This document shows, piece by piece, positions 1 through 64,000 of a stretch of 64,000 bases of DNA. The stretch is taken from IMG/VR virus record IMGVR_UViG_3300032242_000488, positions 62,001-126,000 of that record; one strand, written 5' to 3'. The notes below the pieces were generated by a model. The model was not told the origin of the DNA. It made no database searches and was given only the letters and a program-made list of their open reading frames with translations. The stretch is from a virus. The translations under genes and the position numbers were made by a program. The stretch's first letter is position 1. Every line of letters begins with the position of its first letter.

Positions 1-2
1 GC

Positions 3-485
3 GGTCAACAAGGTAGTATGTCTGTTGATGGCGACTTAACTTACAAGCCAAGTACTAATACATTAACATCTACTTATTTTGCAGGTACTGCTAGCTCTGC
101 CAATTACGGTGACTTGGCAGAAAAGTATCTAGCAGATGCAGAATATGAGGAAGGCACTGTGTTAGTGTTTGGCGGAGATGAAGAAGTAACTCAAAGCACA
201 GTTTTTAATGATCGTAGAGTTGCTGGTGTTATATCTCTAAAAGCGGCATATACTATGAACAACGATTTGTCAGGCGATCACGTGGCTGTTGTTGCACTAC
301 AAGGTCGTGTACCAGTTAAAGTAATTGGTCGTGTACAAAAAGGCGACATGCTAGTAACTAGTGGCAAACCAGGATATGCTATTGTTAATAACGACCCACG
401 AGTTGGTACAGTTATTGGTAAAGCACTAGCAGTAAAAACAACAGACGGCGAAGGCGTTGTCGAAGCTGTTGTAGGTAAACATTAA
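3..485 (+). CDS. Tail-fibre/virion structural protein, C-terminal part (5' truncated by window)
   Basis: The frame is open from base 3, so only the 3' end is here and the ATG at 18 is probably internal. The last ~125 residues form a module starting YGDLAEKYL with the pattern DLAEKYLxDAxYExGTVL and later GRVPVKVIG. The same module ends the large minus-strand fibre at 54233-57490, so the two genes share a C-terminal domain. It recalls the intramolecular-chaperone/autoprotease (peptidase G2-like) ends of phage fibres. Self-cleavage after trimer assembly is possible but unproven, because no catalytic residue can be assigned by eye. The next fibre gene follows after 12 bases. Confidence 0.75.
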   Translation, partial: GQQGSMSVDGDLTYKPSTNTLTSTYFAGTASSANYGDLAEKYLADAEYEEGTVLVFGGDEEVTQSTVFNDRRVAGVISLKAAYTMNNDLSGDHVAVVALQGRVPVKVIGRVQKGDMLVTSGKPGYAIVNNDPRVGTVIGKALAVKTTDGEGVVEAVVGKH

Positions 486-497
486 AAGGAAACAACT

Positions 498-1292
498 ATG
501 TCAGTTCCATTTGAAATCCAAGACAATCTTGTCAACGTTGGCGTAGTTGCCAACGACGGTACAGGTGATGATCTTAGAAATGCATTTTTAAAAATTAACG
601 GAAACTTCCTATACTTAGGTAATAGATTAGGAACAGATCCTAGTGGAACTAACTTAGGATCCACCGGCGAGTCAGTGTTTAAAGAAGTTGTAGATTTTCA
701 ATATCGATTTAGAAAGATCGATGCTGATGGCAACCTGCATGTTAGACTCGTAGGCGATGTTATTACCTTAGAGTTCAAACCAAATAGTGCTGTTGATTTT
801 CACGGCCAGGCTATTACTAATGCTAGTGCCGTAACTGCTACAAGTTTTACCGGTAATCTAAGTGGTAATGTAACGGGTAATGTAAGCGGTAATGCTCACA
901 CAGTGGATAACGGTGTTTACACAACCGGTGATCAAACAATTGGTGGAGTTAAAACATTTAACTCTAGAATAAACGGTGATATTAACGGAAATGCACATAC
1001 AGTAGATGACGGAGTTTACACCCGGGGAAATCAGAACATAGATGGTTTTAAAACTTTCCTCCAACCTATAGCAGGACTATTATCAGGCAATGTAACAGGA
1101 TTTATTAGAAGTCCAGGCCAAACTGCTTACGTGGATGTAAGCAACTTAGAAAGACGAATAAATACATTTGACTACGGAGTTATCAATCCAGTGTTTGTGG
1201 ATCCTATAAGCTACTATTTGTACGCAGTAGGAACTGATATGGGCACATTCAATAACCCTAGCGAATTTAGCATAGACGCTGGAACTATATAA
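498..1292 (+). CDS. Tail-fibre-like structural protein with duplicated repeat
   Basis: 264 residues with a good ribosome site (aaaagga) just upstream. The N-terminus holds a GTGDDLRNAFLKINGNF segment, which resembles the N-terminus of the protein at 6162 (SQGFRDNFNAIKE) and is probably a short attachment helix shared by fibre proteins. The middle has two copies of a ~35-residue unit, GNAHTVDxGVYTxGxQxIxGxKTF, at about residues 130-195, preceded by GNVTGNVSGN repeats. Such units are usual in trimeric beta-stranded fibre shafts. No enzymatic motif is visible. It lies in a run of five co-directional structural genes with short spacers. The exact place on the virion (baseplate, fibre or head fibre) cannot be told. 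Confidence 0.7.
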   Translation: MSVPFEIQDNLVNVGVVANDGTGDDLRNAFLKINGNFLYLGNRLGTDPSGTNLGSTGESVFKEVVDFQYRFRKIDADGNLHVRLVGDVITLEFKPNSAVDFHGQAITNASAVTATSFTGNLSGNVTGNVSGNAHTVDNGVYTTGDQTIGGVKTFNSRINGDINGNAHTVDDGVYTRGNQNIDGFKTFLQPIAGLLSGNVTGFIRSPGQTAYVDVSNLERRINTFDYGVINPVFVDPISYYLYAVGTDMGTFNNPSEFSIDAGTI

Positions 1293-1303
1293 CGGAGAAT
1301 ATA

Positions 1304-2992
1304 ATGGCATTACAAATTAGACGCGGACCAACAGCAGACAGAACAAGCAAAGTATTTGCTGAGGGCGAATTAGTTTACGACACGCAAGAAAAAGCAGTAT
1401 ACATCGGCGACGGTACTACTTCTGGTGGTAAGGCAGCATCATCTTATACTGACGAGCGAGCAGTTGATGCAGTAGGTGCGGCACTGGTTGCTGGTACTGG
1501 TAATGTTGTTTTCACCTATGGAACAACACAAGATAATGCCAATAGAATAGATGCAACTGTTACTTTAGACGGCATCGGTCTTACTGCAATTAATCAAGAC
1601 ACAAGTCCACAGCTTGGCGGTAATTTAAGTTTAAATAGTCACAATATTACAGGTACAGGTAGCATTAATATTACCGGTGATGCTACTGCTACTAACTTCT
1701 ACGGTGAACTACACGGTAATGCGGCTACTGTTACTAACGGTATCTATGCTGGACAGAAGTTTCATATTGGTACTACAGAAATTGATATTGGCAGAGTATC
1801 TGCAACACAAACATTAACTGGCACAAATATTGATGGTAACGCCGGTGGAAACGCAGCCACTGCAACTAAATTGGCAGCTACTAAAAACATCAACGGTGTA
1901 GCATTTGACGGTAGTGCCGATGTTACAGTAATAACACAAGGCACAGGAGTTACTGTTAGCGGAAGCACTATTAGTATTGGTCAAGCTGTTGCTACCACTA
2001 GTAATGTTACATTCAATGACGTAACAGTTAGTGGTAATTTAATTGTTAACGGCGATACTACCACACTTAATACAACAACACTGACTGTTGAAGATATTAA
2101 TATTAACATTGCTAAAAATGCAACAAGTATAGGAGCGGCTGATGGGGCAGGAATTACTATTGGTAACTATGCAAACAGCCCAACTTTAACATATCTACAA
2201 AGCGGTGATAAACTTGTTTTTAATAGACGAGTTGATGCTACAAGTTTTTATGGTGATTTTACAGGCAATGTGACCGGTAATGTTACAGGTAATGTAACAG
2301 GTAACGTGACTAGCGTAAGCGATAATTCATTTGGAACAGCAACTATTAGCGGCGGCGATAGTAATAATTCTAGTTTGAAACTTGCAGGATACAATCAACG
2401 TGGTGGTGTTGGGTTCCATGGATTTTTAGAAGTTAGAAACAACTATTCTTCTGCGGCAAATCCCAACAGATATTTCCGTTTAAATTCCGATGGTGTTTTA
2501 GAAATTATCAACAGCTCATATGCCGTAACGTTATTGGCATTAGACAATGATGGCAATATGACAATCCATGGAACATTCCAATCTATTGGTAATATAACTG
2601 CTCCACAATTTAACGGAGATGTAGCAGGTAATGTTATTACTACTAATATTAATACTCCAACTATAGGCGGAATACTAACTGTTCCTCCTCAAGTAAAATT
2701 TAACAATTATGTTGATATTGATCAAGGACTATCAATAGCAGGCGATTATGTAGTATCAGTATCTGGATATAAAGTGGTTAGTGCCGTTGCTCCAGGATTT
2801 ACAACTGCTGTTGATCTAACCAATACTAGAGCAACATTTAATGTTCCAGTACGTTTTGGTAGCTATACAACAACACAAAGAAATGCACTGACACCTACTA
2901 ACGGTGATGTAATTTATTGTTCAGACAGCGGACCTGGCGGTATTGGTCAATTCTTAGGCTATGCAAACGGTGCTTGGACATCGCTAAGTTAA
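1304..2992 (+). CDS. Fibre protein with Mtd-like N-terminal domain
   Basis: 562 residues. The first ~45 residues (MALQIRRGPTADR, GELVYDTQEKAVYIGDGTT) match the N-terminal domain of the major tropism determinant family of phage receptor-binding proteins. The middle is Thr/Asn/Gly-rich beta-helix-like sequence with four in-phase GNVT repeats near residues 321-336. The C-terminus ends in an RFGSYTTTQRNAL...GDVIYCSDS...GQFLGYANGAW module common at the tips of marine phage fibres. The role as an adsorption fibre is inferred from this architecture. GGAG precedes the ATG. The gene ends just before the late promoter/hairpin that serves the next gene. Confidence 0.72.
   Translation: MALQIRRGPTADRTSKVFAEGELVYDTQEKAVYIGDGTTSGGKAASSYTDERAVDAVGAALVAGTGNVVFTYGTTQDNANRIDATVTLDGIGLTAINQDTSPQLGGNLSLNSHNITGTGSINITGDATATNFYGELHGNAATVTNGIYAGQKFHIGTTEIDIGRVSATQTLTGTNIDGNAGGNAATATKLAATKNINGVAFDGSADVTVITQGTGVTVSGSTISIGQAVATTSNVTFNDVTVSGNLIVNGDTTTLNTTTLTVEDININIAKNATSIGAADGAGITIGNYANSPTLTYLQSGDKLVFNRRVDATSFYGDFTGNVTGNVTGNVTGNVTSVSDNSFGTATISGGDSNNSSLKLAGYNQRGGVGFHGFLEVRNNYSSAANPNRYFRLNSDGVLEIINSSYAVTLLALDNDGNMTIHGTFQSIGNITAPQFNGDVAGNVITTNINTPTIGGILTVPPQVKFNNYVDIDQGLSIAGDYVVSVSGYKVVSAVAPGFTTAVDLTNTRATFNVPVRFGSYTTTQRNALTPTNGDVIYCSDSGPGGIGQFLGYANGAWTSLS
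2264..2311 (+). repeat. Four tandem 12-base repeats in a fibre gene
   Basis: Four consecutive 12-base units of the form GGYAAYGTNACN, coding for (GNVT)4. The units begin at 2264, 2276, 2288 and 2300 and differ only at third-codon-type positions. Copy number could change by slippage or recombination without breaking the frame. Confidence 0.8.
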
Positions 2993-3002
2993 CAATAAAT
3001 AC
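2993..3002 (+). promoter_or_regulatory. T4-type late promoter box
   Basis: CAATAAATAC matches the T4/cyanophage late box NATAAATA. It sits between the stop of the preceding gene and the next start. By T4 spacing (box at -13 to -6) transcription would start near 3007, inside the 5' arm of the hairpin at 3002-3026. Confidence 0.6.
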
Positions 3003-3026
3003 AGCATATAGGATAATAATATGCTG
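3002..3026 (+). promoter_or_regulatory. Hairpin masking start codon and ribosome site
   Basis: Perfect 8-bp inverted repeat: CAGCATAT (3002-3009), loop AGGATAATA, then ATATGCTG (3019-3026). The loop holds the AGGA ribosome site and the 3' arm holds the ATG at 3021. Read-through transcripts would fold and mask translation. Transcripts from the adjacent late box would lack most of the 5' arm. Confidence 0.6.
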
Positions 3027-6000
3027 AATATTTGGAGCGTAAAATCTGGGTATAAATTCCCTACCTTGCAAGAAGGTACGGTTTGGAAAGATATCCACGG
3101 AGTAGATCATCGTATACCCCTACCTCTGGTCGCCGGTGCTGATTTATCCAATATAACGTTCAACGTGATTTCTGGAACTCTTCCACAAGGACTGAGACTA
3201 ATTAATCATTATATCTCAGGATCACCGTACGAGGTTATCAGAACTACAACCTCAACATTTGTTATTCGAGCAAAAAATACTGTTACAGGTGAGATATCAG
3301 ATCGAACACTATCGTTTGTAGTTGAGGGTCCAGATGCTCCTAAATGGGTTACCACTGAAGGAACACTTCCGGTCGGCGCGGTCCCTCATAGAATTGCACG
3401 TATAGTTAGTGCATCTAGATACAATAATATTGTCACACTAACCACTGACAAGGCGCACGATTTTGTATTCGATAATGAAATTTCTGTAACCACGTCATTA
3501 GTAGATATCAATAATACAAAAATAAAAATACTACGTCCTTCATTTTCTGGCGTAGAAACTCCAGACCAATACATCTATAGAGTAGCACACACTATAACAT
3601 ATAGAGATGTTGGCATTAATTTTGGTACTAGGTCTGTTAGCGGAACTATTCAATTATTAAAAGCGCCTCTAACTTTTGTACTAGACGGAACATACATCGA
3701 TTTTCAGTTGCTGGCCACTGATACTGATTTAAGAGCAGGTGACGAATTAGAATTCTTTATTGAAGAAAATAGCGGACAACTTCCTCCAGGCTTAATTTTA
3801 ACTAGGGACGGACGCATTACCGGATTTATTGACCCAATACTTTCGTTAGACATTACTGCTCGAGATGGGTCATTTGACGTTAACACCTTTGATGATTACC
3901 CTTATGATTTTGCGGTATTGCAAAATATCAGCGACCCCAACTGGCAACAGGTAGCAACGCCCAAAAAACTAAACCGATTTTATGAGTTCACAGTCAGTGT
4001 AACAGACGGTGAAACGATCACCAAGCGCACATTTAAAATATATGTAGTCGGTGATGATTTCTTGCGTACAGATAATACCATAATGAAAATTGGTGGCGGC
4101 GCATATATTTCTTATACATCCGATTCTACTTATCTGCGTAGTCCAATTTGGTTAAGTGCCGCTAACTTAGGAATCAAACGTGCCAATAACTATGTTACTG
4201 TTATACTAGATACCTTTGATCCAAATCCTGCTATTGGACCTGTAGACTATCGTTTAGAAAAATTTAATCCCGATGGTACTCCTAGCGAACTGCCTCCGGG
4301 GCTTGCACTTGATCCAACCAACAGTGAAGTGTTTGGGTTTGTTCCCTATCAGCCAGCAGTTACTATTGATTATAAATTTACCATTAGTGCTACCAAATAT
4401 GATAAAGAAAATATTGAACAAATTGAAGTTGAAATTGTCAATGCGGAAGTTGCACCAATTGGGCAAAATTATCTAAAGATTAATAAGCTGCCAACAGATG
4501 ATCAACTGTTAATCACCAATGATAATATTAGAATTGGTGCATATACATATAAAATTAAAACTTACGAAGTATTAAACAATCAAACATATGATATTATTAG
4601 ATTAGATAAACCTTTACAAAATGTAGTCATTAAAGGTTTTATAATTGCCAACACCTATTATAGAATATTGAGTCAACTGTATACGACACGTACAAGTCCA
4701 AAAACGTTTACTATGCAGGTACTTGGAGAAGTTGACAGTGTAATTAAATTCTTGACTCCTGCTAATTTAGGATCAGTTAGAGCAAACTTATCAAGTCAAT
4801 TGGAAATAAAAGCAGTAACCACTGTAGTTGGTGCTGTACTTACCTATAGACTAGTAGGTGGAATATTGCCACCAGGTGTTGAACTAAGTGCCAACGGAGA
4901 ACTGATTGGCCGAGTTACACAATTTGGAAATATTGTTTATAGAAGTTTTTGGAAAAGCGGCAAGCAATATAAAATTAATGATGTTGTAAAATATCAGGAT
5001 CAATTGTACAAAGCTAACTTTGCACATACTAGCGGCACACCGTTTAATATTGACTATTGGGACAAATATACATTTAGAAACAATGTTACCGGTCTTACTA
5101 CCTATGACAGTAGAACTACTACATTTGACGGAAGACAGGGAACTCAAGATCGTTCTTATAAATTTACAGTATTGGCTCAAGATCAATTCAAATACAGTGC
5201 AATAGCTGGAACCTTTACTGTATTTGTTGCTGACCCTGATGTCAAACTTTTTAGTAATGTCTATGTTAAACCATTCCCTACATTGGCCAAGCGAGCAAAA
5301 TTTTATACCTTTATTAATGATCTAGATATTTTTACTGAAAGTAAAATATATCGCGCCAGTGATCCTAATTACGGTGTACAAAAAGAATTAAAAATGTTAA
5401 TCTATGCAGGCATAGAAACTTTAGAAATTAAAAACTATGTGCCAGCACTAACATTGAACACTAAACGTAAACGCTTCCGTATTGGAAGTCCAAAGAAAGC
5501 CATTGCAAGACTGCAGGGATCAAATGAAACTATATATGAAGTAATTTATCTTGAAATTTTTGACGAGTACGAAATTGGGAAAATCAGTGCGGCGCCGGCA
5601 ATAAAATTATCTTATTCCAATCGTTCTAAGATTAATGTTAATCAAACAGATATCAACCCAGTCAACGGTCGATTAGATTTAAACAACAATAAAATACGCG
5701 ATAAATTAAACGAAGATGCAGTAGAGCGACTACGTAGTAATAAAGATGTTATGCGAGCAGATAATACTGGGGTTAATGCTAGCGGTAGAGATTTAGAATT
5801 AGTATATCCATCTAGTGTTAGCAATATTAGACGTAACATAAAAACGCTAATTGTCGGAGATAGTCCTAGACAAATTGACACAGAAAACAGCTTTTTGCCG
5901 CCGTGGATGGTGACTCCGCAGGATTCAAAAACTCCTGCTACAGGATATATAAAAGCAGTGCCGCTATGCTACTGCAAGCCCGGCGAAGCGGACTACATTT

Positions 6001-6134
6001 TACAAAATATAACACATAGCGGATTTGATTTTACTAGCTTAGACTTTGAAATTGATAGATTTATCATTGATGCAATTTCTGGAAATAACCAAGATCAGTA
6101 TTTGAAAATTCCTAATTACAAGTTTAATGTATGA
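3021..6134 (+). CDS. Large virion structural protein with Ig-like (He_PIG-type) repeats
   Basis: 1037 residues. At least four segments carry the LPxGLxL...GxIxGxx signature of putative Ig (He_PIG) domains, at about residues 53-70 (TLPQGLRL), 251-270 (LPPGLILTRDGRITGF), 421-440 (LPPGLALDPTNSEVFGF) and 614-632 (LPPGVELSANGELIGR). Around residues 642-684 there is a small carbohydrate-binding-like module (WKSGKQYKINDVVKYQDQLYKA...YWDKY) like CBM5/12 folds. Both suggest an adhesive surface or baseplate/fibre protein. No cleavage or enzyme motif is seen. Expression is probably late, from the box and hairpin immediately upstream. Confidence 0.7.
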   Translation: MLNIWSVKSGYKFPTLQEGTVWKDIHGVDHRIPLPLVAGADLSNITFNVISGTLPQGLRLINHYISGSPYEVIRTTTSTFVIRAKNTVTGEISDRTLSFVVEGPDAPKWVTTEGTLPVGAVPHRIARIVSASRYNNIVTLTTDKAHDFVFDNEISVTTSLVDINNTKIKILRPSFSGVETPDQYIYRVAHTITYRDVGINFGTRSVSGTIQLLKAPLTFVLDGTYIDFQLLATDTDLRAGDELEFFIEENSGQLPPGLILTRDGRITGFIDPILSLDITARDGSFDVNTFDDYPYDFAVLQNISDPNWQQVATPKKLNRFYEFTVSVTDGETITKRTFKIYVVGDDFLRTDNTIMKIGGGAYISYTSDSTYLRSPIWLSAANLGIKRANNYVTVILDTFDPNPAIGPVDYRLEKFNPDGTPSELPPGLALDPTNSEVFGFVPYQPAVTIDYKFTISATKYDKENIEQIEVEIVNAEVAPIGQNYLKINKLPTDDQLLITNDNIRIGAYTYKIKTYEVLNNQTYDIIRLDKPLQNVVIKGFIIANTYYRILSQLYTTRTSPKTFTMQVLGEVDSVIKFLTPANLGSVRANLSSQLEIKAVTTVVGAVLTYRLVGGILPPGVELSANGELIGRVTQFGNIVYRSFWKSGKQYKINDVVKYQDQLYKANFAHTSGTPFNIDYWDKYTFRNNVTGLTTYDSRTTTFDGRQGTQDRSYKFTVLAQDQFKYSAIAGTFTVFVADPDVKLFSNVYVKPFPTLAKRAKFYTFINDLDIFTESKIYRASDPNYGVQKELKMLIYAGIETLEIKNYVPALTLNTKRKRFRIGSPKKAIARLQGSNETIYEVIYLEIFDEYEIGKISAAPAIKLSYSNRSKINVNQTDINPVNGRLDLNNNKIRDKLNEDAVERLRSNKDVMRADNTGVNASGRDLELVYPSSVSNIRRNIKTLIVGDSPRQIDTENSFLPPWMVTPQDSKTPATGYIKAVPLCYCKPGEADYILQNITHSGFDFTSLDFEIDRFIIDAISGNNQDQYLKIPNYKFNV

Positions 6135-6141
6135 TAAATAC
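6133..6141 (+). promoter_or_regulatory. T4-type late promoter box
   Basis: GATAAATAC directly overlaps the stop region of the preceding gene and lies about 20 bases before the ATG at 6162, with AAGGA in between. Only a weak ATGT/ACAT pairing could form here, unlike the strong hairpin at 3002-3026. Confidence 0.6.
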
Positions 6142-6161
6142 ATAATCAAGGATACTATAAC

Positions 6162-7172
6162 ATGGCTACAATGAGAAATTTAGATATTGACCAGGACTTT
6201 CCAGTTGCTGGGCAAGATAACGAAAGTCAAGGATTTAGAGATAACTTTAATGCAATTAAAGAATCGCTAACCTACGTTAACGAAAAAGTTTTTGAAACCG
6301 GTGGGCTAACTGAAACTACTGTAAAGTTAGGTGAAAGAAATCAATTTGACATTAATGCTAGTTTAGAAACTGTTAAACTATTAGGTACTTCAGAAACTAC
6401 TGTTAAAAGTGGTCAAGCTATTATATTGACCAGCGGACAAGAATTAAATTATTCAGCTGGGTCATATCATTCTATTCTATTAACATCCAGCACCAGTCTA
6501 GATGTAACTGGTTTTCCTATGCCAGATGGTACAGAAGACGGCCGCTATGCCAAAATGAGACTTGATGCTACATTGAGTACCTTTAATGTAACTACATCAG
6601 GTTCGTTTATTGTAGGTAATGTCTATACTATTTTTGCTTTGGGCAACACAGACTTTACAGCTATTGGTGCTACTGACAATATTGTAGGCACAACATTTAA
6701 AGCTACAGGTGTTGGCGCAGGAACTGGCACAGCTAAAGAAGCAAGAACACTAAGTTTTACAAACTCAGTAGCAGGTGGTACAATCAAATATGCGGGCAAC
6801 TGGCCAACAACATTGTATGTTACCAGCGAAACAAATCCTGTAGTTGTTGAATTTTGGTCTTATGACGGCGGTGAAGTAGTCTATGCTCAATACATAGGGC
6901 AATTTGGTCAAACTGTTAGAGATACTGCCGTAGTAAATTTAACTGTTACAGGTAGCACTACTCTAGGTGACGCTGTTACAGACAAGGTGGTATTTAAAGG
7001 TATACCAAAACTACCGTTAGTAGACGGAGTTACACTTTCTGGTCTAACTCCAGAAGTGGGTATGATGATTTTTAATACTACAACCAAGCGTGTTCAATCA
7101 TATGTTCCAGATACAGGACTTGCTCAAGGTAACAATGCATCAGGTACTGCTGGATGGGTTAATATCAGCTAA
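6162..7172 (+). CDS. Virion structural protein, fibre/baseplate-associated
   Basis: 336 residues. The N-terminus (DIDQDFPVAGQDNESQGFRDNFNAIKE) is of a kind I know from cyanophage structural proteins and resembles the N-terminus of the protein at 498. The rest is Thr/Gly-rich beta-type sequence ending in GMMIFNTTTKRVQSYV...GWVNIS, the 'MIYNTTTKKFQAY' type of fibre tip. It is preceded by its own late box and AAGGA. The stop overlaps the next ATG (TAATG), so it is translationally coupled to the small protein at 7172. Confidence 0.65.
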   Translation: MATMRNLDIDQDFPVAGQDNESQGFRDNFNAIKESLTYVNEKVFETGGLTETTVKLGERNQFDINASLETVKLLGTSETTVKSGQAIILTSGQELNYSAGSYHSILLTSSTSLDVTGFPMPDGTEDGRYAKMRLDATLSTFNVTTSGSFIVGNVYTIFALGNTDFTAIGATDNIVGTTFKATGVGAGTGTAKEARTLSFTNSVAGGTIKYAGNWPTTLYVTSETNPVVVEFWSYDGGEVVYAQYIGQFGQTVRDTAVVNLTVTGSTTLGDAVTDKVVFKGIPKLPLVDGVTLSGLTPEVGMMIFNTTTKRVQSYVPDTGLAQGNNASGTAGWVNIS

Positions 7173-7405
7173 TGTTACATCCACTGTCGCCCGACTTGTC
7201 AAAGCTAAAAGATAACGAGCTTGAGAATAAACTTCAAGAGCTTAGTAAGCGTTATTTTCAAACTAGCAATGCAAATATTCAACAACAACTGATCATGTTG
7301 ATTGATGGATATAAAGAAGAATTGGCGAACCGCAGAGCCAGAATGTGGCAAGAACAATATCAAAAACGCGATACAGATCTTGACAGTTTAATAAAAGTCA
7401 GTTAA
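7172..7405 (+). CDS. Small helical protein, unknown function
   Basis: 77 residues, mostly charged and helix-prone (LKDNELENKLQELSKRYFQ, ELANRRARMWQEQYQKRD). A coiled coil is likely and no known motif is present. It begins on the stop of the preceding structural gene, so it is probably co-expressed with it as a late product. A small assembly or scaffolding role is possible but not shown. Confidence 0.6.
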   Translation: MLHPLSPDLSKLKDNELENKLQELSKRYFQTSNANIQQQLIMLIDGYKEELANRRARMWQEQYQKRDTDLDSLIKVS

Positions 7406-7408
7406 AAT
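7380..7408 (+). promoter_or_regulatory. Sigma70-like promoter with start at the next ATG
   Basis: TTGACA (7380-7385), 17 bases, TAAAAT (7403-7408). The expected transcription start, about 7 bases downstream, coincides with the ATG at 7415, which has no Shine-Dalgarno sequence. A perfect TCAGTTA-AAA-TAACTGA palindrome (7398-7414) overlaps the -10. Confidence 0.4.
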
Positions 7409-7414
7409 AACTGA

Positions 7415-7933
7415 ATGCATACTGACCTTCTAGGAATACCCATCTATTCTAAATCTGATATACTTGATATTATCTATCAAGGAAAGTTGGATGTCTTAAA
7501 CACAATCCTAGTTGACATTGAAAATGCTGAATTTGATAAATTCAATTTGGCCGCAAGAGAAGCAGGCGGCACAGAATTAAAAAAATACTACCCACTAGAT
7601 ATTAGCATAGAAGAATTTGATCAATCTCTTCAAGAAAATTGGTTAATGCCCGATGAATATAAAAATATGGACATTGCTAAATGGGTGCTGGATAAATGCT
7701 CTACGCAAGATCAATTACAGCGTGTTGGAGCAGAACTATTAGAATTCCAAAAACGCAATATGATGCCGTTGTTAAAATGGATGAAGTATTTTGTCGATAC
7801 CTGTAGGGCTAATAAGGTAGTATGGGGTGTGGGTAGAGGTAGCTCTGTAGCTAGTTATGTGTTATACTTAATAGGCGTTCATCGCATAGATAGTATGAAA
7901 TATAATTTAGACTGGCAGGAATTTCTGAGATAA
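7415..7933 (+). CDS. DnaE-like fragment (DNA polymerase III alpha-related)
   Basis: 172 residues. The C-terminal ~70 residues align by eye with the part of bacterial DnaE just before the catalytic palm: ELLEFQKRNMMPLLKWMKYF matches the ELxVIxxMGFxGYFLIVxDF region. VWGVGRGSSVASYVLYLIGV matches VGPGRGSAAGSLVAYxLGI, and DSMKYNLDWQEFLR matches DPLKYNLLFERFL. The protein stops where DnaE continues into the catalytic PDFDIDF motif, so it cannot be a polymerase. The N-terminal 100 residues are unrecognised, and no PHP domain is present. It could bind nucleotide or DNA, or interfere with the host replicase; this is inference. No ribosome site precedes the ATG. Confidence 0.6.
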   Translation: MHTDLLGIPIYSKSDILDIIYQGKLDVLNTILVDIENAEFDKFNLAAREAGGTELKKYYPLDISIEEFDQSLQENWLMPDEYKNMDIAKWVLDKCSTQDQLQRVGAELLEFQKRNMMPLLKWMKYFVDTCRANKVVWGVGRGSSVASYVLYLIGVHRIDSMKYNLDWQEFLR

Positions 7934-7960
7934 GTAATACTATAATAGGAGGCTAGTAAA

Positions 7961-8191
7961 ATGGCACAAAAACCGCAAGCAAAGAAAGTATACCGTACAG
8001 CAAACGGCCGTGTAGTAGATATGGATCTACTGCGTCAAAAAAACGAACTAACGCCCGCAGTTGGCAATAGTCGTGTTAATGCTAGGGGCGACGAATTAGG
8101 ACCAGGTGGTAAAATTGTCCGTAGTAGAGAAGAAATTTTAAAAGACTTTTATGCATCAGCAGAAGCTGAAGCAGCCAAATCAAAGGAATAA
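7961..8191 (+). CDS. Conserved small phage protein, unknown function
   Basis: 76 residues, preceded by a strong AGGAGG. The text KVYRTANGRVVDMDLLRQKNELTPAVGN...ARGDELGPGGKIV...REEILKDFY is of a type I recognise from marine T4-like phages, without a known function. It is basic at the N-terminus and helical at the C-terminus. It heads a cluster with the co-chaperonin and MazG-like genes. The next gene starts three bases after its stop. Confidence 0.65.
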   Translation: MAQKPQAKKVYRTANGRVVDMDLLRQKNELTPAVGNSRVNARGDELGPGGKIVRSREEILKDFYASAEAEAAKSKE

Positions 8192-8193
8192 CA

Positions 8194-8592
8194 GTGAACG
8201 TCAACGCAGTAAAAGGTAAAATTATACCGCTAGGTGATAAAATATTTGTTCATAACATGAACTTTGGCGAGCAAGTGACTACCGGCGGCATCGTATTAAT
8301 GAGTGATGATGCCAAGGATCACGGCATCCATGCTAGGTGGGCTCAGGTCTGGGCAGTTGGTAAGGATCATGCAGAAGAGTTTAATGTAGGTGATTGGATC
8401 TTAATTGAACACGGTCGCTGGACTAGAGGCATTCCATATGAGTATGAAGATGGTACAGAAACTACTATTCGTATGGTGGAAAACAAATCTATCATTATGT
8501 GGGATACTGAACAGCCTAAAGATGCAATCATTGGTCGTTTAGACGGTGGCGGCCCTCCTCCAACAGTTAGCCCAGATGAGTTTTTAAGATGA
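8194..8592 (+). CDS. GroES/gp31-like co-chaperonin
   Basis: 132 residues from a GTG start chosen because it lies 3 bases after the previous stop, with AAAGGA upstream. The N-terminal half has the GroES-fold order: KIIPLGDKIFVHNMNFGEQVTTGGIVL (barrel plus mobile-loop region), then ARWAQVWAVGKDH, VGDWILIEHGRWTRGI and NKSIIMWD. In T4, gp31 replaces GroES on host GroEL to fold the capsid protein gp23, and the same role is inferred here. An extra Pro-rich tail (GGGPPPTVSPDEFLR) follows the fold. The stop overlaps the next start (ATGA). Confidence 0.75.
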   Translation: MNVNAVKGKIIPLGDKIFVHNMNFGEQVTTGGIVLMSDDAKDHGIHARWAQVWAVGKDHAEEFNVGDWILIEHGRWTRGIPYEYEDGTETTIRMVENKSIIMWDTEQPKDAIIGRLDGGGPPPTVSPDEFLR

Positions 8593-8954
8593 CAAATCCA
8601 TTCCGCGATCAAGAAAAATTTATGAAAGCCTGTGATCAAACCGCAGGCGGAGAATTTGACCAAGCGCAGTTTAAAATGTATCTAGGTCTTATTGACGAAG
8701 AATATAAAGAACTCCAAGTTGCTGTTGACGATAACGATCAGTTAGAAACACTTGATGCTCTTATTGATATTCTTGTTGTTACCATTGGCGCGATCCATAG
8801 TATGGGCAGTGATGCTGAAGGTGCTTGGAAAGAAGTTATGCAGACTAATTTTAATAAAATTGACAAAGAAACTGGTAAAGTTCGTAAACGTGAAGATGGT
8901 AAAGTACTCAAGCCAATTGGGTGGACACCTCCAGATTTAAAACCATTTGTATAA
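8589..8954 (+). CDS. MazG-like nucleotide pyrophosphohydrolase
   Basis: 121 residues, all-alpha. The central region has the EExxE...ExxDxxxD metal-binding pattern of the MazG/HisE superfamily: GLIDEEYKEL (about residues 35-44) and ETLDALIDILVVTIGAI (55-71). The C-terminal NFNKIDKETGKVRKREDGKVLKPIGWTPPDLKPF is the typical tail of phage 'phosphoribosyl-ATP pyrophosphohydrolase-like' proteins. It probably hydrolyses (d)NTPs to monophosphates, for pool cleaning or ppGpp modulation. The substrate cannot be read from the sequence. It overlaps the co-chaperonin gene by 4 bases. Confidence 0.75.
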   Translation: MTNPFRDQEKFMKACDQTAGGEFDQAQFKMYLGLIDEEYKELQVAVDDNDQLETLDALIDILVVTIGAIHSMGSDAEGAWKEVMQTNFNKIDKETGKVRKREDGKVLKPIGWTPPDLKPFV

Positions 8955-8956
8955 AA

Positions 8957-9088
8957 ATGTATAGAGTAAAATATTACAGATATGAAACATTACATTCCAA
9001 ATATTTTGAAACACTACACGAAGCAGTGATGTTTTCTGTATACAGTGTTCGGAATGGTAATGTCTACGGAATAGATCTAATCAAATAG
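8957..9088 (+). CDS. Small ORF, unknown
   Basis: 43 residues, Tyr-rich (MYRVKYYRYETLHSKYFETL...). It starts 2 bases after the previous stop and ends just before a terminator, as expected for the last gene of an operon. There is no good ribosome site, so reinitiation would be needed. No similarity recognised. Confidence 0.45.
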   Translation: MYRVKYYRYETLHSKYFETLHEAVMFSVYSVRNGNVYGIDLIK

Positions 9089-9098
9089 ATAACACCAA

Positions 9099-9121
9099 AG
9101 GGTCTTGACAGACCCTTTTTT
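9099..9121 (+). terminator. Intrinsic terminator
   Basis: Perfect 7-bp stem AGGGTCT / AGACCCT with loop TGAC, followed by TTTTT. It closes the operon starting near 7961. The -35 of the next promoter lies in its loop and 3' arm. Confidence 0.8.
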
Positions 9122-9133
9122 AACCTCTATAAT
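9105..9133 (+). promoter_or_regulatory. Consensus sigma70-like promoter inside terminator
   Basis: TTGACA (9105-9110), exactly 17 bases, TATAAT (9128-9133). The -35 overlaps the terminator hairpin. It would drive the zinc-ribbon, membrane, gp44, ferredoxin and kinase-fusion genes. Confidence 0.8.
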
Positions 9134-9158
9134 AGCAGTATATGCCAAGAGGAAAAAT

Positions 9159-9314
9159 ATGAAATGTAATACTTGCAACCAGCAGTACAGCGTTACCTGT
9201 GATTGGAATCAAGGAAGATGTCCACATCACCCTCCAATTATTAATCCACATAGTATGAGATTTTATAATCTGTTACAATTTATCAAGAGCATTTTTAAAG
9301 GACGATTACCATGA
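9159..9314 (+). CDS. Small zinc-ribbon-like protein
   Basis: 51 residues from the ATG at 9159, with AGAGGAA upstream; the open frame extends further 5' only into the promoter. MKCNTCNQQYSVTCDWNQGRCPHHPP contains CxxC, two further Cys and a His pair, enough for one zinc site. The C-terminal half is hydrophobic/basic (LLQFIKSIFKGRLP). It is the first gene of the gp44 operon and overlaps the next start by ATGA. Function unknown. Confidence 0.6.
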   Translation: MKCNTCNQQYSVTCDWNQGRCPHHPPIINPHSMRFYNLLQFIKSIFKGRLP

Positions 9315-9562
9315 CTGACAACGAACAAAATATAGAAATAATGAAAGACCTTAGAAATAGACTAGACAAGGTACTTGACAATACACCAGCAGAAACATCA
9401 ACTGTTAAGCATCCAGATGCTAAAAAGCATTTATACGTTAGCCTTGTAAAAAGTTTTATTCGCATAGGTGCAGGTTGCTGGTTAATGTCAGGCAACTTGC
9501 TAATGGCCGGTGTTTGTCTTATTCTAGCAGAAGTGTTAGGCGTTGTTGAGGAATTAGTATGA
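9311..9562 (+). CDS. Small single-span membrane protein
   Basis: 83 residues. The N-terminal ~45 residues are charged and helical. Residues about 53-78 (IGAGCWLMSGNLLMAGVCLILAEVLG) form one or two short membrane segments. It is coupled by ATGA junctions to the zinc-ribbon gene before and to gp44 after. No family recognised. Confidence 0.6.
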   Translation: MTDNEQNIEIMKDLRNRLDKVLDNTPAETSTVKHPDAKKHLYVSLVKSFIRIGAGCWLMSGNLLMAGVCLILAEVLGVVEELV

Positions 9563-10479
9563 AAGAGTTGTGGGTAGAAAAATATCGTCCTAAGACCGTA
9601 GAAGGTTATGTTTTTAAAGATGATACTCTTAAAGAACAAATTAACAAGTGGATTAAGGACGGATCGATTCCGCATATCATGTTAAGTGGTAATGCTGGTA
9701 CTGGTAAAACCACATTGGCAAAATTGTTGTTAAATGAAATCGGTGTACAGGATACTGACATCTTAGTCGCCAACGGTAGTAAAGAAGGTCGTAAGATTGA
9801 ATGGGTTGACAAGCTAATTGGTTTTTGTCAAACTATGCCCTTTGGTGATTTTAAAGTCGTGCTTATTGACGAAGCAGATTACATGAACAAAGATTCTGTA
9901 CAGCCAGCACTTCGTAATCTAATGGAAGACTATTCAAACAGTGTTCGATTTATCTTTACCTGTAACTATCCACACAGGATTATTACTCCTGTAAAAAGTC
10001 GGTGTCAAGAAATTAAGATTGAACGTACTGACTTAACAGAGTTTACTGCCCGTGTTGCTACTATTCTAGTTGAAGAAGGCATTAACTTTGATTTAGATAC
10101 ACTAGACACGTTTGTACAAGGCACATATCCAGACCTGCGTAAGTGTATTAACAATGTGCAAATGAACAGTACTAACGGTGCTTTAACAGTTCCAGAAGTA
10201 GTTGACGGTGCAGGGGACTATCGTGTTGAGATGGTAGACCTGTTTAAGAAGGGCAAGATTAGCGAAGCACGTAAACTGCTATGCTCACAAGCTCGTCCAG
10301 AAGAAATGGAAGAAATCTATCGTTGGATGTATGACAATATTGCTATGTTTGGTGACTCTGAAGAAAAACAAGATAGTGCTATCCTTATCATCAAGCAAGG
10401 TCTAGTAGATAATGCATCAGTCGCAGACCAAGAAATTAATCTAGCGGCAACTTTAATTAGGCTTGCGAGGTTGCAATGA
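9559..10479 (+). CDS. 44: Sliding-clamp loader ATPase (gp44-like)
   Basis: 306 residues. The AAA+ clamp-loader signature is complete: N-terminal [14 protein letters not shown], Walker [10 protein letters not shown] (residues 44-52), Walker B VVLIDEAD with D104-E105, sensor-1 region IFTCNY and the SRC motif (KSRCQEI). It would hydrolyse ATP to load the gp45 clamp at 34139 for the gp43 polymerase at 31418. In T4, genes 43, 62, 44 and 45 are adjacent. Here gp44 is ~21 kb away, and the small loader subunit gp62 is not recognised in the window. ATGA overlaps on both sides. Confidence 0.9.
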
Positions 10480-10799
10480 CCTATCTAGTAACAGAAAATT
10501 GTATCAAATGCAAACATACTGATTGTGTAAGTGTTTGTCCAGTTGACTGCTTTTATGAAGGACCAAATTTTCTAGCAATCAATCCCGACGAATGTATTGA
10601 TTGCGGAGTATGCGTTACAGAATGTCCTGTCGATGCTATTGTAGCAGATAGTAATGTTAATGTTGATATAGAATTTTGGCTTGAGCTTAATACTCGACTA
10701 AGTAAAAAATGGCCAGTTATTACAAAACAAAAACATGCACTACCCGATGCAGATAACTGGAAGGATGTTCCGGATAAAATAAAACTATTAGAGGAATAA
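10476..10799 (+). CDS. fdxA: 7-iron ferredoxin, FdxA type
   Basis: 107 residues, full length for the Azotobacter FdI / FdxA family (~106). Cysteines fall exactly as in that family, shifted by the initiator Met. C9, C17 and C50 would bind a [3Fe-4S] cluster, C21, C40, C43 and C46 a [4Fe-4S] cluster, and C12 and C25 are the family's extra cysteines. [15 protein letters not shown] and [10 protein letters not shown] are near-identical to bacterial FdxA as I recall it. It is an electron carrier, and its partner is unknown. Overlap with gp44 (ATGA) shows it belongs to the replication operon rather than being a stray insertion. Confidence 0.88.
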
Positions 10800-10800
10800 A

Positions 10801-11595
10801 ATGACACAACGTATTTTAATTATGGGATTACCAGGCTCAGGTAAAACTTACCTAGCACAGCACATTGTAGATCATCTACAAGCAGATAAGAAAAAAGTTG
10901 GTTGGTTAAACGCCGACGATGTGCGTAAAAAGTATGATGATTGGGATTTTAGCGAAGCTGGACGTATTCGTCAAAGCAAACGTATGCGTGAACTAGCAGA
11001 TGCAATGACCGATATGGATTATGTAATCTGTGACTTTGTTGCGCCCTTAGTTGAGATGCGTAATAACTTTAAAGCAGACTGGACTATCTGGGTTGATACT
11101 ATCCGTGAAGGACGATACGCTGATACAAATGCTATGTTTATTGAGCCAGAAGTTTATGACTTCCGTGTTACTGTACAGAAAGCAGAAACATGGGGTGAGT
11201 TTATTGCAGGACATATTTTAGACAATCGCCGTCGTCCTACATTTGATTGGAAGAAAGAAACTGTACAGATGCTTGGGCGTTGGCAACCATGGCATGACGG
11301 ACATCGTGCATTGTTTGAAAAACTGTTGGCCCGTACAGGACAAGTTATTATTCAAGTGCGTGATGTACAAGGATGGCAGGGAAGTAATCCGTTTGAAGTA
11401 GAAAAAGTCAAGAGTTTTATCAAACGTGATTTAGATCCATTGTACCAAGGTCAATATGAAATCCAAGTTGTTCCTAACATTGTACATATTGGGTGGGGGC
11501 GCGGTGTAGGCTATACTGCTGGCGAAGAAACGTTTGATGAATCTATTACCAATATTAGTGCTACACAAATTCGTAAAGAATTAGGATTAAAATGA
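10801..11595 (+). CDS. Kinase-nucleotidyltransferase fusion (APS-kinase-like + cytidylyltransferase-like)
   Basis: 264 residues in two domains. Residues 1-~150 form a P-loop kinase (GLPGSGKT at 9-16, then DADDVRKKYDDWDF-type text and VICDFVAPL) resembling adenylylsulfate kinases. Residues ~155-264 form an HIGH-type nucleotidyltransferase: GRWQPWHDGH (159-168, HDGH being the HxGH motif) and a C-terminal ISATQIRKEL equal to the ISSTxIR motif. Similar fusions occur in marine phages. The substrates could be NMN/NAD precursors, a sugar nucleotide or a lipid head group; the sequence does not decide. The following DUF2061 gene overlaps by ATGA. Confidence 0.7.
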   Translation: MTQRILIMGLPGSGKTYLAQHIVDHLQADKKKVGWLNADDVRKKYDDWDFSEAGRIRQSKRMRELADAMTDMDYVICDFVAPLVEMRNNFKADWTIWVDTIREGRYADTNAMFIEPEVYDFRVTVQKAETWGEFIAGHILDNRRRPTFDWKKETVQMLGRWQPWHDGHRALFEKLLARTGQVIIQVRDVQGWQGSNPFEVEKVKSFIKRDLDPLYQGQYEIQVVPNIVHIGWGRGVGYTAGEETFDESITNISATQIRKELGLK

Positions 11596-11777
11596 GAACA
11601 ATATTAAAAACGTTATCCTGGAGAGTCATTGGCTCTACTTCAACGTTTTTAATCAGCTATCTAATAACAGGGCAGGCATTTATTGCCACTAGTATTGCAA
11701 TTATGCAAATGATAGTGAACACCGTGTTATATTACATACACGAATTAGTTTGGAACAGAGTAAAAAAGGGCCACTAG
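11592..11777 (+). CDS. DUF2061 small membrane protein
   Basis: 61 residues. KTLSWRVIGSTSTFLISYLITG...TVLYYIHELVWNRV is a clear DUF2061 sequence with two membrane segments and the C-terminal YYxHExxW signature. In bacteria this family is often found near sulfate-activation (CysNC) genes, and here it follows an APS-kinase-like gene. A second copy lies at 34873. The stop codon is inside the loop of the terminator. Confidence 0.8.
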   Translation: MRTILKTLSWRVIGSTSTFLISYLITGQAFIATSIAIMQMIVNTVLYYIHELVWNRVKKGH

Positions 11778-11787
11778 GGCCCTTTTT
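11763..11787. terminator. Bidirectional terminator between convergent genes
   Basis: AAAAAGGGCC-ACTAG-GGCCCTTTTT is a perfect 10-bp stem with T-runs on both strands. It lies between the plus-strand operon and the 3' end of phoH. Confidence 0.85.
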
Positions 11788-12543
11788 CTATTCGTCACCG
11801 TATAAAGATAATACCTCCTTGACCGCTTCGTGTCGCTCGATATCTTTCATACCAAACTGGCACACGCTCAATAAATCTAACTGTTTACCATGTAATCGCT
11901 CGCAGAAATCAATCAAGCCATTGTCATTTAAACGATCAGCTTGACGCAAATCTCCAGTTACGACCATTTTAGAACCTTCACCCAGTCTCGTTAGCAACAT
12001 CTTCATTTGATTTGGCGTAGCATTTTGCATTTCGTCTGCAATAATGTATGCGTTCTTGAAGGTGCGACCTCTCATATATGCTAACGGGCTTATTTCAATT
12101 ACTCCCTCACGGATCATGTTCTCGATATCCCTAGCGTAATAGTACTCTGCTAACACATCCATAATAGGGCGTGTCCAAGGAGCCATTTTTTGCTCAAGGG
12201 TTCCGGGAAGAAAACCGTGATCTTCATCAACAGAAACTGCCGGGCGTGTTACCACGATTTTATCTACCAACCCTTCTTTGAAGAGTTTGATACCGACTTG
12301 ACACGCAATCAATGTTTTTCCTGTGCCAGCGGGGCCCAGTGCGAAAACTATGTTTTTCGATGGGTCTAATAGTTGTAGTAGATATTCTTCTTGACTTCGG
12401 TTACGTGGGACTACGTGAACGCTACGTTTTTTCTGTGGAAGATTTTGTGAAAGTGTGTGTTGAAAGGGTTGAAACTCAATCACGTTTGCACGTGGATCGT
12501 TAAATCCGTCGTTAAAACGCTTTTTGGCTCTTTTTGTCGTCAT
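11788..12543 (-). CDS. phoH: PhoH-like P-loop ATPase
   Basis: 251 residues. The ATG at 12543 is chosen because AAAGGAGAGC precedes it; the frame extends further 5' but only through the leader. The PhoH core is complete: FALGPAGTGKT (Walker A), KIVVTRPAVSVDEDHGFLPG, EISPLAYMRGRTF, AYIIADEMQNATPNQMKMLLTRLG (Walker B) and KMVVTGDLRQADR. PhoH proteins are ATPases and possibly RNA helicases of unclear role, and are very common in marine phages. This is the only minus-strand gene between 1 and 54 kb. It has its own leader with repeated stem sequences (12566-12616) and is divergent from the late gene at 12703. Confidence 0.88.
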   Translation of the reverse strand: MTTKRAKKRFNDGFNDPRANVIEFQPFQHTLSQNLPQKKRSVHVVPRNRSQEEYLLQLLDPSKNIVFALGPAGTGKTLIACQVGIKLFKEGLVDKIVVTRPAVSVDEDHGFLPGTLEQKMAPWTRPIMDVLAEYYYARDIENMIREGVIEISPLAYMRGRTFKNAYIIADEMQNATPNQMKMLLTRLGEGSKMVVTGDLRQADRLNDNGLIDFCERLHGKQLDLLSVCQFGMKDIERHEAVKEVLSLYGDE

Positions 12544-12565
12544 TAACTGCTCTCCTTTTTGAGGC

Positions 12566-12616
12566 TGTAGGACGTCATTGTCACAACTCTTTGTAGGACA
12601 ACTGAGAGGTCCTACA
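12566..12616 (-). promoter_or_regulatory. phoH leader with two alternative stem partners
   Basis: In the phoH direction the leader reads TGTAGGAC (12616-12609), then GTCCTACA twice (12599-12592 and 12573-12566). The first copy gives an 8-bp hairpin with a 9-base loop; the second lies close to the ribosome site. The two pairings exclude each other, so a switch or attenuator is possible. Confidence 0.45.
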
Positions 12617-12671
12617 CTCATATTTACAGAGTTACAGAAAAACAGAACTGATACTATATCAAAACAGTCAA

Positions 12672-12680
12672 GATAAATAC
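12672..12680 (+). promoter_or_regulatory. T4-type late promoter box
   Basis: GATAAATAC 23 bases before the ATG at 12703, with AAAGGA between. A weak TCAAG (12668-12672) / CTTGA (12697-12701) pairing would enclose the ribosome site in read-through RNA. A late start near 12685 would remove its 5' arm. Confidence 0.6.
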
Positions 12681-12702
12681 ATTGACAAAGGATCACTTGA
12701 AC

Positions 12703-13266
12703 ATGGCAGATATTTTAGACATTATCGAGAACATTAGCACCATCTACGAAAGCAACAGTAGCTTGGCTATTCTCAAAGACTACGAACGTGTATTTGACGA
12801 GTTAGATCTCTACGTGTTTGAAAACTGGCAGGACGGTGAACTTATATCAGGACCGCAAGTGGAACGCCATTGGGTAACTTGCAGTTTCATGTGGCCTAAA
12901 GATAAGATGCCAGATCCAGAAGCAGGCAAACGTTTATCAGAATACGGCTGTAGTGTCAAGTACAAGAAAGACACATTAGTCAAACCTAGAAAAATCAAAA
13001 AACCAGAAGACATCCGTCCTGGTACTAAAAAAGGCAAACTTGACGAGCACCCAATATGGGTTGTTGAGGTTACCATGCCAAAGAAGTTGATGTTAGATAT
13101 ATTCCGTGGGTACCACAATCAACTAATGGACGATCTAGGTATCGATAAAAATGTATCTGCTCCAGAACTACAAGCACCTCCAGCAGGTGAAGCAGTACAG
13201 CAACAAGAAACACCGGCCGCACCAGGAACAGCGGCACCAGAGGGAGCACCTAATGCAACTCAATGA
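12703..13266 (+). CDS. Conserved T4-like phage protein, unknown function
   Basis: 187 residues from ATG 12703, chosen for AAAGGA at proper spacing; an upstream in-frame TTG is not needed. MADILDIIENISTIYESNSSL...LDELDLYVFENWQDGEL...VERHWVTCSFMWPKDKMPDP is a sequence type I know from marine T4-like phages without an assigned role. The body is an alpha/beta fold ending near residue 150, followed by an Ala/Pro/Gln-rich disordered tail. It is driven by the late box at 12672, so it is probably a structural or assembly protein. Confidence 0.65.
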   Translation: MADILDIIENISTIYESNSSLAILKDYERVFDELDLYVFENWQDGELISGPQVERHWVTCSFMWPKDKMPDPEAGKRLSEYGCSVKYKKDTLVKPRKIKKPEDIRPGTKKGKLDEHPIWVVEVTMPKKLMLDIFRGYHNQLMDDLGIDKNVSAPELQAPPAGEAVQQQETPAAPGTAAPEGAPNATQ

Positions 13267-13981
13267 AGATAGCTTACAAGCAGGCGACCTACGCAATCTA
13301 GTACATCATGTATTTGAAGTAGACAGCTATCGCTCAAAAATGGGCAACGATAAAGATGTAGTAGTATTAAGTTTTACAGTAGAAAGCAAAGACCCCGCAG
13401 ACGACCTAGTTAACTTTATTGAAAAAGGTTATCAGTTTGTACTAGATGCAGATGTAACACCTGGCGAACTAAGTAATGGCAAATACAAAGTGTTTGTTGA
13501 ACTGCAACGTGATCGTCATGTTGCAGAACACATTAGTGATTTATTATACGGTGTTAAAAAACTTACGGGCCTAGAAGAGTTTAAGTTTAGATATTATAAG
13601 AGTTTTGACAGCAAAGATGCTGTTAAAGAAATGTTAGAAGAAGTTATTCCTAATGATCCTAACACATACGAAGAAAGTATTAAAGAACATGCAATGGAAA
13701 GCTACGAGCATTTCTTTGCAAAAGGGCGTTTAGAAAAAGTAGTAATGGAAGGCGATCTATTGCGAGTCAAAAAGATCTATGCTGATCCATTACAGTTTAA
13801 AGTTATTAGAGCAGGAACACCAGCAGGTATATTAGAATCCATCGAAGAAAAGATTAATGTCAACGAATGGGCAGAGGTTATCTTTTTAACTAAGTACTTT
13901 GGGGACTTTAATATTACCAAGTTTGGTAACAAACTCATGTTTGAAGATAATGGACATGCAGTACTAATGGAGAGATTATAA
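13253..13981 (+). CDS. Conserved phage protein, probably structural/assembly
   Basis: 242 residues. The ATG at 13253 (MQLNEDSLQAGDLRN) is chosen over an upstream in-frame ATG because GAGGGAG precedes it and the overlap with the previous gene is then only 14 bases. VFEVDSYRSKMGNDKDVVVLSFTVESKDPADDLVNFIEKGYxFVLDADVTPGE is a conserved marine T4-like phage segment. The protein is rich in acidic helices. It ends on the start of the endolysin gene (ATAATG). Function unknown. Confidence 0.65.
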   Translation: MQLNEDSLQAGDLRNLVHHVFEVDSYRSKMGNDKDVVVLSFTVESKDPADDLVNFIEKGYQFVLDADVTPGELSNGKYKVFVELQRDRHVAEHISDLLYGVKKLTGLEEFKFRYYKSFDSKDAVKEMLEEVIPNDPNTYEESIKEHAMESYEHFFAKGRLEKVVMEGDLLRVKKIYADPLQFKVIRAGTPAGILESIEEKINVNEWAEVIFLTKYFGDFNITKFGNKLMFEDNGHAVLMERL

Positions 13982-14619
13982 TGAGCGAATTTACATTTCA
14001 GTTTACACAAGATCAGTTAGCACAAGTTATTCCAGGTAATCCATATATGGATCACTGGTTTAAGGCCTTATGCGAAATTTTACCAGACTATGAAATCAGT
14101 ACACCACAACGTGTTGCCGCATTTCTAGCACAGACAGCACACGAGTCAGGCGGCTATCGTGCTATTAAAGAAAACTTAAACTATAAGGCACCGACACTAC
14201 GTAAGATTTTCCCTAAGTATTTCCCGACAGACGAGATTGCTAATCAGTATGCTAACTTGCCAAACAAGCAAGAAGCTATTGCTAATCGTGTATACGGCGG
14301 ACGTATGGGTAACGGTCCAGAAGAGTCGGGTGATGGTTACAGATATTGCGGACGTGGACTTATTCAATTGACCGGTAAAGATAACTATACTCGCTATGCA
14401 CAAAGTCTTGAGATTAGCGTAGAAGAAGCTAGTGAGCACCTAACAACATTTGAAGGTTGTGTACAATCAGCGGCTTGGTTCTGGGAAGCTAACAACCTAA
14501 ACCAGTGGGCAGACAAGGGCGACATCTTAACACTAACAAAACGTATCAATGGCGGTACCATTGGACTAGAAGATCGTATCAAGCATTACAATCACGCTCT
14601 CCATGTCCTAGGAGCATAA
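13981..14619 (+). CDS. GH19 chitinase-like endolysin
   Basis: 212 residues, the usual size for single-domain GH19 lysozymes/endolysins. Recognised text: RVAAFLAQTAHESGGYRAIKENLNY with probable catalytic E55, NRVYGGRMGNGPEESGDGYRYCGRGLIQLTGKDNY with the second catalytic region at E114-E115, and the C-terminal LTKRINGGTIGLEDRIKHYNHAL. It would cleave the peptidoglycan glycan strand. No signal peptide is present, so release needs a holin. It is followed after one base by the spanin-like pair, making this the lysis cassette. Confidence 0.88.
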   Translation: MSEFTFQFTQDQLAQVIPGNPYMDHWFKALCEILPDYEISTPQRVAAFLAQTAHESGGYRAIKENLNYKAPTLRKIFPKYFPTDEIANQYANLPNKQEAIANRVYGGRMGNGPEESGDGYRYCGRGLIQLTGKDNYTRYAQSLEISVEEASEHLTTFEGCVQSAAWFWEANNLNQWADKGDILTLTKRINGGTIGLEDRIKHYNHALHVLGA

Positions 14620-14620
14620 T

Positions 14621-15085
14621 ATGTGGATGCTTGCGTGGGTACCAGATAGTGTTTTACTCTTAGCGGTTCATGCAGTGCTTGTTGCTGGAGCTATCGGCAC
14701 GTTTTTAAGTTTTTTCTTGTTACACAGGATTGTAAACTGGTTCCCAGCATTAGCACCGTGGCATTTACTATTACAGATTATTAGTATAGCATTGCTAGTA
14801 GGTGGTGTTTACTTTAAAGGCGGATATGATACTGAAGCTAGTTGGAGAGCTCGAGTTAAAGAAGCTGAGGATAAAGTAGCTGTAGTAGAAGAACAGAGTA
14901 AAGAACTTAATGCCAAGTTAGAAGCTAAGATTAAAGAAAAGCAAAAAGTGCGTGTTGAGTATTATGCAACTGTTAAAGAGCGTATCAAAGAAGTTGAAAA
15001 ACTTATCGACAGTAAATGCGAGCTAGACCCAAAGGTCAACGAGCTACATAACAAAGCCGCAACTAATCCGGAGAAAGCAAAATGA
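14621..15085 (+). CDS. Inner-membrane spanin-like protein
   Basis: 154 residues. There are two hydrophobic segments, about residues 9-34 and 46-66, then a long Lys/Glu-rich coiled coil (residues ~75-140). This is the layout of a membrane-anchored i-spanin, although two spans is one more than usual, so part could act as a holin. It overlaps by ATGA the lipoprotein gene that follows, which is the classical i-spanin/o-spanin arrangement. The role is inferred from layout only. Confidence 0.55.
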   Translation: MWMLAWVPDSVLLLAVHAVLVAGAIGTFLSFFLLHRIVNWFPALAPWHLLLQIISIALLVGGVYFKGGYDTEASWRARVKEAEDKVAVVEEQSKELNAKLEAKIKEKQKVRVEYYATVKERIKEVEKLIDSKCELDPKVNELHNKAATNPEKAK

Positions 15086-15351
15086 AACGACTATTATTGC
15101 TAATCCCTGTAGTTATGTTAACAGGGTGCTTGGCAACAGCACCTGTAGTTCCAAACTGGCCTGAAGTGCCTAAAGATTTGCTAGAAGCTTGCCCTGATTT
15201 AAAAACAGTAGATCCTGCAAACGATAAACTTAGCGCAGTACTTGATACTGTAGCAGAAAACTACGGCGAGTATTACGGATGTAAGGCTAAAGTAGATGAT
15301 TGGATTAACTGGTACAGTGGCCAGCAAAAACTTTGGAAAACACTTAAATAA
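15082..15351 (+). CDS. Outer-membrane lipoprotein, spanin-like
   Basis: 89 residues with a signal peptide and a clear lipobox, LLLLIPVVMLTGC-LATAP; lipidation would be at C16. The mature part is short, with two further Cys (CPDLK, YYGCK) and a C-terminal helix (VDDWINWYSGQQKLWKTL). Position directly after the coiled-coil membrane protein suggests the o-spanin partner that bridges to the outer membrane and fuses it at lysis. This implies a Gram-negative host. Confidence 0.6.
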   Translation: MKRLLLLIPVVMLTGCLATAPVVPNWPEVPKDLLEACPDLKTVDPANDKLSAVLDTVAENYGEYYGCKAKVDDWINWYSGQQKLWKTLK

Positions 15352-15374
15352 AGTAGTAGATTAAGGAGCGAGCG

Positions 15375-15689
15375 ATGTCAACACACAACGACATAAAATT
15401 AGTAAAATGGTTATTTCTATTATTGTTATTACCATTGTGCCTAGCATACTTTAGCGGAGATCGTTTTCGCTATCCTTGCCAGGACCCAAAAAACTGGGAC
15501 AAAGATTTTTGTAAAATGCCAATATGTGATGTTACAAGAACTTGCCCCGAACATATTTTTAAAGGTCAACGCGACCCTAGACTAGGACCCCCAAAAGATG
15601 GACAAACTCAAACACCTACTCAAACATTTACGCCAACTCCCTCAGCGAGTTTTGGCCCTACTGCACAAGGAGCAAACTGTGGAAAATAA
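15375..15689 (+). CDS. Membrane-anchored Cys-containing protein, unknown
   Basis: 104 residues. One N-terminal membrane segment (LVKWLFLLLLLPLCLAYFSG) is followed by GDRFRYPCQDPKNWDKDFCKMPICDVTRTCPEHIFKGQRDPRLGPP, a Cys-rich periplasmic domain I know from cyanophage proteins. A Thr/Pro/Gln-rich tail ends the protein. GGAG precedes the ATG. Four cysteines may form two disulfides. Probably part of the lysis/envelope group. Confidence 0.6.
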   Translation: MSTHNDIKLVKWLFLLLLLPLCLAYFSGDRFRYPCQDPKNWDKDFCKMPICDVTRTCPEHIFKGQRDPRLGPPKDGQTQTPTQTFTPTPSASFGPTAQGANCGK

Positions 15690-16287
15690 TCAAACACCCC
15701 TAATGTATACCGAAGAGCAACTAATGGCTCGACTAAAATTCTTTATTGGCATTTGTCTATCATTGACATTGTTTGGTATTGTATTTGTTGTGTTATATTC
15801 TTTGATCTTTGTAACACAACCACTTAATGCTATCAGTCCAATTGACTCTAAGTTTTTTGAATTAATTATTCCTATTGCTACATTCTTAACAGGTACATTA
15901 TCTGGTATTATGTTAGCAAGCCCTGGCGATAAAGAAGCACAGAAACAGGCACTGACAGCGGCTAATGCAGGATGGTCACGTCCGCCTAGCCCAACACCAA
16001 CAGCACCATCAGGAGGATTTGGAAGTGGCGCAACAGCATCAACAACAGGATTTGGCGGCGGGGCTCCAGCATTTGGCGCACCTTCAACAGGAGGCTTCGG
16101 TGCCCCCAGCACAGGTTTTGGTTCAGCACCGCTTGGCGGCAACACCGCAAGTAGCTTTGGCGGAAGCGGGTTTGGAGGCGCACCTTCAACAGCAGTTGCT
16201 CCGGTACCAAGCTGGGGAACAACACCAGTAGCAATGACAGCAGGTGGTAAGGCTATTGTACCAGATATGCCACAACCAGAACTATAA
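15679..16287 (+). CDS. Two-span membrane protein with FG-repeat tail
   Basis: 202 residues from a GTG start preceded by AAGGAGC; longer in-frame starts would overlap the previous gene heavily. Two membrane segments lie at about residues 18-42 and 60-80, ending SGIMLASPGDKEAQKQA. From about residue 100 the protein is Gly/Ala/Ser/Pro-rich with about ten Phe-Gly dipeptides (GGFG, TGFG, PAFG, SSFG, SGFG), the composition of FG-nucleoporin low-complexity sequence. The tail should be disordered. Function unknown; the neighbours suggest envelope or lysis. Confidence 0.65.
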   Translation: MENNQTPLMYTEEQLMARLKFFIGICLSLTLFGIVFVVLYSLIFVTQPLNAISPIDSKFFELIIPIATFLTGTLSGIMLASPGDKEAQKQALTAANAGWSRPPSPTPTAPSGGFGSGATASTTGFGGGAPAFGAPSTGGFGAPSTGFGSAPLGGNTASSFGGSGFGGAPSTAVAPVPSWGTTPVAMTAGGKAIVPDMPQPEL

Positions 16288-16306
16288 TCATTTTAAGGAG
16301 CGATAT

Positions 16307-16450
16307 ATGTTAGAAACATTATTTTATATTTTTGTAGGAGCATTCATTGGGTGGAATTTTCCACAACCTGAATTTGCAAAAAATATACAAGCCAAGTATT
16401 TGCAAAAGTACATTGACAAGTTAAAAGTTATTTTATTCTTTTGGAAATAA
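16307..16450 (+). CDS. Very small membrane protein
   Basis: 47 residues from ATG 16307, with AAGGAG 8 bases upstream. MLETLFYIFVGAFIGWNFPQP is one membrane segment, followed by a basic amphipathic region. Unknown; a lysis accessory or holin-like peptide is possible. Confidence 0.55.
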   Translation: MLETLFYIFVGAFIGWNFPQPEFAKNIQAKYLQKYIDKLKVILFFWK

Positions 16451-16452
16451 CT

Positions 16453-16665
16453 ATGAACTGGCTGCAAAGTATGTTATCAGATGGGGCTAATAACTCCATC
16501 TCTAGTAAAAGAGTAATCACAGTATTAGCATTTTTGCTATGCGGTGTAGGATATCTTGCTAGTATGTACGGAGTTCATGTAGACAATAAGCTATATGATT
16601 CTATGATGTACATAGTAGTTGCAGGATTAGGTTTTACAGCAAGCGAAAAGTTTGCATCAAAATAA
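16453..16665 (+). CDS. Holin-like two-span membrane protein
   Basis: 70 residues from ATG 16453; an in-frame TTG at 16441 is less likely. ISSKRVITVLAFLLCGVGYLASMYG and YDSMMYIVVAGLGFTASEKFA give two membrane spans with a short polar linker, the size and topology of a class II holin. Located at the end of the lysis cassette. The assignment is by topology only. Confidence 0.55.
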   Translation: MNWLQSMLSDGANNSISSKRVITVLAFLLCGVGYLASMYGVHVDNKLYDSMMYIVVAGLGFTASEKFASK

Positions 16666-16675
16666 GGAAAATAAA

Positions 16676-16906
16676 ATGAAAAAATTATTAGCAATTGTAT
16701 ATCTAGTAGGAATCTACTCAGTATGCCTTGTAGCTACTACAAATATGGCCTATGCTGAAGCAGTAGTTAAAGAAGTTTGCACACCAAAAGTAGACAAAGC
16801 CGGCAAACCAGTTTTGGATAAAGCAGGTAAGCAAGCTGAAGATTGCAAGAAAATTAAAACCCATAAAAAGGTAGAAGGCGATAAAGTTCCAGACGGCAAG
16901 AAGTAA
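16676..16906 (+). CDS. Small secreted Lys-rich protein
   Basis: 76 residues from ATG 16676 with AAGGA upstream. The N-terminal signal peptide (KKLLAIVYLVGIYSVCLVATTNMAYA, split site after AYA) leaves a ~50-residue basic mature part with two Cys and DKAGKPVLDKAGKQAEDCKK repeats. Probably periplasmic. No family recognised. Confidence 0.6.
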   Translation: MKKLLAIVYLVGIYSVCLVATTNMAYAEAVVKEVCTPKVDKAGKPVLDKAGKQAEDCKKIKTHKKVEGDKVPDGKK

Positions 16907-16914
16907 AATTCTTC

Positions 16915-16943
16915 TTGACATAAGTAAAAAGGTATAGTATAAT
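16915..16943 (+). promoter_or_regulatory. Consensus sigma70-like promoter overlapping terminator
   Basis: TTGACA (16915-16920), 17 bases, TATAAT (16938-16943). The -10 lies in the terminator stem/loop at 16926-16961. The expected start near 16950 excludes the 5' arm, so its own transcript is not terminated. Drives the dnaJ-like gene. Confidence 0.8.
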
Positions 16944-16961
16944 CATTACTATGCCTTTTTT
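16926..16961 (+). terminator. Intrinsic terminator of the lysis region
   Basis: AAAAAGGTATAGTA / TACTATGCCTTTTTT with a 7-base loop and one G-T wobble, followed by a T-run. It ends the 13-16.9 kb operon. Confidence 0.75.
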
Positions 16962-16978
16962 CACCAATAAAATAAAAT

Positions 16979-17809
16979 ATGGACTATTATAATGTATTAG
17001 GCGTTCCTAGAGGTGCTAGCTCCGAGGACATTAAGAAAGCCTATAGAAAACTAGCCGCAGTCCACCATCCAGATCGTGGTGGTGATACCTCACAGTTTCA
17101 AAAACTACAAGAAGCATACGCAACACTCAGTGACGATCAAAAACGTGCCGAGTACGATAATCCGCAACCACAATTTGGTGGGCCAGGAGGATTCCACTTC
17201 CATACAGGAAATATGAATGACATATTTGGTAATATGTTTGGTGGACCGTTTGGCGGATTCCAACAACGTGGAATGATGCGTAAAAATAAATCTATCAACA
17301 TCACTGTACAGATGACTCTCAAAGATATCCTGCATGGTAAAGATATTGTTGGTAGCATCCGTTTACCGTCTGGTAGAGAACAAGCAATCCAACTTAAAAT
17401 CCCTAAGGGTGTTGCTATGGGAGATAGTATTCGATTCCACGAAATGGGCGACGATACTCATCCGCAACTACCTCGAGGCGACCTAATTGCTATTATTGAA
17501 GAAGTACCGCATCCACAGTTTGAGCGTAGAGGTCCGGACTTGTACACAACTGCACCGATATCAGTATTTGATACAATGCTAGGAACTTCTATTAAAATTC
17601 AAACTATAGATGATTCTACATTAGACATCACAGTTCCAGCAGGGATTAATCCAGGTACTACAATGTGCTGTCATCAATACGGGTTGCCAATTGGCATGCA
17701 CGAACATCGTCGAGGAAACTTATATGTTAAGATCGATGTTGTTGTTCCAAAAAATGTGGATTACCAAGATGCTGAAATTTTAAAGCAATTAAAAGCCAAG
17801 TACGGTTGA
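16979..17809 (+). CDS. DnaJ-like co-chaperone (class B, CbpA-like)
   Basis: 276 residues. The J domain fills residues 1-~65 (DYYNVLGVPRGASSEDIKKAYRKLA, HPD motif in HHPDRGG), followed by a Gly/Phe-rich linker (FGGPGGFHFH...MFGGPFGGF) and two C-terminal substrate-binding beta domains. There is no CxxCxGxG zinc region, so it is of the CbpA/class B type. It would stimulate host DnaK. Next to the ClpA-like gene it suggests phage-supplied protein quality control. No strong Shine-Dalgarno precedes the ATG. Confidence 0.85.
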   Translation: MDYYNVLGVPRGASSEDIKKAYRKLAAVHHPDRGGDTSQFQKLQEAYATLSDDQKRAEYDNPQPQFGGPGGFHFHTGNMNDIFGNMFGGPFGGFQQRGMMRKNKSINITVQMTLKDILHGKDIVGSIRLPSGREQAIQLKIPKGVAMGDSIRFHEMGDDTHPQLPRGDLIAIIEEVPHPQFERRGPDLYTTAPISVFDTMLGTSIKIQTIDDSTLDITVPAGINPGTTMCCHQYGLPIGMHEHRRGNLYVKIDVVVPKNVDYQDAEILKQLKAKYG

Positions 17810-17833
17810 CAACTGTTTTAATTCGTGTATAAT
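17806..17833 (+). promoter_or_regulatory. Sigma70-like promoter upstream of clpA-like gene
   Basis: TTGACA (17806-17811, overlapping the preceding stop TGA), 16 bases, TATAAT (17828-17833). It lies 28 bases before the ATG at 17861, with AAGGAAA between. Confidence 0.7.
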
Positions 17834-17860
17834 TAACTTATCATAACCTAAGGAAACGTA

Positions 17861-20113
17861 ATGGTAGAACCAAGTGATCAATTACAAGTAGTATTTGAAA
17901 AAGCAGTTGAAGACTGTAAAAAACTATCGCATGAGTATGTTACTCTAGAGCATTTAGTATATGCTATGCTATGCGAAGAAAAATTCTTTGAACTACTAAG
18001 TAATTTTGGTGCTGATACTACATATATCAAAACCAATTTAGAGCACTATTTGAAAAATAATCTTGACGAGATTAAAATAGAAAATGCTCCAAAAGGATTT
18101 AAACCTAAAAAGACTCAAACAGTCGAACGTGTGCTTAATCGTGCGTTCACACAGGTTCTGTTTAGTGGACGTCAAAGTATTGAACTTGTTGATGTGTTTC
18201 TAAGTATCCTTAGCGAAAAACGTAGCTATGCAGTCTACTATATCAATAAGGGCGGTATTGAACGAGAAAAATTTGCTGACTTTGTTAATAACGAACTCAA
18301 CGAAGAGGAAGAAGATACTGTAGTAGATGCCCAAAGTGAAAAAGCACTTAGAGCATTTACAACTAACCTTAACGATCAAGTCAAGAAAGCCAAGATCGAT
18401 CCTGTGATTGGTCGAGTAGAAGAACTTGAACAAATTGCATTGGGCTTAGGTCGTCGTACTAAAAATAACGTATTGTTAGTAGGTGATCCGGGTGTTGGTA
18501 AGACTGCTATCGCAGAAGGACTTGCATTTAACATCATTCACGGTGCTGTTCCAGAGTTCTTAAAAGAATACACAGTTTATAACTTAGACATTAGTTCTAT
18601 GTTAGCAGGCAGTAAATATCGCGGTGACTTTGAAGAAAGATTTAAACTTGTTCTTAAGGCATTAACTGGTAAAGGTAAAACTATTCTATTCATTGACGAA
18701 GCACACATGATTAGTGGTGCAGGTGCAGGTGGTGGAAATAGCAGTAACGACCTTGCTAACATGATGAAGCCAGCACTGAGCAAGGGCAATATCAAAGTTG
18801 TTGCTTCAACTACTTGGGAAGAATTCCGCAAGTACTTTGAAAAGGATCGTGCCTTGATGCGTCGATTCCAACGTATTACTATCGATGAACCTACTCCAGA
18901 AATGGCCATTGAGATTCTTAAGGGTATCAAGAAGTACTACGAGAAACATCACAATGCTACAATTACAGATACTGCGGTTGAGTCAGCAGTTAAACTAAGT
19001 GTCAAGTATTTACCAGATCGTAAGTTACCAGATAAGGCCATTGATTTGATTGACGTTGCTTGCTCACGTTTTAATATCAAACAAGTTGATAACAGAAATG
19101 TTGATGTAGCTGAAATTCAATTTGAACTTAGTAAAATGGCTAACTTGCCTGAAGAAACTGTCAAGGAAAAAGAAAGCGAAAATCTTGTTAACCTTGAAAA
19201 GAATCTTAAAGGTGAAGTTTACGGACAAGACGAAGCTATTACAGAAGTTGTTGACAAGATCTTTGTTGCACAAGCTGGATTGAAAGCAGAAAACAAGCCT
19301 ATTGGATCATTTGTGTTTATGGGGCCAACTGGTGTTGGTAAAACAGAAGCCGCTAAACAATTGGCTAAACAACTAGGCATCCCAATGATCCGCTTTGATA
19401 TGAGTGAATATCAAGAGAAGCACTCTGTGTCCAAGCTCATTGGATCGCCTCCGGGTTATGTTGGCTTTGAAGAAAATGCTGGCCTATTGATTACTAAACT
19501 ACAAGAGCAACCACATTGTGTTCTATTGCTAGACGAGATTGAAAAGTCACACCCAGATGTGTCAACTATCTTGTTGCAGTTAATGGACAATGGTAAGGTC
19601 ACCGGATCTAATGGTAAAGAAGCTGATTGCCGTAATGTAGTTCTTATTATGACAACTAACTTAGGTGCCGCTGATGCAGATCGAAACGTTATTGGCTTTG
19701 GTAGCCAAGAAAATGACTACGAAGATAAAGAACTTAAGAAGTTCTTTGCTCCAGAGTTCCGTAATCGTTTAGATGGTATTATTACATTCAGCAAGTTAAG
19801 CAAAGAAACAATGATCAAGATCGTTGGCAAGTTCCTAGTTGAACTTAAAACACAGGTTAACGATAAAGGTATTACTGTTACTATCAGTAATGAAGCTATT
19901 GATTACTTGGTTGAAAAAGGCTTTGATAGCAAGATGGGTGCTCGTCCGTTACAACGTGTTATTGACAAAGACGTTAAGCGTCCGTTGTCACGTGAGATGT
20001 TGTTTGGCAGTTTAAAAGATGGTGGCGCTGTTGAAATTGATGTTAATGATGACGGTATTATATTAAAAACTAAACAGAATGTATCAGAAGAAAACTACCA
20101 AGCTATTCTTTAA
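17861..20113 (+). CDS. clpA: ClpA-like AAA+ unfoldase with ClpP-binding loop
   Basis: 750 residues, the length of bacterial ClpA (~758). An N-terminal Clp_N domain (residues 1-~150) includes HEYVTLEHLVYAML. AAA1 has GDPGVGKT at ~207-214 and ILFIDEAH, and AAA2 has GPTGVGKT at ~488-495, VLLLDEIEKSH and the ClpA/B signature SPPGYVGFEE. No ClpB-type coiled-coil middle domain is present. Between the AAA2 arginine-finger regions there is an IGF tripeptide at 611-613 followed by FAPEFRNRLD, where ClpA and ClpX carry the [LIV]G[FL] loop that docks ClpP. No clpP gene is in the window, so host ClpP is the probable partner (inference). Confidence 0.85.
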   Translation: MVEPSDQLQVVFEKAVEDCKKLSHEYVTLEHLVYAMLCEEKFFELLSNFGADTTYIKTNLEHYLKNNLDEIKIENAPKGFKPKKTQTVERVLNRAFTQVLFSGRQSIELVDVFLSILSEKRSYAVYYINKGGIEREKFADFVNNELNEEEEDTVVDAQSEKALRAFTTNLNDQVKKAKIDPVIGRVEELEQIALGLGRRTKNNVLLVGDPGVGKTAIAEGLAFNIIHGAVPEFLKEYTVYNLDISSMLAGSKYRGDFEERFKLVLKALTGKGKTILFIDEAHMISGAGAGGGNSSNDLANMMKPALSKGNIKVVASTTWEEFRKYFEKDRALMRRFQRITIDEPTPEMAIEILKGIKKYYEKHHNATITDTAVESAVKLSVKYLPDRKLPDKAIDLIDVACSRFNIKQVDNRNVDVAEIQFELSKMANLPEETVKEKESENLVNLEKNLKGEVYGQDEAITEVVDKIFVAQAGLKAENKPIGSFVFMGPTGVGKTEAAKQLAKQLGIPMIRFDMSEYQEKHSVSKLIGSPPGYVGFEENAGLLITKLQEQPHCVLLLDEIEKSHPDVSTILLQLMDNGKVTGSNGKEADCRNVVLIMTTNLGAADADRNVIGFGSQENDYEDKELKKFFAPEFRNRLDGIITFSKLSKETMIKIVGKFLVELKTQVNDKGITVTISNEAIDYLVEKGFDSKMGARPLQRVIDKDVKRPLSREMLFGSLKDGGAVEIDVNDDGIILKTKQNVSEENYQAIL

Positions 20114-20732
20114 CAAATACGTTTATAAGGTAGCAATCCGTACTCCGTTGTCTACGCTGTTTAGAGGTAAAAATCTTCCAAACACTAGACAACAGATTGA
20201 GGTATTGTCTGAACGTTTTGATAACAAGCGTGTATCGTCTACTAGTATAACCAATGGGTGGCGTAGTAGACAACAGGCTACATCAACAGATGTGTTTGTT
20301 GGACTACTATTACTAGACCAATTAGACTCGTTAAGTGATTTTACACTCAGGGTTGAAAATAGTACACTAGGGTTATACTGTAATGATTTAGACTTTATCT
20401 CAAAAGTTACCAATATTGTTGGTATTAATGTAGAAGAAATTGCAGTACCTGAAACCGATGACGTCCGTGACTTTTTGTTGTCAAATCCCAAGTCCATTAT
20501 CCGCGGAGAGTATACACACAAGTATAAAGTAACGGTTAATGCGCTATGGGAATCTGCTGATAACTTTAAAGCATGGGCTGTTAAATTGCCTAAAATTAAG
20601 ACTACTAATAACAAATATCGCTTTGGCGGTCACTTTTATGTAGCAGATGAAAAGACTCTGAGCCTTTGCCACATCTTTTTAGCTGATAAAATACGCAAAG
20701 TAGAACAGCTAGTCACTACAACGGAAATTTAA
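20079..20732 (+). CDS. Conserved phage protein, unknown function
   Basis: 217 residues starting inside the clpA-like gene (35-base overlap). FFNKYVYKVAIRTPLSTLFRGK, SITNGWRSRQQA and the C-terminal RFGGHFYVADEKTLSLCHIFLADKIRKVEQL recall marine T4-like phage hypotheticals. It has a mixed alpha/beta pattern with many basic residues in the first third, and no catalytic motif is clear. Probably expressed from the clpA promoter. Confidence 0.6.
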   Translation: MYQKKTTKLFFNKYVYKVAIRTPLSTLFRGKNLPNTRQQIEVLSERFDNKRVSSTSITNGWRSRQQATSTDVFVGLLLLDQLDSLSDFTLRVENSTLGLYCNDLDFISKVTNIVGINVEEIAVPETDDVRDFLLSNPKSIIRGEYTHKYKVTVNALWESADNFKAWAVKLPKIKTTNNKYRFGGHFYVADEKTLSLCHIFLADKIRKVEQLVTTTEI

Positions 20733-20746
20733 CCTAACTTCAAAAT

Positions 20747-20779
20747 AGCATAAATACTCTATAATAAGGTATCTGTGCT
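20747..20779 (+). promoter_or_regulatory. Hairpin enclosing ribosome site next to late box
   Basis: AGCA (20747-20750) and ATAC (20754-20757) pair with GTAT (20769-20772) and TGCT (20776-20779), with 3-base internal loops. The AAGG ribosome site is in the loop and the ATG follows directly. Confidence 0.45.
20749..20757 (+). promoter_or_regulatory. T4-type late promoter box
   Basis: CATAAATAC, 23 bases before the ATG at 20780. The predicted start near 20762 lies just after the 5' arm of the hairpin at 20747-20779. Confidence 0.6.
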
Positions 20780-21124
20780 ATGAGAATGGATGAAGTTGCA
20801 AACTCAGTGATTAATTTAGAAGAAATAGATCTGCCTGCAGATTTACATTTTTTCATGCATAACGATCACAATTTTTACCGCAAGGTGTTTTTTCCTATGA
20901 TTAGCAAGGTTAAAGCACACATTAAAGCAGGTAATCGTTGCCACGATGGCGTATTCCGTCCTGTAGTTGATACTGCCGCAGAAACATACTGCAAAAAGTT
21001 TAATATTCCCGACAATCACAAGTCTGTATTCACAGATGTTGATCGTGATGAGCTAGCCCGTAAGATTTTTGGTCAAGAAAAAGATCGTATTGAGCAGGGC
21101 GACTATGATGGAGACGACCAATGA
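20780..21124 (+). CDS. Conserved late protein, unknown function
   Basis: 114 residues. DLPADLHFFMHNDHNFYRKVFFPMISKVKAHI and a His/Asp-rich acidic C-terminus (KDRIEQGDYDGDDQ) are typical of a conserved marine T4-like phage protein without an assigned role. It is the first gene after the late box/hairpin and is coupled to the next by ATGA. It heads the block of capsid-targeted candidates but itself lacks the targeting peptide. Confidence 0.6.
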   Translation: MRMDEVANSVINLEEIDLPADLHFFMHNDHNFYRKVFFPMISKVKAHIKAGNRCHDGVFRPVVDTAAETYCKKFNIPDNHKSVFTDVDRDELARKIFGQEKDRIEQGDYDGDDQ

Positions 21125-21882
21125 TTTTATTAGAAGGCGGTAATGTATTTGCCAATGCAACTCCATTCGATCACAAAGATGTTCCTGCAATACTTAAAAC
21201 AATCAACGGCGCACTAGCCGGTACCGGTATTACTGCTATTCCCGTCGGTTCGGCTGCTACACCAAAACACGGTCATACTAGCGGAGATATGGACGTTATT
21301 GTAGACGAACAGGCAGTACTAAACTACTTCAAAGCTAAGGATGCCAAAGCAGGCCGTAAGGCACTTAATGATTATATCAGCAGTAAAGGTTTAGAAACTG
21401 CACAAAGTGGTATCAATGTACACGTAAACGTTCCTGTTAACGGAGAGTTTCATCAAGTAGACGTTATGGTATCAGCTAATGCTGAGAAAGTGTCAAAATT
21501 TCACACCCATGCTATTCCAGATAACAGTCCTTACAAGGGCGTTAACAAACAACTAATGATGGCCATACTTGCCAAACAAAAGAACTATATGTGGTCAGCA
21601 TGGCAAGGTCTGTTTAGTCGTACACCAGAAGGTAAGAAGGGTGAACTAGTTGCCGATAACTTGGATGATGTTGCCAAACACCTGTTTGGTCCTAACGGTA
21701 GTGCTAAAGATTTAGGAAGTGTCGAAGCCATCCTTGCCGCATTACCTAAACCAGAAGCAGATGCACTATTGGCCAAAGCCAAAGAAGATGCTAACTGGAA
21801 AGAAGTACCAGTCAAGCAAGAAAGTTATCGTATTGGAACTAACGAATGGTTCCGTCATATGTTGGATAAGGTACAGCTATGA
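21121..21882 (+). CDS. Pol-beta-like nucleotidyltransferase fold protein
   Basis: 253 residues. Residues 43-58 read GSAATPKHGHTSGDMD: a GS pair followed by D56-x-D58 and hydrophobic VIVDE. This is the metal-binding pattern of the polymerase-beta/minimal nucleotidyltransferase superfamily. A second acidic beta strand (FHQVDVMVSAN, residues ~117-127) would supply the third carboxylate. The C-terminus (YRIGTNEWFRHML) shares a GTxEWF motif with the small protein at 24068. The substrate is unknown. It overlaps by ATGA with the KxDG-motif protein that follows. Confidence 0.55.
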   Translation: MILLEGGNVFANATPFDHKDVPAILKTINGALAGTGITAIPVGSAATPKHGHTSGDMDVIVDEQAVLNYFKAKDAKAGRKALNDYISSKGLETAQSGINVHVNVPVNGEFHQVDVMVSANAEKVSKFHTHAIPDNSPYKGVNKQLMMAILAKQKNYMWSAWQGLFSRTPEGKKGELVADNLDDVAKHLFGPNGSAKDLGSVEAILAALPKPEADALLAKAKEDANWKEVPVKQESYRIGTNEWFRHMLDKVQL

Positions 21883-23021
21883 GACTAAGACAACTGTTTA
21901 AAGAAGCAGAAGCACCTAAACAGTTAGGTCGAGCATTTAACCACCTAGAAGATCTAGTTTTCTTTCACGGTACTAAAGGCACACTTGAAGCACTAAGTCA
22001 TATTAAAGACTTTGCCAGTCAAGAAGGCGCACAGAGTATTCGTATGAAGTGGGACGGCAATCCACAAATATATTGGGGTCGTGCAGAAGCCAACGGTCCT
22101 TTAATATTAGCAGGACACAATGGTTGGAGCAAAGGTGCTGTAACAGACAGCCCAGAAGCTGTACAAGATTTTATTGCTAATAAATCTGGTAGTCCAAAGA
22201 CTCCAGAAGAAAAAGCAAGCCGTGATAAGTTTGCTAGCGAGTTCGCTAGCCTATATCCCCTGTTTGATAAAGCAACACCACGTGACTTTGTGGGTTTTGT
22301 CTATGCTGACGGTTTGTTCTTACAAAAGCCTGCGGCAGACAAAGAAGGTGTATACACATTCTGTCCTAATCCAAAGAGTCAAACTTGCTATCACGTTCGT
22401 GCTAATAGTCCACTAGGTAAACGCATCAGTGGCGCACAAGTAATGGTTGTGGGACATGCGTTCTTTCCAGAGTTTGGTATGCCTGATGCTAGTCAAAAGC
22501 CTATTAGTGACTTTAGTCAGTTTAACAGCAATCCACAACTAATCGTTCTTGGTCCAATATACAACAGCAAGCCTGTTAAGATTGACACTACCGCAGTTGA
22601 TGCCGTAGAACAGTTTGCACAAGCACACGGTCCACAGATGGACAGTTTCCTACAAGGACTTCCGGGACTAGGCGACCTAAAAAATATTATCTACACTTAT
22701 GTAAATCAAACAGCCAAAGCAAAACAGTTAGACTCGCTAAGTCCAAAACATTTTACAGAATGGTTGGCAGCTTCAAAGACTAGTCCGGGCAAACAACAAA
22801 AGATTAATGATCTAGTGGCGGCTAATCCAACAGCACTAGCAACTATCTTTACATTAGTAAAACGTATACAAGCAATGAAAGATGATATCATTGATCAAAT
22901 CGAAGGCGAACAAGGTGAGATATGGGATACGCACGGCGAAGGTCGTGTGCGTTATGCAGATCAAACTAAACAGCTAGGTCACGTTAAACTTGTACCTCGC
23001 AAGCGTTGGACACCGACCTAA
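21879..23021 (+). CDS. KxDG-motif (ligase-like?) protein with capsid-targeting N-terminus
   Basis: 380 residues. The first 12 residues, MRLRQLFKEAEA, match the shared targeting peptide of this block; cleavage would be after KE. RMKWDGNPQIYWGR contains K57-W-D-G60, the KxDG motif of ATP-dependent ligases and capping enzymes, followed by FVGFVYADGLFLQ and a late basic KLVPRKRW that could be motif V. A covalent nucleotidyltransferase fold is therefore plausible, but motif IV is not clear and the assignment is inference. The family occurs in marine T4-like phages as a protein of unknown function. It sits between two nucleotidyltransferase-like genes. Confidence 0.55.
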   Translation: MRLRQLFKEAEAPKQLGRAFNHLEDLVFFHGTKGTLEALSHIKDFASQEGAQSIRMKWDGNPQIYWGRAEANGPLILAGHNGWSKGAVTDSPEAVQDFIANKSGSPKTPEEKASRDKFASEFASLYPLFDKATPRDFVGFVYADGLFLQKPAADKEGVYTFCPNPKSQTCYHVRANSPLGKRISGAQVMVVGHAFFPEFGMPDASQKPISDFSQFNSNPQLIVLGPIYNSKPVKIDTTAVDAVEQFAQAHGPQMDSFLQGLPGLGDLKNIIYTYVNQTAKAKQLDSLSPKHFTEWLAASKTSPGKQQKINDLVAANPTALATIFTLVKRIQAMKDDIIDQIEGEQGEIWDTHGEGRVRYADQTKQLGHVKLVPRKRWTPT

Positions 23022-23030
23022 GGACTTATT

Positions 23031-24071
23031 ATGAAACTAAGACAACTATTTGAAGGAATGGGGCAGGAAGTTGCCATTATATTCGGTCGCTTTAACCCTC
23101 CGCATAAAGGACATAGAGCCGCATGGGAACTTGCCGCAAAGAGTCCTATTTGGTATGTAGGTACTAATGAAAGTACAGTAGGTCCAAAGGATCCATTACC
23201 ATACGGCATCAAAGTAGAAGCAATGACTGCCATATGGCCAGAAGTTGAAGGACATATTATTGCAGAAACTTCATGGCTAACACTAGCTAGCCTAGTATAT
23301 GAGAAGCACGGAGATGTTACACTATTCTGCCTAACTGACGAAGATTGGGTTACTAAGACTATTGTTCAATACAATGGTAAAGAAGGTGCTCATGGTTTCT
23401 ATAACTTTAAAACTATTAAACAAAAGCCAACACCGCGTTTAAGTTCAGCTACTGCTTTACGTGACGCAGTAACAAAAGGCGATCGTGAAGCATTTGCTAA
23501 TGCCGCGGGTGTTCCAGCAGATACTCCTGTAGCAGGTAAACCATTCTTTGATCTTGTAGCAGAATACCTGCTACCATACTCTAATGCACCTGTAAAGAAA
23601 ACTGCAAAGAAGAAAGTGGCTGCACCTGTAGAAGGTGTAGAAGAAAGTATGTTGCCAGCTAGTGCGTTTGCAGGCAGTTCTAAATACAAAATGGGACAAG
23701 CAGGACAATGGCGTAACGACGGTCCTAGTAAGAATCGTCCGGCACGTCGAGGCGACCTAGTTGGATCCACAGATGAGTCCGAAGGTAGTCCGGAAGGTCT
23801 TCCACACTTAACAAAGACCATGCTAACACACATTGTACAGCAAGTTGGCTCAGAGGGCGCACACGCTATTATTAAAAGTTTAGAGTGGGGTGATGGTGCT
23901 AGTAAAGAACTTCTACATTTGATTGTTCAAGACATAGAAGACGATATAAAAGCCAACGACTTTAGACAAGAAGATGCAGCCGGCGTAGGTATCATTACTA
24001 AGCAAAACTCAACTGTAGATGTAAACAAAGGCACACCACGCAAAAATCTTAAAGCATTTAAACTAGCATGA
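23031..24071 (+). CDS. HIGH-type nucleotidyltransferase with capsid-targeting N-terminus
   Basis: 346 residues. The N-terminus MKLRQLFEG is the shared targeting peptide (predicted cut after LFE). Residues 19-28 (GRFNPPHKGH) are the HxGH active site of the cytidylyltransferase/NMN-adenylyltransferase superfamily, and RLSSATALRD (~137-146) is the ISSTxIR counterpart. The enzymatic domain ends near residue 185. A Lys/Ala-rich linker leads to a ~100-residue C-terminal helical domain (HLTKTMLTHIVQQVG...) of unknown role. The substrate is unknown. AAGGA precedes the start. Confidence 0.7.
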   Translation: MKLRQLFEGMGQEVAIIFGRFNPPHKGHRAAWELAAKSPIWYVGTNESTVGPKDPLPYGIKVEAMTAIWPEVEGHIIAETSWLTLASLVYEKHGDVTLFCLTDEDWVTKTIVQYNGKEGAHGFYNFKTIKQKPTPRLSSATALRDAVTKGDREAFANAAGVPADTPVAGKPFFDLVAEYLLPYSNAPVKKTAKKKVAAPVEGVEESMLPASAFAGSSKYKMGQAGQWRNDGPSKNRPARRGDLVGSTDESEGSPEGLPHLTKTMLTHIVQQVGSEGAHAIIKSLEWGDGASKELLHLIVQDIEDDIKANDFRQEDAAGVGIITKQNSTVDVNKGTPRKNLKAFKLA

Positions 24072-24355
24072 AACAATACAAGATAACAAGTCAAGATTTA
24101 ATTCAGGATAGTCCTGATGATTGTTATCTTGCACCTGAAGATCCAATCCATGAACTAAAGATATTATCTGGCATGGGCGGACTAGGCGCCGAAGCTAGAC
24201 TACATGAGTATCGTGCTAATCAAGGCAGTAATATAAGTGTTACTGGAGATAGCAAAGGCGAACTAATGAAGAAGCATAACATACAACCTGGAACTAAAGA
24301 ATGGTTTAAGTTATGGTTCAGTCGTCCGTACCTTACAGGAGAACCTCCCGTATGA
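24068..24355 (+). CDS. Small conserved protein with PGTxEWF motif
   Basis: 95 residues. IHELKILSGMGGLGAEARLHEYR is helix-prone, and the C-terminal NIQPGTKEWFKLWFSRPYLTGE repeats the GTxEWF motif at the end of the protein at 21121. The motif may be a shared interaction or packaging signal. ATGA junctions on both sides. Function unknown. Confidence 0.55.
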   Translation: MKQYKITSQDLIQDSPDDCYLAPEDPIHELKILSGMGGLGAEARLHEYRANQGSNISVTGDSKGELMKKHNIQPGTKEWFKLWFSRPYLTGEPPV

Positions 24356-24486
24356 AGCTACGTGAATTATTTGAACATAAAAAAGGTGTTCGTGCCGTTA
24401 AATATAATAAGAAACCAAAAGCGTTTATTGAACCTAAAAAACCAATCAAACCTAAAAAGGTAGGAACAAAACATGAAAATGAGTGA
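24352..24486 (+). CDS. 44-residue basic protein with capsid-targeting N-terminus
   Basis: MKLRELFEHKKGVRAVKYNK begins with the shared targeting peptide (cut expected after LFE) and leaves a short, very Lys/Pro-rich remainder (EPKKPIKPKK) suited to binding DNA. The start overlaps the previous stop (ATGA), and its end overlaps the next gene by 14 bases. Confidence 0.55.
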   Translation: MKLRELFEHKKGVRAVKYNKKPKAFIEPKKPIKPKKVGTKHENE

Positions 24487-24790
24487 ACTATTAGAAGCAA
24501 AAACTAAAAAAGCTGAGGCACCTAAGCCACGTAATTTTGTGGCTAAAAATGCTATCAACACAGGCGCTGGCGCACACAAAGACAAAAAGAAAGCCGCTAA
24601 ACAGGGCGATACTAAGCACAAGAATAAAGATCTTGAAATGGCAGAATCTGCTAGTGCAGGTGCTACTAGTGCGGCTAACGTAGGTGTAGGTCCTGTATAC
24701 AAGAACAAAAAACCTAAGATGCAAAAACCCGGAACTAACGCTTTAGACGGCGATAACTTAATGACCGGTGGCAGTATTGTAAAACGATAA
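24473..24790 (+). CDS. Basic disordered protein with capsid-targeting N-terminus
   Basis: 105 residues. MKMSELLEAK is the targeting peptide (cut after LLE). The rest is Lys/Ala/Gly-rich and low in hydrophobics (GAHKDKKKAAKQGDTKHKNK, YKNKKPKMQKPGTNALDGDN), consistent with an internal head protein that neutralises DNA. No enzyme motif. Ends before a late box. Confidence 0.6.
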   Translation: MKMSELLEAKTKKAEAPKPRNFVAKNAINTGAGAHKDKKKAAKQGDTKHKNKDLEMAESASAGATSAANVGVGPVYKNKKPKMQKPGTNALDGDNLMTGGSIVKR

Positions 24791-24794
24791 ATAC
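24786..24794 (+). promoter_or_regulatory. T4-type late promoter box
   Basis: GATAAATAC, 22 bases before the ATG at 24816, with CGGAG between. Confidence 0.6.
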
Positions 24795-24815
24795 ATAAAG
24801 ACAACGGAGTTACCC

Positions 24816-25766
24816 ATGCAACCACAAGTACAAATGCAACAACCAGACGATGAGGGCGGAATGGCCCGTGCAGACCTATATAGAGCTGCCAAGCACTCTA
24901 TGAAACTGTTTCAAATGATTCAGGATAATCAGCCACTAGAAGGTTGGGTACAAGCAAAGATCACCAAGGCTGCTGACTATCTAGACAGCATCTATCACTA
25001 CATGGAATATCAAGTAAAGTTTGGTCAAGGCGCAGTTGCTGCCAGCGTTGACGACATTACTGGAGACATGGAAACTGCCGCTCGTGCCGCAGAAGAAGAT
25101 GAAGAAAAAACTGATATGGAAGAATCTATGAACTACGAACAAAAACTTCAAGCACTATTAGAAAGTGCTGTTAAAAAAGCCAAAAAAGATTACGACGGTG
25201 ACGGCAAAATCGAAACTGGCAAGGATGAATATTTAGGTAGCCGAATCGCTGCCGCTAAGAAAGCTGGCAAGATGAAAGAAGGAACTTGTTCTGTCTGCCA
25301 TAAAGATCCGTGCAAGTGTAAAGATGTTAAAGAAGGTTTCCCAACTGTTGACGATGCAAAGAAAAATGCACAGGGTACAGCTGGAATGAAGGCAGGTGAA
25401 AAGAAAAAGTCTAGCACTGGTGGCACTATCGAAAAGACCAAGACTGGTATTAAACATACTGCTGGTAAGAATTATAGTGGCAAAGGCGTTGCAGAAGCTG
25501 ATGAAAAATGCAATCATAGTGCTAAAGGTAAAAAGTGTCCAGTACACGGCCTAAAAGAATGTGGTACTATGATGGCCTATGAAGCTGCCAAGCCAAGTGC
25601 AGGAATGAGCAAAGGTGCTAAGTCGGCATTAGTCAAGAAAGCTAAGAAGGGCGGAGATATTGGTAAGCCAGGTAAGAGTTTTGACAAAGTAGCCAAGGCT
25701 GCTGGTGGTGGCGAAAAAGGCAAAAAGATTGCCGCTGCCGCTATGTGGAAGAACGCGGCCAAGTAA
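24816..25766 (+). CDS. Lys-rich head/internal protein with EF-hand-like loop and Cys knuckle
   Basis: 316 residues. The N-terminal 100 residues are helical (RAAKHSMKLFQMIQDNQPLEGWVQAKI...). Around residue 110 an LLESAVKKAKK segment precedes DYDGDGKIETGKDEYLGSRI, a DxDxDG calcium-loop-like sequence. CSVCHKDPCKC and CNHSAKGKKCPVHGLKEC are two Cys/His clusters that may bind zinc. The remainder is very rich in Lys, Gly and Ala (KSALVKKAKKGGDIGKPGK). Such composition suggests a DNA-associated virion protein. Late box upstream. Confidence 0.6.
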   Translation: MQPQVQMQQPDDEGGMARADLYRAAKHSMKLFQMIQDNQPLEGWVQAKITKAADYLDSIYHYMEYQVKFGQGAVAASVDDITGDMETAARAAEEDEEKTDMEESMNYEQKLQALLESAVKKAKKDYDGDGKIETGKDEYLGSRIAAAKKAGKMKEGTCSVCHKDPCKCKDVKEGFPTVDDAKKNAQGTAGMKAGEKKKSSTGGTIEKTKTGIKHTAGKNYSGKGVAEADEKCNHSAKGKKCPVHGLKECGTMMAYEAAKPSAGMSKGAKSALVKKAKKGGDIGKPGKSFDKVAKAAGGGEKGKKIAAAAMWKNAAK

Positions 25767-25778
25767 GGAATAGACAAA

Positions 25779-26741
25779 ATGGATATGAAGAAAATATTAC
25801 AAGCCTTTGACGGGGCCGCTGAGAAGAAGCCTGTGCAAGGTGCTAATGATATGAAGAAGTTCCTATCCATTGTGAAGGAAAGTGCTAATCCATATACACC
25901 TGCAAAAGAATCTGTTATTACAAGTTTTGAAGAAGGGTCAGTAGGCGGTGATGCTAATGCATTTTTGTTAGCCGCTGATACTATTCAAGATGAAGTAATG
26001 GCACAGGTTAACAAGATCAAGATCAATGCAGACGAAGCTAGCTTACGTGATATGATGGACAAGTTCAATGCTTTCATGACTGCTTATCATAATGTTGGTA
26101 AAGGCATTCTACAACCAGACATGTTTAATGATGAGATGGGCGAAAGCGTAGAAGAAGGCCGTCACGGATATGATGACAGTGGTATGAGTCTTGCACCGGG
26201 CAACGATGAAGGCCCTGATAGTTGGGACTACAGTGCGGCACATGATAGGATTGGCGCAGGCGATCCTAGACCAAAAAGAAGTGCATATCAAGCACCGCAG
26301 GATAAACCACAAATGGTTGGCATGTTCTTTTATAATGTACAACCAGGACAAGAAAATGAAGCAGCCGCATTAGGTATTAAACAAACTAAAAGCGGCAAAT
26401 GGGCAAAAACAAAATATAGCACAAGCGGACGCACATTTGGCATGCAAAAAGATCAAGCTGACAAGGCATTTGGTGTTGGCAAATGGTGGGCTCCTAAAAC
26501 AGAAAGCGTACAGTCAGTAGCAGAAATGGATAAGAGTCAAACTCCTCCAGGACGTGATGGTAGCAATAGTGATTCAGATGCTGGTAAGAAAGAATACTAC
26601 GGCAAATCTGTTAAGGCTAACGACGTTGTTAAAAGTGCTACTAAGAGTCTTGACAAAGAAATGAAGAAGGCGCATGCCAAAGAAGGCCTAAGTTTTAAAG
26701 ATTATGTTAACTTAGCAGAAGCTAAAAAGGGACTTGAATAA
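25779..26741 (+). CDS. Conserved late protein, possible head/internal component
   Basis: 320 residues. The N-terminus MDMKKILQAFDGAAEKKP, with NDMKKFLSIVKESANPY following, is a type known from marine T4-like phages. A helical domain (residues ~50-115) is followed by an acidic His/Tyr-rich linker, a FGMQKDQADKAFGVGKWW segment and a basic C-terminus ending SFKDYVNLAEAKKG. The recurring [FL]xxxxxEA elements resemble the targeting peptides of its neighbours. Probable virion protein; role unknown. Its stop overlaps the next ATG (TAATG). Confidence 0.55.
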   Translation: MDMKKILQAFDGAAEKKPVQGANDMKKFLSIVKESANPYTPAKESVITSFEEGSVGGDANAFLLAADTIQDEVMAQVNKIKINADEASLRDMMDKFNAFMTAYHNVGKGILQPDMFNDEMGESVEEGRHGYDDSGMSLAPGNDEGPDSWDYSAAHDRIGAGDPRPKRSAYQAPQDKPQMVGMFFYNVQPGQENEAAALGIKQTKSGKWAKTKYSTSGRTFGMQKDQADKAFGVGKWWAPKTESVQSVAEMDKSQTPPGRDGSNSDSDAGKKEYYGKSVKANDVVKSATKSLDKEMKKAHAKEGLSFKDYVNLAEAKKGLE

Positions 26742-27130
26742 TGAGATTATTAGCCTTAGTAGTAGCAGTATCTTTAACCGGCTGTGCTAGCATTAAGGAA
26801 ATGATTCCTAGTTTTCAGGATCCTAATCAGTCAGCTAAGATTATAGATGTACGTCAAAGTGTAGCACAGTTGGATTGTAAACAACCACATGCTCCACAAG
26901 TTAAACAAATAAAAGATAACTTAGAATGGTTTGAGCTATATAGTACTAGCAAAGGCGAAAGACAAAACGATGTATTACGTTTGATCAAACCAATGCAAGA
27001 AACAGTAGATGATTTTTACAAGCGCAGTACAAGTGAAAAGCAGGGTAGCGATACCTATTGCGAGATTAAGAAAAAGTTAATGACTACACAGGCCGAACGT
27101 GCGGCGAGTGCAGTACTAGGGAGATTCTAA
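26741..27130 (+). CDS. Phage lipoprotein
   Basis: 129 residues with a signal peptide and lipobox, LALVVAVSLTGC-AS (Cys15). The mature part is helical and polar, with two Cys. It could be an envelope protein acting in superinfection exclusion, or a second o-spanin; nothing in the sequence decides. TAATG coupling upstream and downstream. Confidence 0.65.
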   Translation: MRLLALVVAVSLTGCASIKEMIPSFQDPNQSAKIIDVRQSVAQLDCKQPHAPQVKQIKDNLEWFELYSTSKGERQNDVLRLIKPMQETVDDFYKRSTSEKQGSDTYCEIKKKLMTTQAERAASAVLGRF

Positions 27131-27363
27131 TGAACGAACTGATTCAATGTATTAACTCAGGAAAAGGTTGGGCCGCTGAACGTGCTAATATGGCATATCA
27201 AATAGGTCAAGCATTACAAGCAGGACAAGTAGGTCCTGATGAAGCAAAGGAACTGTTAGAAGATTTAGTTAGAACAGACAAGCTAGATGCAGAAGCAGAC
27301 GATATGGCTCTTAAGGCCTTGTTAGTTACTGGCATCTATGCAGTTATACAGATATGTGGGTAA
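27130..27363 (+). CDS. Small helical protein, unknown
   Basis: 77 residues, all-helical and acidic (QVGPDEAKELLEDLVRTDKLDAEADDMALKALLV). No motif recognised. Starts on the stop of the lipoprotein gene, and the dps gene follows after one base. Confidence 0.55.
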   Translation: MNELIQCINSGKGWAAERANMAYQIGQALQAGQVGPDEAKELLEDLVRTDKLDAEADDMALKALLVTGIYAVIQICG

Positions 27364-27364
27364 T

Positions 27365-27799
27365 ATGGAACAACTAATAAACGCATTAAAAATAGCATTT
27401 GCCAGTGAATACGCATTTGCACTAAAGGCACAAAACTTTCATTGGAATACAGAAGGTCCAGATTTCTACGAGTTTCATTTGTTATTTGAAAGAATCTATG
27501 ACGAAGTCTACGGAAGTGTTGATGACTTTGCAGAAAACATTCGTAAGAGTGGCGCTTATGCTCCAGCAAGTCTAGCTAAGTTTAGTATGCTTACTACAGT
27601 TGAAGATGAGAACTCAGTTCCAGAAGCAAGAAGTATGGCAGCAGAACTATTAGCTGACAGTGACAAACTAGCACAGTTAATGGCTATGGTTTACAAAATG
27701 GCTGATGCTTCTGGCGAGTTTGGTCTAGCTAACTTCCTAGCAGATCGTCAAGATGCACATCGTAAGCACAGCTGGTTTTTACGTTCAATGTTAAAATGA
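27365..27799 (+). CDS. dps: Dps-like ferritin
   Basis: 144 residues from ATG 27365. KAQNFHWNTEGPDFYEFHLLFERIYDEVYGSVDDFAENIR carries the Dps ferroxidase residues: H26-W27 in the FHWN motif, then D/E positions in the second helix. Dps proteins form 12-mers that oxidise and store iron and may coat DNA. The short N-terminus lacks the Lys-rich DNA-binding tail of E. coli Dps, so the role may be peroxide and iron detoxification. It lies in the head-cargo block but lacks the targeting peptide. Confidence 0.8.
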   Translation: MEQLINALKIAFASEYAFALKAQNFHWNTEGPDFYEFHLLFERIYDEVYGSVDDFAENIRKSGAYAPASLAKFSMLTTVEDENSVPEARSMAAELLADSDKLAQLMAMVYKMADASGEFGLANFLADRQDAHRKHSWFLRSMLK

Positions 27800-27805
27800 G
27801 AGAAA

Positions 27806-27952
27806 ATGAATATCCAGTCTATCCAGAAGATGATGGCACCGACCGTCCAAGAAATCCTTACAGCCCTGTATAATGGCCTAGCCTTATTCGGCGCTGGACT
27901 AGGTGGTATTCCATTAACTATTGGAGATTTAACAGATCATGAGAGCAAATGA
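27806..27952 (+). CDS. Small hydrophobic ORF
   Basis: 48 residues, MNIQSIQKMMAPTVQEILTA then a Gly/Leu-rich segment (LALFGAGLGGIPLTIG) able to insert in a membrane. It fills the otherwise empty space between dps and the next gene and overlaps the latter by 14 bases, as other genes here do. A competing 25-residue ORF from ATG 27796 is less convincing. Confidence 0.4.
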   Translation: MNIQSIQKMMAPTVQEILTALYNGLALFGAGLGGIPLTIGDLTDHESK

Positions 27953-28661
27953 GTTTATAACTGAAGCATGGAGTCAGAAATACAAAAAGAGTATTAACTG
28001 CTCGCACCCTAAAGGTTTCAGTCAACGTGCCCATTGTGCTGGTCGAAAGAAACACAACGAATCAGTTGAGATGGAAATGACATGCCCTGACTGCGGCATG
28101 TGCGAATCACACGGCAATCTTAGTGAAATCAAAAAAGGTGCTAAAGACAGCAATGGCTTTACTAAGTGCTGGTCTGGATATCATGCCGCAGGTACAAAAC
28201 AAGGTAAGAATGGTTCAGTACGTAACTGTGTAAAGAATGAAAGCACAGAACTAGAAGAAGAGTTTGATCTTATAGAATCAATCATAGCTGATCTAGCTCT
28301 ACGCAATGGTGTTAACGAAGATGCTGTTTGGGAAGATTTAGAAACACTTACTGACGATGAACTATATGTGTTTGCTGTTACACAGCCAGTTAACGAAGAT
28401 TGGCAGAAAGTCAACAAACACGATAAGACTTCAGGTATGAGTCAAAAGGCAGTAAATGCCTATCGCAGAGAAAATCCAGGCAGTAAACTAAAAACTGCTG
28501 TAACAACAAAACCTAGCAAACTAAAGCGTGGTAGCAAAAGTGCCAAGCGTCGATCAAGTTATTGTTCTAGATCCGCTGGACAAAAGCGTATGCATCATAT
28601 AGATTGTAGTAAAACTCCAGACAAAGCAATTTGTGCGGCACGCCGTCGCTGGAACTGCTAA
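27939..28661 (+). CDS. Cys-rich protein with capsid-targeting N-terminus
   Basis: 240 residues. MRANEFITEAWSQ closely resembles the T4 internal-protein targeting peptide (MKTYQEFIAEA), with cleavage expected after ITE. There are several Cys/His modules: NCSHPKGFSQRAHCAGRKK, TCPDCGMCESHGN, KCWSGYHAAGTKQGKNGSVRNC and a C-terminal YCSRSAGQKRMHHIDCSKTPD...CAARRRWNC. The first and last look like related zinc-binding units, and the last is a conserved phage domain of unknown function. Strongly basic C-terminal half, so DNA binding is likely. Stop overlaps the next ATG. Confidence 0.65.
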   Translation: MRANEFITEAWSQKYKKSINCSHPKGFSQRAHCAGRKKHNESVEMEMTCPDCGMCESHGNLSEIKKGAKDSNGFTKCWSGYHAAGTKQGKNGSVRNCVKNESTELEEEFDLIESIIADLALRNGVNEDAVWEDLETLTDDELYVFAVTQPVNEDWQKVNKHDKTSGMSQKAVNAYRRENPGSKLKTAVTTKPSKLKRGSKSAKRRSSYCSRSAGQKRMHHIDCSKTPDKAICAARRRWNC

Positions 28662-29221
28662 TGCGAGCAAAGGAAATATTTGAAAACTTTGCTGACGGTA
28701 AACATCCTGAAGATAAGGGTGATAGCAAACGTTATCATGTACCAACTAAGGCTAGTGTAAGCACACTACGCAAAGTTGCCAAGCAGGGCGGACGTAAAGG
28801 ACAATTAGCACATTGGATGGCTAACATGAAAGCTGGTCGTGCTAAACATGAAAGCACAGAATCCGCAGATCCTAAAAAAGAAAAACTCATACACGACTTT
28901 CTTAAGTTTGCCACTAAGAAGCTACAATTACGTTCTGATTTTACAATAGAGTTTAGTTACGATACTAAGTCTGCACAAGATGAACATCACACAGGTGCAT
29001 ATAACTTTAAAAAGAATCATATGACTGTGTATTCTGCACATCGTAATCTAATAGATATATTACGTACATTATGCCACGAGCTAGTACATGCCAAACAAGA
29101 TCAGTTAGGACAACTACATCATCACGATGCTCCGGGTAGCCCACACGAAGCACAAGCAGATGAGATTGCAGGATATTTGATTAAGTTATACGTGAAGAAA
29201 CATCACGATATAATACAATGA
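28661..29221 (+). CDS. HExxH zinc metallopeptidase with capsid-targeting N-terminus
   Basis: 186 residues from ATG 28661 (TAATG coupling). The N-terminus MRAKEIFENF is the targeting peptide (cut after IFE). A short conserved region (HVPTKASVSTLRKVAKQGGRKGQLAHWMANMKAG) precedes the catalytic domain: LCHELVHAKQ with H139-E140-x2-H143, then SPHEAQADEIAGYLI, where E163 or D167 could be the third zinc ligand. The glycine-less HExxH plus EAxAD arrangement is that of gluzincin/SprT-like peptidases. A peptidase delivered with phage DNA could cut a host protein at infection onset; this is inference. Confidence 0.7.
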   Translation: MRAKEIFENFADGKHPEDKGDSKRYHVPTKASVSTLRKVAKQGGRKGQLAHWMANMKAGRAKHESTESADPKKEKLIHDFLKFATKKLQLRSDFTIEFSYDTKSAQDEHHTGAYNFKKNHMTVYSAHRNLIDILRTLCHELVHAKQDQLGQLHHHDAPGSPHEAQADEIAGYLIKLYVKKHHDIIQ

Positions 29222-29324
29222 ACACACCTTAGGACCGGTACTTGTTACCGAAAGTGTGCGCCGGCTGCTGGCGCAGGACGGCCCGATTCGCTACCGGGAA
29301 TCCTGGAAGTGAGCACTTTTTTTT
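29222..29324 (+). ncRNA. Candidate structured RNA with terminator
   Basis: A non-coding gap with 50 G/C among the 80 bases 29231-29310, far above the surrounding sequence. Successive perfect stems: CGGTA/TACCG (29236-29250), TGCGCC/GGCGCA (29257-29275, 7-base loop) and CCCG/CGGG (29282-29298). AAAGTG (29251-29256) can pair with CACTTT (29314-29319), closing the last two arms, and AGGA (29231) with TCCT (29301). An 8-T run follows. The shape is cloverleaf-like, but there is no tRNA T-loop, anticodon stem geometry or CCA. Identity unknown. A GGTAAATAC late-like box lies just downstream (29326-29334). Confidence 0.45.
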
Positions 29325-29337
29325 GGGTAAATACTAG

Positions 29338-30036
29338 ATGATTATATTATATACGTTAATACTAACACATATTACTATTGTTTGCGTTACCCTGTTCCTA
29401 CATAGAGGACAAGCACATAAAGGATTTGTTTTTAATCCTGTGCTAGAACACTTTATGCGCTTCTGGTTATGGTTAACAACAGGTATGGTTACTAAGCAGT
29501 GGGTAGCGATACACCGCAAGCATCACAGATTCAGTGATGTTGAGGGTGACCCGCATAGTCCACATGTATATGGTATATGGCGTGTATTCTTTAAGGGCGC
29601 AGGATTATATCATGATGCTAGTAAAGATGCAGTTATGGTTGCTACTTACGGTCAAGGTACTCCTTATGATTGGGTAGAGCGTAACATTTATACACCCCAC
29701 AGTCGCCTGGGCATTCTCCTAATGTTAGTTATAGACTTGTTGTTATTTGGGCCTTTAGGTTTAATAGTGTGGGGTGTACAAATGATATGGATTCCGTTCT
29801 GGGCCGCTGGTGTTATTAACGGAATAGGACATTGGTGGGGATATCGTAATGGCAAAACTAAAGATCATAGTCGTAATATTAGTCCTTGGGGCATTGTTAT
29901 TGGTGGCGAAGAACTGCATAACAACCACCACTTGGACCCAGCGAGTCCCAAGCTCAGCAAAAGGTGGTTTGAGTTTGATATAGGCTGGATGTGGTTTACA
30001 GTATTTAAAACACTTAGACTAGCAAAAGTTAGATAA
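29338..30036 (+). CDS. Membrane fatty-acid desaturase
   Basis: 232 residues. The three histidine boxes of acyl-lipid/acyl-CoA desaturases are present: H22-RGQA-H27, H59-RK-H62-H63 (HRKHHRFSD) and H194-NN-H197-H198 (EELHNNHH). They are separated by membrane spans (IILYTLILTHITIVCVTLFL; LGILLMLVIDLLLFGPLGLIVWG). It would introduce a double bond into host acyl chains using a di-iron site and an electron donor, for which the ferredoxin at 10476 is one conceivable source. Relatives occur in some marine phages. No clear ribosome site; a GGTAAATAC box lies immediately upstream. Confidence 0.82.
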   Translation: MIILYTLILTHITIVCVTLFLHRGQAHKGFVFNPVLEHFMRFWLWLTTGMVTKQWVAIHRKHHRFSDVEGDPHSPHVYGIWRVFFKGAGLYHDASKDAVMVATYGQGTPYDWVERNIYTPHSRLGILLMLVIDLLLFGPLGLIVWGVQMIWIPFWAAGVINGIGHWWGYRNGKTKDHSRNISPWGIVIGGEELHNNHHLDPASPKLSKRWFEFDIGWMWFTVFKTLRLAKVR

Positions 30037-30040
30037 ATAT
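30032..30040 (+). promoter_or_regulatory. Possible late promoter box
   Basis: GATAAATAT overlapping the end of the desaturase gene. By T4 spacing the transcript would start at the ATG at 30045, giving a leaderless message, so this box is less certain than the others. Confidence 0.4.
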
Positions 30041-30044
30041 TATT

Positions 30045-30428
30045 ATGAGAGCAAAAGAATTTATTAAAGAAGCTAAAAAAGGTCATATGCTAAAGATTGA
30101 TCCAACTCACAAAGCTGGATTAAAAAATGCTATGACGTTTCCCGATCAAAACTCAAGTACAGGGTCAGCATATCTTAACTGGAGAATGGGTATTGCTCTA
30201 GCAGGTGCACCTGACTATCCTACAAAAATGGCCGCTGATAACTGGATCGGTGGAGACCCATTAGTTAGCACGTATACTCAGGAAGAATACGATATGGTAG
30301 TAGCTGCCAATGATGTAATCGGCGGTGGGCCACTGGAAAACTGGTCTGGCAAACGTAGCGAAGAACTTCCAGGTACACATAAAACAAGTCCAGTAGCTAA
30401 ACCAAAACGTAACAAGTACGGCGTATGA
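30045..30428 (+). CDS. Conserved protein with capsid-targeting N-terminus
   Basis: 127 residues. MRAKEFIKEAKKG is the targeting peptide (cut after IKE). The rest, HKAGLKNAMTFPDQNSSTGSAYLNWRMGIALAGAPDYPTKMAADNWIGGDP, is a conserved marine-phage sequence without a known role. The C-terminus is basic (HKTSPVAKPKRNKYG). Coupled to the next gene by ATGA. Confidence 0.6.
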   Translation: MRAKEFIKEAKKGHMLKIDPTHKAGLKNAMTFPDQNSSTGSAYLNWRMGIALAGAPDYPTKMAADNWIGGDPLVSTYTQEEYDMVVAANDVIGGGPLENWSGKRSEELPGTHKTSPVAKPKRNKYGV

Positions 30429-30739
30429 AAATAAACGAGCTGTTAACAGAAGCCCCGATCGACTTTGATCCTAACGAGCCGATGAATCCGCTAGTACATA
30501 GCCACCAAGGTGCTAATCCTGGCAAGCTACAGTATCGTATGTTACGTGCGGCAGGTCAGTTAAAGGATCTTGCCAAGAGAGCAGAACATGCTAGTCCCTT
30601 AGAATGGGAAATGATTGCCAAAAACTTTTCAGAACTAGCAATGAACGTTGAACAGATTAGACATGGTCTAGAAGAACTTGCCGCACAACGTAAAAAAGGT
30701 GGCGTCCGTTCAAGAGGCATAGATCCAACTATTGGATAA
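30425..30739 (+). CDS. Helical protein with capsid-targeting N-terminus
   Basis: 104 residues. MKINELLTEAPID is the targeting peptide (cut after LTE). The body is a helical bundle (LQYRMLRAAGQLKDLAKRAEHASPLEWEMIAKNFSELAMNVEQI) with a basic C-terminal stretch (AAQRKKGGVRSRGI). Last member of the targeted block; followed by a sigma70-like promoter for dsbA. Confidence 0.6.
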   Translation: MKINELLTEAPIDFDPNEPMNPLVHSHQGANPGKLQYRMLRAAGQLKDLAKRAEHASPLEWEMIAKNFSELAMNVEQIRHGLEELAAQRKKGGVRSRGIDPTIG

Positions 30740-30746
30740 AATATAG

Positions 30747-30775
30747 TTGACACAGTCAACACAAGGCTATATAAT
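30747..30775 (+). promoter_or_regulatory. Consensus sigma70-like promoter with inverted repeat
   Basis: TTGACA (30747-30752), 17 bases, TATAAT (30770-30775). A perfect GTTGAC-ACA-GTCAAC repeat (30746-30760) covers the -35, a possible operator. Drives dsbA, the membrane gene and probably gp43. Confidence 0.8.
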
Positions 30776-30797
30776 AAGGCATTACTAAGGAGAAGTT

Positions 30798-31058
30798 ATG
30801 GGCTCACGTACCTATGGACCAGAAGAAAAGGCCAAACTAGAAAGACTCATCAACGAAGGTTGTCAAATCAAATATGAGATTGAAAGCCTGTCAGAAGGAC
30901 TCAAAGAAACTGTTAAAGCAGTTGCCGAAGAGTTAGAAATCAAACCCGCACTAATTAACAAAGCTATCTCAATTGCCCATAAAGGTAACTGGAATGACGT
31001 ATTCAGCGACTTTGACGATCTTGAAACACTGATCGTAACCGTAGGCAAGGATAAATGA
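30798..31058 (+). CDS. dsbA: DsbA-like dsDNA-binding protein
   Basis: 86 residues, matching T4 DsbA (89) in length and pattern: an N-terminal KLERLINEGCQIKYEIESLSEGLKETVKAVAEEL helix, then IKPALINKAISIAHKGN and an acidic C-terminal helix. T4 DsbA binds double-stranded DNA and late promoters. Strong AAGGAG and a consensus promoter upstream. Overlaps the following membrane gene by ATGA. Confidence 0.7.
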   Translation: MGSRTYGPEEKAKLERLINEGCQIKYEIESLSEGLKETVKAVAEELEIKPALINKAISIAHKGNWNDVFSDFDDLETLIVTVGKDK

Positions 31059-31351
31059 TTGATACAATATTTGGTCCAACTATACAATGGATCAGGGATG
31101 ATTGGCGCAGTCATCCTTTACGTTTTTGCATTGAGTTGCTTGCTTGGGCTATTAGTATTGGTTGCTCAATCACAATGGCAGTCACTGTCCCTAATCCCCC
31201 TCTTCTTATACTATATCCTATCTGGATTAGTGGCTGTGCTATGTATGCATGGGCTAGCTTCACTAGGAAGAGCTTTGGCATGTTGGCTAACTATATCTTG
31301 CTGACCACTATTGATAGTGTAGGCTTGATCAGAATGCTAAATAATTTATAA
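31055..31351 (+). CDS. Small membrane protein
   Basis: 98 residues with two or three membrane spans (FCIELLAWAISIGCSITMAV; LLILYPIWISGCAMYAWASF; a weaker one near the C-terminus). Conserved between DsbA and polymerase in related phages as I recall. Function unknown. ATGA coupling to dsbA. Confidence 0.6.
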   Translation: MIDTIFGPTIQWIRDDWRSHPLRFCIELLAWAISIGCSITMAVTVPNPPLLILYPIWISGCAMYAWASFTRKSFGMLANYILLTTIDSVGLIRMLNNL

Positions 31352-31388
31352 GAAAGGTCGGCGGGCCATAAACCGCACAATAGGTATT

Positions 31389-31413
31389 TGTCAGCCCTAA
31401 ATGACATAAGGAG
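31389..31413 (+). promoter_or_regulatory. Putative gp43 translational operator hairpin
   Basis: TGTCA (31389-31393), 8-base loop GCCCTAAA, TGACA (31402-31406), directly abutting the AAGGAG ribosome site (31408-31413) of gene 43. T4 gp43 represses its own translation by binding a hairpin with a 5-bp stem and 8-base loop at the same place. A second small hairpin GCGG/CCGC lies at 31361-31376. Confidence 0.55.
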
Positions 31414-31417
31414 AAAT

Positions 31418-34087
31418 ATGAGTTATGTAGATGCTCTCTTTGACAGAGAGAATGACACCATTAAAGTCGTAGAACGAAACGACAAAGGCGAACGGGTCTA
31501 TAAAGAACACCCTGTACGCTACACATTTTACTACCCGGATCAAAGAGGCAAGTTTACTTCAATCTATGGAGATCCGCTTACTAAGGTAGTATGCAAGAAC
31601 ACTAAAGACTTCCGCAAAGAAGTTTCTATTGCTTCAAATAAAGAATTGTACGAAAGCGATATTAATCCAATCTTTGTACACTTATCCGAAAACTATTTAA
31701 ATCAAGACGCACCTAAATTAAACATCTGCTTCTTCGACATCGAGGTAGACTTTGATCCAGAGCGTGGCTATAGCACTCCAGAAGATGCGTTCATGCCAAT
31801 CACTGCGATTACTGTTTACCTAAAATGGCTTGGCAAGTTAATCACTCTAGCAATGCCACCTAAAGGCATGAAGATGGATGATGCTGTTAAACTAGTGTCC
31901 GATATTCCGGATGTACACTTGTTTGACAACGAAGGCGACATGCTAGAAACATTCCTCGATCTTATCGATGATGCAGATATTATAAGTGGTTGGAACAGTG
32001 AAGGCTATGACGTACCATATACTGTTAATCGTGTAACCCGTGTACTCAGCAAAGAAGATACCAAGCGTTTCTGTTTATGGGGACAACTACCAAAGAAAAG
32101 AGAGTACGAAAAATATGGGAAACAAGCTGTTACCTATGACTTTCATGGTCGCGTTCATTTGGACAGTCTCGAGCTGTACCGCAAATACACATATGAAGAA
32201 CGTCACACATACCGATTGGACGCTATCGGAGAAATGGAAGTAGGCGAGAACAAGACTGTCTACGAAGGCACATTGGATCAACTGTATAACAATGACTTCC
32301 ACAAGTTTATTGTTTATAACAGACAAGATACGTTGTTGCTGAACAAATTAGATGACAAGCTAAAGTTTATTGATCTTGCCAATACCCTAGCACATGAATG
32401 TACTGTACTACTACAGACTACTATGGGTGCTGTTGCTGTAACAGAGCAGGCTATTATTAACGAATGTCATCGCCGCGGATTCCAAGTTCCTAATAGACAA
32501 AAACGTGATGAAGATGCAGATAACAGTGCCGCTGGTGCTTATGTTGCTTATCCTAAAGAAGGCATTCACGAATGGATTGGCTCACTAGATATTAACAGTC
32601 TTTATCCTTCAGCTATTCGTGCGCTTAACATGGGCCCAGAAACTATTGTTGGACAGTTACGCCAGACCATGACAGATAACTTTATCCACGAACAAATGAC
32701 ACTTAAGAAAAAGTCATTTGCCGCGGCATGGGAAGGTATGTTTGGATCATTAGAATATACTGCTGTTATGGAACAGCGTATTGACAAAACGATTACGATT
32801 GACTGGGAAGATGGCAATAGTACAGAACACTCTGCCGCTGAAGTATACCAGTTAATCTTTGACAGCAATCAACCTTGGATGCTAAGTGCCAATGGTACAA
32901 TCTTTACCTACGAAAAAGAAGGTATTATCCCAGGACTTCTCAAGCGTTGGTATGCTGAACGTAAAGAAATGCAAGCCAAACTCAAAGACTGTATCAAAGC
33001 AGAAAACAAAGTTGAAGAAGAATACTGGGATAAACGTCAACTGGTTAAGAAGATTAACCTAAATAGTCTATATGGTGCTATCCTTAACGCAGGTTGTCGC
33101 TTCTTTGACAAGCGTATTGGACAGTCAACTACCTTAACAGGACGACAGATTGTTAAGCACATGGCTGGTAAAGTAAACGAGATTATTACAGGTGAGTTTG
33201 ATTATCGCGGTAAAGCTATCATCTATGGCGATACTGACTCATGTTACTTCTCTGGGTACACTACACTAAAGAAAGATATTGATAGTGGTGTTATTCCGTG
33301 GACTAAAGAAAACGTTATTGCTCTATACGATCAAGTCGGCGATGAAGTTAATAAAACATTCCCTAGCTTTATGGAACATGCATTTCATTGTCCACCAAGC
33401 CGCGGCGAAGTTATTAAAGCAGGTCGTGAGATCGTTGCTATTAAAGGGTTATTCATTACTAAGAAGCGTTATGCTGTTCTTTACTTTGATAAAGAAGGCA
33501 AACGTACAGACGTGGATGGAAAGCCTGGCAAGATCAAAGCTATGGGTTTAGACCTTAAGCGTAGTGACACACCAGAATTTATTCAAAACTTTTTAAGTGA
33601 TATTCTAGAACGTGTACTAACTGCTGGCTCGGAAACTGAAGTATTAGAACACATTACCAAGTTCCGTACTGAGTTTAAGGCTAGACCCGGTTGGGAGAAA
33701 GGTAGTCCAAAACGTGCTAATAACATTACAGACTATCAAGCCAAAGAAGCCAAAGCAGGCAAAGCTAACATGCCCGGACATGTTCGAGCCAGCATTAACT
33801 GGAATACTCTACGCCGTATGAATGGCGACAAGTATTCTATGCAGATTACAGATGGACAAAAAGTTATTGTCTGTAAACTCAAGCCAAACCCAATTGGCTT
33901 TACATCAGTTGCGTATCCTGTAGACGAACTACGTTTGCCTAAATGGTTTATGGAATTACCATTTGATGACGCAGAGATGGAACAGACTATTATTGATAAC
34001 AAACTAGAAAACCTTATTGGTGTTTTGGGTTGGGACATTAAGAGTACGGAAGAAAAGAATACCTTTAACTCGTTATTTGAGTTCTAA
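31418..34087 (+). CDS. 43: Family B DNA polymerase (gp43)
   Basis: 889 residues from ATG 31418, chosen for AAGGAG at 31408; T4 gp43 has 898. Exonuclease motifs: FFDIEVDFD (D107, E109) and SGWNSEGYDVPY. Polymerase motifs: SLDINSLYPSAIR (motif A), KKINLNSLYGAILN (motif B) and IYGDTDSCY (motif C, D605/D607). A C-terminal segment ending NTFNSLFEF is probably the clamp-interaction tail, as T4 gp43 ends similarly with a hydrophobic peptide. It is the replicative polymerase, with gp45 immediately downstream. Translation may be autoregulated by the hairpin upstream. Confidence 0.95.
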   Translation: MSYVDALFDRENDTIKVVERNDKGERVYKEHPVRYTFYYPDQRGKFTSIYGDPLTKVVCKNTKDFRKEVSIASNKELYESDINPIFVHLSENYLNQDAPKLNICFFDIEVDFDPERGYSTPEDAFMPITAITVYLKWLGKLITLAMPPKGMKMDDAVKLVSDIPDVHLFDNEGDMLETFLDLIDDADIISGWNSEGYDVPYTVNRVTRVLSKEDTKRFCLWGQLPKKREYEKYGKQAVTYDFHGRVHLDSLELYRKYTYEERHTYRLDAIGEMEVGENKTVYEGTLDQLYNNDFHKFIVYNRQDTLLLNKLDDKLKFIDLANTLAHECTVLLQTTMGAVAVTEQAIINECHRRGFQVPNRQKRDEDADNSAAGAYVAYPKEGIHEWIGSLDINSLYPSAIRALNMGPETIVGQLRQTMTDNFIHEQMTLKKKSFAAAWEGMFGSLEYTAVMEQRIDKTITIDWEDGNSTEHSAAEVYQLIFDSNQPWMLSANGTIFTYEKEGIIPGLLKRWYAERKEMQAKLKDCIKAENKVEEEYWDKRQLVKKINLNSLYGAILNAGCRFFDKRIGQSTTLTGRQIVKHMAGKVNEIITGEFDYRGKAIIYGDTDSCYFSGYTTLKKDIDSGVIPWTKENVIALYDQVGDEVNKTFPSFMEHAFHCPPSRGEVIKAGREIVAIKGLFITKKRYAVLYFDKEGKRTDVDGKPGKIKAMGLDLKRSDTPEFIQNFLSDILERVLTAGSETEVLEHITKFRTEFKARPGWEKGSPKRANNITDYQAKEAKAGKANMPGHVRASINWNTLRRMNGDKYSMQITDGQKVIVCKLKPNPIGFTSVAYPVDELRLPKWFMELPFDDAEMEQTIIDNKLENLIGVLGWDIKSTEEKNTFNSLFEF

Positions 34088-34091
34088 AAGG

Positions 34092-34120
34092 TTGACAAAG
34101 CATATTAATCACTATACAAT
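34092..34120 (+). promoter_or_regulatory. Sigma70-like promoter for the clamp gene
   Basis: TTGACA (34092-34097), 17 bases, TACAAT (34115-34120), just after the gp43 stop. AAGGAG and the ATG at 34139 follow. Confidence 0.75.
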
Positions 34121-34138
34121 ACAACTAAGGAGAATCAT

Positions 34139-34873
34139 ATGATTAAGGACATTTTAACAGACATCGTAGCACATACACATAGCCTAGGTTTTTTACCATT
34201 GGTAAAGGTCACTGGGGATAAGACTACGACAACAATTGAGTCAATGGCTGAAGATCGTTCAGTCATTGTAACTGCTAGTGCTCACAATGCAGTTACTGAA
34301 TTTGAAGGTACATTTGGTATGCCTCAATTAGACAAATTGGCATTGCATTTGAAAAATCCAGAATATAAAGAGAACGCAAAAATTGATGTGTCTAAGGCAC
34401 AACGTAACGGTGAAGAAATTCCTGTAGGTTTACACTTTGAAAATCAAACTGGTGACTTCCAGAATGACTATCGCTTTATGAACGCAGATATCATTAACGA
34501 AAAGTTAAAGACTGTCAAGTTCAAAGGTGCAAGTTGGGATGTAAGTTTTGAACCAACTGTTACTGCTATTCAGCGTTTGAAATTACAAGCGGCTGTACAC
34601 ACTGACGAAACTGTTTTTCAAGTTCGTACTGATAATGGTAACTTGGTATTCTTCTTTGGTGATGCAAGTACACACGCAGGTAGTTTTGTATTCCAAGCAA
34701 ATGTTAGCGGCAAGTTAAAGCATACATGGGCATGGCCTGTTCAACAAGTTATTAGCATCCTAAATCTTTCTGGTAACGTTACTATGAAGATCAGTGATGC
34801 AGGTGCTATGCAGATCACAGTTGATTCTGGTGTTACAGAATACAACTACATTTTACCAGCACAAAGCAAATAA
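34139..34873 (+). CDS. 45: DNA polymerase sliding clamp (gp45)
   Basis: 244 residues; T4 gp45 has 228. The C-terminal half is typical: KLKTVKFKGASWDVSFEPTVTAIQRLKLQAAVH, VFQVRTDNGNLVFFFGDASTHAGSFVF and VISILNLSGNVTMKISDAGAMQITVDSGVTEYNYILPAQ. It forms a trimeric ring that tethers gp43 and in T4 also activates late transcription with gp33/gp55, neither of which I recognise here. Has its own promoter. The stop overlaps the next ATG (TAATG). Confidence 0.92.
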   Translation: MIKDILTDIVAHTHSLGFLPLVKVTGDKTTTTIESMAEDRSVIVTASAHNAVTEFEGTFGMPQLDKLALHLKNPEYKENAKIDVSKAQRNGEEIPVGLHFENQTGDFQNDYRFMNADIINEKLKTVKFKGASWDVSFEPTVTAIQRLKLQAAVHTDETVFQVRTDNGNLVFFFGDASTHAGSFVFQANVSGKLKHTWAWPVQQVISILNLSGNVTMKISDAGAMQITVDSGVTEYNYILPAQSK

Positions 34874-35052
34874 TGATCGAACTCCATAAAAGAACTATCA
34901 CTAGGGCAATTACTTATAGAGTTATTGCTCTTTTGATCACGGCCCTATGGACTGGTTTGAGTGATGCTGTATTAATTCATTTGATATTAACTGCAATCCA
35001 TTACGCTCACGAGCGATTATGGTTAAAAATAAAGTGGGGCAAAATTGAATAA
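34873..35052 (+). CDS. Second DUF2061 membrane protein
   Basis: 59 residues. HKRTITRAITYRVIALLITALWTG...HLILTAIHYAHERLWLKIKWG shows the DUF2061 pattern (aromatic-Arg before span 1, HYxHERxW after span 2), like the protein at 11592. Starts on the gp45 stop and overlaps the dpdA start by 8 bases. Confidence 0.75.
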   Translation: MIELHKRTITRAITYRVIALLITALWTGLSDAVLIHLILTAIHYAHERLWLKIKWGKIE

Positions 35053-36577
35053 GAACTTAACAGCATTACAGAATGACTATGCATATTTTTTGCCTGCAAC
35101 TAGCGGTTTCTACTCAACGTTTATAGGCAAGCAACGCTACGGCAACTATGTTGATCCTGCACGTATTCCCGCAAGTCTTACTAATGGAGTGGAAAGTCTC
35201 AACTATCTAGATCCAGACAAAGGTCAGTTTTACTATGACCATTGCTTGTACTCCGCAGGACATGCTAACTTAGATCTTAATAAACCAGACGAAACTGAAG
35301 ACATGTTCCGTAACAGGAATCGTGCTACAAGTTGGGTATTAGGTGACTCAGGTGGATTCCAGATTGGTAAAGGTGTTTGGCCTGCTGACTGGAAAGATCC
35401 CAATTGTCCTAAAGCCGCATTAAAACGTAAACAAGTTTTAACTTGGATGGATAGTCTAATGGACTATGGCATGGGTCTTGACATTCCAGCGTGGGTTGCT
35501 CGAAGTCCTAACGGTCGTGCGGCAACTGGTATTAGCACATACAACGAAGCAGTTCAAGGTACTTTTATTAATAATGAATACTTTATTAACAATCGTAACG
35601 GCAACTGTAAGTTCTTAAATGTTCTGCAAGGTGAAAACCATACTGATGCTGAAGGTTGGTATCAGCATATGAAGAAATATTGTGATCCAAAACAATACGG
35701 TGATCGTGCATTTAACGGTTGGGGTATGGGCGGACAGAACATGTGTGATATCCACCTTGTACTCAAACGTCTAGTAGCATTACGCTTTGACGGATTATTA
35801 GAAAAAGGTCATCAAGACTGGATGCACTTTCTAGGCACAAGCAAATTAGAATGGGCTGTGTTATTAACAGACATTCAACGTGCCGTGCGTAAACATCACA
35901 ACGATCAGTTTACTATTAGCTTTGACTGTGCTAGTCCGTTCTTAGCAACTGCCAATGGTCAAATTTATACTAATACAGAAACAGACGATCGCACTAAATG
36001 GGTATATCGTATGCAAGCATCAGCAGACGATAAGAAGTATGCAACCGATACTCGCCTGTTTAAAGATGCTGTCTTACAAGATTTAATCTTTGAAAAGTTT
36101 GAGTCAAGTCCAATTATCGATCAAATGCAGATGAAAGATATTTGTATCTATAAGCCAGGCGACCTAAATAAGAATGGTAAAGAAGGTCGGACTAGTTGGG
36201 ATAGTTTTAGCTATGCTCTAATGATGGGACATAATGTTTGGATGCACTTAAATGCAGTCCAAGAAGCCAATCGTCAATATGATTTGGGCAAAATGCCGTC
36301 CATGTTGGTTGACGAACGCTTTGATAGAGTGTATTATAAGGACATAGTAGAAGCAATCTTTTCAACTAGTGATAGAGGCATTGCTGATGCCGTTGTAGAA
36401 GAATACAGTAGATATTGGATGAGTATTATTGGTACTAGAGGTGCTACAGGCAAAAAGACAGTAAACGCACAAACACATGCGGAAATACACTTTGAAATTG
36501 AAGCTAACTTAGAACCAGAAAAGAAAGCTAAAGTTGAACCTAAAGAAATTGTCCTTAACCCGAGTTTATTCGAATGA
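35045..36577 (+). CDS. dpdA: DpdA-like 7-deazaguanine DNA transglycosylase (TGT superfamily)
   Basis: 510 residues from a TTG start. Text shared with tRNA-guanine transglycosylases: SWVLGDSGGFQIG with D101 in the diagnostic DSGGFQ, FLNVLQGEN (cf. GIVQGG), GWGMGGQ, MHFLGTSK (cf. YLMGVG) and FDCASPFLATANGQIYT (cf. FDCVxPTRxARNGxxFT), where D294 matches the nucleophilic Asp. The TGT zinc motif CxCxxC is not seen, so it is a divergent paralog of the phage DpdA type that swaps guanine in DNA for a 7-deazaguanine. FolE, QueE and a QueD-like protein are encoded nearby. Overlaps the next gene by ATGA. Confidence 0.8.
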   Translation: MNKNLTALQNDYAYFLPATSGFYSTFIGKQRYGNYVDPARIPASLTNGVESLNYLDPDKGQFYYDHCLYSAGHANLDLNKPDETEDMFRNRNRATSWVLGDSGGFQIGKGVWPADWKDPNCPKAALKRKQVLTWMDSLMDYGMGLDIPAWVARSPNGRAATGISTYNEAVQGTFINNEYFINNRNGNCKFLNVLQGENHTDAEGWYQHMKKYCDPKQYGDRAFNGWGMGGQNMCDIHLVLKRLVALRFDGLLEKGHQDWMHFLGTSKLEWAVLLTDIQRAVRKHHNDQFTISFDCASPFLATANGQIYTNTETDDRTKWVYRMQASADDKKYATDTRLFKDAVLQDLIFEKFESSPIIDQMQMKDICIYKPGDLNKNGKEGRTSWDSFSYALMMGHNVWMHLNAVQEANRQYDLGKMPSMLVDERFDRVYYKDIVEAIFSTSDRGIADAVVEEYSRYWMSIIGTRGATGKKTVNAQTHAEIHFEIEANLEPEKKAKVEPKEIVLNPSLFE

Positions 36578-37122
36578 AACGTGATTATACAGACGGCGTT
36601 AGTGAAGCAGTAAACTTCTTCATCGGTAACGAGGTAGAGCATACACCTGCATTTGGTATGCGTACATTGTTTGTTACCGGTGTTCATAACGAGCAAGTTA
36701 TTGAACACTTGCTCGGAGATGAAAATGCTCTGCTTGACACAACTAAACACATTAAACATATCTTCTTTGGCGCTAATCATAGTTTTAATCCGCAATGGAA
36801 TGACTACGAAGGTTGGAAACAATGGGAAGATATGATTACATACTTTTTAGATCGAGAATATCTATGCTCATTAGATATTCCACTAAGTGCAGTAGAGGAA
36901 TTTAATGACGGTGGATTGAACGACTACGACAACTTTATTCCACAAATTCGCATACCTATTCCTTATATTAAACTTTGGAACTATAATACAATGCTTAAAA
37001 TTGATGACAAAGATTTTAAAGCAACCAATCCCGGCGTGTGGTCTCATAGCCTACACGATCTTAAAGACCGTAAGAAGTTCACTCCGTGGGCAGATTACAA
37101 AAATGACACTATCTTAAAATGA
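36574..37122 (+). CDS. Conserved protein linked to dpdA, unknown function
   Basis: 182 residues. FGMRTLFVTGVHNEQVIEHL, HIKHIFFGANHSFNP, LCSLDIPLSAVEEF and NFIPQIRIPIPYIKLWNYNTMLKIDDKDF give an alternating beta/alpha fold ending in GVWSHSLHDL. No cofactor motif is recognisable. ATGA junctions with dpdA before and the QueD-like gene after suggest a role in the same modification pathway; this is inference from context. His/Asp-rich segments could bind a metal. Confidence 0.6.
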   Translation: MKRDYTDGVSEAVNFFIGNEVEHTPAFGMRTLFVTGVHNEQVIEHLLGDENALLDTTKHIKHIFFGANHSFNPQWNDYEGWKQWEDMITYFLDREYLCSLDIPLSAVEEFNDGGLNDYDNFIPQIRIPIPYIKLWNYNTMLKIDDKDFKATNPGVWSHSLHDLKDRKKFTPWADYKNDTILK

Positions 37123-37514
37123 TTATCAAACAAGACATTAGACCAAATAAAATGATCTGGGTTACCTTTCAGAAAGAAGGTATTCACTGCTATCCGGCAG
37201 CGGCTACAGATCCTAAACTAGCTACAGGAGATGAATATGACGTATCGTTTCTTAGTACTCCTCATCGTCACATCTTTCATTTCAGGGTGTGGCTCAGTGT
37301 GCAACATAATGACAGGGACGTCGAGTTCATCCAGTTCAAGCGATGGCTCACTTCGTTGTATAATGGTCAAGGTTCCGTTCTAAGCCTTGATTATAAGAGT
37401 TGTGAAATGATGTCAGATGATTTATATGACGTTATTAGCAAGAAGTATCCAGATCGTGAGATCTGGATTGAAGTCTCCGAAGACGGAGAAAATGGTTCAT
37501 TCATCAAATATTAA
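37119..37514 (+). CDS. QueD/PTPS-like T-fold protein (putative)
   Basis: 131 residues, the length of QueD (~120-140). F17...H23, then P48-H49-R-H51-IFHFRVWLSV, reproduces the zinc triad of 6-pyruvoyl-tetrahydropterin synthases (one His, then HxH, followed by a beta strand). DVEFIQFKRWL matches the MVMDFxxLK segment, SCEMMSDDLYDVISKKYP the PTxENLAxxIxxxL segment, and IWIEVSEDGENGSFI the VxVxETPTxxAxY strand. The catalytic Cys is not in its usual place; C24 is a candidate. QueD makes carboxytetrahydropterin between FolE and QueE. The assignment is divergent and rests on pattern only. Confidence 0.5.
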   Translation: MIIKQDIRPNKMIWVTFQKEGIHCYPAAATDPKLATGDEYDVSFLSTPHRHIFHFRVWLSVQHNDRDVEFIQFKRWLTSLYNGQGSVLSLDYKSCEMMSDDLYDVISKKYPDREIWIEVSEDGENGSFIKY

Positions 37515-37529
37515 TTTAAGGAAATAAAG

Positions 37530-37745
37530 ATGAAAAAAGAAGTCGTTCAGATTTTTGACGATCTAGAGGCCCTGCTTAATTTTTGCAGGTTTAATTTGGC
37601 ACCGTTTAATGAAGCGGATCTTTATAATAGGGGTTCAAAAGTTTGGAGAGATTACGAATATAGTAAACGTCCCCGTAATTTCGAACGCAAGGAGTGGAAC
37701 AACAAACCACGAGGCAATAATAATTACAGGAACGGTCGTCAGTAA
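37530..37745 (+). CDS. Small conserved basic protein
   Basis: 71 residues. EVVQIFDDLEALLNFCRFNLAPFNEADLYNRGSKVWRDYE is conserved in marine T4-like phages without a known role. The C-terminal third is Arg/Asn-rich (RPRNFERKEWNNKPRGNNNYR), suggesting RNA or DNA binding. AAGGAA upstream; the stop overlaps the next ATG. Confidence 0.6.
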   Translation: MKKEVVQIFDDLEALLNFCRFNLAPFNEADLYNRGSKVWRDYEYSKRPRNFERKEWNNKPRGNNNYRNGRQ

Positions 37746-38806
37746 TGGCAACTGTTTATCTAGTAGACCTTGAGCCTGTAGAAACTCGCTATACGGCTCA
37801 ATGGAAGACTCATCTTCCTGCTACCCTACAAAAGAAAGGACACGATGTCACGATTATCTCAGGCCCTAGCGATATTCCTAGCGCCACTACTCCTGGTGCA
37901 TTTCTTAATTTTGGGGGTACTAATATCTATAAGGCAAACCAAGTTGAACAGCTTGGAAGACTTTTTTGTGCAGGATCCATCAAGGCTGGCGATCATTTTA
38001 TTTTTACTGACGCTTGGCATCCAGGAATTATCAACCTAAAGTATATGAGTGAGTTACTGGGCATTCCAGTAACAACACATGGCTTGTGGCATGCTGGCAG
38101 TTATGATCCTCAAGACTTTTTAGGACGTCTAATAGGTAATGCTCCTTGGGTTAGGCATGCTGAAATGAGTTTCTTTCACGCATTTGATCACAACTACTTT
38201 GCTACAGATTTTCATATTAATTTATTTTGTGAAACATTTGTAAATGACAAAGAACAACGCATATTAAGCAGTAAGGTAGTACGCACAGGCTGGCCTATGG
38301 AATATATGGATAGTACATTAACCATGTATAAGAACATGCCCAAGCGTGACCTTATTCTGTTTCCGCATCGTATTGCACCAGAGAAACAAGTTGAGATTTT
38401 TCGAGACTTGGCTACACACTTACCACAATATGAATTTGTAGTGTGTCAGGATCAACAGCTAACAAAAAATGAATATCATAACTTGTTAGGCGAAGCAAAG
38501 ATGGTGTTCAGTGCTAACTTACAAGAAACACTAGGTATTAGTTGGTATGAAGGTGCCGTAGTGGATGCTATTCCTATGATTCCAGACAGACTAAGCTATA
38601 GTGAAATGGCATTTGATACTTTTAAGTATCCAAGTGAGTGGACTGAAAGCTACCAAGCATATGATTCTGCTAGACCTGCTATTTGCAATAAGATCATGCA
38701 GTATATGAATCATTACGATCAGTTCTTACCACAGCTAAGAAAACAAACGGAGGCATTACGTGAGCAATACTTCACAGCCACAGGACTGTATAACAATATC
38801 AAGTGA
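37745..38806 (+). CDS. GT-B family glycosyltransferase
   Basis: 353 residues in two Rossmann-like halves. The N-terminal half starts TVYLVDLEPVETRYTAQWKTHLP...KKGHDVTIISG, and the C-terminal half carries LILFPHRIAPEKQVEIF, a motif analogous to GT4 'RLxxEKG', then KMVFSANLQETLGISWYEGAVVDAIPMIPDR with the donor-binding E...G pattern. It transfers a sugar from a nucleotide donor. The acceptor is unknown: host surface glycan, virion protein or modified DNA are all possible, the last because of dpdA nearby. The C-terminal end overlaps the next gene. Confidence 0.75.
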   Translation: MATVYLVDLEPVETRYTAQWKTHLPATLQKKGHDVTIISGPSDIPSATTPGAFLNFGGTNIYKANQVEQLGRLFCAGSIKAGDHFIFTDAWHPGIINLKYMSELLGIPVTTHGLWHAGSYDPQDFLGRLIGNAPWVRHAEMSFFHAFDHNYFATDFHINLFCETFVNDKEQRILSSKVVRTGWPMEYMDSTLTMYKNMPKRDLILFPHRIAPEKQVEIFRDLATHLPQYEFVVCQDQQLTKNEYHNLLGEAKMVFSANLQETLGISWYEGAVVDAIPMIPDRLSYSEMAFDTFKYPSEWTESYQAYDSARPAICNKIMQYMNHYDQFLPQLRKQTEALREQYFTATGLYNNIK

Positions 38807-39188
38807 CCCAGGTATTATTGCACAGGAAATAACTACCATTGATACTAGCACCTGGAACATGAGCTCAGGTGCTAGTAGTTACTATTACACCGGTGTAGGG
38901 GCAGCCGGTAGCACCGATACCATTACTATCAGCAATGGCGGAACTCATATTAGTAACTATACAATTAGTGGAGGTCTTACGTCATCTGGTACTGTTAGTA
39001 TTGGAACTATAAGCGGTGCTGGTACAGGATATAATTGGGGCACAACGGAAGAATTTGTAAATTGTTTGCCGGACTTTAATAGAGTACAGGCCATGTGTGA
39101 ACAATATCCCGGATTAAAGATTGCCTACGAAAAATTTGTAACAACATATAAGTTAGTGAAAGATGATTATGATAGTCCAAAAGATTAA
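38760..39188 (+). CDS. Small repetitive structural-like protein
   Basis: 142 residues from a GTG start with CGGAGG upstream. The middle is Gly/Ser/Thr-rich beta sequence (GVGAAGSTDTITISNGGTHI). The C-terminus NRVQAMCEQYPGLKIAYEKFVTTYKLVKDDYD is a helix type found in many marine T4-like phage proteins and resembles the end of the protein at 39611. Probably virion-associated; unknown. Confidence 0.6.
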   Translation: MSNTSQPQDCITISSDPGIIAQEITTIDTSTWNMSSGASSYYYTGVGAAGSTDTITISNGGTHISNYTISGGLTSSGTVSIGTISGAGTGYNWGTTEEFVNCLPDFNRVQAMCEQYPGLKIAYEKFVTTYKLVKDDYDSPKD

Positions 39189-39645
39189 AAACAAATTCTT
39201 TTCTTTTTTAGAACGGCACGATCGCAAACGTATTATTATGGATCGTGTTGATGACGAACCATATTTGGAACGTTATTACATCTTTTTGAAAGACCGTAAG
39301 ACATTTCCGTTTAATGTATTTTTACATAAATTTTTAAAAGGCGACCCAGATGACATACACGATCATCCGTGGCCCTATGCTACATTCATTTTGAAAGGTG
39401 GATATTATGAATGGATTCCACAGTTTAACCCAGATGGTACAAAAAATTGCGAGATTCGTAAGTGGCGTGGACCCGGCCATTTTAGGATTTGTAGTCCTAA
39501 CAGTTATCATCGCATTGAATTAAAAGAGGGCATAAATGCATGGACCTTGTTCATGCCAGGCCCGCAAACAAGAGAATGGGGATTCCTTGTTAATAACAAA
39601 TGGATACACAATGACAACTACCTTGAAGCACGGAAACAACATTAA
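39163..39645 (+). CDS. Cupin-fold protein
   Basis: 160 residues. DDIHDHPWPYATFILKGGYYEW and GPGHFRICSPNSYHRIEL carry the two cupin motifs (HxHxW..., then a later His near SYHR), followed by AWTLFMPGPQTREWGFL. Cupins of this kind are sugar epimerases/isomerases or iron-dependent dioxygenases; the fold alone does not decide. Next to a glycosyltransferase, sugar metabolism is conceivable. Overlaps both neighbours. Confidence 0.65.
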   Translation: MIMIVQKIKNKFFSFLERHDRKRIIMDRVDDEPYLERYYIFLKDRKTFPFNVFLHKFLKGDPDDIHDHPWPYATFILKGGYYEWIPQFNPDGTKNCEIRKWRGPGHFRICSPNSYHRIELKEGINAWTLFMPGPQTREWGFLVNNKWIHNDNYLEARKQH

Positions 39646-40066
39646 AAACGGATTAGTTGGTAGTACTGTCAGTTCGTCAACCTACGGAGCAGTGCCTCCG
39701 CAGTTGAGCGGACAGGTTTATACAACTGCTACAGGAACATCTGGACAATTTTTGACAGCAGGTTCCGGTACTAGTACCACTGCGATATGGACTACTGGTA
39801 CTACTACCACTCCTTACGATGCTGTAATGACTGTTAATCAAACCAAACCGGCTACTATAGAAGTTAAAGGTAATATGGTTATTAACGGGCGAGATTTAGA
39901 AGAACGGTTAGACACAATTGAAAAAGTCTTGCAAATTCCAGAAAGAGATGTTAAACTAGAAAAGAAGCACCCTAAGTTAAAGAAACTGTATGATGAATAT
40001 ATTCATGCATTAGGGAAGTATAGAACATTTGATGCACTTAAAGGAGATGACAATGCAACTACATGA
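39611..40066 (+). CDS. Small fibre-like structural protein
   Basis: 151 residues from ATG 39611; an earlier in-frame ATG would overlap the cupin gene more. Ser/Thr/Gly-rich first half (QVYTTATGTSGQFLTAGSGT), then IEVKGNMVINGRDLEERLDTIEKVLQIPERD and a helical HPKLKKLYDEYIHALGKY tail resembling the protein at 38760. This NGxDLxERLxTIExxLxIP pattern is frequent in cyanophage virion proteins. Confidence 0.6.
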   Translation: MTTTLKHGNNIKNGLVGSTVSSSTYGAVPPQLSGQVYTTATGTSGQFLTAGSGTSTTAIWTTGTTTTPYDAVMTVNQTKPATIEVKGNMVINGRDLEERLDTIEKVLQIPERDVKLEKKHPKLKKLYDEYIHALGKYRTFDALKGDDNATT

Positions 40067-40283
40067 ATCAGTTAGAGATAGCTACAAAGAAATTATTGTT
40101 AAAGAAAATGACGGTTTTCGAGTACGCATGGAAAAACACGAAGTACTAAGTCCAAAAGGATTGTTTAGTCTTAACATTGTTCAAGAAAATTTAAAAGACG
40201 GTGAAGTTGTAGATAGTCAAACCTATAACTTCTTTATGACCAAAGAAGAATTACAAAGTCTTGCACAGGGTTTAACTGCATGA
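40053..40283 (+). CDS. Small conserved protein, unknown
   Basis: 76 residues; ATG 40053 is placed 6 bases after AAAGGAG. SYKEIIVKENDGFRVRMEKHEVLSP...SQTYNFFMTKEELQSLAQGL is a compact alpha/beta sequence. No family recognised. ATGA overlap with the phosphoribosyltransferase gene. Confidence 0.55.
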   Translation: MQLHESVRDSYKEIIVKENDGFRVRMEKHEVLSPKGLFSLNIVQENLKDGEVVDSQTYNFFMTKEELQSLAQGLTA

Positions 40284-40789
40284 AAAAAATTTACTACAGT
40301 TGGAAAGACGTCGAGGGTGCTTGTTTAGATATTGCTAGACAAGTCATTGCTAGCCAATGGCGGCCTGACTATATTGTAGGCATTACTCGCGGTGGTGCAA
40401 TTCCCGCAGTAATGTTAAGTCAGTTTTTTGGTGTTCCTATGCGTCCATTACAAGTTAGTCTACGCGATGGCGGGGATTGCACTAGCGATCTAGGTATGGC
40501 TGAAGATGCATTTGGTCATGAAGAAGATCCTAAAAATATCCTCATTGTAGACGATATTAATGACCAAGGATCGACTATTGCTTGGATTAAACAAGATTGG
40601 CCAAGTGGTTGTTTTCCTGATCACAATCAATGGACAAAGACATGGGGACATAATGTTCGATTTGCTACTTTGACAAATAATATGGCCAGTAAAGAAACTG
40701 TTGACTATAGCGTTTGGGAAGTTAACAAAGCAGAAGAAGATTGTTGGTTAGTTTATCCGTGGGAAGAGTTTTGGCGCAATGACAACTGA
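40280..40789 (+). CDS. Phosphoribosyltransferase (purine PRT-like)
   Basis: 169 residues. The PRPP-binding loop NILIVDDINDQGSTI is a classic type I PRTase motif, and YIVGITRGGAIPAVMLSQFFG is the conserved R-G-G(L) loop region as in xanthine-guanine PRTase. It would join a purine-like base with PRPP, or the reverse. Lying between dpdA and folE, a role in salvage of guanine or 7-deazaguanine bases is possible but inferred. Overlaps both neighbours by a few bases. Confidence 0.75.
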   Translation: MKKIYYSWKDVEGACLDIARQVIASQWRPDYIVGITRGGAIPAVMLSQFFGVPMRPLQVSLRDGGDCTSDLGMAEDAFGHEEDPKNILIVDDINDQGSTIAWIKQDWPSGCFPDHNQWTKTWGHNVRFATLTNNMASKETVDYSVWEVNKAEEDCWLVYPWEEFWRNDN

Positions 40790-41150
40790 TATTGAAAGGG
40801 CACTTGATGAAAAACGAGCACCGTGGACAGGTATCGAATACCGAACCAAAGACTATTGGGTCTTCCGAGATGCATACCCAGTTACGGAAGGACATCTGTT
40901 ATTTGTGCCTACCAAAGAAGACTGGGACCATCTTTGGGACTGCTACAAAGCCGCATACAAATTCGGTTACATGGGAGTCGAATCGGGCAGGTGGGACGCT
41001 TTTAATGTCGGACAGAACATTGGCGAGGCTGCTGGACAAACAGTAATGTATCCGCATATACACATGATTCCTAGACGCAACGGTGATATGGAAGATCCAC
41101 GTGGAGGAGTTAGACATGTTATTCCAGAAAAAGGAAACTATAAGAAATGA
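40779..41150 (+). CDS. HIT-family protein
   Basis: 123 residues. FRDAYPVTEGHLLFVPTKE and MYPHIHMIPRRNGDMEDPRGGVRHVIP match the HIT fold. Of the HxHxH triad the second and third His are H93 and H95; the first is replaced by Tyr91. The nucleophilic (second) His is kept, so nucleotide hydrolase or transferase activity (e.g. on dinucleoside polyphosphates or AMP-conjugates) is plausible. Coupled to the CDGSH gene by ATGA. Confidence 0.7.
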   Translation: MTTDIERALDEKRAPWTGIEYRTKDYWVFRDAYPVTEGHLLFVPTKEDWDHLWDCYKAAYKFGYMGVESGRWDAFNVGQNIGEAAGQTVMYPHIHMIPRRNGDMEDPRGGVRHVIPEKGNYKK

Positions 41151-41326
41151 GTAAATGCACTTGCGGACGTACTATCAATCAACCCTGGTGTGATGGCAGT
41201 CACACTTTAACAGAAGCACAATATCAAGAACGCTGTAGAGAAATCGAACTAGATGAATACAAAAGACAAGCTCAGGAATTATGGAACGACTCATGCACAA
41301 GCGTTAGATCCAATGACAGTAAATGA
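41147..41326 (+). CDS. CDGSH iron-sulfur domain protein
   Basis: 59 residues. CTCGRTINQPWCDGSH fits the CDGSH signature C-x-C-x2-[ST]-x3-P-x-C-D-G-[SAT]-H exactly, with C4, C6, C15 and H19 as ligands of a [2Fe-2S] cluster. The rest is one polar helix. Such proteins (mitoNEET relatives) transfer clusters or electrons. The short length implies that it works as a dimer or an adaptor. Start overlaps the HIT stop (ATGA). Confidence 0.8.
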   Translation: MSKCTCGRTINQPWCDGSHTLTEAQYQERCREIELDEYKRQAQELWNDSCTSVRSNDSK

Positions 41327-41519
41327 ATATGACGTTTGTATCAACTGGGACAATCAAAACGGTTTTTGGTGGAACGAGACTTGTGCGCTAGTATTAGAAG
41401 TTTTTGGGTTGCCTGGAAATAGATATGAATCTCATCCAGACACAGACTGTATGCTGTTTACATTTAAATCAAAAAAGGATGCAGACTTATGCAAGATACT
41501 GTTAAGCGAAAGATTGTAA
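41313..41519 (+). CDS. Small conserved protein, unknown
   Basis: 68 residues from ATG 41313, which overlaps the CDGSH gene by 14 bases as is usual here; an in-frame ATG at 41253 would overlap by 74. NEYDVCINWDNQNGFWWNETCALVLEVFGLPGNRYESHPDTDCMLFTFKSKKDADLCKILLSE is conserved in T4-like marine phages. No function known. Confidence 0.55.
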   Translation: MTVNEYDVCINWDNQNGFWWNETCALVLEVFGLPGNRYESHPDTDCMLFTFKSKKDADLCKILLSERL

Positions 41520-41695
41520 ACATTGTTATTGTCTTATTTGTCATATTCAGCTTACCAATAGTTTGGCTATTTGCGCCAAGGCATAAACAAGGCGAGATTA
41601 TTCGGATTGACTGCACCTGGAGTGAGATTAGTCCAGACTTTAGTATAGAAATAAAAGAAGCATGCCGCAAAGCTCGCATGGCAAATTCCAAATGA
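41489..41695 (+). CDS. Single-span membrane protein
   Basis: 68 residues. IVNIVIVLFVIFSLPIVWLFA is one membrane span near the N-terminus, followed by a charged domain (DCTWSEISPDFSIEIKEACRKARM). Unknown. Overlaps the previous gene by 31 bases and the next by ATGA. Confidence 0.55.
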   Translation: MQDTVKRKIVNIVIVLFVIFSLPIVWLFAPRHKQGEIIRIDCTWSEISPDFSIEIKEACRKARMANSK

Positions 41696-41994
41696 TAAAA
41701 TTTAATCTTAGTTTTTTAAATCCGTTCAAACACGAAAACTTTATTGGCTTATACAATTGGCACGGCGCAATTAGTAAAAATAAATCTTGGGAAGTAGAAT
41801 TGTACTACTATGCTCGCGAATGGTTTATTTTTACTGTAGATCTATCTTGGACAGGGTGCAGTCATGCAGGACCACGCATCGAATTTGGTTTGTTTGGATA
41901 CAATATAAGTGGCAACATTCATGACAACAGACACTGGGATTATGAAAATAAATGTTGGGAAACAGTTGACAACGACCTAAATAAAGTAGTATAA
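41692..41994 (+). CDS. Small aromatic-rich protein, unknown
   Basis: 100 residues from ATG 41692 (ATGA junction). High in Trp, Tyr and His (NWHGAISKNKSWEVELYYYAREWFIFTVDLSW, HDNRHWDYENKCWE), consistent with a compact beta-sandwich. No motif recognised. The folE promoter lies inside its 3' end. Confidence 0.5.
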   Translation: MIKFNLSFLNPFKHENFIGLYNWHGAISKNKSWEVELYYYAREWFIFTVDLSWTGCSHAGPRIEFGLFGYNISGNIHDNRHWDYENKCWETVDNDLNKVV

Positions 41995-41995
41995 T
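41966..41995 (+). promoter_or_regulatory. Sigma70-like promoter for folE
   Basis: TTGACA (41966-41971), 18 bases, TATAAT (41990-41995), 39 bases before the folE start, with CGGAG between. Confidence 0.7.
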
Positions 41996-42034
41996 AACAC
42001 AAAGACATCCACGTCATTAACTCGGAGAATAAAA

Positions 42035-42781
42035 TTGACAGATAAAAAAGAAACAGGTTTAGACGCCATGTACGGCGATAGCGGATATCAAGAAGGCACA
42101 GCACATAACTATTTAGGTTTTGTAATGAAACGTAATGGTAAAAGATTTTGGGCCGGAGACAACATCAGTGAATACATTGATGACAAAATGAAAGAAGACT
42201 TAATCAACGAAACAACTCTAGCATTTGAAAAAGTGTTAGATTGTTTACTAATAGATCGAGAAAACGATCCCAATAGTAAAGGTACTGCTAGACGACTAGC
42301 TAAAATGTATTTTAACGAAGTAATGGCAGGACGTTATGACCCGGCACCAGATGCGACAGCTTTTCCAAATGATAGTGAAGATAGGTATGAGGGTATGTTG
42401 GTGGTTAGGAGTGAGCTTCGTAGCATGTGTAGCCATCATCACCAGCCTGTTTCTGGTGTTGCGTATATTGGGATCATCGCCGCCCAAAAACTCATTGGAT
42501 TGTCCAAGTACACACGTATTGCCCAATGGTGTAGTCGTAGAGGAACCCTCCAGGAAGAATTGTGTAATGACATAGCACGAGAAATACAAAAAGCTACAGG
42601 ATCAGAAAATGTAGCAGTCTATGTTCAAGCAGTTCACGGATGTTGTGAAAATCGCGGTATTATGGCACATAGTTCATTAACACAGACTACAGTTTTAAAA
42701 GGGGCATTTAACACTGACCCGCATACAAAGAAAGAGTTTTTTGATAACATTAAACTTCAACAAGAATTTGCACCAAGATAA
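42035..42781 (+). CDS. folE: GTP cyclohydrolase I
   Basis: 248 residues from a TTG start (E. coli FolE has 222). The core is clear: MCSHHHQPVSGVAYIGI with zinc ligands C132 and H135, KLIGLSKYTRIAQWCSRRGTLQEELCNDIA, and AVYVQAVHGCCENRGI with the third zinc ligand C203/C204 and the catalytic His region. It converts GTP to dihydroneopterin triphosphate, the first step of both folate and 7-deazaguanine synthesis. With QueE and DpdA here, the deazaguanine route is the probable use. Own promoter upstream. Confidence 0.9.
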   Translation: MTDKKETGLDAMYGDSGYQEGTAHNYLGFVMKRNGKRFWAGDNISEYIDDKMKEDLINETTLAFEKVLDCLLIDRENDPNSKGTARRLAKMYFNEVMAGRYDPAPDATAFPNDSEDRYEGMLVVRSELRSMCSHHHQPVSGVAYIGIIAAQKLIGLSKYTRIAQWCSRRGTLQEELCNDIAREIQKATGSENVAVYVQAVHGCCENRGIMAHSSLTQTTVLKGAFNTDPHTKKEFFDNIKLQQEFAPR

Positions 42782-42791
42782 GGAGACCTAA

Positions 42792-42983
42792 ATGTCAAAA
42801 CTAGCAAAACTAGCAAAAGTAAATGAAAATATTTCTATCAATCGTTACGATAACGGTTGGATGGTAGAAATTGGTGGACGAGATAAAAAAGAAGATTGGA
42901 AAACTACCAAAACTCTTTGCAACTCCGAAGAAGAAGTCATTGCTCTTATTAAAGAGTGGAACACATTACCCCTAGACGTTTAA
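42792..42983 (+). CDS. Small conserved protein, unknown
   Basis: 63 residues; AAGGAG upstream. SINRYDNGWMVEIGGRDKKEDWKTTKTLCNSEEEVIALIKEW is a beta-beta-alpha pattern seen in T4-like marine phages. Function unknown. Part of the folE operon. Confidence 0.6.
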   Translation: MSKLAKLAKVNENISINRYDNGWMVEIGGRDKKEDWKTTKTLCNSEEEVIALIKEWNTLPLDV

Positions 42984-42993
42984 GGAGAAAAAC

Positions 42994-43497
42994 ATGGCAA
43001 CATGGACCGTTAGCACACATTATAAAAAATCTTGCCAGGAAGTTGAACATTGGGTTCGACGTGAAGGCGAAGGCAAACTTACAGTCACTAACGGTTTCCG
43101 TTATGGCGAGTGGACTGTAGAAACTACAGACGACAATCCTCCAGAGTTTGAATTTACAAAAATTCCCGGCGGTGATGGTCGTAAAGACAGTATCAATATG
43201 CTAGATTGCGAAATTAACAATATTGAAAGTGTCGAGCTAGTTGAAATGTTTGATGGCGGTTGCTGGTTTGATACTGAGTTTGAAGATGTCACTGAAGAAG
43301 AACGAGCAGAGTTAGAAGACTTTATCGAAGAAAACAGCGTCTATGAATTAGAAGATCGCGAAGACGATAGTTGGTACAACGATGATACCGAATGGTGGAT
43401 TTGGGGTCCTATCGAAATTAAGAACGAAGCCGGAGAAACTGTACGTATTATCTGTGCAGACGAAGACGGCAATGTTGTCGACTTTAAGGACGAATAA
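42994..43497 (+). CDS. Highly acidic protein A
   Basis: 167 residues with about 48 Asp/Glu against about 14 Lys/Arg. The second half (GGCWFDTEFEDVTEEERAEL..., WGPIEIKNE, IICADEDGNVVDF) is clearly homologous to the protein at 43639. The charge pattern would suit a DNA mimic or a decoy for nucleic-acid-binding host proteins, but there is no direct evidence. AAGGAG precedes the ATG. Confidence 0.6.
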   Translation: MATWTVSTHYKKSCQEVEHWVRREGEGKLTVTNGFRYGEWTVETTDDNPPEFEFTKIPGGDGRKDSINMLDCEINNIESVELVEMFDGGCWFDTEFEDVTEEERAELEDFIEENSVYELEDREDDSWYNDDTEWWIWGPIEIKNEAGETVRIICADEDGNVVDFKDE

Positions 43498-43646
43498 TGG
43501 GAAGCGGTGATAAGTTCAGTATTGGAATTGTTAAAGGTTTTGGCCTAGCAATTTTTGTTGATAAATTTCCCCACGCTTTATCAATTACATTGATCGTCGG
43601 TTGGTTTCAAATTTATATGGGTTTTGGAAAGGGATATGATGAGTAA
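43497..43646 (+). CDS. Small membrane protein
   Basis: 49 residues, MGSGDKFSIGIVKGFGLAIF...HALSITLIVGWFQIYMGFGKG; one or two membrane spans. Begins on the previous stop (TAATG) and overlaps the next start by 8 bases, placing it between the two acidic paralogs. Confidence 0.5.
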   Translation: MGSGDKFSIGIVKGFGLAIFVDKFPHALSITLIVGWFQIYMGFGKGYDE

Positions 43647-44208
43647 AGTATATCTAATCAAACCCTTACATAAAAAAAGCATTTGCTGGCACATTGAAAT
43701 GTTCCGCGACAATGCGGACGGCAGTATCAGTTGGTTTAACATCGATGATCACTATCGCTGGGGGCAAGGCTTTGTAGAAGAAGATATGGATTGTAATCTG
43801 CCTCTAGAAGGTGATCTGCAAGCTCATGCTAAAATGGACTGCGGATGGGGTGCAGAACTAGACGACCAACACGCTTGCTGGTTTGAATTTAGTGATGACA
43901 TTACTGAAGAAGAACAAGAACGTATCAAAAAATGTTACCTAGAAGGTGATGGCGATCTCGAGTGGGAACGTGCTGGTGCGGCATGGTTATACGAAGGCAA
44001 TCACGAATGGCAGTTTGAAGATGACTATCTAGTTATCGATGCTCCGTATCAAGTTAGTCTTTGCGAAGAAGATGGCACAGTCATCGAGGAAAACGTTAAA
44101 CTACGCACTAGAGAAGAACTTGCAGAAGCCGCTAAAAAGTGGCAAGAATCTAATACTAACAAATGGCCTTTTGATGTTGTTGAAAGCGAAGGCGGGGAGA
44201 CAGACTAA
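43639..44208 (+). CDS. Highly acidic protein B (paralog of A)
   Basis: 189 residues; ATG 43639 is chosen for spacing to GGAAAGGG, though ATG 43636 is also possible. QHACWFEFSDDITEEEQERIKKC aligns with GGCWFDTEFEDVTEEERAEL of the protein at 42994, as do VIDAPYQVSLCEEDGTVIEEN and PIEIKN...IICADEDGNVVDF. Strongly acidic. The duplication with divergence suggests a dosage or target-variant role. Function unknown. Confidence 0.6.
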   Translation: MSKVYLIKPLHKKSICWHIEMFRDNADGSISWFNIDDHYRWGQGFVEEDMDCNLPLEGDLQAHAKMDCGWGAELDDQHACWFEFSDDITEEEQERIKKCYLEGDGDLEWERAGAAWLYEGNHEWQFEDDYLVIDAPYQVSLCEEDGTVIEENVKLRTREELAEAAKKWQESNTNKWPFDVVESEGGETD

Positions 44209-44423
44209 TGAACTCAGTAGATATGGCAAATAATCTTATACATCGGGCAAAGAACTTACAAGAGTTCGTTGTTGAAACCGATGTCCCGGACGATTTTCGA
44301 TTTAATGGCGTAATACCATTTGACATGCAGATTAAAGATAGTATAATAACAGCTAAAGTAATAGCACTCGACTTCAATGAAGCTGTTACACAACTTGATA
44401 ACTTTTTAGAAAGCTGTAAATGA
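44208..44423 (+). CDS. Small conserved protein, unknown
   Basis: 71 residues: VDMANNLIHRAKNLQEFVVETDVPDDFRFNGVIPFDMQIKDSIITAKVIALDFNEAVTQLDNFL. Alpha-beta-alpha pattern, conserved in T4-like phages as I recall. TAATG upstream, ATGA downstream. Confidence 0.55.
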   Translation: MNSVDMANNLIHRAKNLQEFVVETDVPDDFRFNGVIPFDMQIKDSIITAKVIALDFNEAVTQLDNFLESCK

Positions 44424-44593
44424 ATCCGCAACACCTATACACAATCCGATGGACACAACCCTATGCCACTTACCAAATGCGCCCATATCTTCGTCAACTT
44501 CGTGAAGATTACGAAGTTCAGATTGAAAATAAGTTGGCTAGTGATAAGTTTGATGATGCAAAAGCAGTCTTAGAAAGAATTATGAAATTATGA
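44420..44593 (+). CDS. Small protein, unknown
   Basis: 57 residues: MNPQHLYTIRWTQPYATYQM, then RPYLRQLREDYEVQIENKL and a C-terminal helix. Too short for common ORF cut-offs, but framed by ATGA junctions on both sides, which supports it as a real gene. Confidence 0.55.
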   Translation: MNPQHLYTIRWTQPYATYQMRPYLRQLREDYEVQIENKLASDKFDDAKAVLERIMKL

Positions 44594-44880
44594 ACTGGTT
44601 AAAACTTAAATTTCGAGATTGGATAAACAGCGCACAAGACATATATGAAACGTCCAGTCGACAAAATCGACTAGTTAGTAGTGCTGAAGAAAAAACTATT
44701 AATGATGATCCTGTATTAAATTTTAAAGTTTATTCAGCAGTGGGTGGTAAGGTTGTAGAGTTTAGACGTTATGATCGCAAGAGTGATCGTAACGATAGTA
44801 CTACATACATTATTACAAATGATCAAGACTTTGGTGAACGTATTGCAAAAATTGCTACAATGGAAAATTTAAAAGCATGA
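44590..44880 (+). CDS. Small conserved protein, unknown
   Basis: 96 residues. KVYSAVGGKVVEFRRYDRKSDRNDSTTYIITNDQDFGERIAKIATMENLK is a conserved marine-phage beta-alpha sequence; the N-terminal 30 residues are an amphipathic helix. Function unknown. ATGA on both sides. Confidence 0.6.
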   Translation: MNWLKLKFRDWINSAQDIYETSSRQNRLVSSAEEKTINDDPVLNFKVYSAVGGKVVEFRRYDRKSDRNDSTTYIITNDQDFGERIAKIATMENLKA

Positions 44881-45302
44881 AGATAGAAACACCTGCCGAA
44901 GGCATACTAAAAACACGTAGTTGGGGTGATGCAAAAGTATACAAAATTGTCTGCGAATGTGGGCAACCTGATCACGATCACGATGTGTGGATAGAAGCCG
45001 ATGAAACAGGTGTCAATGTTCAAATATTTGTAACTACTAAAAGTGACTGCTGGTCTGAGGCTATAAAACCTAAATATGATATCGATAATATTTGGTTACA
45101 AGAGTTTGAGTGGTTTTGGAAAAGTCTCATAAACAGTCTTTGGAGAAAGTTAAAGTTAACTTGGACACTATGGACTAAAGGTTATATTAAAACTGAAACA
45201 ACTATTAGTATGACTGAACAACAAAGTTTGAACTATGCAGAAGCATTAAAATCTGCTATAATAGATGTAAAGGAATTTAGGAAAAAAGATGAGCAAAATT
45301 AA
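44877..45302 (+). CDS. Conserved protein, unknown
   Basis: 141 residues. VYKIVCECGQPDHDHDVWIEADETGVNVQIFV has a Cys/His cluster (CxC...HxHxH) that could bind a metal. The middle is Trp-rich (WLQEFEWFWKSLINSLWRKLKLTWTLWTKG) and the end helical. Precedes and overlaps queE by 14 bases. Confidence 0.55.
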   Translation: MKIETPAEGILKTRSWGDAKVYKIVCECGQPDHDHDVWIEADETGVNVQIFVTTKSDCWSEAIKPKYDIDNIWLQEFEWFWKSLINSLWRKLKLTWTLWTKGYIKTETTISMTEQQSLNYAEALKSAIIDVKEFRKKDEQN

Positions 45303-46146
45303 AATAGCAGAATTATTTTATAGCGTACAAGGTGAAGGACGGTACATGGGTGTGCCGTCTGTTTTCTTGCGTACATTTGGTTGTAACTTTAAATGTGCAG
45401 GCTTTGGTATGCCACGTGGCGAATTAAGTACTGAAGTTGAATCGATAGCAAATAAAATTTCAGAATTTAAAAATTACAAAGAACTTCCACTTGTTAGCAC
45501 AGGTTGTGATAGTTATGCTAGTTGGGATCCTCGTTTTAAAGAACTTAGTGCAATGCTTTCAAGTGATGCTATTGCCGATGGTATTATGGACATGTTACCC
45601 TACGAGGGGTGGCGGGACGAGCATTTAGTTATTACAGGTGGAGAGCCACTGCTGGGGTGGCAACGTGCTTATCCAGACTTGCTAGAAAATCCTAAGATGA
45701 CGGGTTTGAAAGAGATTACATTTGAAACAAATGGTACCCAAAAACTTACTTCAGAATTTAAAGAATATTTAAAATTTGGTTGGCTTAAAGCAGGGTATAG
45801 GCCGGACAGAGAAATTACATTTAGTGTGAGTGCTAAACTTCCATGTAGTGGTGAAAAGTGGGAAGAAGCTATTCTTCCGGAAGTAGTTTGCGAGTATGAA
45901 GAAGTTGGTACAGCCTACTTAAAGTTTGTTATTGCTACAGAACAAGATTTTGCAGATGCAGAATGTGCTATTGCGGCTTATCGTAAACAAGGATTCAAAG
46001 GACATGTATACTTAATGCCAGTGGGCGGTGTTGAAAGTGTCTACGCAATGAATAATAAGAATGTAGCAATACTAGCAATGAAAAACGGATTACGATATAG
46101 TGATAGACTACAAGTACCACTATTTAAAAATGAATGGGGAACCTAA
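45289..46146 (+). CDS. queE: 7-carboxy-7-deazaguanine synthase (QueE), split cluster motif
   Basis: 285 residues; bacterial QueE has ~210-245. The N-terminus ELFYSVQGEGRYMGVPSVFLRTFGCNFKC is diagnostic. The radical-SAM cysteines are C32 and C36, but the third is not at x2: the CDS motif (GCDSYASWDPRF) appears 36 residues later, giving C-x3-C-x36-C73. ITGGEPLLGWQ (SAM-binding GGE), FETNGTQKL and FSVSAKL follow as in QueE. It would convert carboxytetrahydropterin to CDG using SAM and a [4Fe-4S] cluster. Stop overlaps the next ATG. Confidence 0.85.
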   Translation: MSKIKIAELFYSVQGEGRYMGVPSVFLRTFGCNFKCAGFGMPRGELSTEVESIANKISEFKNYKELPLVSTGCDSYASWDPRFKELSAMLSSDAIADGIMDMLPYEGWRDEHLVITGGEPLLGWQRAYPDLLENPKMTGLKEITFETNGTQKLTSEFKEYLKFGWLKAGYRPDREITFSVSAKLPCSGEKWEEAILPEVVCEYEEVGTAYLKFVIATEQDFADAECAIAAYRKQGFKGHVYLMPVGGVESVYAMNNKNVAILAMKNGLRYSDRLQVPLFKNEWGT

Positions 46147-46598
46147 TGAATAAATGGATTGAAAAGTTGTTTGGCATTGATAAAATTAAAGCCAGAACAG
46201 AAGCCGCATTAAAACAAGCAGAAGAATCAATAGAGATGGCAAATAAAGCGGCAACTGCCGCAGAAGCCGCACAGAAAGCAGAAGAGCTTGCTAAAGCTAC
46301 TCCAAAAGAACGTGCTACTGCCAAAGGTGAACCGTATGTGGCTGTATTAGATACCAAAGTAAATCCAGATAATGTGCGTAATGGATTTTTTGAGCTTGAC
46401 TGGAACGACCTTTTTGTGTTACAATTGAAACAAGCTGGTTACGGATTTGACGGAGATGCTGACGAAGAAATTGTAGATCGTTGGTTCAGAGGTCTCTGCA
46501 AAGATGTAGCCAATGAAGAAGGTGTTGATATGACTGACCGAGGTGCTGGTTATATTAATGTTCGTAAGTTAACCGAAGGTAAAAGCGAAGTTTCATGA
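46146..46598 (+). CDS. Conserved protein with N-terminal coiled coil
   Basis: 150 residues from ATG 46146 (TAATG). Residues ~10-60 are an Ala/Glu/Lys coiled coil (TEAALKQAEESIEMANKAA). The C-terminal domain (GEPYVAVLDTKVNPDNVRNGFFELDWNDLFVLQLKQAGYGFDGDADEEIVDRWFRGLC) is conserved in marine T4-like phages. Role unknown. Coupled to the nuclease gene by ATGA. Confidence 0.6.
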   Translation: MNKWIEKLFGIDKIKARTEAALKQAEESIEMANKAATAAEAAQKAEELAKATPKERATAKGEPYVAVLDTKVNPDNVRNGFFELDWNDLFVLQLKQAGYGFDGDADEEIVDRWFRGLCKDVANEEGVDMTDRGAGYINVRKLTEGKSEVS

Positions 46599-47560
46599 CA
46601 TATATTCTAGTAGATACTGCTAACACATTCTTCCGTGCCCGTCACGTCATCAAAGGTGACGCTGACACTAAGCTAGGCATGGCATTCCATATTACACTTA
46701 ACAGTATCCGCAAGGCTTGGCAAGACTTTAATGGTAGTCATGTGGTCTTCTGTCTCGAAGGTAGAAGCTGGCGTAAGGACTATTATAAGCCCTATAAAGC
46801 TCAACGTGCAGAAGCTAGAGCCGCTAAAACAGTAAAAGAACAAGAAGAAGAAACCCTATTTTGGGAATCATTTGATCAGTTTAAAGAATTTGTTACTACT
46901 AAGACTAACTGCACAGTATTACAACATCAGCAATTAGAAGCAGATGATTTGATTGCCGGTTGGATACAAAGTCATCCAAATGACGATCATGTGATCATTT
47001 CGACAGATACAGATTTTGTGCAACTTATTGCTCCGAACGTAAAACAATACAACGGAGTAATGGAAACTACAATTACACACGAAGGCATCTTTGACAAAAA
47101 AGGCAAACGTGTAATTGACAATAAAACTAAAGCAGAAAAGGCTATTCCAGATCCGCAGTGGTTATTATTTGAAAAATGCATCCGCGGTGACACTAGCGAT
47201 AACGTGTTTAGTGCATATCCTAAGGTTCGTAAGAATAAATTAGAAGAAGCATTTAACGATAGAAATAACAAGGGGTTCGCGTGGAACAATCTCATGCTCC
47301 AACGTTGGGTCGACCATAACGGTGCAGAACATCGTGTACTAGAAGACTACGAACGTAATCGTCAACTTATTGATCTTACACAACAACCCGAAGATATTCG
47401 TAATATTATTAAAGAAACAATCTCTACTAATGCTGTTACTAAAGATGTAACACAAGTTGGTATTAGATTATTAAAATTTGCTCAACTATATGACCTACAG
47501 AAAATTTCTGATCAGGCAGATAGTTATGCTAAACCTCTAAATGCAAGGTACATAAAATGA
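46595..47560 (+). CDS. rnh: T4 RNase H-like 5'-3' exonuclease (FEN family)
   Basis: 321 residues; T4 RNase H has 305. The FEN/5'-nuclease acidic motifs are in order: ILVDTANTFFRA, FCLEGRSWRKDYYKPYKAQR, QQLEADDLIAGWI, IISTDTDFVQLI and the CIRGDTSDNVFSAYPKV helix-hairpin region. It removes RNA primers and flaps during lagging-strand synthesis together with gp43. ATGA junctions on both sides. Confidence 0.85.
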   Translation: MTYILVDTANTFFRARHVIKGDADTKLGMAFHITLNSIRKAWQDFNGSHVVFCLEGRSWRKDYYKPYKAQRAEARAAKTVKEQEEETLFWESFDQFKEFVTTKTNCTVLQHQQLEADDLIAGWIQSHPNDDHVIISTDTDFVQLIAPNVKQYNGVMETTITHEGIFDKKGKRVIDNKTKAEKAIPDPQWLLFEKCIRGDTSDNVFSAYPKVRKNKLEEAFNDRNNKGFAWNNLMLQRWVDHNGAEHRVLEDYERNRQLIDLTQQPEDIRNIIKETISTNAVTKDVTQVGIRLLKFAQLYDLQKISDQADSYAKPLNARYIK

Positions 47561-48033
47561 CAGAGATACATGCAAAACCCGTAGTTGATGGAAAATTTTG
47601 GATTGTTGAACAAGACGAAAATAAAGTTGGTGTTCTAAAACTTACTGAGCAAAAGAAATTTATTTTTAGTTCAAAAGATACTATTACAGTTTTTGATAAT
47701 AAAAAGAAATTGTTTGAAACTTTTGGATCTAATTTCTTTGTAGCAAAAAAGAAATACGAAGAAATCGCAGACGTAGATAGAGAGGTGCACGGCTATCCGT
47801 CTAGTAGTGTTCCGTACAATCCCATGTACGATGTAAAGAAACATTTACCCTTGTTTACAAAGAGTAACAAATCAAAATCAGTTTATTGTGCAGGTTATTA
47901 TATTATTAAATTTGATAAAGGATGGGTAAAGAGTTTTTGTCCTAAACTTATCACAGTTGAGCGTTATCAATATGAAGGTCCATTTAAAACTGAAATGGAA
48001 ATGAAGCATAGGTTAAACAATGCAAACAGATAA
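47557..48033 (+). CDS. Conserved protein, unknown
   Basis: 158 residues. KPVVDGKFWIVEQDENKVGVLKL, HGYPSSSVPYNPMYDVKKHLPLFTKSNKSKSVYCAGYYIIKF and KGWVKSFCPKLITVERYQYEGPFKTEMEMKHRL are strongly conserved in marine T4-like phages. Beta-rich with basic patches. A nucleic-acid-related role is possible from the neighbourhood only. Confidence 0.6.
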   Translation: MTEIHAKPVVDGKFWIVEQDENKVGVLKLTEQKKFIFSSKDTITVFDNKKKLFETFGSNFFVAKKKYEEIADVDREVHGYPSSSVPYNPMYDVKKHLPLFTKSNKSKSVYCAGYYIIKFDKGWVKSFCPKLITVERYQYEGPFKTEMEMKHRLNNANR

Positions 48034-48262
48034 AATCAATACTACAATATTGACACAATTTATGAATCAGGTCAAAGCGGCTGATACTGCTAATCAACGA
48101 GAAATTAGATTAGACATTGCCACTGCTAAAAATATACATCATACACTTGCATTGGTAATGACTAGACTAGCCGGTAATTATGAAGGTCTTATGCAGTCAC
48201 AAAGCAAAGAAGATCCAGTGGTTACTGTACAAATGGATGGCGGAGTTTGGCCGGAAAAGTGA
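48020..48262 (+). CDS. Small helical protein, unknown
   Basis: 80 residues, helical (NTTILTQFMNQVKAADTANQREIRLDIATAKNIHHTLALVMTRL) with a short beta tail (PVVTVQMDGGVW). Conserved small phage protein type. Overlaps the previous gene by 14 bases; a late box and hairpin follow. Confidence 0.55.
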   Translation: MQTDKINTTILTQFMNQVKAADTANQREIRLDIATAKNIHHTLALVMTRLAGNYEGLMQSQSKEDPVVTVQMDGGVWPEK

Positions 48263-48271
48263 TGTAAATGC

Positions 48272-48280
48272 GATAAATAT
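48272..48280 (+). promoter_or_regulatory. T4-type late promoter box
   Basis: GATAAATAT, 30 bases before the ATG at 48310. The T4 spacing predicts a start near 48285, within the 5' arm of the hairpin 48279-48308. Confidence 0.6.
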
Positions 48281-48308
48281 ATACGTAGTTATCTGGAGAT
48301 ACGTATAT
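48279..48308 (+). promoter_or_regulatory. Hairpin with ribosome site in loop
   Basis: Perfect 9-bp inverted repeat ATATACGTA (48279-48287) / TACGTATAT (48300-48308). The 12-base loop contains TGGAGA, the ribosome site, and the ATG begins two bases after the stem. Long transcripts would hide the site; a late transcript loses two thirds of the 5' arm. Confidence 0.6.
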
Positions 48309-48309
48309 C

Positions 48310-48594
48310 ATGAGTCGACCTAAACCAAATGTAGTACTTGAAAGCGTTAATAAAAAAACGTATAAGAGTGATCAAATCCTAGAAGCGGAAGCTATTTGGG
48401 CAGTTTTCTATTTAGGAAAACCTTTTAACTTAAAAAGTCAAAACAGTCTAAGTGGTTATCCAGGTAGCAAGTATAAAAAAGTCAGTTTTTCAAATCCTGG
48501 CCATGCACATAATCTTGCTAAAAAATTAAACACTTTATTCAACAGCAAAGACTTTGCTGTCTATAAATTAACAACAGGCGAAGAAATAAAGTGA
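48310..48594 (+). CDS. Late small protein, unknown
   Basis: 94 residues. KSDQILEAEAIWAVFYLGKPFNLKSQNSLSGYPGSKYKKVSFSNPGHAHNLAKKLNTLF; basic, with a helix-turn-strand pattern. No family recognised. Sits behind the late box and masking hairpin, so it is probably made late although its neighbours look like replication genes. Joined to the next gene by a GTGA overlap. Confidence 0.6.
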   Translation: MSRPKPNVVLESVNKKTYKSDQILEAEAIWAVFYLGKPFNLKSQNSLSGYPGSKYKKVSFSNPGHAHNLAKKLNTLFNSKDFAVYKLTTGEEIK

Positions 48595-48986
48595 ACAGAA
48601 AAACCTACACTAAGATATTCTTAAAGCAAGCCGATATGGCTCTGACTGAGGAAAATATTAGTGCTAGTATGCGTGTGTGGTGGCAAAACAACAGAACCAA
48701 AAGCGAAGGTGGTCTACGTCTAACTGAAAAAGGTTTGGACTTTTTAAGGACTAAATTGGATTTGGCTGTTTACGAAGTTCCGTTTCCTACCGGCTTCGAT
48801 TTAAAACCGCAAGTGATTATATTTTTGGATAGATTTATAGACTGTCCATATTTCTTAACAGATCGCTCAATAACTGTACTTTCGGAAAGAAAGTGTTTTG
48901 AGTTATACTTATTCAACGGTGATGTCCAAAAGTACGGCGTAACCAAAGCAATGAGTCGCAAAAAAGCCACAGAAGAAAATAATTAA
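48591..48986 (+). CDS. Conserved protein, unknown
   Basis: 131 residues from GTG 48591. ASMRVWWQNNRTKSEGGLRLTEKGLDFLRTKLDLAVYEVPFP and QVIIFLDRFIDCPYFLTDRSITVLSERKCFELYLFNGDVQKYG are conserved in T4-like marine phages. Winged-helix-like alternation and a basic character suggest nucleic-acid binding, without proof. Last gene before the MoxR promoter. Confidence 0.6.
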   Translation: MNRKTYTKIFLKQADMALTEENISASMRVWWQNNRTKSEGGLRLTEKGLDFLRTKLDLAVYEVPFPTGFDLKPQVIIFLDRFIDCPYFLTDRSITVLSERKCFELYLFNGDVQKYGVTKAMSRKKATEENN

Positions 48987-48994
48987 AAAAGTTC

Positions 48995-49023
48995 TTGACT
49001 TTTCTAGTGTTCTGCGTTATAAT
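48995..49023 (+). promoter_or_regulatory. Sigma70-like promoter for moxR-like gene
   Basis: TTGACT (48995-49000), 17 bases, TATAAT (49018-49023), with GGAG before the ATG at 49076. The ~50-base leader has no strong structure. Confidence 0.75.
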
Positions 49024-49075
49024 ACTAATACTGCGAAACAAAAGCAGTTCAATTTTTTAACAGACAGGAGCTAGT

Positions 49076-50170
49076 ATGGCAAAAGCAGAAGTTATCAATC
49101 GTCAAGTGAGCCCGAACGGTGCGAAGAACGCTATTCGTAAGGCATTTAAGAAACAGCGTCCTTTGTTCCTCTGGGGTCCTCCAGGCATTGGTAAGTCTGA
49201 TGTCATTCATCAGTTAGGCGCAGAAATGGATGCTCACGTTATTGACATTCGTTTGAGTCTTTGGGAACCTACCGATATTAAAGGTATTCCTTACTTTGAC
49301 AGCAACTCAGGTACTATGGTTTGGGGTAGCCCTTCCGAATTACCTACGCAAGAGTTTGCATCCAAATTCCCCCACGTTATTTTGTTCTTAGACGAAATGA
49401 ACTCTGCGGCTCCTAGCGTACAGGCCGCGGCTTATCAGCTGATTTTGAATCGTCGTGTTGGACAATATAAACTGCCCGATAATGTTTTGATTGTTGCCGC
49501 TGGTAACAGAGAAGCAGACAAAGGCGTTACTTATCGTATGCCTGCTCCGTTGGCTAACCGTTTTGTTCACTTGGAAATGCGTGTGGACTTTGATGACTGG
49601 TCACAATGGGCTACCGATAATCGCGTTCACCAGGACGTTGTAGGCTATGTTACTTTTGCTAAGAAAGACTTGTACGACTTTGATCCAAAGTCTAGCTCAC
49701 GTGCCTTTGCTACTCCACGTAGCTGGTCTTTTGTTAGCGAGTTGTTGGAAGATGACGACACTAGCAACGACACATTGACCGATTTGATTGCGGGTGCAGT
49801 TGGAGAAGGTTTGGCTATTAAGTTTATGGCTCATCGTAAGATTAGCTCTAAATTGCCTAAGCCAGAAGACATCCTTGCAGGCAAGGTTAAGAAAATGGAC
49901 ACCAAAGAAATTAGTGCCATGTACTCTTTGACTGTGTCATTGTGCTATGAGCTCAAAGACGCCGCTGACAAGAACGACAAGAAGTTTAACGACAAGGTTA
50001 ACTACTTCTTCCAGTTCATGATGGATAATTTTGAAACAGAATTGGTTGTTATGGGTACCAAACTTGCATTGACACAATATCAATTGCCGTTGGATCCAGA
50101 TGAGATTGCATGTTTTGATGACTTCCATACTAAGTTTGGCAAGTACATTGCGGCTGCTCAAACCAAATAA
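49076..50170 (+). CDS. MoxR-type AAA+ ATPase
   Basis: 364 residues. Walker A WGPPGIGKS (residues 33-41), Walker B ILFLDEMNSA (D106-E107), sensor IVAAGNREADKGVTYRMPAPLANRF with the arginine finger, as in MoxR/RavA/CbbQ-type ATPases. These act as chaperones that mature metalloenzymes or remodel complexes together with a VWA-domain partner, which is the next gene. Own promoter and terminator make this pair a discrete unit. Codons look more G/C-ending than in the neighbours. Confidence 0.8.
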   Translation: MAKAEVINRQVSPNGAKNAIRKAFKKQRPLFLWGPPGIGKSDVIHQLGAEMDAHVIDIRLSLWEPTDIKGIPYFDSNSGTMVWGSPSELPTQEFASKFPHVILFLDEMNSAAPSVQAAAYQLILNRRVGQYKLPDNVLIVAAGNREADKGVTYRMPAPLANRFVHLEMRVDFDDWSQWATDNRVHQDVVGYVTFAKKDLYDFDPKSSSRAFATPRSWSFVSELLEDDDTSNDTLTDLIAGAVGEGLAIKFMAHRKISSKLPKPEDILAGKVKKMDTKEISAMYSLTVSLCYELKDAADKNDKKFNDKVNYFFQFMMDNFETELVVMGTKLALTQYQLPLDPDEIACFDDFHTKFGKYIAAAQTK

Positions 50171-50179
50171 GCAGACAAT

Positions 50180-50203
50180 AAAAGGTGCAGAGATGCACCT
50201 TTT
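50180..50203 (+). terminator. Intrinsic terminator-like hairpin
   Basis: AAAAGGTGCA-GAGA-TGCACCTTTT: perfect 10-bp stem with a GNRA tetraloop, ending in four T and ATCTT. Between the MoxR and VWA genes, directly before the next -35. Confidence 0.7.
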
Positions 50204-50206
50204 ATC

Positions 50207-50235
50207 TTGACTTTTATACAGAATGACTGTATAAT
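50207..50235 (+). promoter_or_regulatory. Sigma70-like promoter with inverted repeat over -10
   Basis: TTGACT (50207-50212), 17 bases, TATAAT (50230-50235). A perfect TATACAG-AATGA-CTGTATA repeat (50215-50233) spans spacer and -10, and TATACAG recurs at 50241, a possible repressor site. Confidence 0.75.
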
Positions 50236-50267
50236 ACATATATACAGTAAACATTTAGGAGCATAAA

Positions 50268-51446
50268 ATGGCATATAGTACTGATCCAGTTATTGACAAA
50301 ATTGTAGTAGCCCGAGTAGGCTTGCTATTACGTCATCCGTTTTTTGGCAATATGGCAACTCGCATGAAACTTATAGATGCGTCCGATTGGTTGCCTACTG
50401 CCGCTACTGACTTCCGTAACTTCTATTTTAACAGAGAGTTCTTTGAGAAAATGACTCCACGTCAAGTTGAGTTTGTAGTAGCACACGAAATCTTGCATTG
50501 TGTATTTGATCACATGATGCGTAACGAAGGTAGAGAAAAACAGATTTGGAATATTGCCGCTGACTATTGTGTTAACGGTATTTTAAAACGTGACCGTATC
50601 GGTGACGATCCTCCTGTTAAATTCTTCTATGATCGCAAGTATGACAACTGGTCAGCTGAACAGGTCTACGACGAAATCTACAACAAGTATGATGAAGAAC
50701 AACTTAACCAGTTGGGTCAAATGTTGGATCATCATATGGACCCAGAAGGCGGTAAGGATGGACAGCCACAGTACTCTAAAGAAGAACTGAAAAAGATACG
50801 TGACGAGATCAAAGAAGCAATGATCCAAAGTGCCAATGCCGCAGGTGCAGGTAATGTGCCCGGTGAGATTGCACGTATGATCAAAGACATGACCGAGCCT
50901 AAAATGGATTGGCGTGAAATGTTGCGTATGAACATTCAAAGCCTTGTTAAAAATGACTTTAGTTTTAGTCGTCCTAACCGCAAAGGTCAAATGACAGGTG
51001 CTGTATTACCAGGCTGTAACTTTGACACTAGCATTGACGTTTGCGTGGCACTTGACATGTCAGGTTCTATCAGTGATGAAATGGGTGCGGATTTCTTAGG
51101 TGAAGTCAAAGGTATCATGCAAGAGTTCAAAGACTTTAACATTAAGATCTGGTGTTTTGACACTAAGGTTTATAATGAACAAGACTATGACAGCTATAAC
51201 GGCGACGAAATCGACGAGTACGAGATCATGGGCGGTGGCGGTACCGAATTTGACTGTAACTGGGATTACATGAAAGAGCATGATATCCGTCCTAAGAAGT
51301 TTATTATGTTTACAGACGGTTATCCTTGGAGCTCTTGGGGTGACGAAGACTACTGTGATACCATCTTTGTTATCCACGGTAATGACACTATTGTTCCTCC
51401 GTTTGGTAGCTATGCCTACTACGATATGGAAACTTCAACAGCCTAA
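50268..51446 (+). CDS. VWA-like protein with HExxH metallopeptidase domain
   Basis: 392 residues. The N-terminal half is a putative metallopeptidase (FVVAHEILHCVFDHMMR with H73-E74-x2-H77, then WNIAADYCVN), the family associated with DUF2201. The C-terminal half is a VWA-like domain with the MIDAS sequence CVALDMSGSIS (D263, S265, S267), GGGGTEFD and KFIMFTDGYP. Such proteins pair with MoxR ATPases, as here. The linker has long charged helices. Target unknown. Stop overlaps the next ATG. Confidence 0.82.
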   Translation: MAYSTDPVIDKIVVARVGLLLRHPFFGNMATRMKLIDASDWLPTAATDFRNFYFNREFFEKMTPRQVEFVVAHEILHCVFDHMMRNEGREKQIWNIAADYCVNGILKRDRIGDDPPVKFFYDRKYDNWSAEQVYDEIYNKYDEEQLNQLGQMLDHHMDPEGGKDGQPQYSKEELKKIRDEIKEAMIQSANAAGAGNVPGEIARMIKDMTEPKMDWREMLRMNIQSLVKNDFSFSRPNRKGQMTGAVLPGCNFDTSIDVCVALDMSGSISDEMGADFLGEVKGIMQEFKDFNIKIWCFDTKVYNEQDYDSYNGDEIDEYEIMGGGGTEFDCNWDYMKEHDIRPKKFIMFTDGYPWSSWGDEDYCDTIFVIHGNDTIVPPFGSYAYYDMETSTA

Positions 51447-51730
51447 TGTTATCTTTAGATAAGATTAATCCCCTTAATGTATTAGGGTGCAGGGAGGTGA
51501 GTGATCCGCCTCCCCATTTCCATTATCTTCAATTAAACCTTAAATATAATATCGTAGAATCTGTTAGACAATGGATATACGAAAATCTGCGTAGCAGATT
51601 CTATCTAGGCGAGTGCCTACAACTTACTGATAATCAATTTACAATACAGATTAAAATTGGATTTGAAGAGCCAAAAGAAGCCAGTTTCTTTTTGCTTGCT
51701 TGTCCACTTTTAAAGTATGTAAATCATTAA
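51446..51730 (+). CDS. Small protein, unknown
   Basis: 94 residues starting on the previous stop (TAATG). MLSLDKINPLNVLGCREVSDPPPHFHYLQLNLKYNIVESVRQWIYENLRSRFYLG; alpha/beta, no recognised motif. Possibly co-expressed with the MoxR-VWA partner. Confidence 0.5.
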   Translation: MLSLDKINPLNVLGCREVSDPPPHFHYLQLNLKYNIVESVRQWIYENLRSRFYLGECLQLTDNQFTIQIKIGFEEPKEASFFLLACPLLKYVNH

Positions 51731-51770
51731 AGTGATATATAATAGTACTTACAACCAAAGGAGTAAAAAC

Positions 51771-52001
51771 ATGACTGAAACAACTACACAACCAGAAGCA
51801 CAAACTACACCAGAAGCACCAGCATCTGTAGATTTAACTGTACAAGATCTAGCAGGTCTACGTTCAGTAATCGATGTAGCAAGTTCACGTGGCGCATTTA
51901 AAGCCGCTGAAATGGAAGCTGTTGGAAAAATCTTCAACAAGCTAAATGCATTCTTGGACCAAGTAGCTAAACAACAGCCTGCACCAGCAGAAGGACAATA
52001 A
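51771..52001 (+). CDS. Small conserved helical protein
   Basis: 76 residues from ATG 51771 (AAAGGAG upstream; a TATAAT-like sequence at 51736 may be a promoter). A Thr/Pro/Glu-rich start is followed by VDLTVQDLAGLRSVIDVASSRGAFKAAEMEAVGKIFNKLNAFLDQVA, a two-helix sequence widespread in marine T4-like phages. Function unknown. Confidence 0.65.
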   Translation: MTETTTQPEAQTTPEAPASVDLTVQDLAGLRSVIDVASSRGAFKAAEMEAVGKIFNKLNAFLDQVAKQQPAPAEGQ

Positions 52002-52005
52002 TCTA

Positions 52006-52620
52006 ATGGCCGATATCAAACACATTGGAAGGTTCAAGTCAAACGGACGTAAATGTCTGATTGCCTATAGAACACTGCCCGGTGAAAGTGATTCTGCATT
52101 AGTTATTCAAACTGAAAATTTAACTGACGAAAACCATGACTCTCTAATGAAATTAGTTGAGTCACAAGGTGCTCAATCCAGTTATGAATTTGCAGAAGTC
52201 CTAGCACGAACAAGATTCCAAGACGGTAGTATTATGCTATCTAATTTGCATAGTAACAAAAAATTACTTAAGGTAAAAACTAGCGAGATTGAAGTAGTTC
52301 CAAACATGAAAGCTGTTATTAGTTTAGATCAACTAAACCAATTAATTGCTGAACAGCGTGGAATTAGTGTCAATGACCTAGCGTTAGGTAATCAAACTTC
52401 TGTACAAGATGTTGCTAAAGTAAATGATCTAACAGTTCAAGAAGAAACTGTTCCACAAAAAGCATTTGAAACTAAACAATTAGATCAACCACTTACTGAT
52501 ACAGACCTTGCAAAGAAATATCGTTCCGATGCAGATCGCCTTAGCAAGGAAGCCGCTCAACTTCGTAGGATGGCCGAAGAGCTAGTTCCAACAAAGAAGA
52601 AAGCTGCCGTTGACGAGTGA
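52006..52620 (+). CDS. Conserved phage protein, unknown
   Basis: 204 residues. IKHIGRFKSNGRKCLIAYRTLPGESDSALVIQTENLTDENHDSLMKLVESQGAQSSYEFAEVLAR is highly typical of marine T4-like phages (role unknown). The C-terminal third is a coiled coil (AKKYRSDADRLSKEAAQLRRMAEEL). Commonly neighbours the protein at 51771. GTGA overlap with the next gene. Confidence 0.65.
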   Translation: MADIKHIGRFKSNGRKCLIAYRTLPGESDSALVIQTENLTDENHDSLMKLVESQGAQSSYEFAEVLARTRFQDGSIMLSNLHSNKKLLKVKTSEIEVVPNMKAVISLDQLNQLIAEQRGISVNDLALGNQTSVQDVAKVNDLTVQEETVPQKAFETKQLDQPLTDTDLAKKYRSDADRLSKEAAQLRRMAEELVPTKKKAAVDE

Positions 52621-52937
52621 CAAAAAAGTCTTTGCCCAAAGACGTCGTTGAGTCGTGGCCAGAGATTTTTAGTGATATAGATGTTCGTGCAATACCGTTG
52701 GAGTATCTTGATTCTATACGAATCATTTTTGAAAACGGTAAAGTATGGGATATAGACATTGCCAAATATGCTAAACACTCCGGTGAGGATGACTTAGAAG
52801 GTCATCTTAAAGAACTTCTCAACAATTACGAAGAGTCTATACAACACATAGACTTTCGCTTGGATGTCGCTAAAGTTAAGAAAGATGTAATAAAACAAAC
52901 TAAGAGTTTTCTTAAAAAACCGAAAAGAGAAAAATGA
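52617..52937 (+). CDS. Conserved phage protein, unknown
   Basis: 106 residues from GTG 52617. VVESWPEIFSDIDVRAIPLEYLDSIRIIFENGKVWDIDI and a helical, basic C-terminus (KVKKDVIKQTKSFLKKPKREK). Conserved in T4-like marine phages next to DHFR/ThyA as I recall. Function unknown. ATGA overlap with DHFR. Confidence 0.6.
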   Translation: MTKKSLPKDVVESWPEIFSDIDVRAIPLEYLDSIRIIFENGKVWDIDIAKYAKHSGEDDLEGHLKELLNNYEESIQHIDFRLDVAKVKKDVIKQTKSFLKKPKREK

Positions 52938-53470
52938 TAGCAGGAATGTTTGCAGTAGATAGTGTTGGGGGAATGGGATGGAAAGGTTCTATGCCTTGGC
53001 CCAATAACCCTGACGATATGAAATGGTTTAAGGCCACTACACAAAATCAAATTGTTGTCATGGGTAAAAAAACTTGGGAAAGTCCCGATATGCCTAGTCC
53101 GCTGCCAGGAAGACACAACGTAGTTTTTACCAATAACTTTTTTGATCAAGACGACATAGAACAGATCAAGGGCGATGTATGTGAAGCACTGATCAGTTTA
53201 AAAAGTCACAATAAAAGAAAAAATATATTTGTTATAGGTGGTCCTAACTTGCTTATGCAAAGTAGACCAGTGCTAGAACGTGTTTATCTTACTCGCATAT
53301 CAGGCGGTTATCTAAATGATACTAGCATCGATATAGTAGATTTTTTAGACGGAATGGTATTACATCAAACTGTCAATCTCGGATCTTGTATAGTAGAAGA
53401 ATATCACAATGAAGCAATATCATCAAGCGTTAAAGCATATACTAACAAACGGAAAAAACAAGACCGATAG
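52934..53470 (+). CDS. folA: Dihydrofolate reductase
   Basis: 178 residues. MIAGMFAVDSVGGMGWKGSMPWPNNPDDMKWFKATT is the DHFR N-terminus, followed by VVMGKKTWESP, LPGRHNVVFT and NIFVIGGPNLLMQSRPVLERVYLTRI. The active-site acidic residue is in NPDDMKWF. It regenerates tetrahydrofolate consumed by the thymidylate synthase, whose gene overlaps its 3' end by 62 bases, as frd and td adjoin in T4. Confidence 0.88.
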   Translation: MIAGMFAVDSVGGMGWKGSMPWPNNPDDMKWFKATTQNQIVVMGKKTWESPDMPSPLPGRHNVVFTNNFFDQDDIEQIKGDVCEALISLKSHNKRKNIFVIGGPNLLMQSRPVLERVYLTRISGGYLNDTSIDIVDFLDGMVLHQTVNLGSCIVEEYHNEAISSSVKAYTNKRKKQDR

Positions 53471-54236
53471 AACGGGGGTAGGAACCCGTAGCGTATTTGG
53501 TTATCAAATGCGTTTTAATCTGCAAGAAGGTTTTCCAGCTACAACTACTAAGAAGCTCGCCTGGCGAGCGGTTGTAAGCGAACTCCTCTGGTTCTTAGAG
53601 GGTAGTAGCGATGAACGCCGGCTTGCGGAGATCCTACATGGTACTAGAGATCTTTCTAAGAATACCATCTGGACTGCTAATGCCCAAGCACCTTACTGGC
53701 AAGACCGAGCACAATTTCCAGGAGACTTAGGTCGAGTCTACGGAGTCCAATGGCGAGACTTTGGTGGAGTTGATCAAATAACTAAACTTATTGCCGATTT
53801 AAAAACAAATCCAGATAGTCGTAGACATATTATCAGTGCTTGGAATCCTCCTGAACTAGATCAAATGGCATTGCCTCCGTGTCATGTTATGGCACAGTTT
53901 GATGTCACAGATGGTTATCTAAGCTGTCAGCTATATCAACGTAGCTGTGATATGTTTCTAGGTGTACCTTTTAACATTGCCAGCTATAGTTTGCTTACTC
54001 ATATACTAGCTCGCGAGTGCGGTTTTAAGGTAGGAGATTTTGTTTGGACTGGCGGTGATTGCCATATCTATAATAATCACTTTGATGCTGTAGAAGAACA
54101 GTTATCTAGAGAACCTAAGACATTGCCCACCCTCATGTTTACAGAAGGCAAAAAAATCGCCGACTATACTGTCGACGATTTCATATTAGATAACTACAAT
54201 CCGGATCCAGCTATTAAAGCTGAAATGGCTGTTTAA
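53409..54236 (+). CDS. thyA: Thymidylate synthase (ThyA)
   Basis: 275 residues; T4 Td has 286. KTDRTGVGTRSVFGYQMRFNL binds phosphate, WFLEGSSDERRL and LGRVYGVQWRDFGG follow, and ALPPCHVMAQF holds the catalytic C158. DSRRHIISAWNP, RSCDMFLGVPFNIASYSLL and GGDCHIYNNH are also conserved. No intron, unlike T4 td. Makes dTMP from dUMP with methylene-THF. Its TAA overlaps the stop of the convergent fibre gene (shared TTAA). Confidence 0.95.
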   Translation: MKQYHQALKHILTNGKNKTDRTGVGTRSVFGYQMRFNLQEGFPATTTKKLAWRAVVSELLWFLEGSSDERRLAEILHGTRDLSKNTIWTANAQAPYWQDRAQFPGDLGRVYGVQWRDFGGVDQITKLIADLKTNPDSRRHIISAWNPPELDQMALPPCHVMAQFDVTDGYLSCQLYQRSCDMFLGVPFNIASYSLLTHILARECGFKVGDFVWTGGDCHIYNNHFDAVEEQLSREPKTLPTLMFTEGKKIADYTVDDFILDNYNPDPAIKAEMAV

Positions 54237-57200
54237 CGTATAAATGCTTCGATTACTTTAACTCCAGTATCATCACTAGATTCTAAAGCAACAGCAAATA
54301 CATCATTAGCATGTGGTACAGCGGCTACAGCACAACCATTATTGGCAGCTACTAGTCGTTGACCTTTGCGTACAGACCCAATTACTTTAACCGGAACTCT
54401 TCCTTTTAGTGCAACAGCTACACCGCCTTCTAAGTCTTTATTCATTAGATAAGCTGGCTTATCACTAACTACACCAATTGCTAGATCACCATAGCTACTA
54501 GCAGTAACTTCTTTTTCGCCACCAATAGTTAATACAGTTCCAATTTCGTAGTCTGCATCTGGTAGATATTTTTCTGCTAAGTCAGCAAAGTATGCTTCGT
54601 TAGCAATACCAATGAATCTGTCAGCGGTAATTTGATTTGCGCTAAAGTTACCATCATTATCTCTAGCTACAATACTAGCTCCAGTATTACTAGAACTAGC
54701 ATTAACACCAATTTTAACATTGTCACCGGCACCCGGAACATAAGGAAGAACACCTTCATTTAATGTTATAAAATTACCAGCAGTTAATTGACTTACATAA
54801 TTTAAACTAGATAATGTGCTACCACTTAATTGGAAATCATCTGCAAATGAGGCATTAATTGTAATAGCACCAGTACCGTCAAAATTAGCTGTACCTTTTA
54901 AAATACCGCCTAATCCTATAGCTCTAGCCTGTTGTAGTTTATCAGCAGATGCTGCCTTACCTGTAAAGTAAGCACTAGTTCCACTACCTGTTCCTTGACT
55001 TAGTACTACAGTACCGTTTGGAGATAATACATCGCCATTTAGTCGAGCAATTACAGTACCATATCCGTTAGTACCGTCACCAAGTGTAAGTTTGTTTTGA
55101 TTAGTATCGTATGAAAATGTTGTTTGGTCTGCATAGATACTTCTTGGTTGGCTACCAGTTCCTGGTAATCCTCCAGATACAAATACTGGATAGAATGTGC
55201 CAATGTCTGTTGGTTTATCAGCTACTAGAATTTGATTTGCACTACCTACACTAACTTCTGATACATTTTTCCATGCTGGAATTGTACCTGTACTAGAAAG
55301 TACATACCCAGCCGCACCAATTGATAGATAACTAGTAGTATCTGGGGCTGTTTGATATGGCATATCACCAATTATGCCAGCTGATAAATTTTTAGCTTTA
55401 GTTGCAGTTGCGGCATTACCACCTAATCCGTCCCCTGGATCAGTTGCTGTAATAGTTATAGGGGCCGCACCAGAAACAGATTGACTTGAGAAATTAATTG
55501 TTAATGTTGTTTGACCTAATGCAGGTACATCGGCAGCAACATTAGTAATTCTTACAGTGCCTGTAATAGCTGTACCTGTTACAGTAGCATTTGATCTCCA
55601 AGTATCTCCAAGTCCGGCAAAACTCCAAGGTTGTAAATCAGCGCCAGACCCAGTGAACGTGTCAACTAATACAGTAATTGTTAATGCAATGTTATCGATA
55701 GCAGTGATTTTTCCTGCCATAGATATTGTTGGATTATTAATTGAAGTTACTTTAATTCTAGTGTTTAATTGATAACCTGTTACTTTATTAATTGTCCAAG
55801 TTTTGCTACCTGTACCAACTGTAGTTGCAGTCACTGAGCTAATATCAGTATAACCTGCTCCAGAAGGAATATTACTTCCTGTAGTTAATGAATTTTGTAC
55901 AACAATCGTAGTCGATGTTGCCGCGCCACTTGTTCCTACTAGGCTAGCACCACTTGATGTAACTGTAATTGGAGCCGCTGTAGGCGCAATATTAATATTC
56001 CAAGTTGAGTTAGTTGTTGCTCCAACACCGTCTGTTCTTGGAACTTTAAGGTTAGCTCTTGCTTGTGTATCTGTACTAGCATTTGTACCGCCTGCGGAAA
56101 TTCCTAAAATGCCGCCTACGCCAAACTTGCTGTCTACATAGACTTTTGTTGCGGCATGCAAATCGCTTGTAGGTGCGCCGCTTAGTGTTAAGAATCCAGT
56201 TAGTGTTCCGCCTATAAGTGGTAATTTTGAATCATCAACAACAGAAATATTTGCGCTACCATCAAACGGTATACCATTAATATTACGAGGAGTTTTTAAA
56301 ACTATTGCATTGTCAGCAGTACCGTTAAATGTAGTTGCTGAAATTGTACTTGTGCCGTCATTATTTCTTTTACGAGCAACTAGTGTATCTCCGCTATTTG
56401 TTGCATTGAAACTTGCTTGTAGATATGAAGTGCCAACTTTTAATGCATTTGCTTGAGCCGCAGTACCGTCAAATGTTGTAGCATATACGGTGGCCCACTT
56501 TGCACTTGTACTACCTAGATTAAATCCAGAGCCTGTTGCATCTGGTCGTACACCGTATTGATCAATGACTAACGGAAATACGGGAGTTGTATTTTGTTTA
56601 ACTGAGAATGTAATACGTTGCCCGCCTAGTCTGGCAGCAATCAATGGCTGATTAGCTACAACTGTTAACGATAGGTCATCATTTGCGCCCAATGTTACAC
56701 CTTCATCAACGCTGACTTTTACCTGATATGGCAATGTTAATAAATTGTTTACTGGACTTAGGTATTCAGAAGGTAGTTTACCACCAAATCTTAATGCATT
56801 TGATGCTGTTCCCCAAACTCTATAAGTACCACCGCCATTTGTTCCGCTAATACCAACAGCATCAACATTAGGAAAAGTAATACCACGTTTAATTTGTTTA
56901 GAAGAAGGATCTGTAAAACCTGTAATAGTACTATCTGGGTCTGCAATGTTCAGTACAAATTCATCTTCAGATATGATAAAGTTGACTGCTCCGTTAACAG
57001 TTGCGGCAATAATTCCATGAGGTGTGCCGTTTGCATCAACAACGTTACGGCTAACCATCTGTGTAATACCAGTACCTGCATTTTGTGGACCAACAGTTAG
57101 CCAATCTTCTGTTACGCCGCCAATTCTAACTTTTAACTGATCTTTAACAGAGTCAAACCATAAATCTCCTGGTGTTGGAAATGGTGGCTCTGTTGCGCTG

Positions 57201-57490
57201 TATTCTGCGCCAGTTAGTGTTTTCCAAACTTTTGCACTGGTATATGTATCACCGGTGTGTACTTTTAATTTTTTGTTAGTTGTATCGTACCAGATTTGTC
57301 CAGAAATTGCATTCGGGGGTGAAATTTCTCTTGCAAAATTTTCAAGCAAATGCACAAATGTTTCGTTTTGAATCTCTCCGTAGCCGGCATAATTTTTACC
57401 AACTAGCTGAATATCTAGCGTTTGGTCTACAGTACCGTCTTGTACTGTAGCTTGTACCGCCCCATTCCATCTGTTTATTGTATATGACAT
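54233..57490 (-). CDS. Long tail fibre 1 with shared N-terminus and chaperone-like C-terminus
   Basis: 1085 residues. The N-terminal ~110 residues (SYTINRWNGA...LDIQLVGKNYAGYGEIQNETFVHLLENFA...GQIWYDTTNKKLKV...GDLWFDS) are homologous to those of the two fibres upstream, and this is probably the virion-attachment module. A long repetitive shaft contains several TxxxFDGTAxx and VVATTFNGTADNA units. The last ~120 residues (YFADLAEKYLPDADYEIGTVL...GRVPVKVIG) match the end of the protein at 3-485 and may be a removable intramolecular chaperone. A late box lies upstream on this strand. Confidence 0.75.
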   Translation of the reverse strand: MSYTINRWNGAVQATVQDGTVDQTLDIQLVGKNYAGYGEIQNETFVHLLENFAREISPPNAISGQIWYDTTNKKLKVHTGDTYTSAKVWKTLTGAEYSATEPPFPTPGDLWFDSVKDQLKVRIGGVTEDWLTVGPQNAGTGITQMVSRNVVDANGTPHGIIAATVNGAVNFIISEDEFVLNIADPDSTITGFTDPSSKQIKRGITFPNVDAVGISGTNGGGTYRVWGTASNALRFGGKLPSEYLSPVNNLLTLPYQVKVSVDEGVTLGANDDLSLTVVANQPLIAARLGGQRITFSVKQNTTPVFPLVIDQYGVRPDATGSGFNLGSTSAKWATVYATTFDGTAAQANALKVGTSYLQASFNATNSGDTLVARKRNNDGTSTISATTFNGTADNAIVLKTPRNINGIPFDGSANISVVDDSKLPLIGGTLTGFLTLSGAPTSDLHAATKVYVDSKFGVGGILGISAGGTNASTDTQARANLKVPRTDGVGATTNSTWNINIAPTAAPITVTSSGASLVGTSGAATSTTIVVQNSLTTGSNIPSGAGYTDISSVTATTVGTGSKTWTINKVTGYQLNTRIKVTSINNPTISMAGKITAIDNIALTITVLVDTFTGSGADLQPWSFAGLGDTWRSNATVTGTAITGTVRITNVAADVPALGQTTLTINFSSQSVSGAAPITITATDPGDGLGGNAATATKAKNLSAGIIGDMPYQTAPDTTSYLSIGAAGYVLSSTGTIPAWKNVSEVSVGSANQILVADKPTDIGTFYPVFVSGGLPGTGSQPRSIYADQTTFSYDTNQNKLTLGDGTNGYGTVIARLNGDVLSPNGTVVLSQGTGSGTSAYFTGKAASADKLQQARAIGLGGILKGTANFDGTGAITINASFADDFQLSGSTLSSLNYVSQLTAGNFITLNEGVLPYVPGAGDNVKIGVNASSSNTGASIVARDNDGNFSANQITADRFIGIANEAYFADLAEKYLPDADYEIGTVLTIGGEKEVTASSYGDLAIGVVSDKPAYLMNKDLEGGVAVALKGRVPVKVIGSVRKGQRLVAANNGCAVAAVPHANDVFAVALESSDDTGVKVIEAFIR

Positions 57491-57517
57491 CTAGTAGCCC
57501 CTAAAACTAACGTTATT

Positions 57518-57525
57518 ATTATTTA
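57518..57525 (-). promoter_or_regulatory. T4-type late promoter box
   Basis: GATAAATA on the minus strand, 28 bases before the start at 57490, with AGGGG between. A small TAGT/ACTA pairing could enclose the ribosome site. Confidence 0.55.
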
Positions 57526-57540
57526 TCGCTCTTTGTGCTT

Positions 57541-59625
57541 TTAAATTAATGCAAAAAGTTTCCAATTTGTACTGTTGCCCGAAGGATTTGTTTGTCCTGC
57601 GGCTACACTTGCAATGCAGATCCATTCTTTGTAGTCAAATATTACAAGATCATTAGTTGAATACGCTGTAGCATTGTCCCAATTGCCCATTGGAACATAG
57701 TCAGTAACATATTTCCATACTAGACTATTATCTGGTTGTTCTGTAACTACAAAACGCTTGTAAAATCTAGTGGTTACAATACTAGCACCAGGTGATGGAA
57801 TTACTTGTGTTTCTATAATATCTTCTACTACTGAGAAGTTTTCATAGCTGCCTTCGCCTTTGTTCACTGTATTTTTACTAAATGCAATAGTTTCAGTACC
57901 AGTTAATTGTGTGCCTGTTTGTACTGGTTTGTACTGTATCGGGTTTACTACTATTGCTGAGTGTGTAGCATGGATTTTAGCAATAGTACCCTTAATTGCA
58001 ATACCTTGTGGATTATTAACACCGTTGTATATTGATGCAGTATATGATAAAATTTCAATTATTTTTGCATTTGCCGCTTCGATCCCAGGTTGGGTTGTTA
58101 TATCAAAGTCGCTAATGTCTAGTGTTAAGGCAATTGGTCGAACACTAACACGCTCGTCAACATATTTCTTGTTAGGTATTGCTGACGAGCTGCCAGTAAT
58201 ATAATCTAAATCTGCTGAATTAACAAATGTCTTACCACTAATATCAATATTACTAGTAGCAGAAGATAAAATTAAATCGGTTGTTCTACTGGTAATAGTA
58301 TTACCTGTAATATTTAAACCGCTAGTCATGTTTAATGTAGTTAAATTTCCTAGAGTTTGTAGATTAGAATTAACTACGGTGGATCCTAAAACAGTTGAAG
58401 ATAGCACCGGATTAAAATTGATTCTGTATGTTTTGCCAGTTGCTAGGTTAAAATTTTCAGAGCTAGACCAACTTGCATAAGGTTGAGAATAGTTTAAAGT
58501 CTTGTCAGTAGTCCCGTGTAGAGTAATACCGCCGCCGTCTGCATCTGCATCGGTTACTATGCCAACTGGAACTTTGTTTAATTCAATATTTTTATCTTCT
58601 ACTTGTAAAGTAGTTGTGTTAATTTTAAAACTATCACCCTGGATAATTAAACTTCCCGAAACTTTTAAGTCGCCGGTAATATCAACTGCGGTAGTTGGAG
58701 CCCTATTAAAAAATCCAATTCTTTGATTTATAGAATCAATATACATAGCAGTTTTTACACCGCCAACTGGTTGTTTAGTTTTTATTTCAATCGCTCTGCT
58801 TGACTCGTTATTTTCAATAACAAAATTACCGCCTTCTAATTTTAAATAGGTGTCGCCCTGCGCGGCAGTTATAGTTCCAGGGTCGCCACCAAGTAATCTA
58901 ACGCCATTTGTTGATTGAACAGTTAACGATCCAATGATTGTGCCATCTTGGTTGTTATACAGTATGTCGTCTGCTACTTTAGTTTCACCTAGTGCAGTAA
59001 CTAATCCTTCTGCACGAGAAACTGTAACATTAAATTTACTACCAATTAGGGTACCTACAGAAAATCCAACTCCAATATCTCCAGAAAATCCTTCAATTGA
59101 TAAAGCTGGTGTAAATGCTGTATTACTGAATATGCCTAACAAAACTCCGTTGACAAATAATTTGACAATTACTTTAAGTCTATTATTAGTATCAATAATA
59201 TTGTCAACTACAAATCCTGAAGTCTTTTGCTGTGCTGTAAATATTGGGCCTGCTAGTGTTAGGTCGACTCCATCATAAAACCATAATTGATTAGTTTCAT
59301 TATTAATCCATAAATCGCCAGGAACTAGATTAAGTGGCCTAACCGAACTTACCAATGGTCCGCCGCTGGCTCTAAATGTATTACCGTCATAGACATTTAA
59401 TCTACCTGTGCTAGTATTATACCATAGTTGACCTTTAATGGGATGCTCAGGTGCTGTACTGCTAGAAAAATTTTCTAGTAGCTTAATTAAATTCTCATTA
59501 AACACTTGACCAAAGTTGGTAACGTTTTTTCCTATTAGTGTAAGACTACTACTAGCGGTATCAAATTGACCGTCAGGAATATCTGCTAATAAATTACCGT
59601 CAGTTTTATTAATTTTATATGTCAT
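57541..59625 (-). CDS. Long tail fibre 2
   Basis: 694 residues from ATG 59625, chosen because it overlaps the upstream stop (TAATG); a longer frame would intrude on the neighbour. The N-terminus TYKINKTDGNLL...LTLIGKNVTNFGQVFNENLIKLLENF...GQLWYNTSTGRLNVYDG...GDLWINNETNQLWFYDG is the shared attachment module. The middle has TTTLQVEDKNIELNK-type fibre text. The C-terminus (GNWDNATAYSTNDLVIFDYKEWICIASVAAGQTNP) looks like a small carbohydrate-binding module of the CBM5/12 kind. Probable receptor-contact protein. Confidence 0.72.
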   Translation of the reverse strand: MTYKINKTDGNLLADIPDGQFDTASSSLTLIGKNVTNFGQVFNENLIKLLENFSSSTAPEHPIKGQLWYNTSTGRLNVYDGNTFRASGGPLVSSVRPLNLVPGDLWINNETNQLWFYDGVDLTLAGPIFTAQQKTSGFVVDNIIDTNNRLKVIVKLFVNGVLLGIFSNTAFTPALSIEGFSGDIGVGFSVGTLIGSKFNVTVSRAEGLVTALGETKVADDILYNNQDGTIIGSLTVQSTNGVRLLGGDPGTITAAQGDTYLKLEGGNFVIENNESSRAIEIKTKQPVGGVKTAMYIDSINQRIGFFNRAPTTAVDITGDLKVSGSLIIQGDSFKINTTTLQVEDKNIELNKVPVGIVTDADADGGGITLHGTTDKTLNYSQPYASWSSSENFNLATGKTYRINFNPVLSSTVLGSTVVNSNLQTLGNLTTLNMTSGLNITGNTITSRTTDLILSSATSNIDISGKTFVNSADLDYITGSSSAIPNKKYVDERVSVRPIALTLDISDFDITTQPGIEAANAKIIEILSYTASIYNGVNNPQGIAIKGTIAKIHATHSAIVVNPIQYKPVQTGTQLTGTETIAFSKNTVNKGEGSYENFSVVEDIIETQVIPSPGASIVTTRFYKRFVVTEQPDNSLVWKYVTDYVPMGNWDNATAYSTNDLVIFDYKEWICIASVAAGQTNPSGNSTNWKLFALI

Positions 59626-62072
59626 TATTTGTAGTCCGAATCGTAATCTGTTAATTTTCCTGTCCAAATAATCATATTTAAAGCAAGGAATGGGTTCATA
59701 ATACTAAATGGTTGAGCAAATGGGCCGCCTGCAGGATCTGTTTTTACGCCGCCACTTGTTCTTAGAAGTCTACCAGTGCCATCGACGCCGCCTAATCCTT
59801 TAACTGGAATTGCGTCTGTATCGGCTAACTCCGTAGGACTGTATGCACCAAACTGTCCGTTTTTATTTCCCATCAAATCGTGTTCGTGATCTGGAAGATT
59901 ATTAACGGTCAACTGCATCTGCTCGTCGCCTGCACCAATTCTAACTTCTGTAGGATCTTTATAATTTATAACTGCATTGGGATCAGTAACTCTACCAGCA
60001 GGACTTGTAATAGTATCAATCTTTGAAGATATGCTGTTTCTGTCTGGGACCTGTTTACCATTAAACATATTGTCTGCACCAAGAGGGAATCGACCTCTTA
60101 GGTCAGGAAGTTTAAATGTGTCGAATCCTTTTGTACCTAATGGATTAGTAGTAGCATCATAAGCATTAGCATTACCGTATAATCCAGCGATTACATTAAA
60201 TAGTGCTTCATATCGTATTCTAGAAACTTCTGAACCATCACATAGTAACCAACCCATCGGTGGTGTAAGCCCGGCATAAGGAACAACTGTACCAACTGGT
60301 AGTTGCGGTATTGCTGAAAATAATGTATTCTTCTTAATCTTATGAAGTCCAGCAGTTCCTTGACTTATTAGGAAGTCATCGCCTTCACCTAGATCTGCTA
60401 CTGCTGTAACTTCTGGTTTCCCGGAAATAAATGTTTCACTAAGATTAGTAACAAACTGTTTTCTATTACCTAGTACACCTGCTGGACTAATAGTTCCTGC
60501 AATCGCTTGTGGGCCTGTGGCTGTTGCGCTAAATGTAATATAAGTTTTTGTTCCTTCTATAACATTATACGTTCCTCGATATGCAACTGGAGTAATATTA
60601 GATACAACAACTAGTGTACCTGCAGGAAATGGAACTACTGTTTGTGCATCAAACTCAAGTTTGACCGTAGTACCGTTACCTGATGCAACAGTAGTGGTTA
60701 CTGGATTAGTACCCGTTTTGCCGTCAAATTCAATTTCATTACTGGTTACATCGCCGGTCATCTCAAATATTGTTGAGCTAGCTAGATTGGTAGCAGAACC
60801 GTCTACTGACCCCTTAACTGTTCCAACTAATTTTCCGTTAAACTCAGTAGCGGCAAATACTTTATTAGCATAGATGTTACTAAACTGTTTTCCGCCTTCA
60901 ACTGTAGGGTCAGAACCAATTGACGATCCATTATTCGATGTAGGTAGTATGTCGGTGCCTACTGTAATTTTACCATCTAAGGTAATGTTGCCACCGACAA
61001 ATAAACTTTTTTCTATACCTGCGCCACCTGCTAACTGAAATGCTCCAGTAACAATACTTGTAGAGTCAGTAGTACCTTTGATGAATAACTGTCCTGAAGA
61101 ATCAGGATTCTCTGTTGTTAGACCAAGGCGTATGTTTCCGCTAATATCCAATGCTTCTTGTGGAGCAATATTATTAATACCGACACGTTCTTGACTGTCT
61201 ACTCGAATAACAACACGTTCATTTCCGTTGTTATTAACACGAATGTCTAAACTTGAGCCCGACGTCTTTTGATAAATGTATCCAACACCGTTGTCAACAG
61301 CAAGTTCCATTTGTCCGTCAGCACCAATTTGTATACCGGTATTGCTTTTAACATTAAGACCTTTATAGTTATTGGTAATTACATCGGCACGTAAAAAATT
61401 GTCTGCTTCTAAACCCGTTGTTAAGTAACCTGATACAATCAACTTGCTGGCTTTTTCTGCTGTTCCAAAGTATCCGTTATATAAACTGCTAAGTGTTACT
61501 CCTGGATAGATATAAGGAAAACCAGGTAGTGTTGTTTTAGGTTGAAATTTATCAGTACTGAATATTGCTACTCTAAATCCGCCAACGTAGTTAGTAATAA
61601 CAGTACGTTCAATATTATCAGTGTCTCTAAAACTTTCTGGTTCAGCTCCGGTTCTAGCTCCTGCACTAAATCTTGGACCAACTAAAATCCAACCTGAACC
61701 AGAGAATAAAAATAACTGTTGTGTATCAGTATTAACCCATAAGTCTCCAGGTAAGCTGTTGCCTGCATCGGGCTGGTTACCGCTTGACTTTTTAAGGCCG
61801 CCTGCGGCAACCCACTGTGTTCCGTCATAGACATTTAATTGTTTTGTACTAGCATTAGTATCGTACCATAATTGTCCCTTAACAGGATTAACTGGCTCAT
61901 TAGTATTGGCAAAATTTTCTAATAGGTGTAGGAAGTTTTCGCCAATTGCTTGTCCATAACCTGTGGTATTTCTTCCTGGAAAGTTTAGACTGGTAACCGA
62001 ATTCGTAGTATTATCATCTACGGTCAGCGGAGTGTTGTTAATTTGATCGGTAAAACGAATTTGGTATGCCAT
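59625..62072 (-). CDS. Tail fibre 3 with phage tail collar domain
   Basis: 815 residues. The shared N-terminal module (TSLNFPGRNTTGYGQAIGENFLHLLENFA...GQLWYDTNASTKQLNVYDG...GDLWVNTDTQQLFLFSG) is followed by a repetitive shaft. Near residue 600 a classical tail collar domain starts: VGTVVPYAGLTPPMGWLLCDGSEVSR, FKLPDLRGRFPLGADN and a late NNLPDHEHD, as in T4 gp12 and related short fibres. The terminal region (PFAQPFSIMNPFLALNMIIW) is the typical end. An adsorption role is likely. Confidence 0.8.
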   Translation of the reverse strand: MAYQIRFTDQINNTPLTVDDNTTNSVTSLNFPGRNTTGYGQAIGENFLHLLENFANTNEPVNPVKGQLWYDTNASTKQLNVYDGTQWVAAGGLKKSSGNQPDAGNSLPGDLWVNTDTQQLFLFSGSGWILVGPRFSAGARTGAEPESFRDTDNIERTVITNYVGGFRVAIFSTDKFQPKTTLPGFPYIYPGVTLSSLYNGYFGTAEKASKLIVSGYLTTGLEADNFLRADVITNNYKGLNVKSNTGIQIGADGQMELAVDNGVGYIYQKTSGSSLDIRVNNNGNERVVIRVDSQERVGINNIAPQEALDISGNIRLGLTTENPDSSGQLFIKGTTDSTSIVTGAFQLAGGAGIEKSLFVGGNITLDGKITVGTDILPTSNNGSSIGSDPTVEGGKQFSNIYANKVFAATEFNGKLVGTVKGSVDGSATNLASSTIFEMTGDVTSNEIEFDGKTGTNPVTTTVASGNGTTVKLEFDAQTVVPFPAGTLVVVSNITPVAYRGTYNVIEGTKTYITFSATATGPQAIAGTISPAGVLGNRKQFVTNLSETFISGKPEVTAVADLGEGDDFLISQGTAGLHKIKKNTLFSAIPQLPVGTVVPYAGLTPPMGWLLCDGSEVSRIRYEALFNVIAGLYGNANAYDATTNPLGTKGFDTFKLPDLRGRFPLGADNMFNGKQVPDRNSISSKIDTITSPAGRVTDPNAVINYKDPTEVRIGAGDEQMQLTVNNLPDHEHDLMGNKNGQFGAYSPTELADTDAIPVKGLGGVDGTGRLLRTSGGVKTDPAGGPFAQPFSIMNPFLALNMIIWTGKLTDYDSDYK

Positions 62073-62074
62073 GT

Positions 62075-62689
62075 TTACGCTCCGTTAAAACCTGTTAGAC
62101 TTTGTACTCTAACTGTATAATCAATTTGGATTAAACGGTTTAATGATTTTTGTACAGGATGAAAAATAACGTGGGTTAACAGTTTTCCTGTTCCAGCAGA
62201 GTCGTAAGCTCTAAGACCTAGCTCATCAAAAACGTATTCTCCGTTTAGATATGTTGTATTATCAAATGCTTCTTGATTGTTAGGCTCACCGTAGTCTAAT
62301 AAGCAAGTGACTAAAATGTCTGTATAATTTGTTCCAGTAACATGACGAACTTCTATCTTGTTTCTTGTAGGATCAACGTTGTTTGTACTACGGTCATTGA
62401 CTACTTTTGTATAAGTTTCATTATATAAACTGCTGTTAGATCCTGTAGTATTTGGAGTCAAATATGTGATAATTCCTGTTGGATCTACTGCTGTTCCGCC
62501 GTTGCCAAAGCTCATTTGATATATTGTTCCAATACCTTCATTTGCAAGACTCTGTGCTAGAGCAATACTCATATTCTCATAATGAATAGCATTGCGTTTG
62601 TTCACGATTATTTCTTCGGAGACGGGATCCCAAATTTTAATATGTCCTTGGAGTAATATTCCCGAATTTTCGTCTGGTTTTGTTGTCAT
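62075..62689 (-). CDS. Virion structural protein (fibre/baseplate-associated)
   Basis: 204 residues. HIKIWDPVSEEIIVNKRNAIHYENMSIALAQSLANEG and YQMSFGNGGTAVDPTGIITYLTPN are conserved in marine T4-like phages next to fibre genes. Beta-rich. It precedes the three-fibre operon by 2 bases, so it may be the adapter to which they attach (inference). Late box upstream. Confidence 0.65.
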   Translation of the reverse strand: MTTKPDENSGILLQGHIKIWDPVSEEIIVNKRNAIHYENMSIALAQSLANEGIGTIYQMSFGNGGTAVDPTGIITYLTPNTTGSNSSLYNETYTKVVNDRSTNNVDPTRNKIEVRHVTGTNYTDILVTCLLDYGEPNNQEAFDNTTYLNGEYVFDELGLRAYDSAGTGKLLTHVIFHPVQKSLNRLIQIDYTVRVQSLTGFNGA

Positions 62690-62709
62690 GTTGTTTTCAC
62701 CTATACATT

Positions 62710-62718
62710 GTATTTATT
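62710..62718 (-). promoter_or_regulatory. T4-type late promoter box
   Basis: AATAAATAC on the minus strand, 21 bases before the start at 62689, with TAGGTG between. Confidence 0.55.
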
Positions 62719-62730
62719 TTAATAGTTTTC

Positions 62731-64000
62731 TTATACTTTATTCTTGTCCGGCAACAAAGCGTAAGTTGATCTGATAAACTTAGCTGGATCAGATCCAGAA
62801 TCAGCCAATCCTACACCTTCAGTAGTCCATGCTTTGCCCACACGCTTCTGCACTACAATATACTGCCCTGCTTCCGGTACTTCCGTTAAGCGAATTTGCA
62901 TTGGCTGTTGATTATTTGCAGAGCTTACTGAAAATTCGGCTTCATATGCTACATCACCGCTAGGACTGTCAGGTCCCTGGTTGGGATTCCAAATGGTATA
63001 TGCTGTTTTACGCAGTCTGCGGCCTGCAACAAATACCTCAACATCATTACACTGATTGTAAGATGACGGGATAGTTTTTCTATACCAGGCGTTGTCTACT
63101 GTTGGTACTGCTAGTTTAAAGTCTAAGGATATTTTCAAGTACTTGATACCCCTAGCAACCACGCGACTAGTTGGCGTTTGATTGTTGATGTTAAACACCA
63201 ATGCTCCTGCTGTGTTTGCGCTGGTCGCAGTTACAGTAAATGTTGTCAAACTATCAATCGATGTAATGATAGCCAATGTGCCAAATGCGCCATTGCCTGA
63301 TACCTTACTAACGATTTGGCCAACTTGTAAGCCGCTAGTAACATTAGGAATTGTTATTCCGTTCTTGGTATATGATCCGGTTAGTGTAACGGTTGATGCT
63401 AGTCCTGCTGTGCTAACTGTGCCTGCAAGAGTTACAGTTTTTACATCTTCTGTTCCTGTAATAACTATAGATCCGTATGCGTTTGCAGTAGTTGATTTGA
63501 TAGTAATTTGTGTATCACTATTAATCTCAGTAATTATTGCATTACTACCAATTGATCCGCTACCGCTAACTTTAGATATTATCATTCCTGTTCGTAATGT
63601 ATTACGAACATTAGTTAATCCAGTTATTGTAGTTGTCAATGCTGTAGCAGTCACAGTGCCAGTTAACTGAATAGTAGTTACCTTTGTCGGCGATACAATT
63701 GGAGGATTGTATATGATTAAGTCGTATGCTCCAACAGATTTTGCAGGTGTTACAAATGTCAGTGTAGTATCACTTATTCTGTTAACTACGCAATCAACAT
63801 CTCCGACAAACACTTTGACATTAACTTTGAATCCTTTACCAGTAACTGTTACTGTTTGACTGCCTGTTAAATCAGCTGTTTGATCTTCACCTGGGAACAC
63901 TATAGACGATACTGTTAGTTCAGCAGAATTAGTATAAATGCTACTGCCATTAGTATACCCATCTGACACCGCCACTGATGTAATAAATTCATCCTTGTAT
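62731..64000 (-). CDS. Virion structural protein with TIG/IPT-like domain (5' truncated by window)
   Basis: At least 422 residues. The frame stays open to the window edge (KDEFITSVAVSDGY precedes the GTG at 63975), so the true start lies outside. SIVFPGEDQTADLTGSQTVTVTGKGFKVNVKVFVGDVDC...LTFVTPAKSVGAYDLIIYNPP is a TIG/IPT-type Ig fold. Two later units (TVTLAGTVSTAGLASTVTLTG and a similar VTTIQLTGTVTATALTTTITG) form an internal repeat. The C-terminus (NQCNDVEVFVAGRRLRKTAYTIWNP...QYIVVQKRVGKAW) is conserved in marine phage structural proteins. The 3' end lies 40 bases before the next start. Confidence 0.7.
   Translation of the reverse strand, partial: YKDEFITSVAVSDGYTNGSSIYTNSAELTVSSIVFPGEDQTADLTGSQTVTVTGKGFKVNVKVFVGDVDCVVNRISDTTLTFVTPAKSVGAYDLIIYNPPIVSPTKVTTIQLTGTVTATALTTTITGLTNVRNTLRTGMIISKVSGSGSIGSNAIITEINSDTQITIKSTTANAYGSIVITGTEDVKTVTLAGTVSTAGLASTVTLTGSYTKNGITIPNVTSGLQVGQIVSKVSGNGAFGTLAIITSIDSLTTFTVTATSANTAGALVFNINNQTPTSRVVARGIKYLKISLDFKLAVPTVDNAWYRKTIPSSYNQCNDVEVFVAGRRLRKTAYTIWNPNQGPDSPSGDVAYEAEFSVSSANNQQPMQIRLTEVPEAGQYIVVQKRVGKAWTTEGVGLADSGSDPAKFIRSTYALLPDKNKV

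What the first reader, a model, noticed from the sequence alone, without database searches (positions are those of the whole stretch)
48272..48310. Same layout before a lone late gene among early genes (site 3)
A 9-bp perfect stem ATATACGTA/TACGTATAT has TGGAGA in the loop and the ATG two bases after. The box GATAAATAT predicts a start near 48285 within the 5' arm. The gene lies in a replication-type operon, so such a lock would prevent early translation from read-through RNA, exactly where it is needed.
Basis: partly seen in the sequence, partly recalled or inferred. Interest (0 to 1): 0.72.

Follow-up and report, generated by a model that had tools for sequence, protein, structure and literature searches.

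The report
Conserved RNA lock before late gene
In front of a small, widely conserved phage gene sits an RNA hairpin that should block its translation when it is copied early with its neighbours, and that its own late promoter cuts away; the trick is known from phage T4, but here it is found, with pairing preserved by compensating changes, in well over a hundred phage sequences.

Summary
Taken alone the stem is unremarkable (local fold z +0.5), but comparison is decisive. Of 171 loci encoding the 94-aa protein (window plus IMG/VR relatives), 168 carry an xATAAATA/xCTAAATA box. 75 of 86 distinct leaders long enough to test have a stem tied to that box. Swapping arms between leaders destroys pairing (0 of 5000 permutations reach the real value). 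One pair reads A-T 35, G-C 66, G-U 5, A-C 0 in a pattern-only scan, and stems hold 39 G-U but no A-C cells, pointing to + strand RNA rather than a DNA operator. Many exceptions use another SD/AUG-sequestering hairpin, an upstream terminator, or a leaderless start. The gene is the only one with a late box in an early-type block read from consensus sigma-70 promoters, and the phage encodes a gp55-like late sigma. Best explanation: the T4 soc/e/49/I-TevI mechanism, in which read-through RNA is locked and late RNA, starting inside the 5' arm, is free. A new member of a known kind, unusually well supported; timing is untested and the protein's function unknown.

The parts
48272..48279 (+). T4-type late promoter box GATAAATA
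   Evidence: direct read; box present in 168 of 171 loci allowing [AC]TAAATA
48279..48287 (+). 5' arm of the lock hairpin (ATATACGTA), overlapping the box end and the predicted start site
48285..48285 (+). predicted late transcription start (+6 after the box); inference, not mapped
   Evidence: T4 late promoter geometry (established knowledge); ATGs of several other genes lie 4-6 nt after their box
48288..48299 (+). loop GTTATCTGGAGA holding the Shine-Dalgarno GGAGA
   Evidence: a GGA/GAGG-type SD lies in or next to the loop in most relatives
48300..48308 (+). 3' arm TACGTATAT, between SD and start codon
48310..48594 (+). locked gene, 94-aa conserved protein of unknown function (MSRPKP...)
44320..44347 (+). 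perfect sigma-70-type promoter TTGACA-16-TATAAT, likely early promoter reading into the locked gene
   Evidence: consensus match only
46595..47560 (+). 5'-3' exonuclease (RNase H-like), upstream early-type gene
   Evidence: phrog_107 E 1.2e-41
48020..48262 (+). 80-aa gene directly upstream; 47-nt gap without terminator to the locked gene
48995..49023 (+). separate sigma-70-type promoter TTGACT-17-TATAAT for the downstream AAA ATPase gene

Best explanation
The element is a translational lock coupled to a T4-type late promoter. Early RNA that starts at sigma-70 promoters upstream (e.g. near 44347) runs through the 80-aa gene into this gene and folds 48279-48287 onto 48300-48308. That puts the Shine-Dalgarno in a closed 12-nt loop and stacks a helix against the start codon, so ribosomes cannot initiate well. 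After replication begins, a gp55-type sigma starts RNA at about 48285. This RNA lacks six of the nine 5'-arm bases, so the helix cannot form and the normally spaced SD (GGAGA, about 10 nt from ATG) is free. Shown here: sequence, promoter context, gp55 homologue, conserved pairing of + strand RNA. Inferred: exact start site, timing, degree of repression, and why early synthesis of this protein would be harmful.
For: Box and stem present in nearly all relatives chosen by protein only: 46 of 50 distinct leaders with stem >=8 bp, 75 of 86 in the enlarged set. Own-arm pairing mean 7.9 WC against 6.2 for swapped arms; 0 of 5000 permutations reach it. Compensatory A-T/G-C switch: 35 / 66, with 5 G-U and 0 A-C among 106 distinct stems (the 30 commonest N-termini listed there are all MSRPKP). 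About 4 independent, well-supported switches on the gene tree, both arms changing together and none in opposition (19 on the unsupported best tree). G-U 39 against A-C 0 when both are scored alike. Control: other late-box genes with an SD have stems >=8 bp in 15%, against 92% for this gene (the 170 target leaders include some found by a stem pattern, so the protein-only figure, 92% of 50, is the fair one). Fold energy drops from -10.1 to -4.9 kcal/mol when the RNA starts at +6, and the late leader is less folded than its shuffles (z +1.35). gp55-like protein E 5.4e-7 at G000:150304-150582, followed by a gene that looks like gp47/SbcD. Consensus early promoters upstream, no convincing terminator between. 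The same folding recovers the T4 e, soc and I-TevII structures.
Against: The hairpin is AU-rich and its energy modest; in a 101-nt context it is not better than shuffles. The SD lies in the loop rather than in a helix, so repression might be partial. The start site is assumed from T4 geometry. No expression data. A few relatives have no recognisable lock (e.g. L301, L308). The compensatory switch count is limited by the short gene (only 4 to 6 supported branches; sign test p 0.125), and related sequences are not independent.
Confidence: 0.85

Rival explanations
1. The inverted repeat is a DNA operator over the late promoter, bound by a dimeric (perhaps auto-) repressor, as I-TevI represses its own late promoter.
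For: Inverted repeat overlaps the box and the start site; I-TevI precedent (PMC2988022).
Against: Mismatches are G-U on the + strand only (39 against 0 A-C; 5 against 0), which DNA symmetry cannot explain; the distance from box to ATG, hence between arms, varies from 31 to 42 nt among stem-bearing leaders; some relatives use unrelated hairpins whose 5' arm lies upstream of the box.
Confidence: 0.06
2. The hairpin works in the late mRNA itself, as a 5' stabiliser or a spacing device between SD and AUG as in T4 genes 25 and 38.
For: The 3' arm lies between SD and AUG, which recalls the split ribosome binding site of T4 gene 25 (PMC3014915).
Against: The 5' arm is upstream of the SD, not between SD and AUG, and the predicted late RNA lacks most of it; unfolded SD-AUG spacing is already normal.
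Confidence: 0.04
3. The palindrome is a chance product of an AT-rich spacer next to a late promoter.
For: The window has many short perfect stems and the local fold is not significant.
Against: Conserved pairing with compensatory changes in about 100 distinct sequences and a low rate at other late promoters.
Confidence: 0.01

Closest known systems
T4 soc leader hairpin
   Same: Late box, then a stem whose 5' arm contains the predicted start, SD in the loop, and the 3' arm abutting or including the AUG; a late gene in an early region.
   Different: Unrelated sequence and unrelated protein; here the stem starts at the last base(s) of the box itself and is maintained by compensatory changes in a very large group of environmental phages.
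T4 gene e (lysozyme) leader; also gene 49
   Same: Long early transcripts fold and hide the ribosome site; late transcripts lack the 5' strand. For e, lysozyme synthesis was reported as reduced 100-fold (PMC3014915).
   Different: In e the SD is inside the helix and there are two late boxes; here the SD is in the loop and there is one box.
Homing endonuclease locks (I-TevI, I-TevII, I-TevIII, segB, Aeh1 mobE)
   Same: Same promoter-plus-hairpin logic inside early/middle units (PMC2988022).
   Different: The locked gene is not a recognisable endonuclease: no Pfam match, no confident PHROG match, no PDB fold match.

Membership tests
T4-type late-start-relieved RBS locks (e, soc, 49, I-TevI) | T4-type late promoter immediately upstream of the gene | tested here: met
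   GATAAATA 48272-48279; conserved in 168 of 171 loci
T4-type late-start-relieved RBS locks (e, soc, 49, I-TevI) | Phage encodes the late sigma factor gp55 | tested here: met
   T4 gp55 query hits G000:150304-150582, E 5.4e-7, 34% identity, 287-aa ORF
T4-type late-start-relieved RBS locks (e, soc, 49, I-TevI) | SD and/or AUG sequestered by an RNA helix in read-through RNA | tested here: met
   Predicted helix with covariation and G-U tolerance; SD in the loop, AUG adjacent.
T4-type late-start-relieved RBS locks (e, soc, 49, I-TevI) | Late RNA starts inside or after the 5' arm | tested here: inconclusive
   Start predicted at 48285 from T4 geometry, supported indirectly by ATGs 4-6 nt after other boxes; no 5'-end data
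T4-type late-start-relieved RBS locks (e, soc, 49, I-TevI) | Gene lies in an early/middle transcription unit that reads into it | tested here: met
   TTGACA-TATAAT at 41966-41995 and 44320-44347, mostly overlapping or closely packed genes downstream of the latter, no convincing terminator before 48310; neighbours are metabolism/replication genes
T4-type late-start-relieved RBS locks (e, soc, 49, I-TevI) | Protein is not made early although its RNA is | not testable with these tools
   needs infection data
Homing endonuclease with regulated leader | GIY-YIG or HNH nuclease domain in the product | tested here: not met
   No Pfam match at E 0.1, no nuclease fold
Rfam-listed regulatory RNA | Match at gathering score | tested here: not met
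   0 matches in the window

The most novel reading that the evidence does not exclude
The constraint 'this gene must stay silent on read-through RNA' is older than any one device. Across relatives it is met by the common lock, by unrelated hairpins that pair the SD or AUG with sequence upstream of or across the late box (L045, L049/L050, L055, L250, L272 group, Atu_ph07), by a terminator or terminator-like hairpin upstream (PA5oct, Phosso), or by a leaderless late start (L299, L304). The 94-aa protein would then be a conserved late factor that is harmful if made early.
Probability: 0.45. Interest if true: 0.62.

Novelty: new member of a known kind. Interest (0 to 1): 0.5.

Why it matters
T4's late-start locks were known from a handful of genes in T4 and close relatives. 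This case gives a large comparative data set for such a lock, with covariation, G-U asymmetry and device turnover, in environmental phages far from T4. It also marks an uncharacterised, highly conserved 94-aa protein as one whose early synthesis is probably costly, and gives a simple search rule (late box overlapping a stem that closes on the next SD/AUG) for finding other late genes hidden in early operons.

Tried and rejected
Protein function: no Pfam match, only a weak PHROG match (E 0.12), no PDB sequence relative (best E 0.38), AlphaFold model good (pLDDT 88.5) but no PDB fold match at E<=0.001 and only two unnamed viral relatives. MAFFT alignment of leaders misregisters the 3' arms, so pairing was tested by arm permutation instead. 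The recurrent TACGTAGWTAACT upstream of the box was considered as an alternative 5' arm: in several relatives it stays TACGTA when the lock is TGCGTA/TACGCA, so it does not co-vary (by eye). The DNA-operator reading was rejected on G-U/A-C asymmetry. PA5oct transcriptome papers: none usable among the titles found in the held library.

Full report
Observation. The sequence is exactly as described: box GATAAATA at 48272-48279, arms 48279-48287 and 48300-48308, a 12-base loop ending in TGGAGA, ATG at 48310. The ORF is 94 aa. The window is positions 62001-126000 of a 167,540-base virus record. Judged on the window alone the hairpin would not pass: 19 perfect stems of 9 bp or more occur in the window (4.0 on average in shuffles) and the local fold has z +0.52.

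Context. The only late-type box on the + strand between 30032 and the window end is this one. Around it lie a GTP cyclohydrolase, QueE, a 5'-3' exonuclease, an AAA ATPase with a VWA/metallopeptidase-like partner, DHFR and thymidylate synthase, with the DNA polymerase further upstream. On the minus strand beyond 54233 come tail-type structural genes preceded by late boxes. Perfect sigma-70-type promoters lie at 41966-41995 and 44320-44347, and the scan gives no convincing terminator between the latter and 48310: the only + strand candidate, 45337-45360, lies inside the QueE gene. So read-through RNA is expected. The downstream ATPase gene has its own promoter-like site at 48995. A T4 gp55 query finds a homologue at genome position 150304 (E 5.4e-7), followed by a gene that looks like gp47/SbcD, so late transcription of the T4 type is likely.

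Comparative test. A search with the protein found at least 599 relatives in IMG/VR, of which 80 were kept; searches from the jumbo phages PA5oct and Atu_ph07 added about 90 more. These sets were chosen by protein, not by leader. Of 171 loci (window included), 168 have an [AC]TAAATA box before the gene. In the first set 46 of 50 distinct leaders have a stem of 8 or more pairs from the box region to the SD/ATG region; in the enlarged set 75 of 86 reach the stem threshold used there. Exchanging 3' arms among leaders lowers the mean Watson-Crick run from 7.9 to 6.2, and none of 5000 permutations reaches the observed total. The stem is fixed relative to the promoter: it covers roughly positions 0 to +8 after the box, so a start at +6 removes most of it.

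Covariation and strand. On a tree of the gene, about four well-supported independent switches change both sides together and none in opposition; the best tree suggests 19, without support. When G-U and A-C are scored alike, stems contain 39 G-U and no A-C cells. A DNA operator is read on both strands and would not distinguish them; an RNA of the + strand does. Sequences are related, so these counts are not independent events.

Control. Other genes with a late box and an SD in the same DNA show a stem of 8 or more in 15% (61 leaders, including the T4 positives and two or three misassigned starts of the target gene), the target gene in 92% of 170. Part of those 170 came from a stem-containing pattern; the protein-selected set alone also gives 92% (46 of 50). 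Folding recovers the known T4 e, soc and I-TevII structures; soc is the closest in layout, with the SD in the loop and the AUG at the end of the 3' arm.

Exceptions are informative. L045 pairs TTATCCT upstream of the box with AGGATAA at the SD; L049/L050 pair GCTCAT with ATGAGC at the start codon; the L055 group and L250 have long hairpins whose 5' arm lies upstream of the box region. The L272 group folds CTTACTTT onto the SD. Atu_ph07 has an unrelated 14-bp hairpin reaching the SD. PA5oct has a strong intrinsic terminator directly upstream and Phosso a GC-rich terminator-like hairpin, and neither shows a lock. L299 and L304 have the ATG six bases after the box, that is a probable leaderless late start. 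These last readings are by inspection and were not tested statistically.

Mechanism. In T4 this arrangement keeps late proteins from being made on early transcripts: e, soc, 49 and I-TevI (PMC3014915), and the homing endonucleases I-TevII, I-TevIII, segB and mobE (PMC2988022). The present element meets every defining sequence feature that could be tested. Start site and timing are inferred. The fold prediction for RNA starting at 48285 is -4.9 kcal/mol and less structured than its shuffles, against -10.1 for RNA that includes the box.

Other locks in the genome. Boxes at window 2994 and 20749 and at genome position 33692 also fold onto the following SD/ATG (-10.8, -17.6 and -28.7 kcal/mol in 70-nt folds); the hairpin at 20749 is kept in relatives. 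The lock is thus one of several in this phage.

Verdict. It is a new member of the T4 late-start lock class, with strong comparative evidence. The protein is highly conserved (43 invariant positions in 49 sequences) and of unknown function; why it should not be made early is the open question.

Noticed in passing
G000 33692-33722 (outside the window): Very strong lock-like hairpin (AGGCATAGATAAATACTC...GGAGTATTTCTATGTCTGT, -28.7 kcal/mol in a 70-nt fold) at the late box before a 3577-aa ORF.
   Followed up: partly
window 20749-20782: Second lock: GCATAAATACTC...GGTATCTGTGCT before a 114-aa gene; pairing kept in relatives (L315, L320) with different bases.
   Followed up: partly
window 2994-3023: Third lock-like hairpin AGCATAT...ATATGCT just after an AATAAATA box, ATG inside the 3' arm of a 1037-aa ORF.
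   Followed up: no
G000 5923(-), 8486(-), 92032(+), 144153(-), 161812(+): Several late boxes are followed by ATG only 4-5 nt later (e.g. AATAAATACTATTATG), suggesting leaderless late mRNAs and marking the start site.
   Followed up: partly
window 38843-38877: Perfect 12-bp stem with an 11-nt loop (TACTAGCACCTGGAACATGAGCTCAGGTGCTAGTA), function not examined.
   Followed up: no
window 1-64000: TATAAATA is absent from both strands of the window although 7.4 copies are expected by dinucleotide shuffles; the phage uses mainly GATAAATA.
   Followed up: no
L024, L028, L038, L043, L056 upstream of the box: Recurrent TACGTAGWTAACT-like motif upstream of the late box that does not co-vary with the lock; meaning unknown.
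   Followed up: partly
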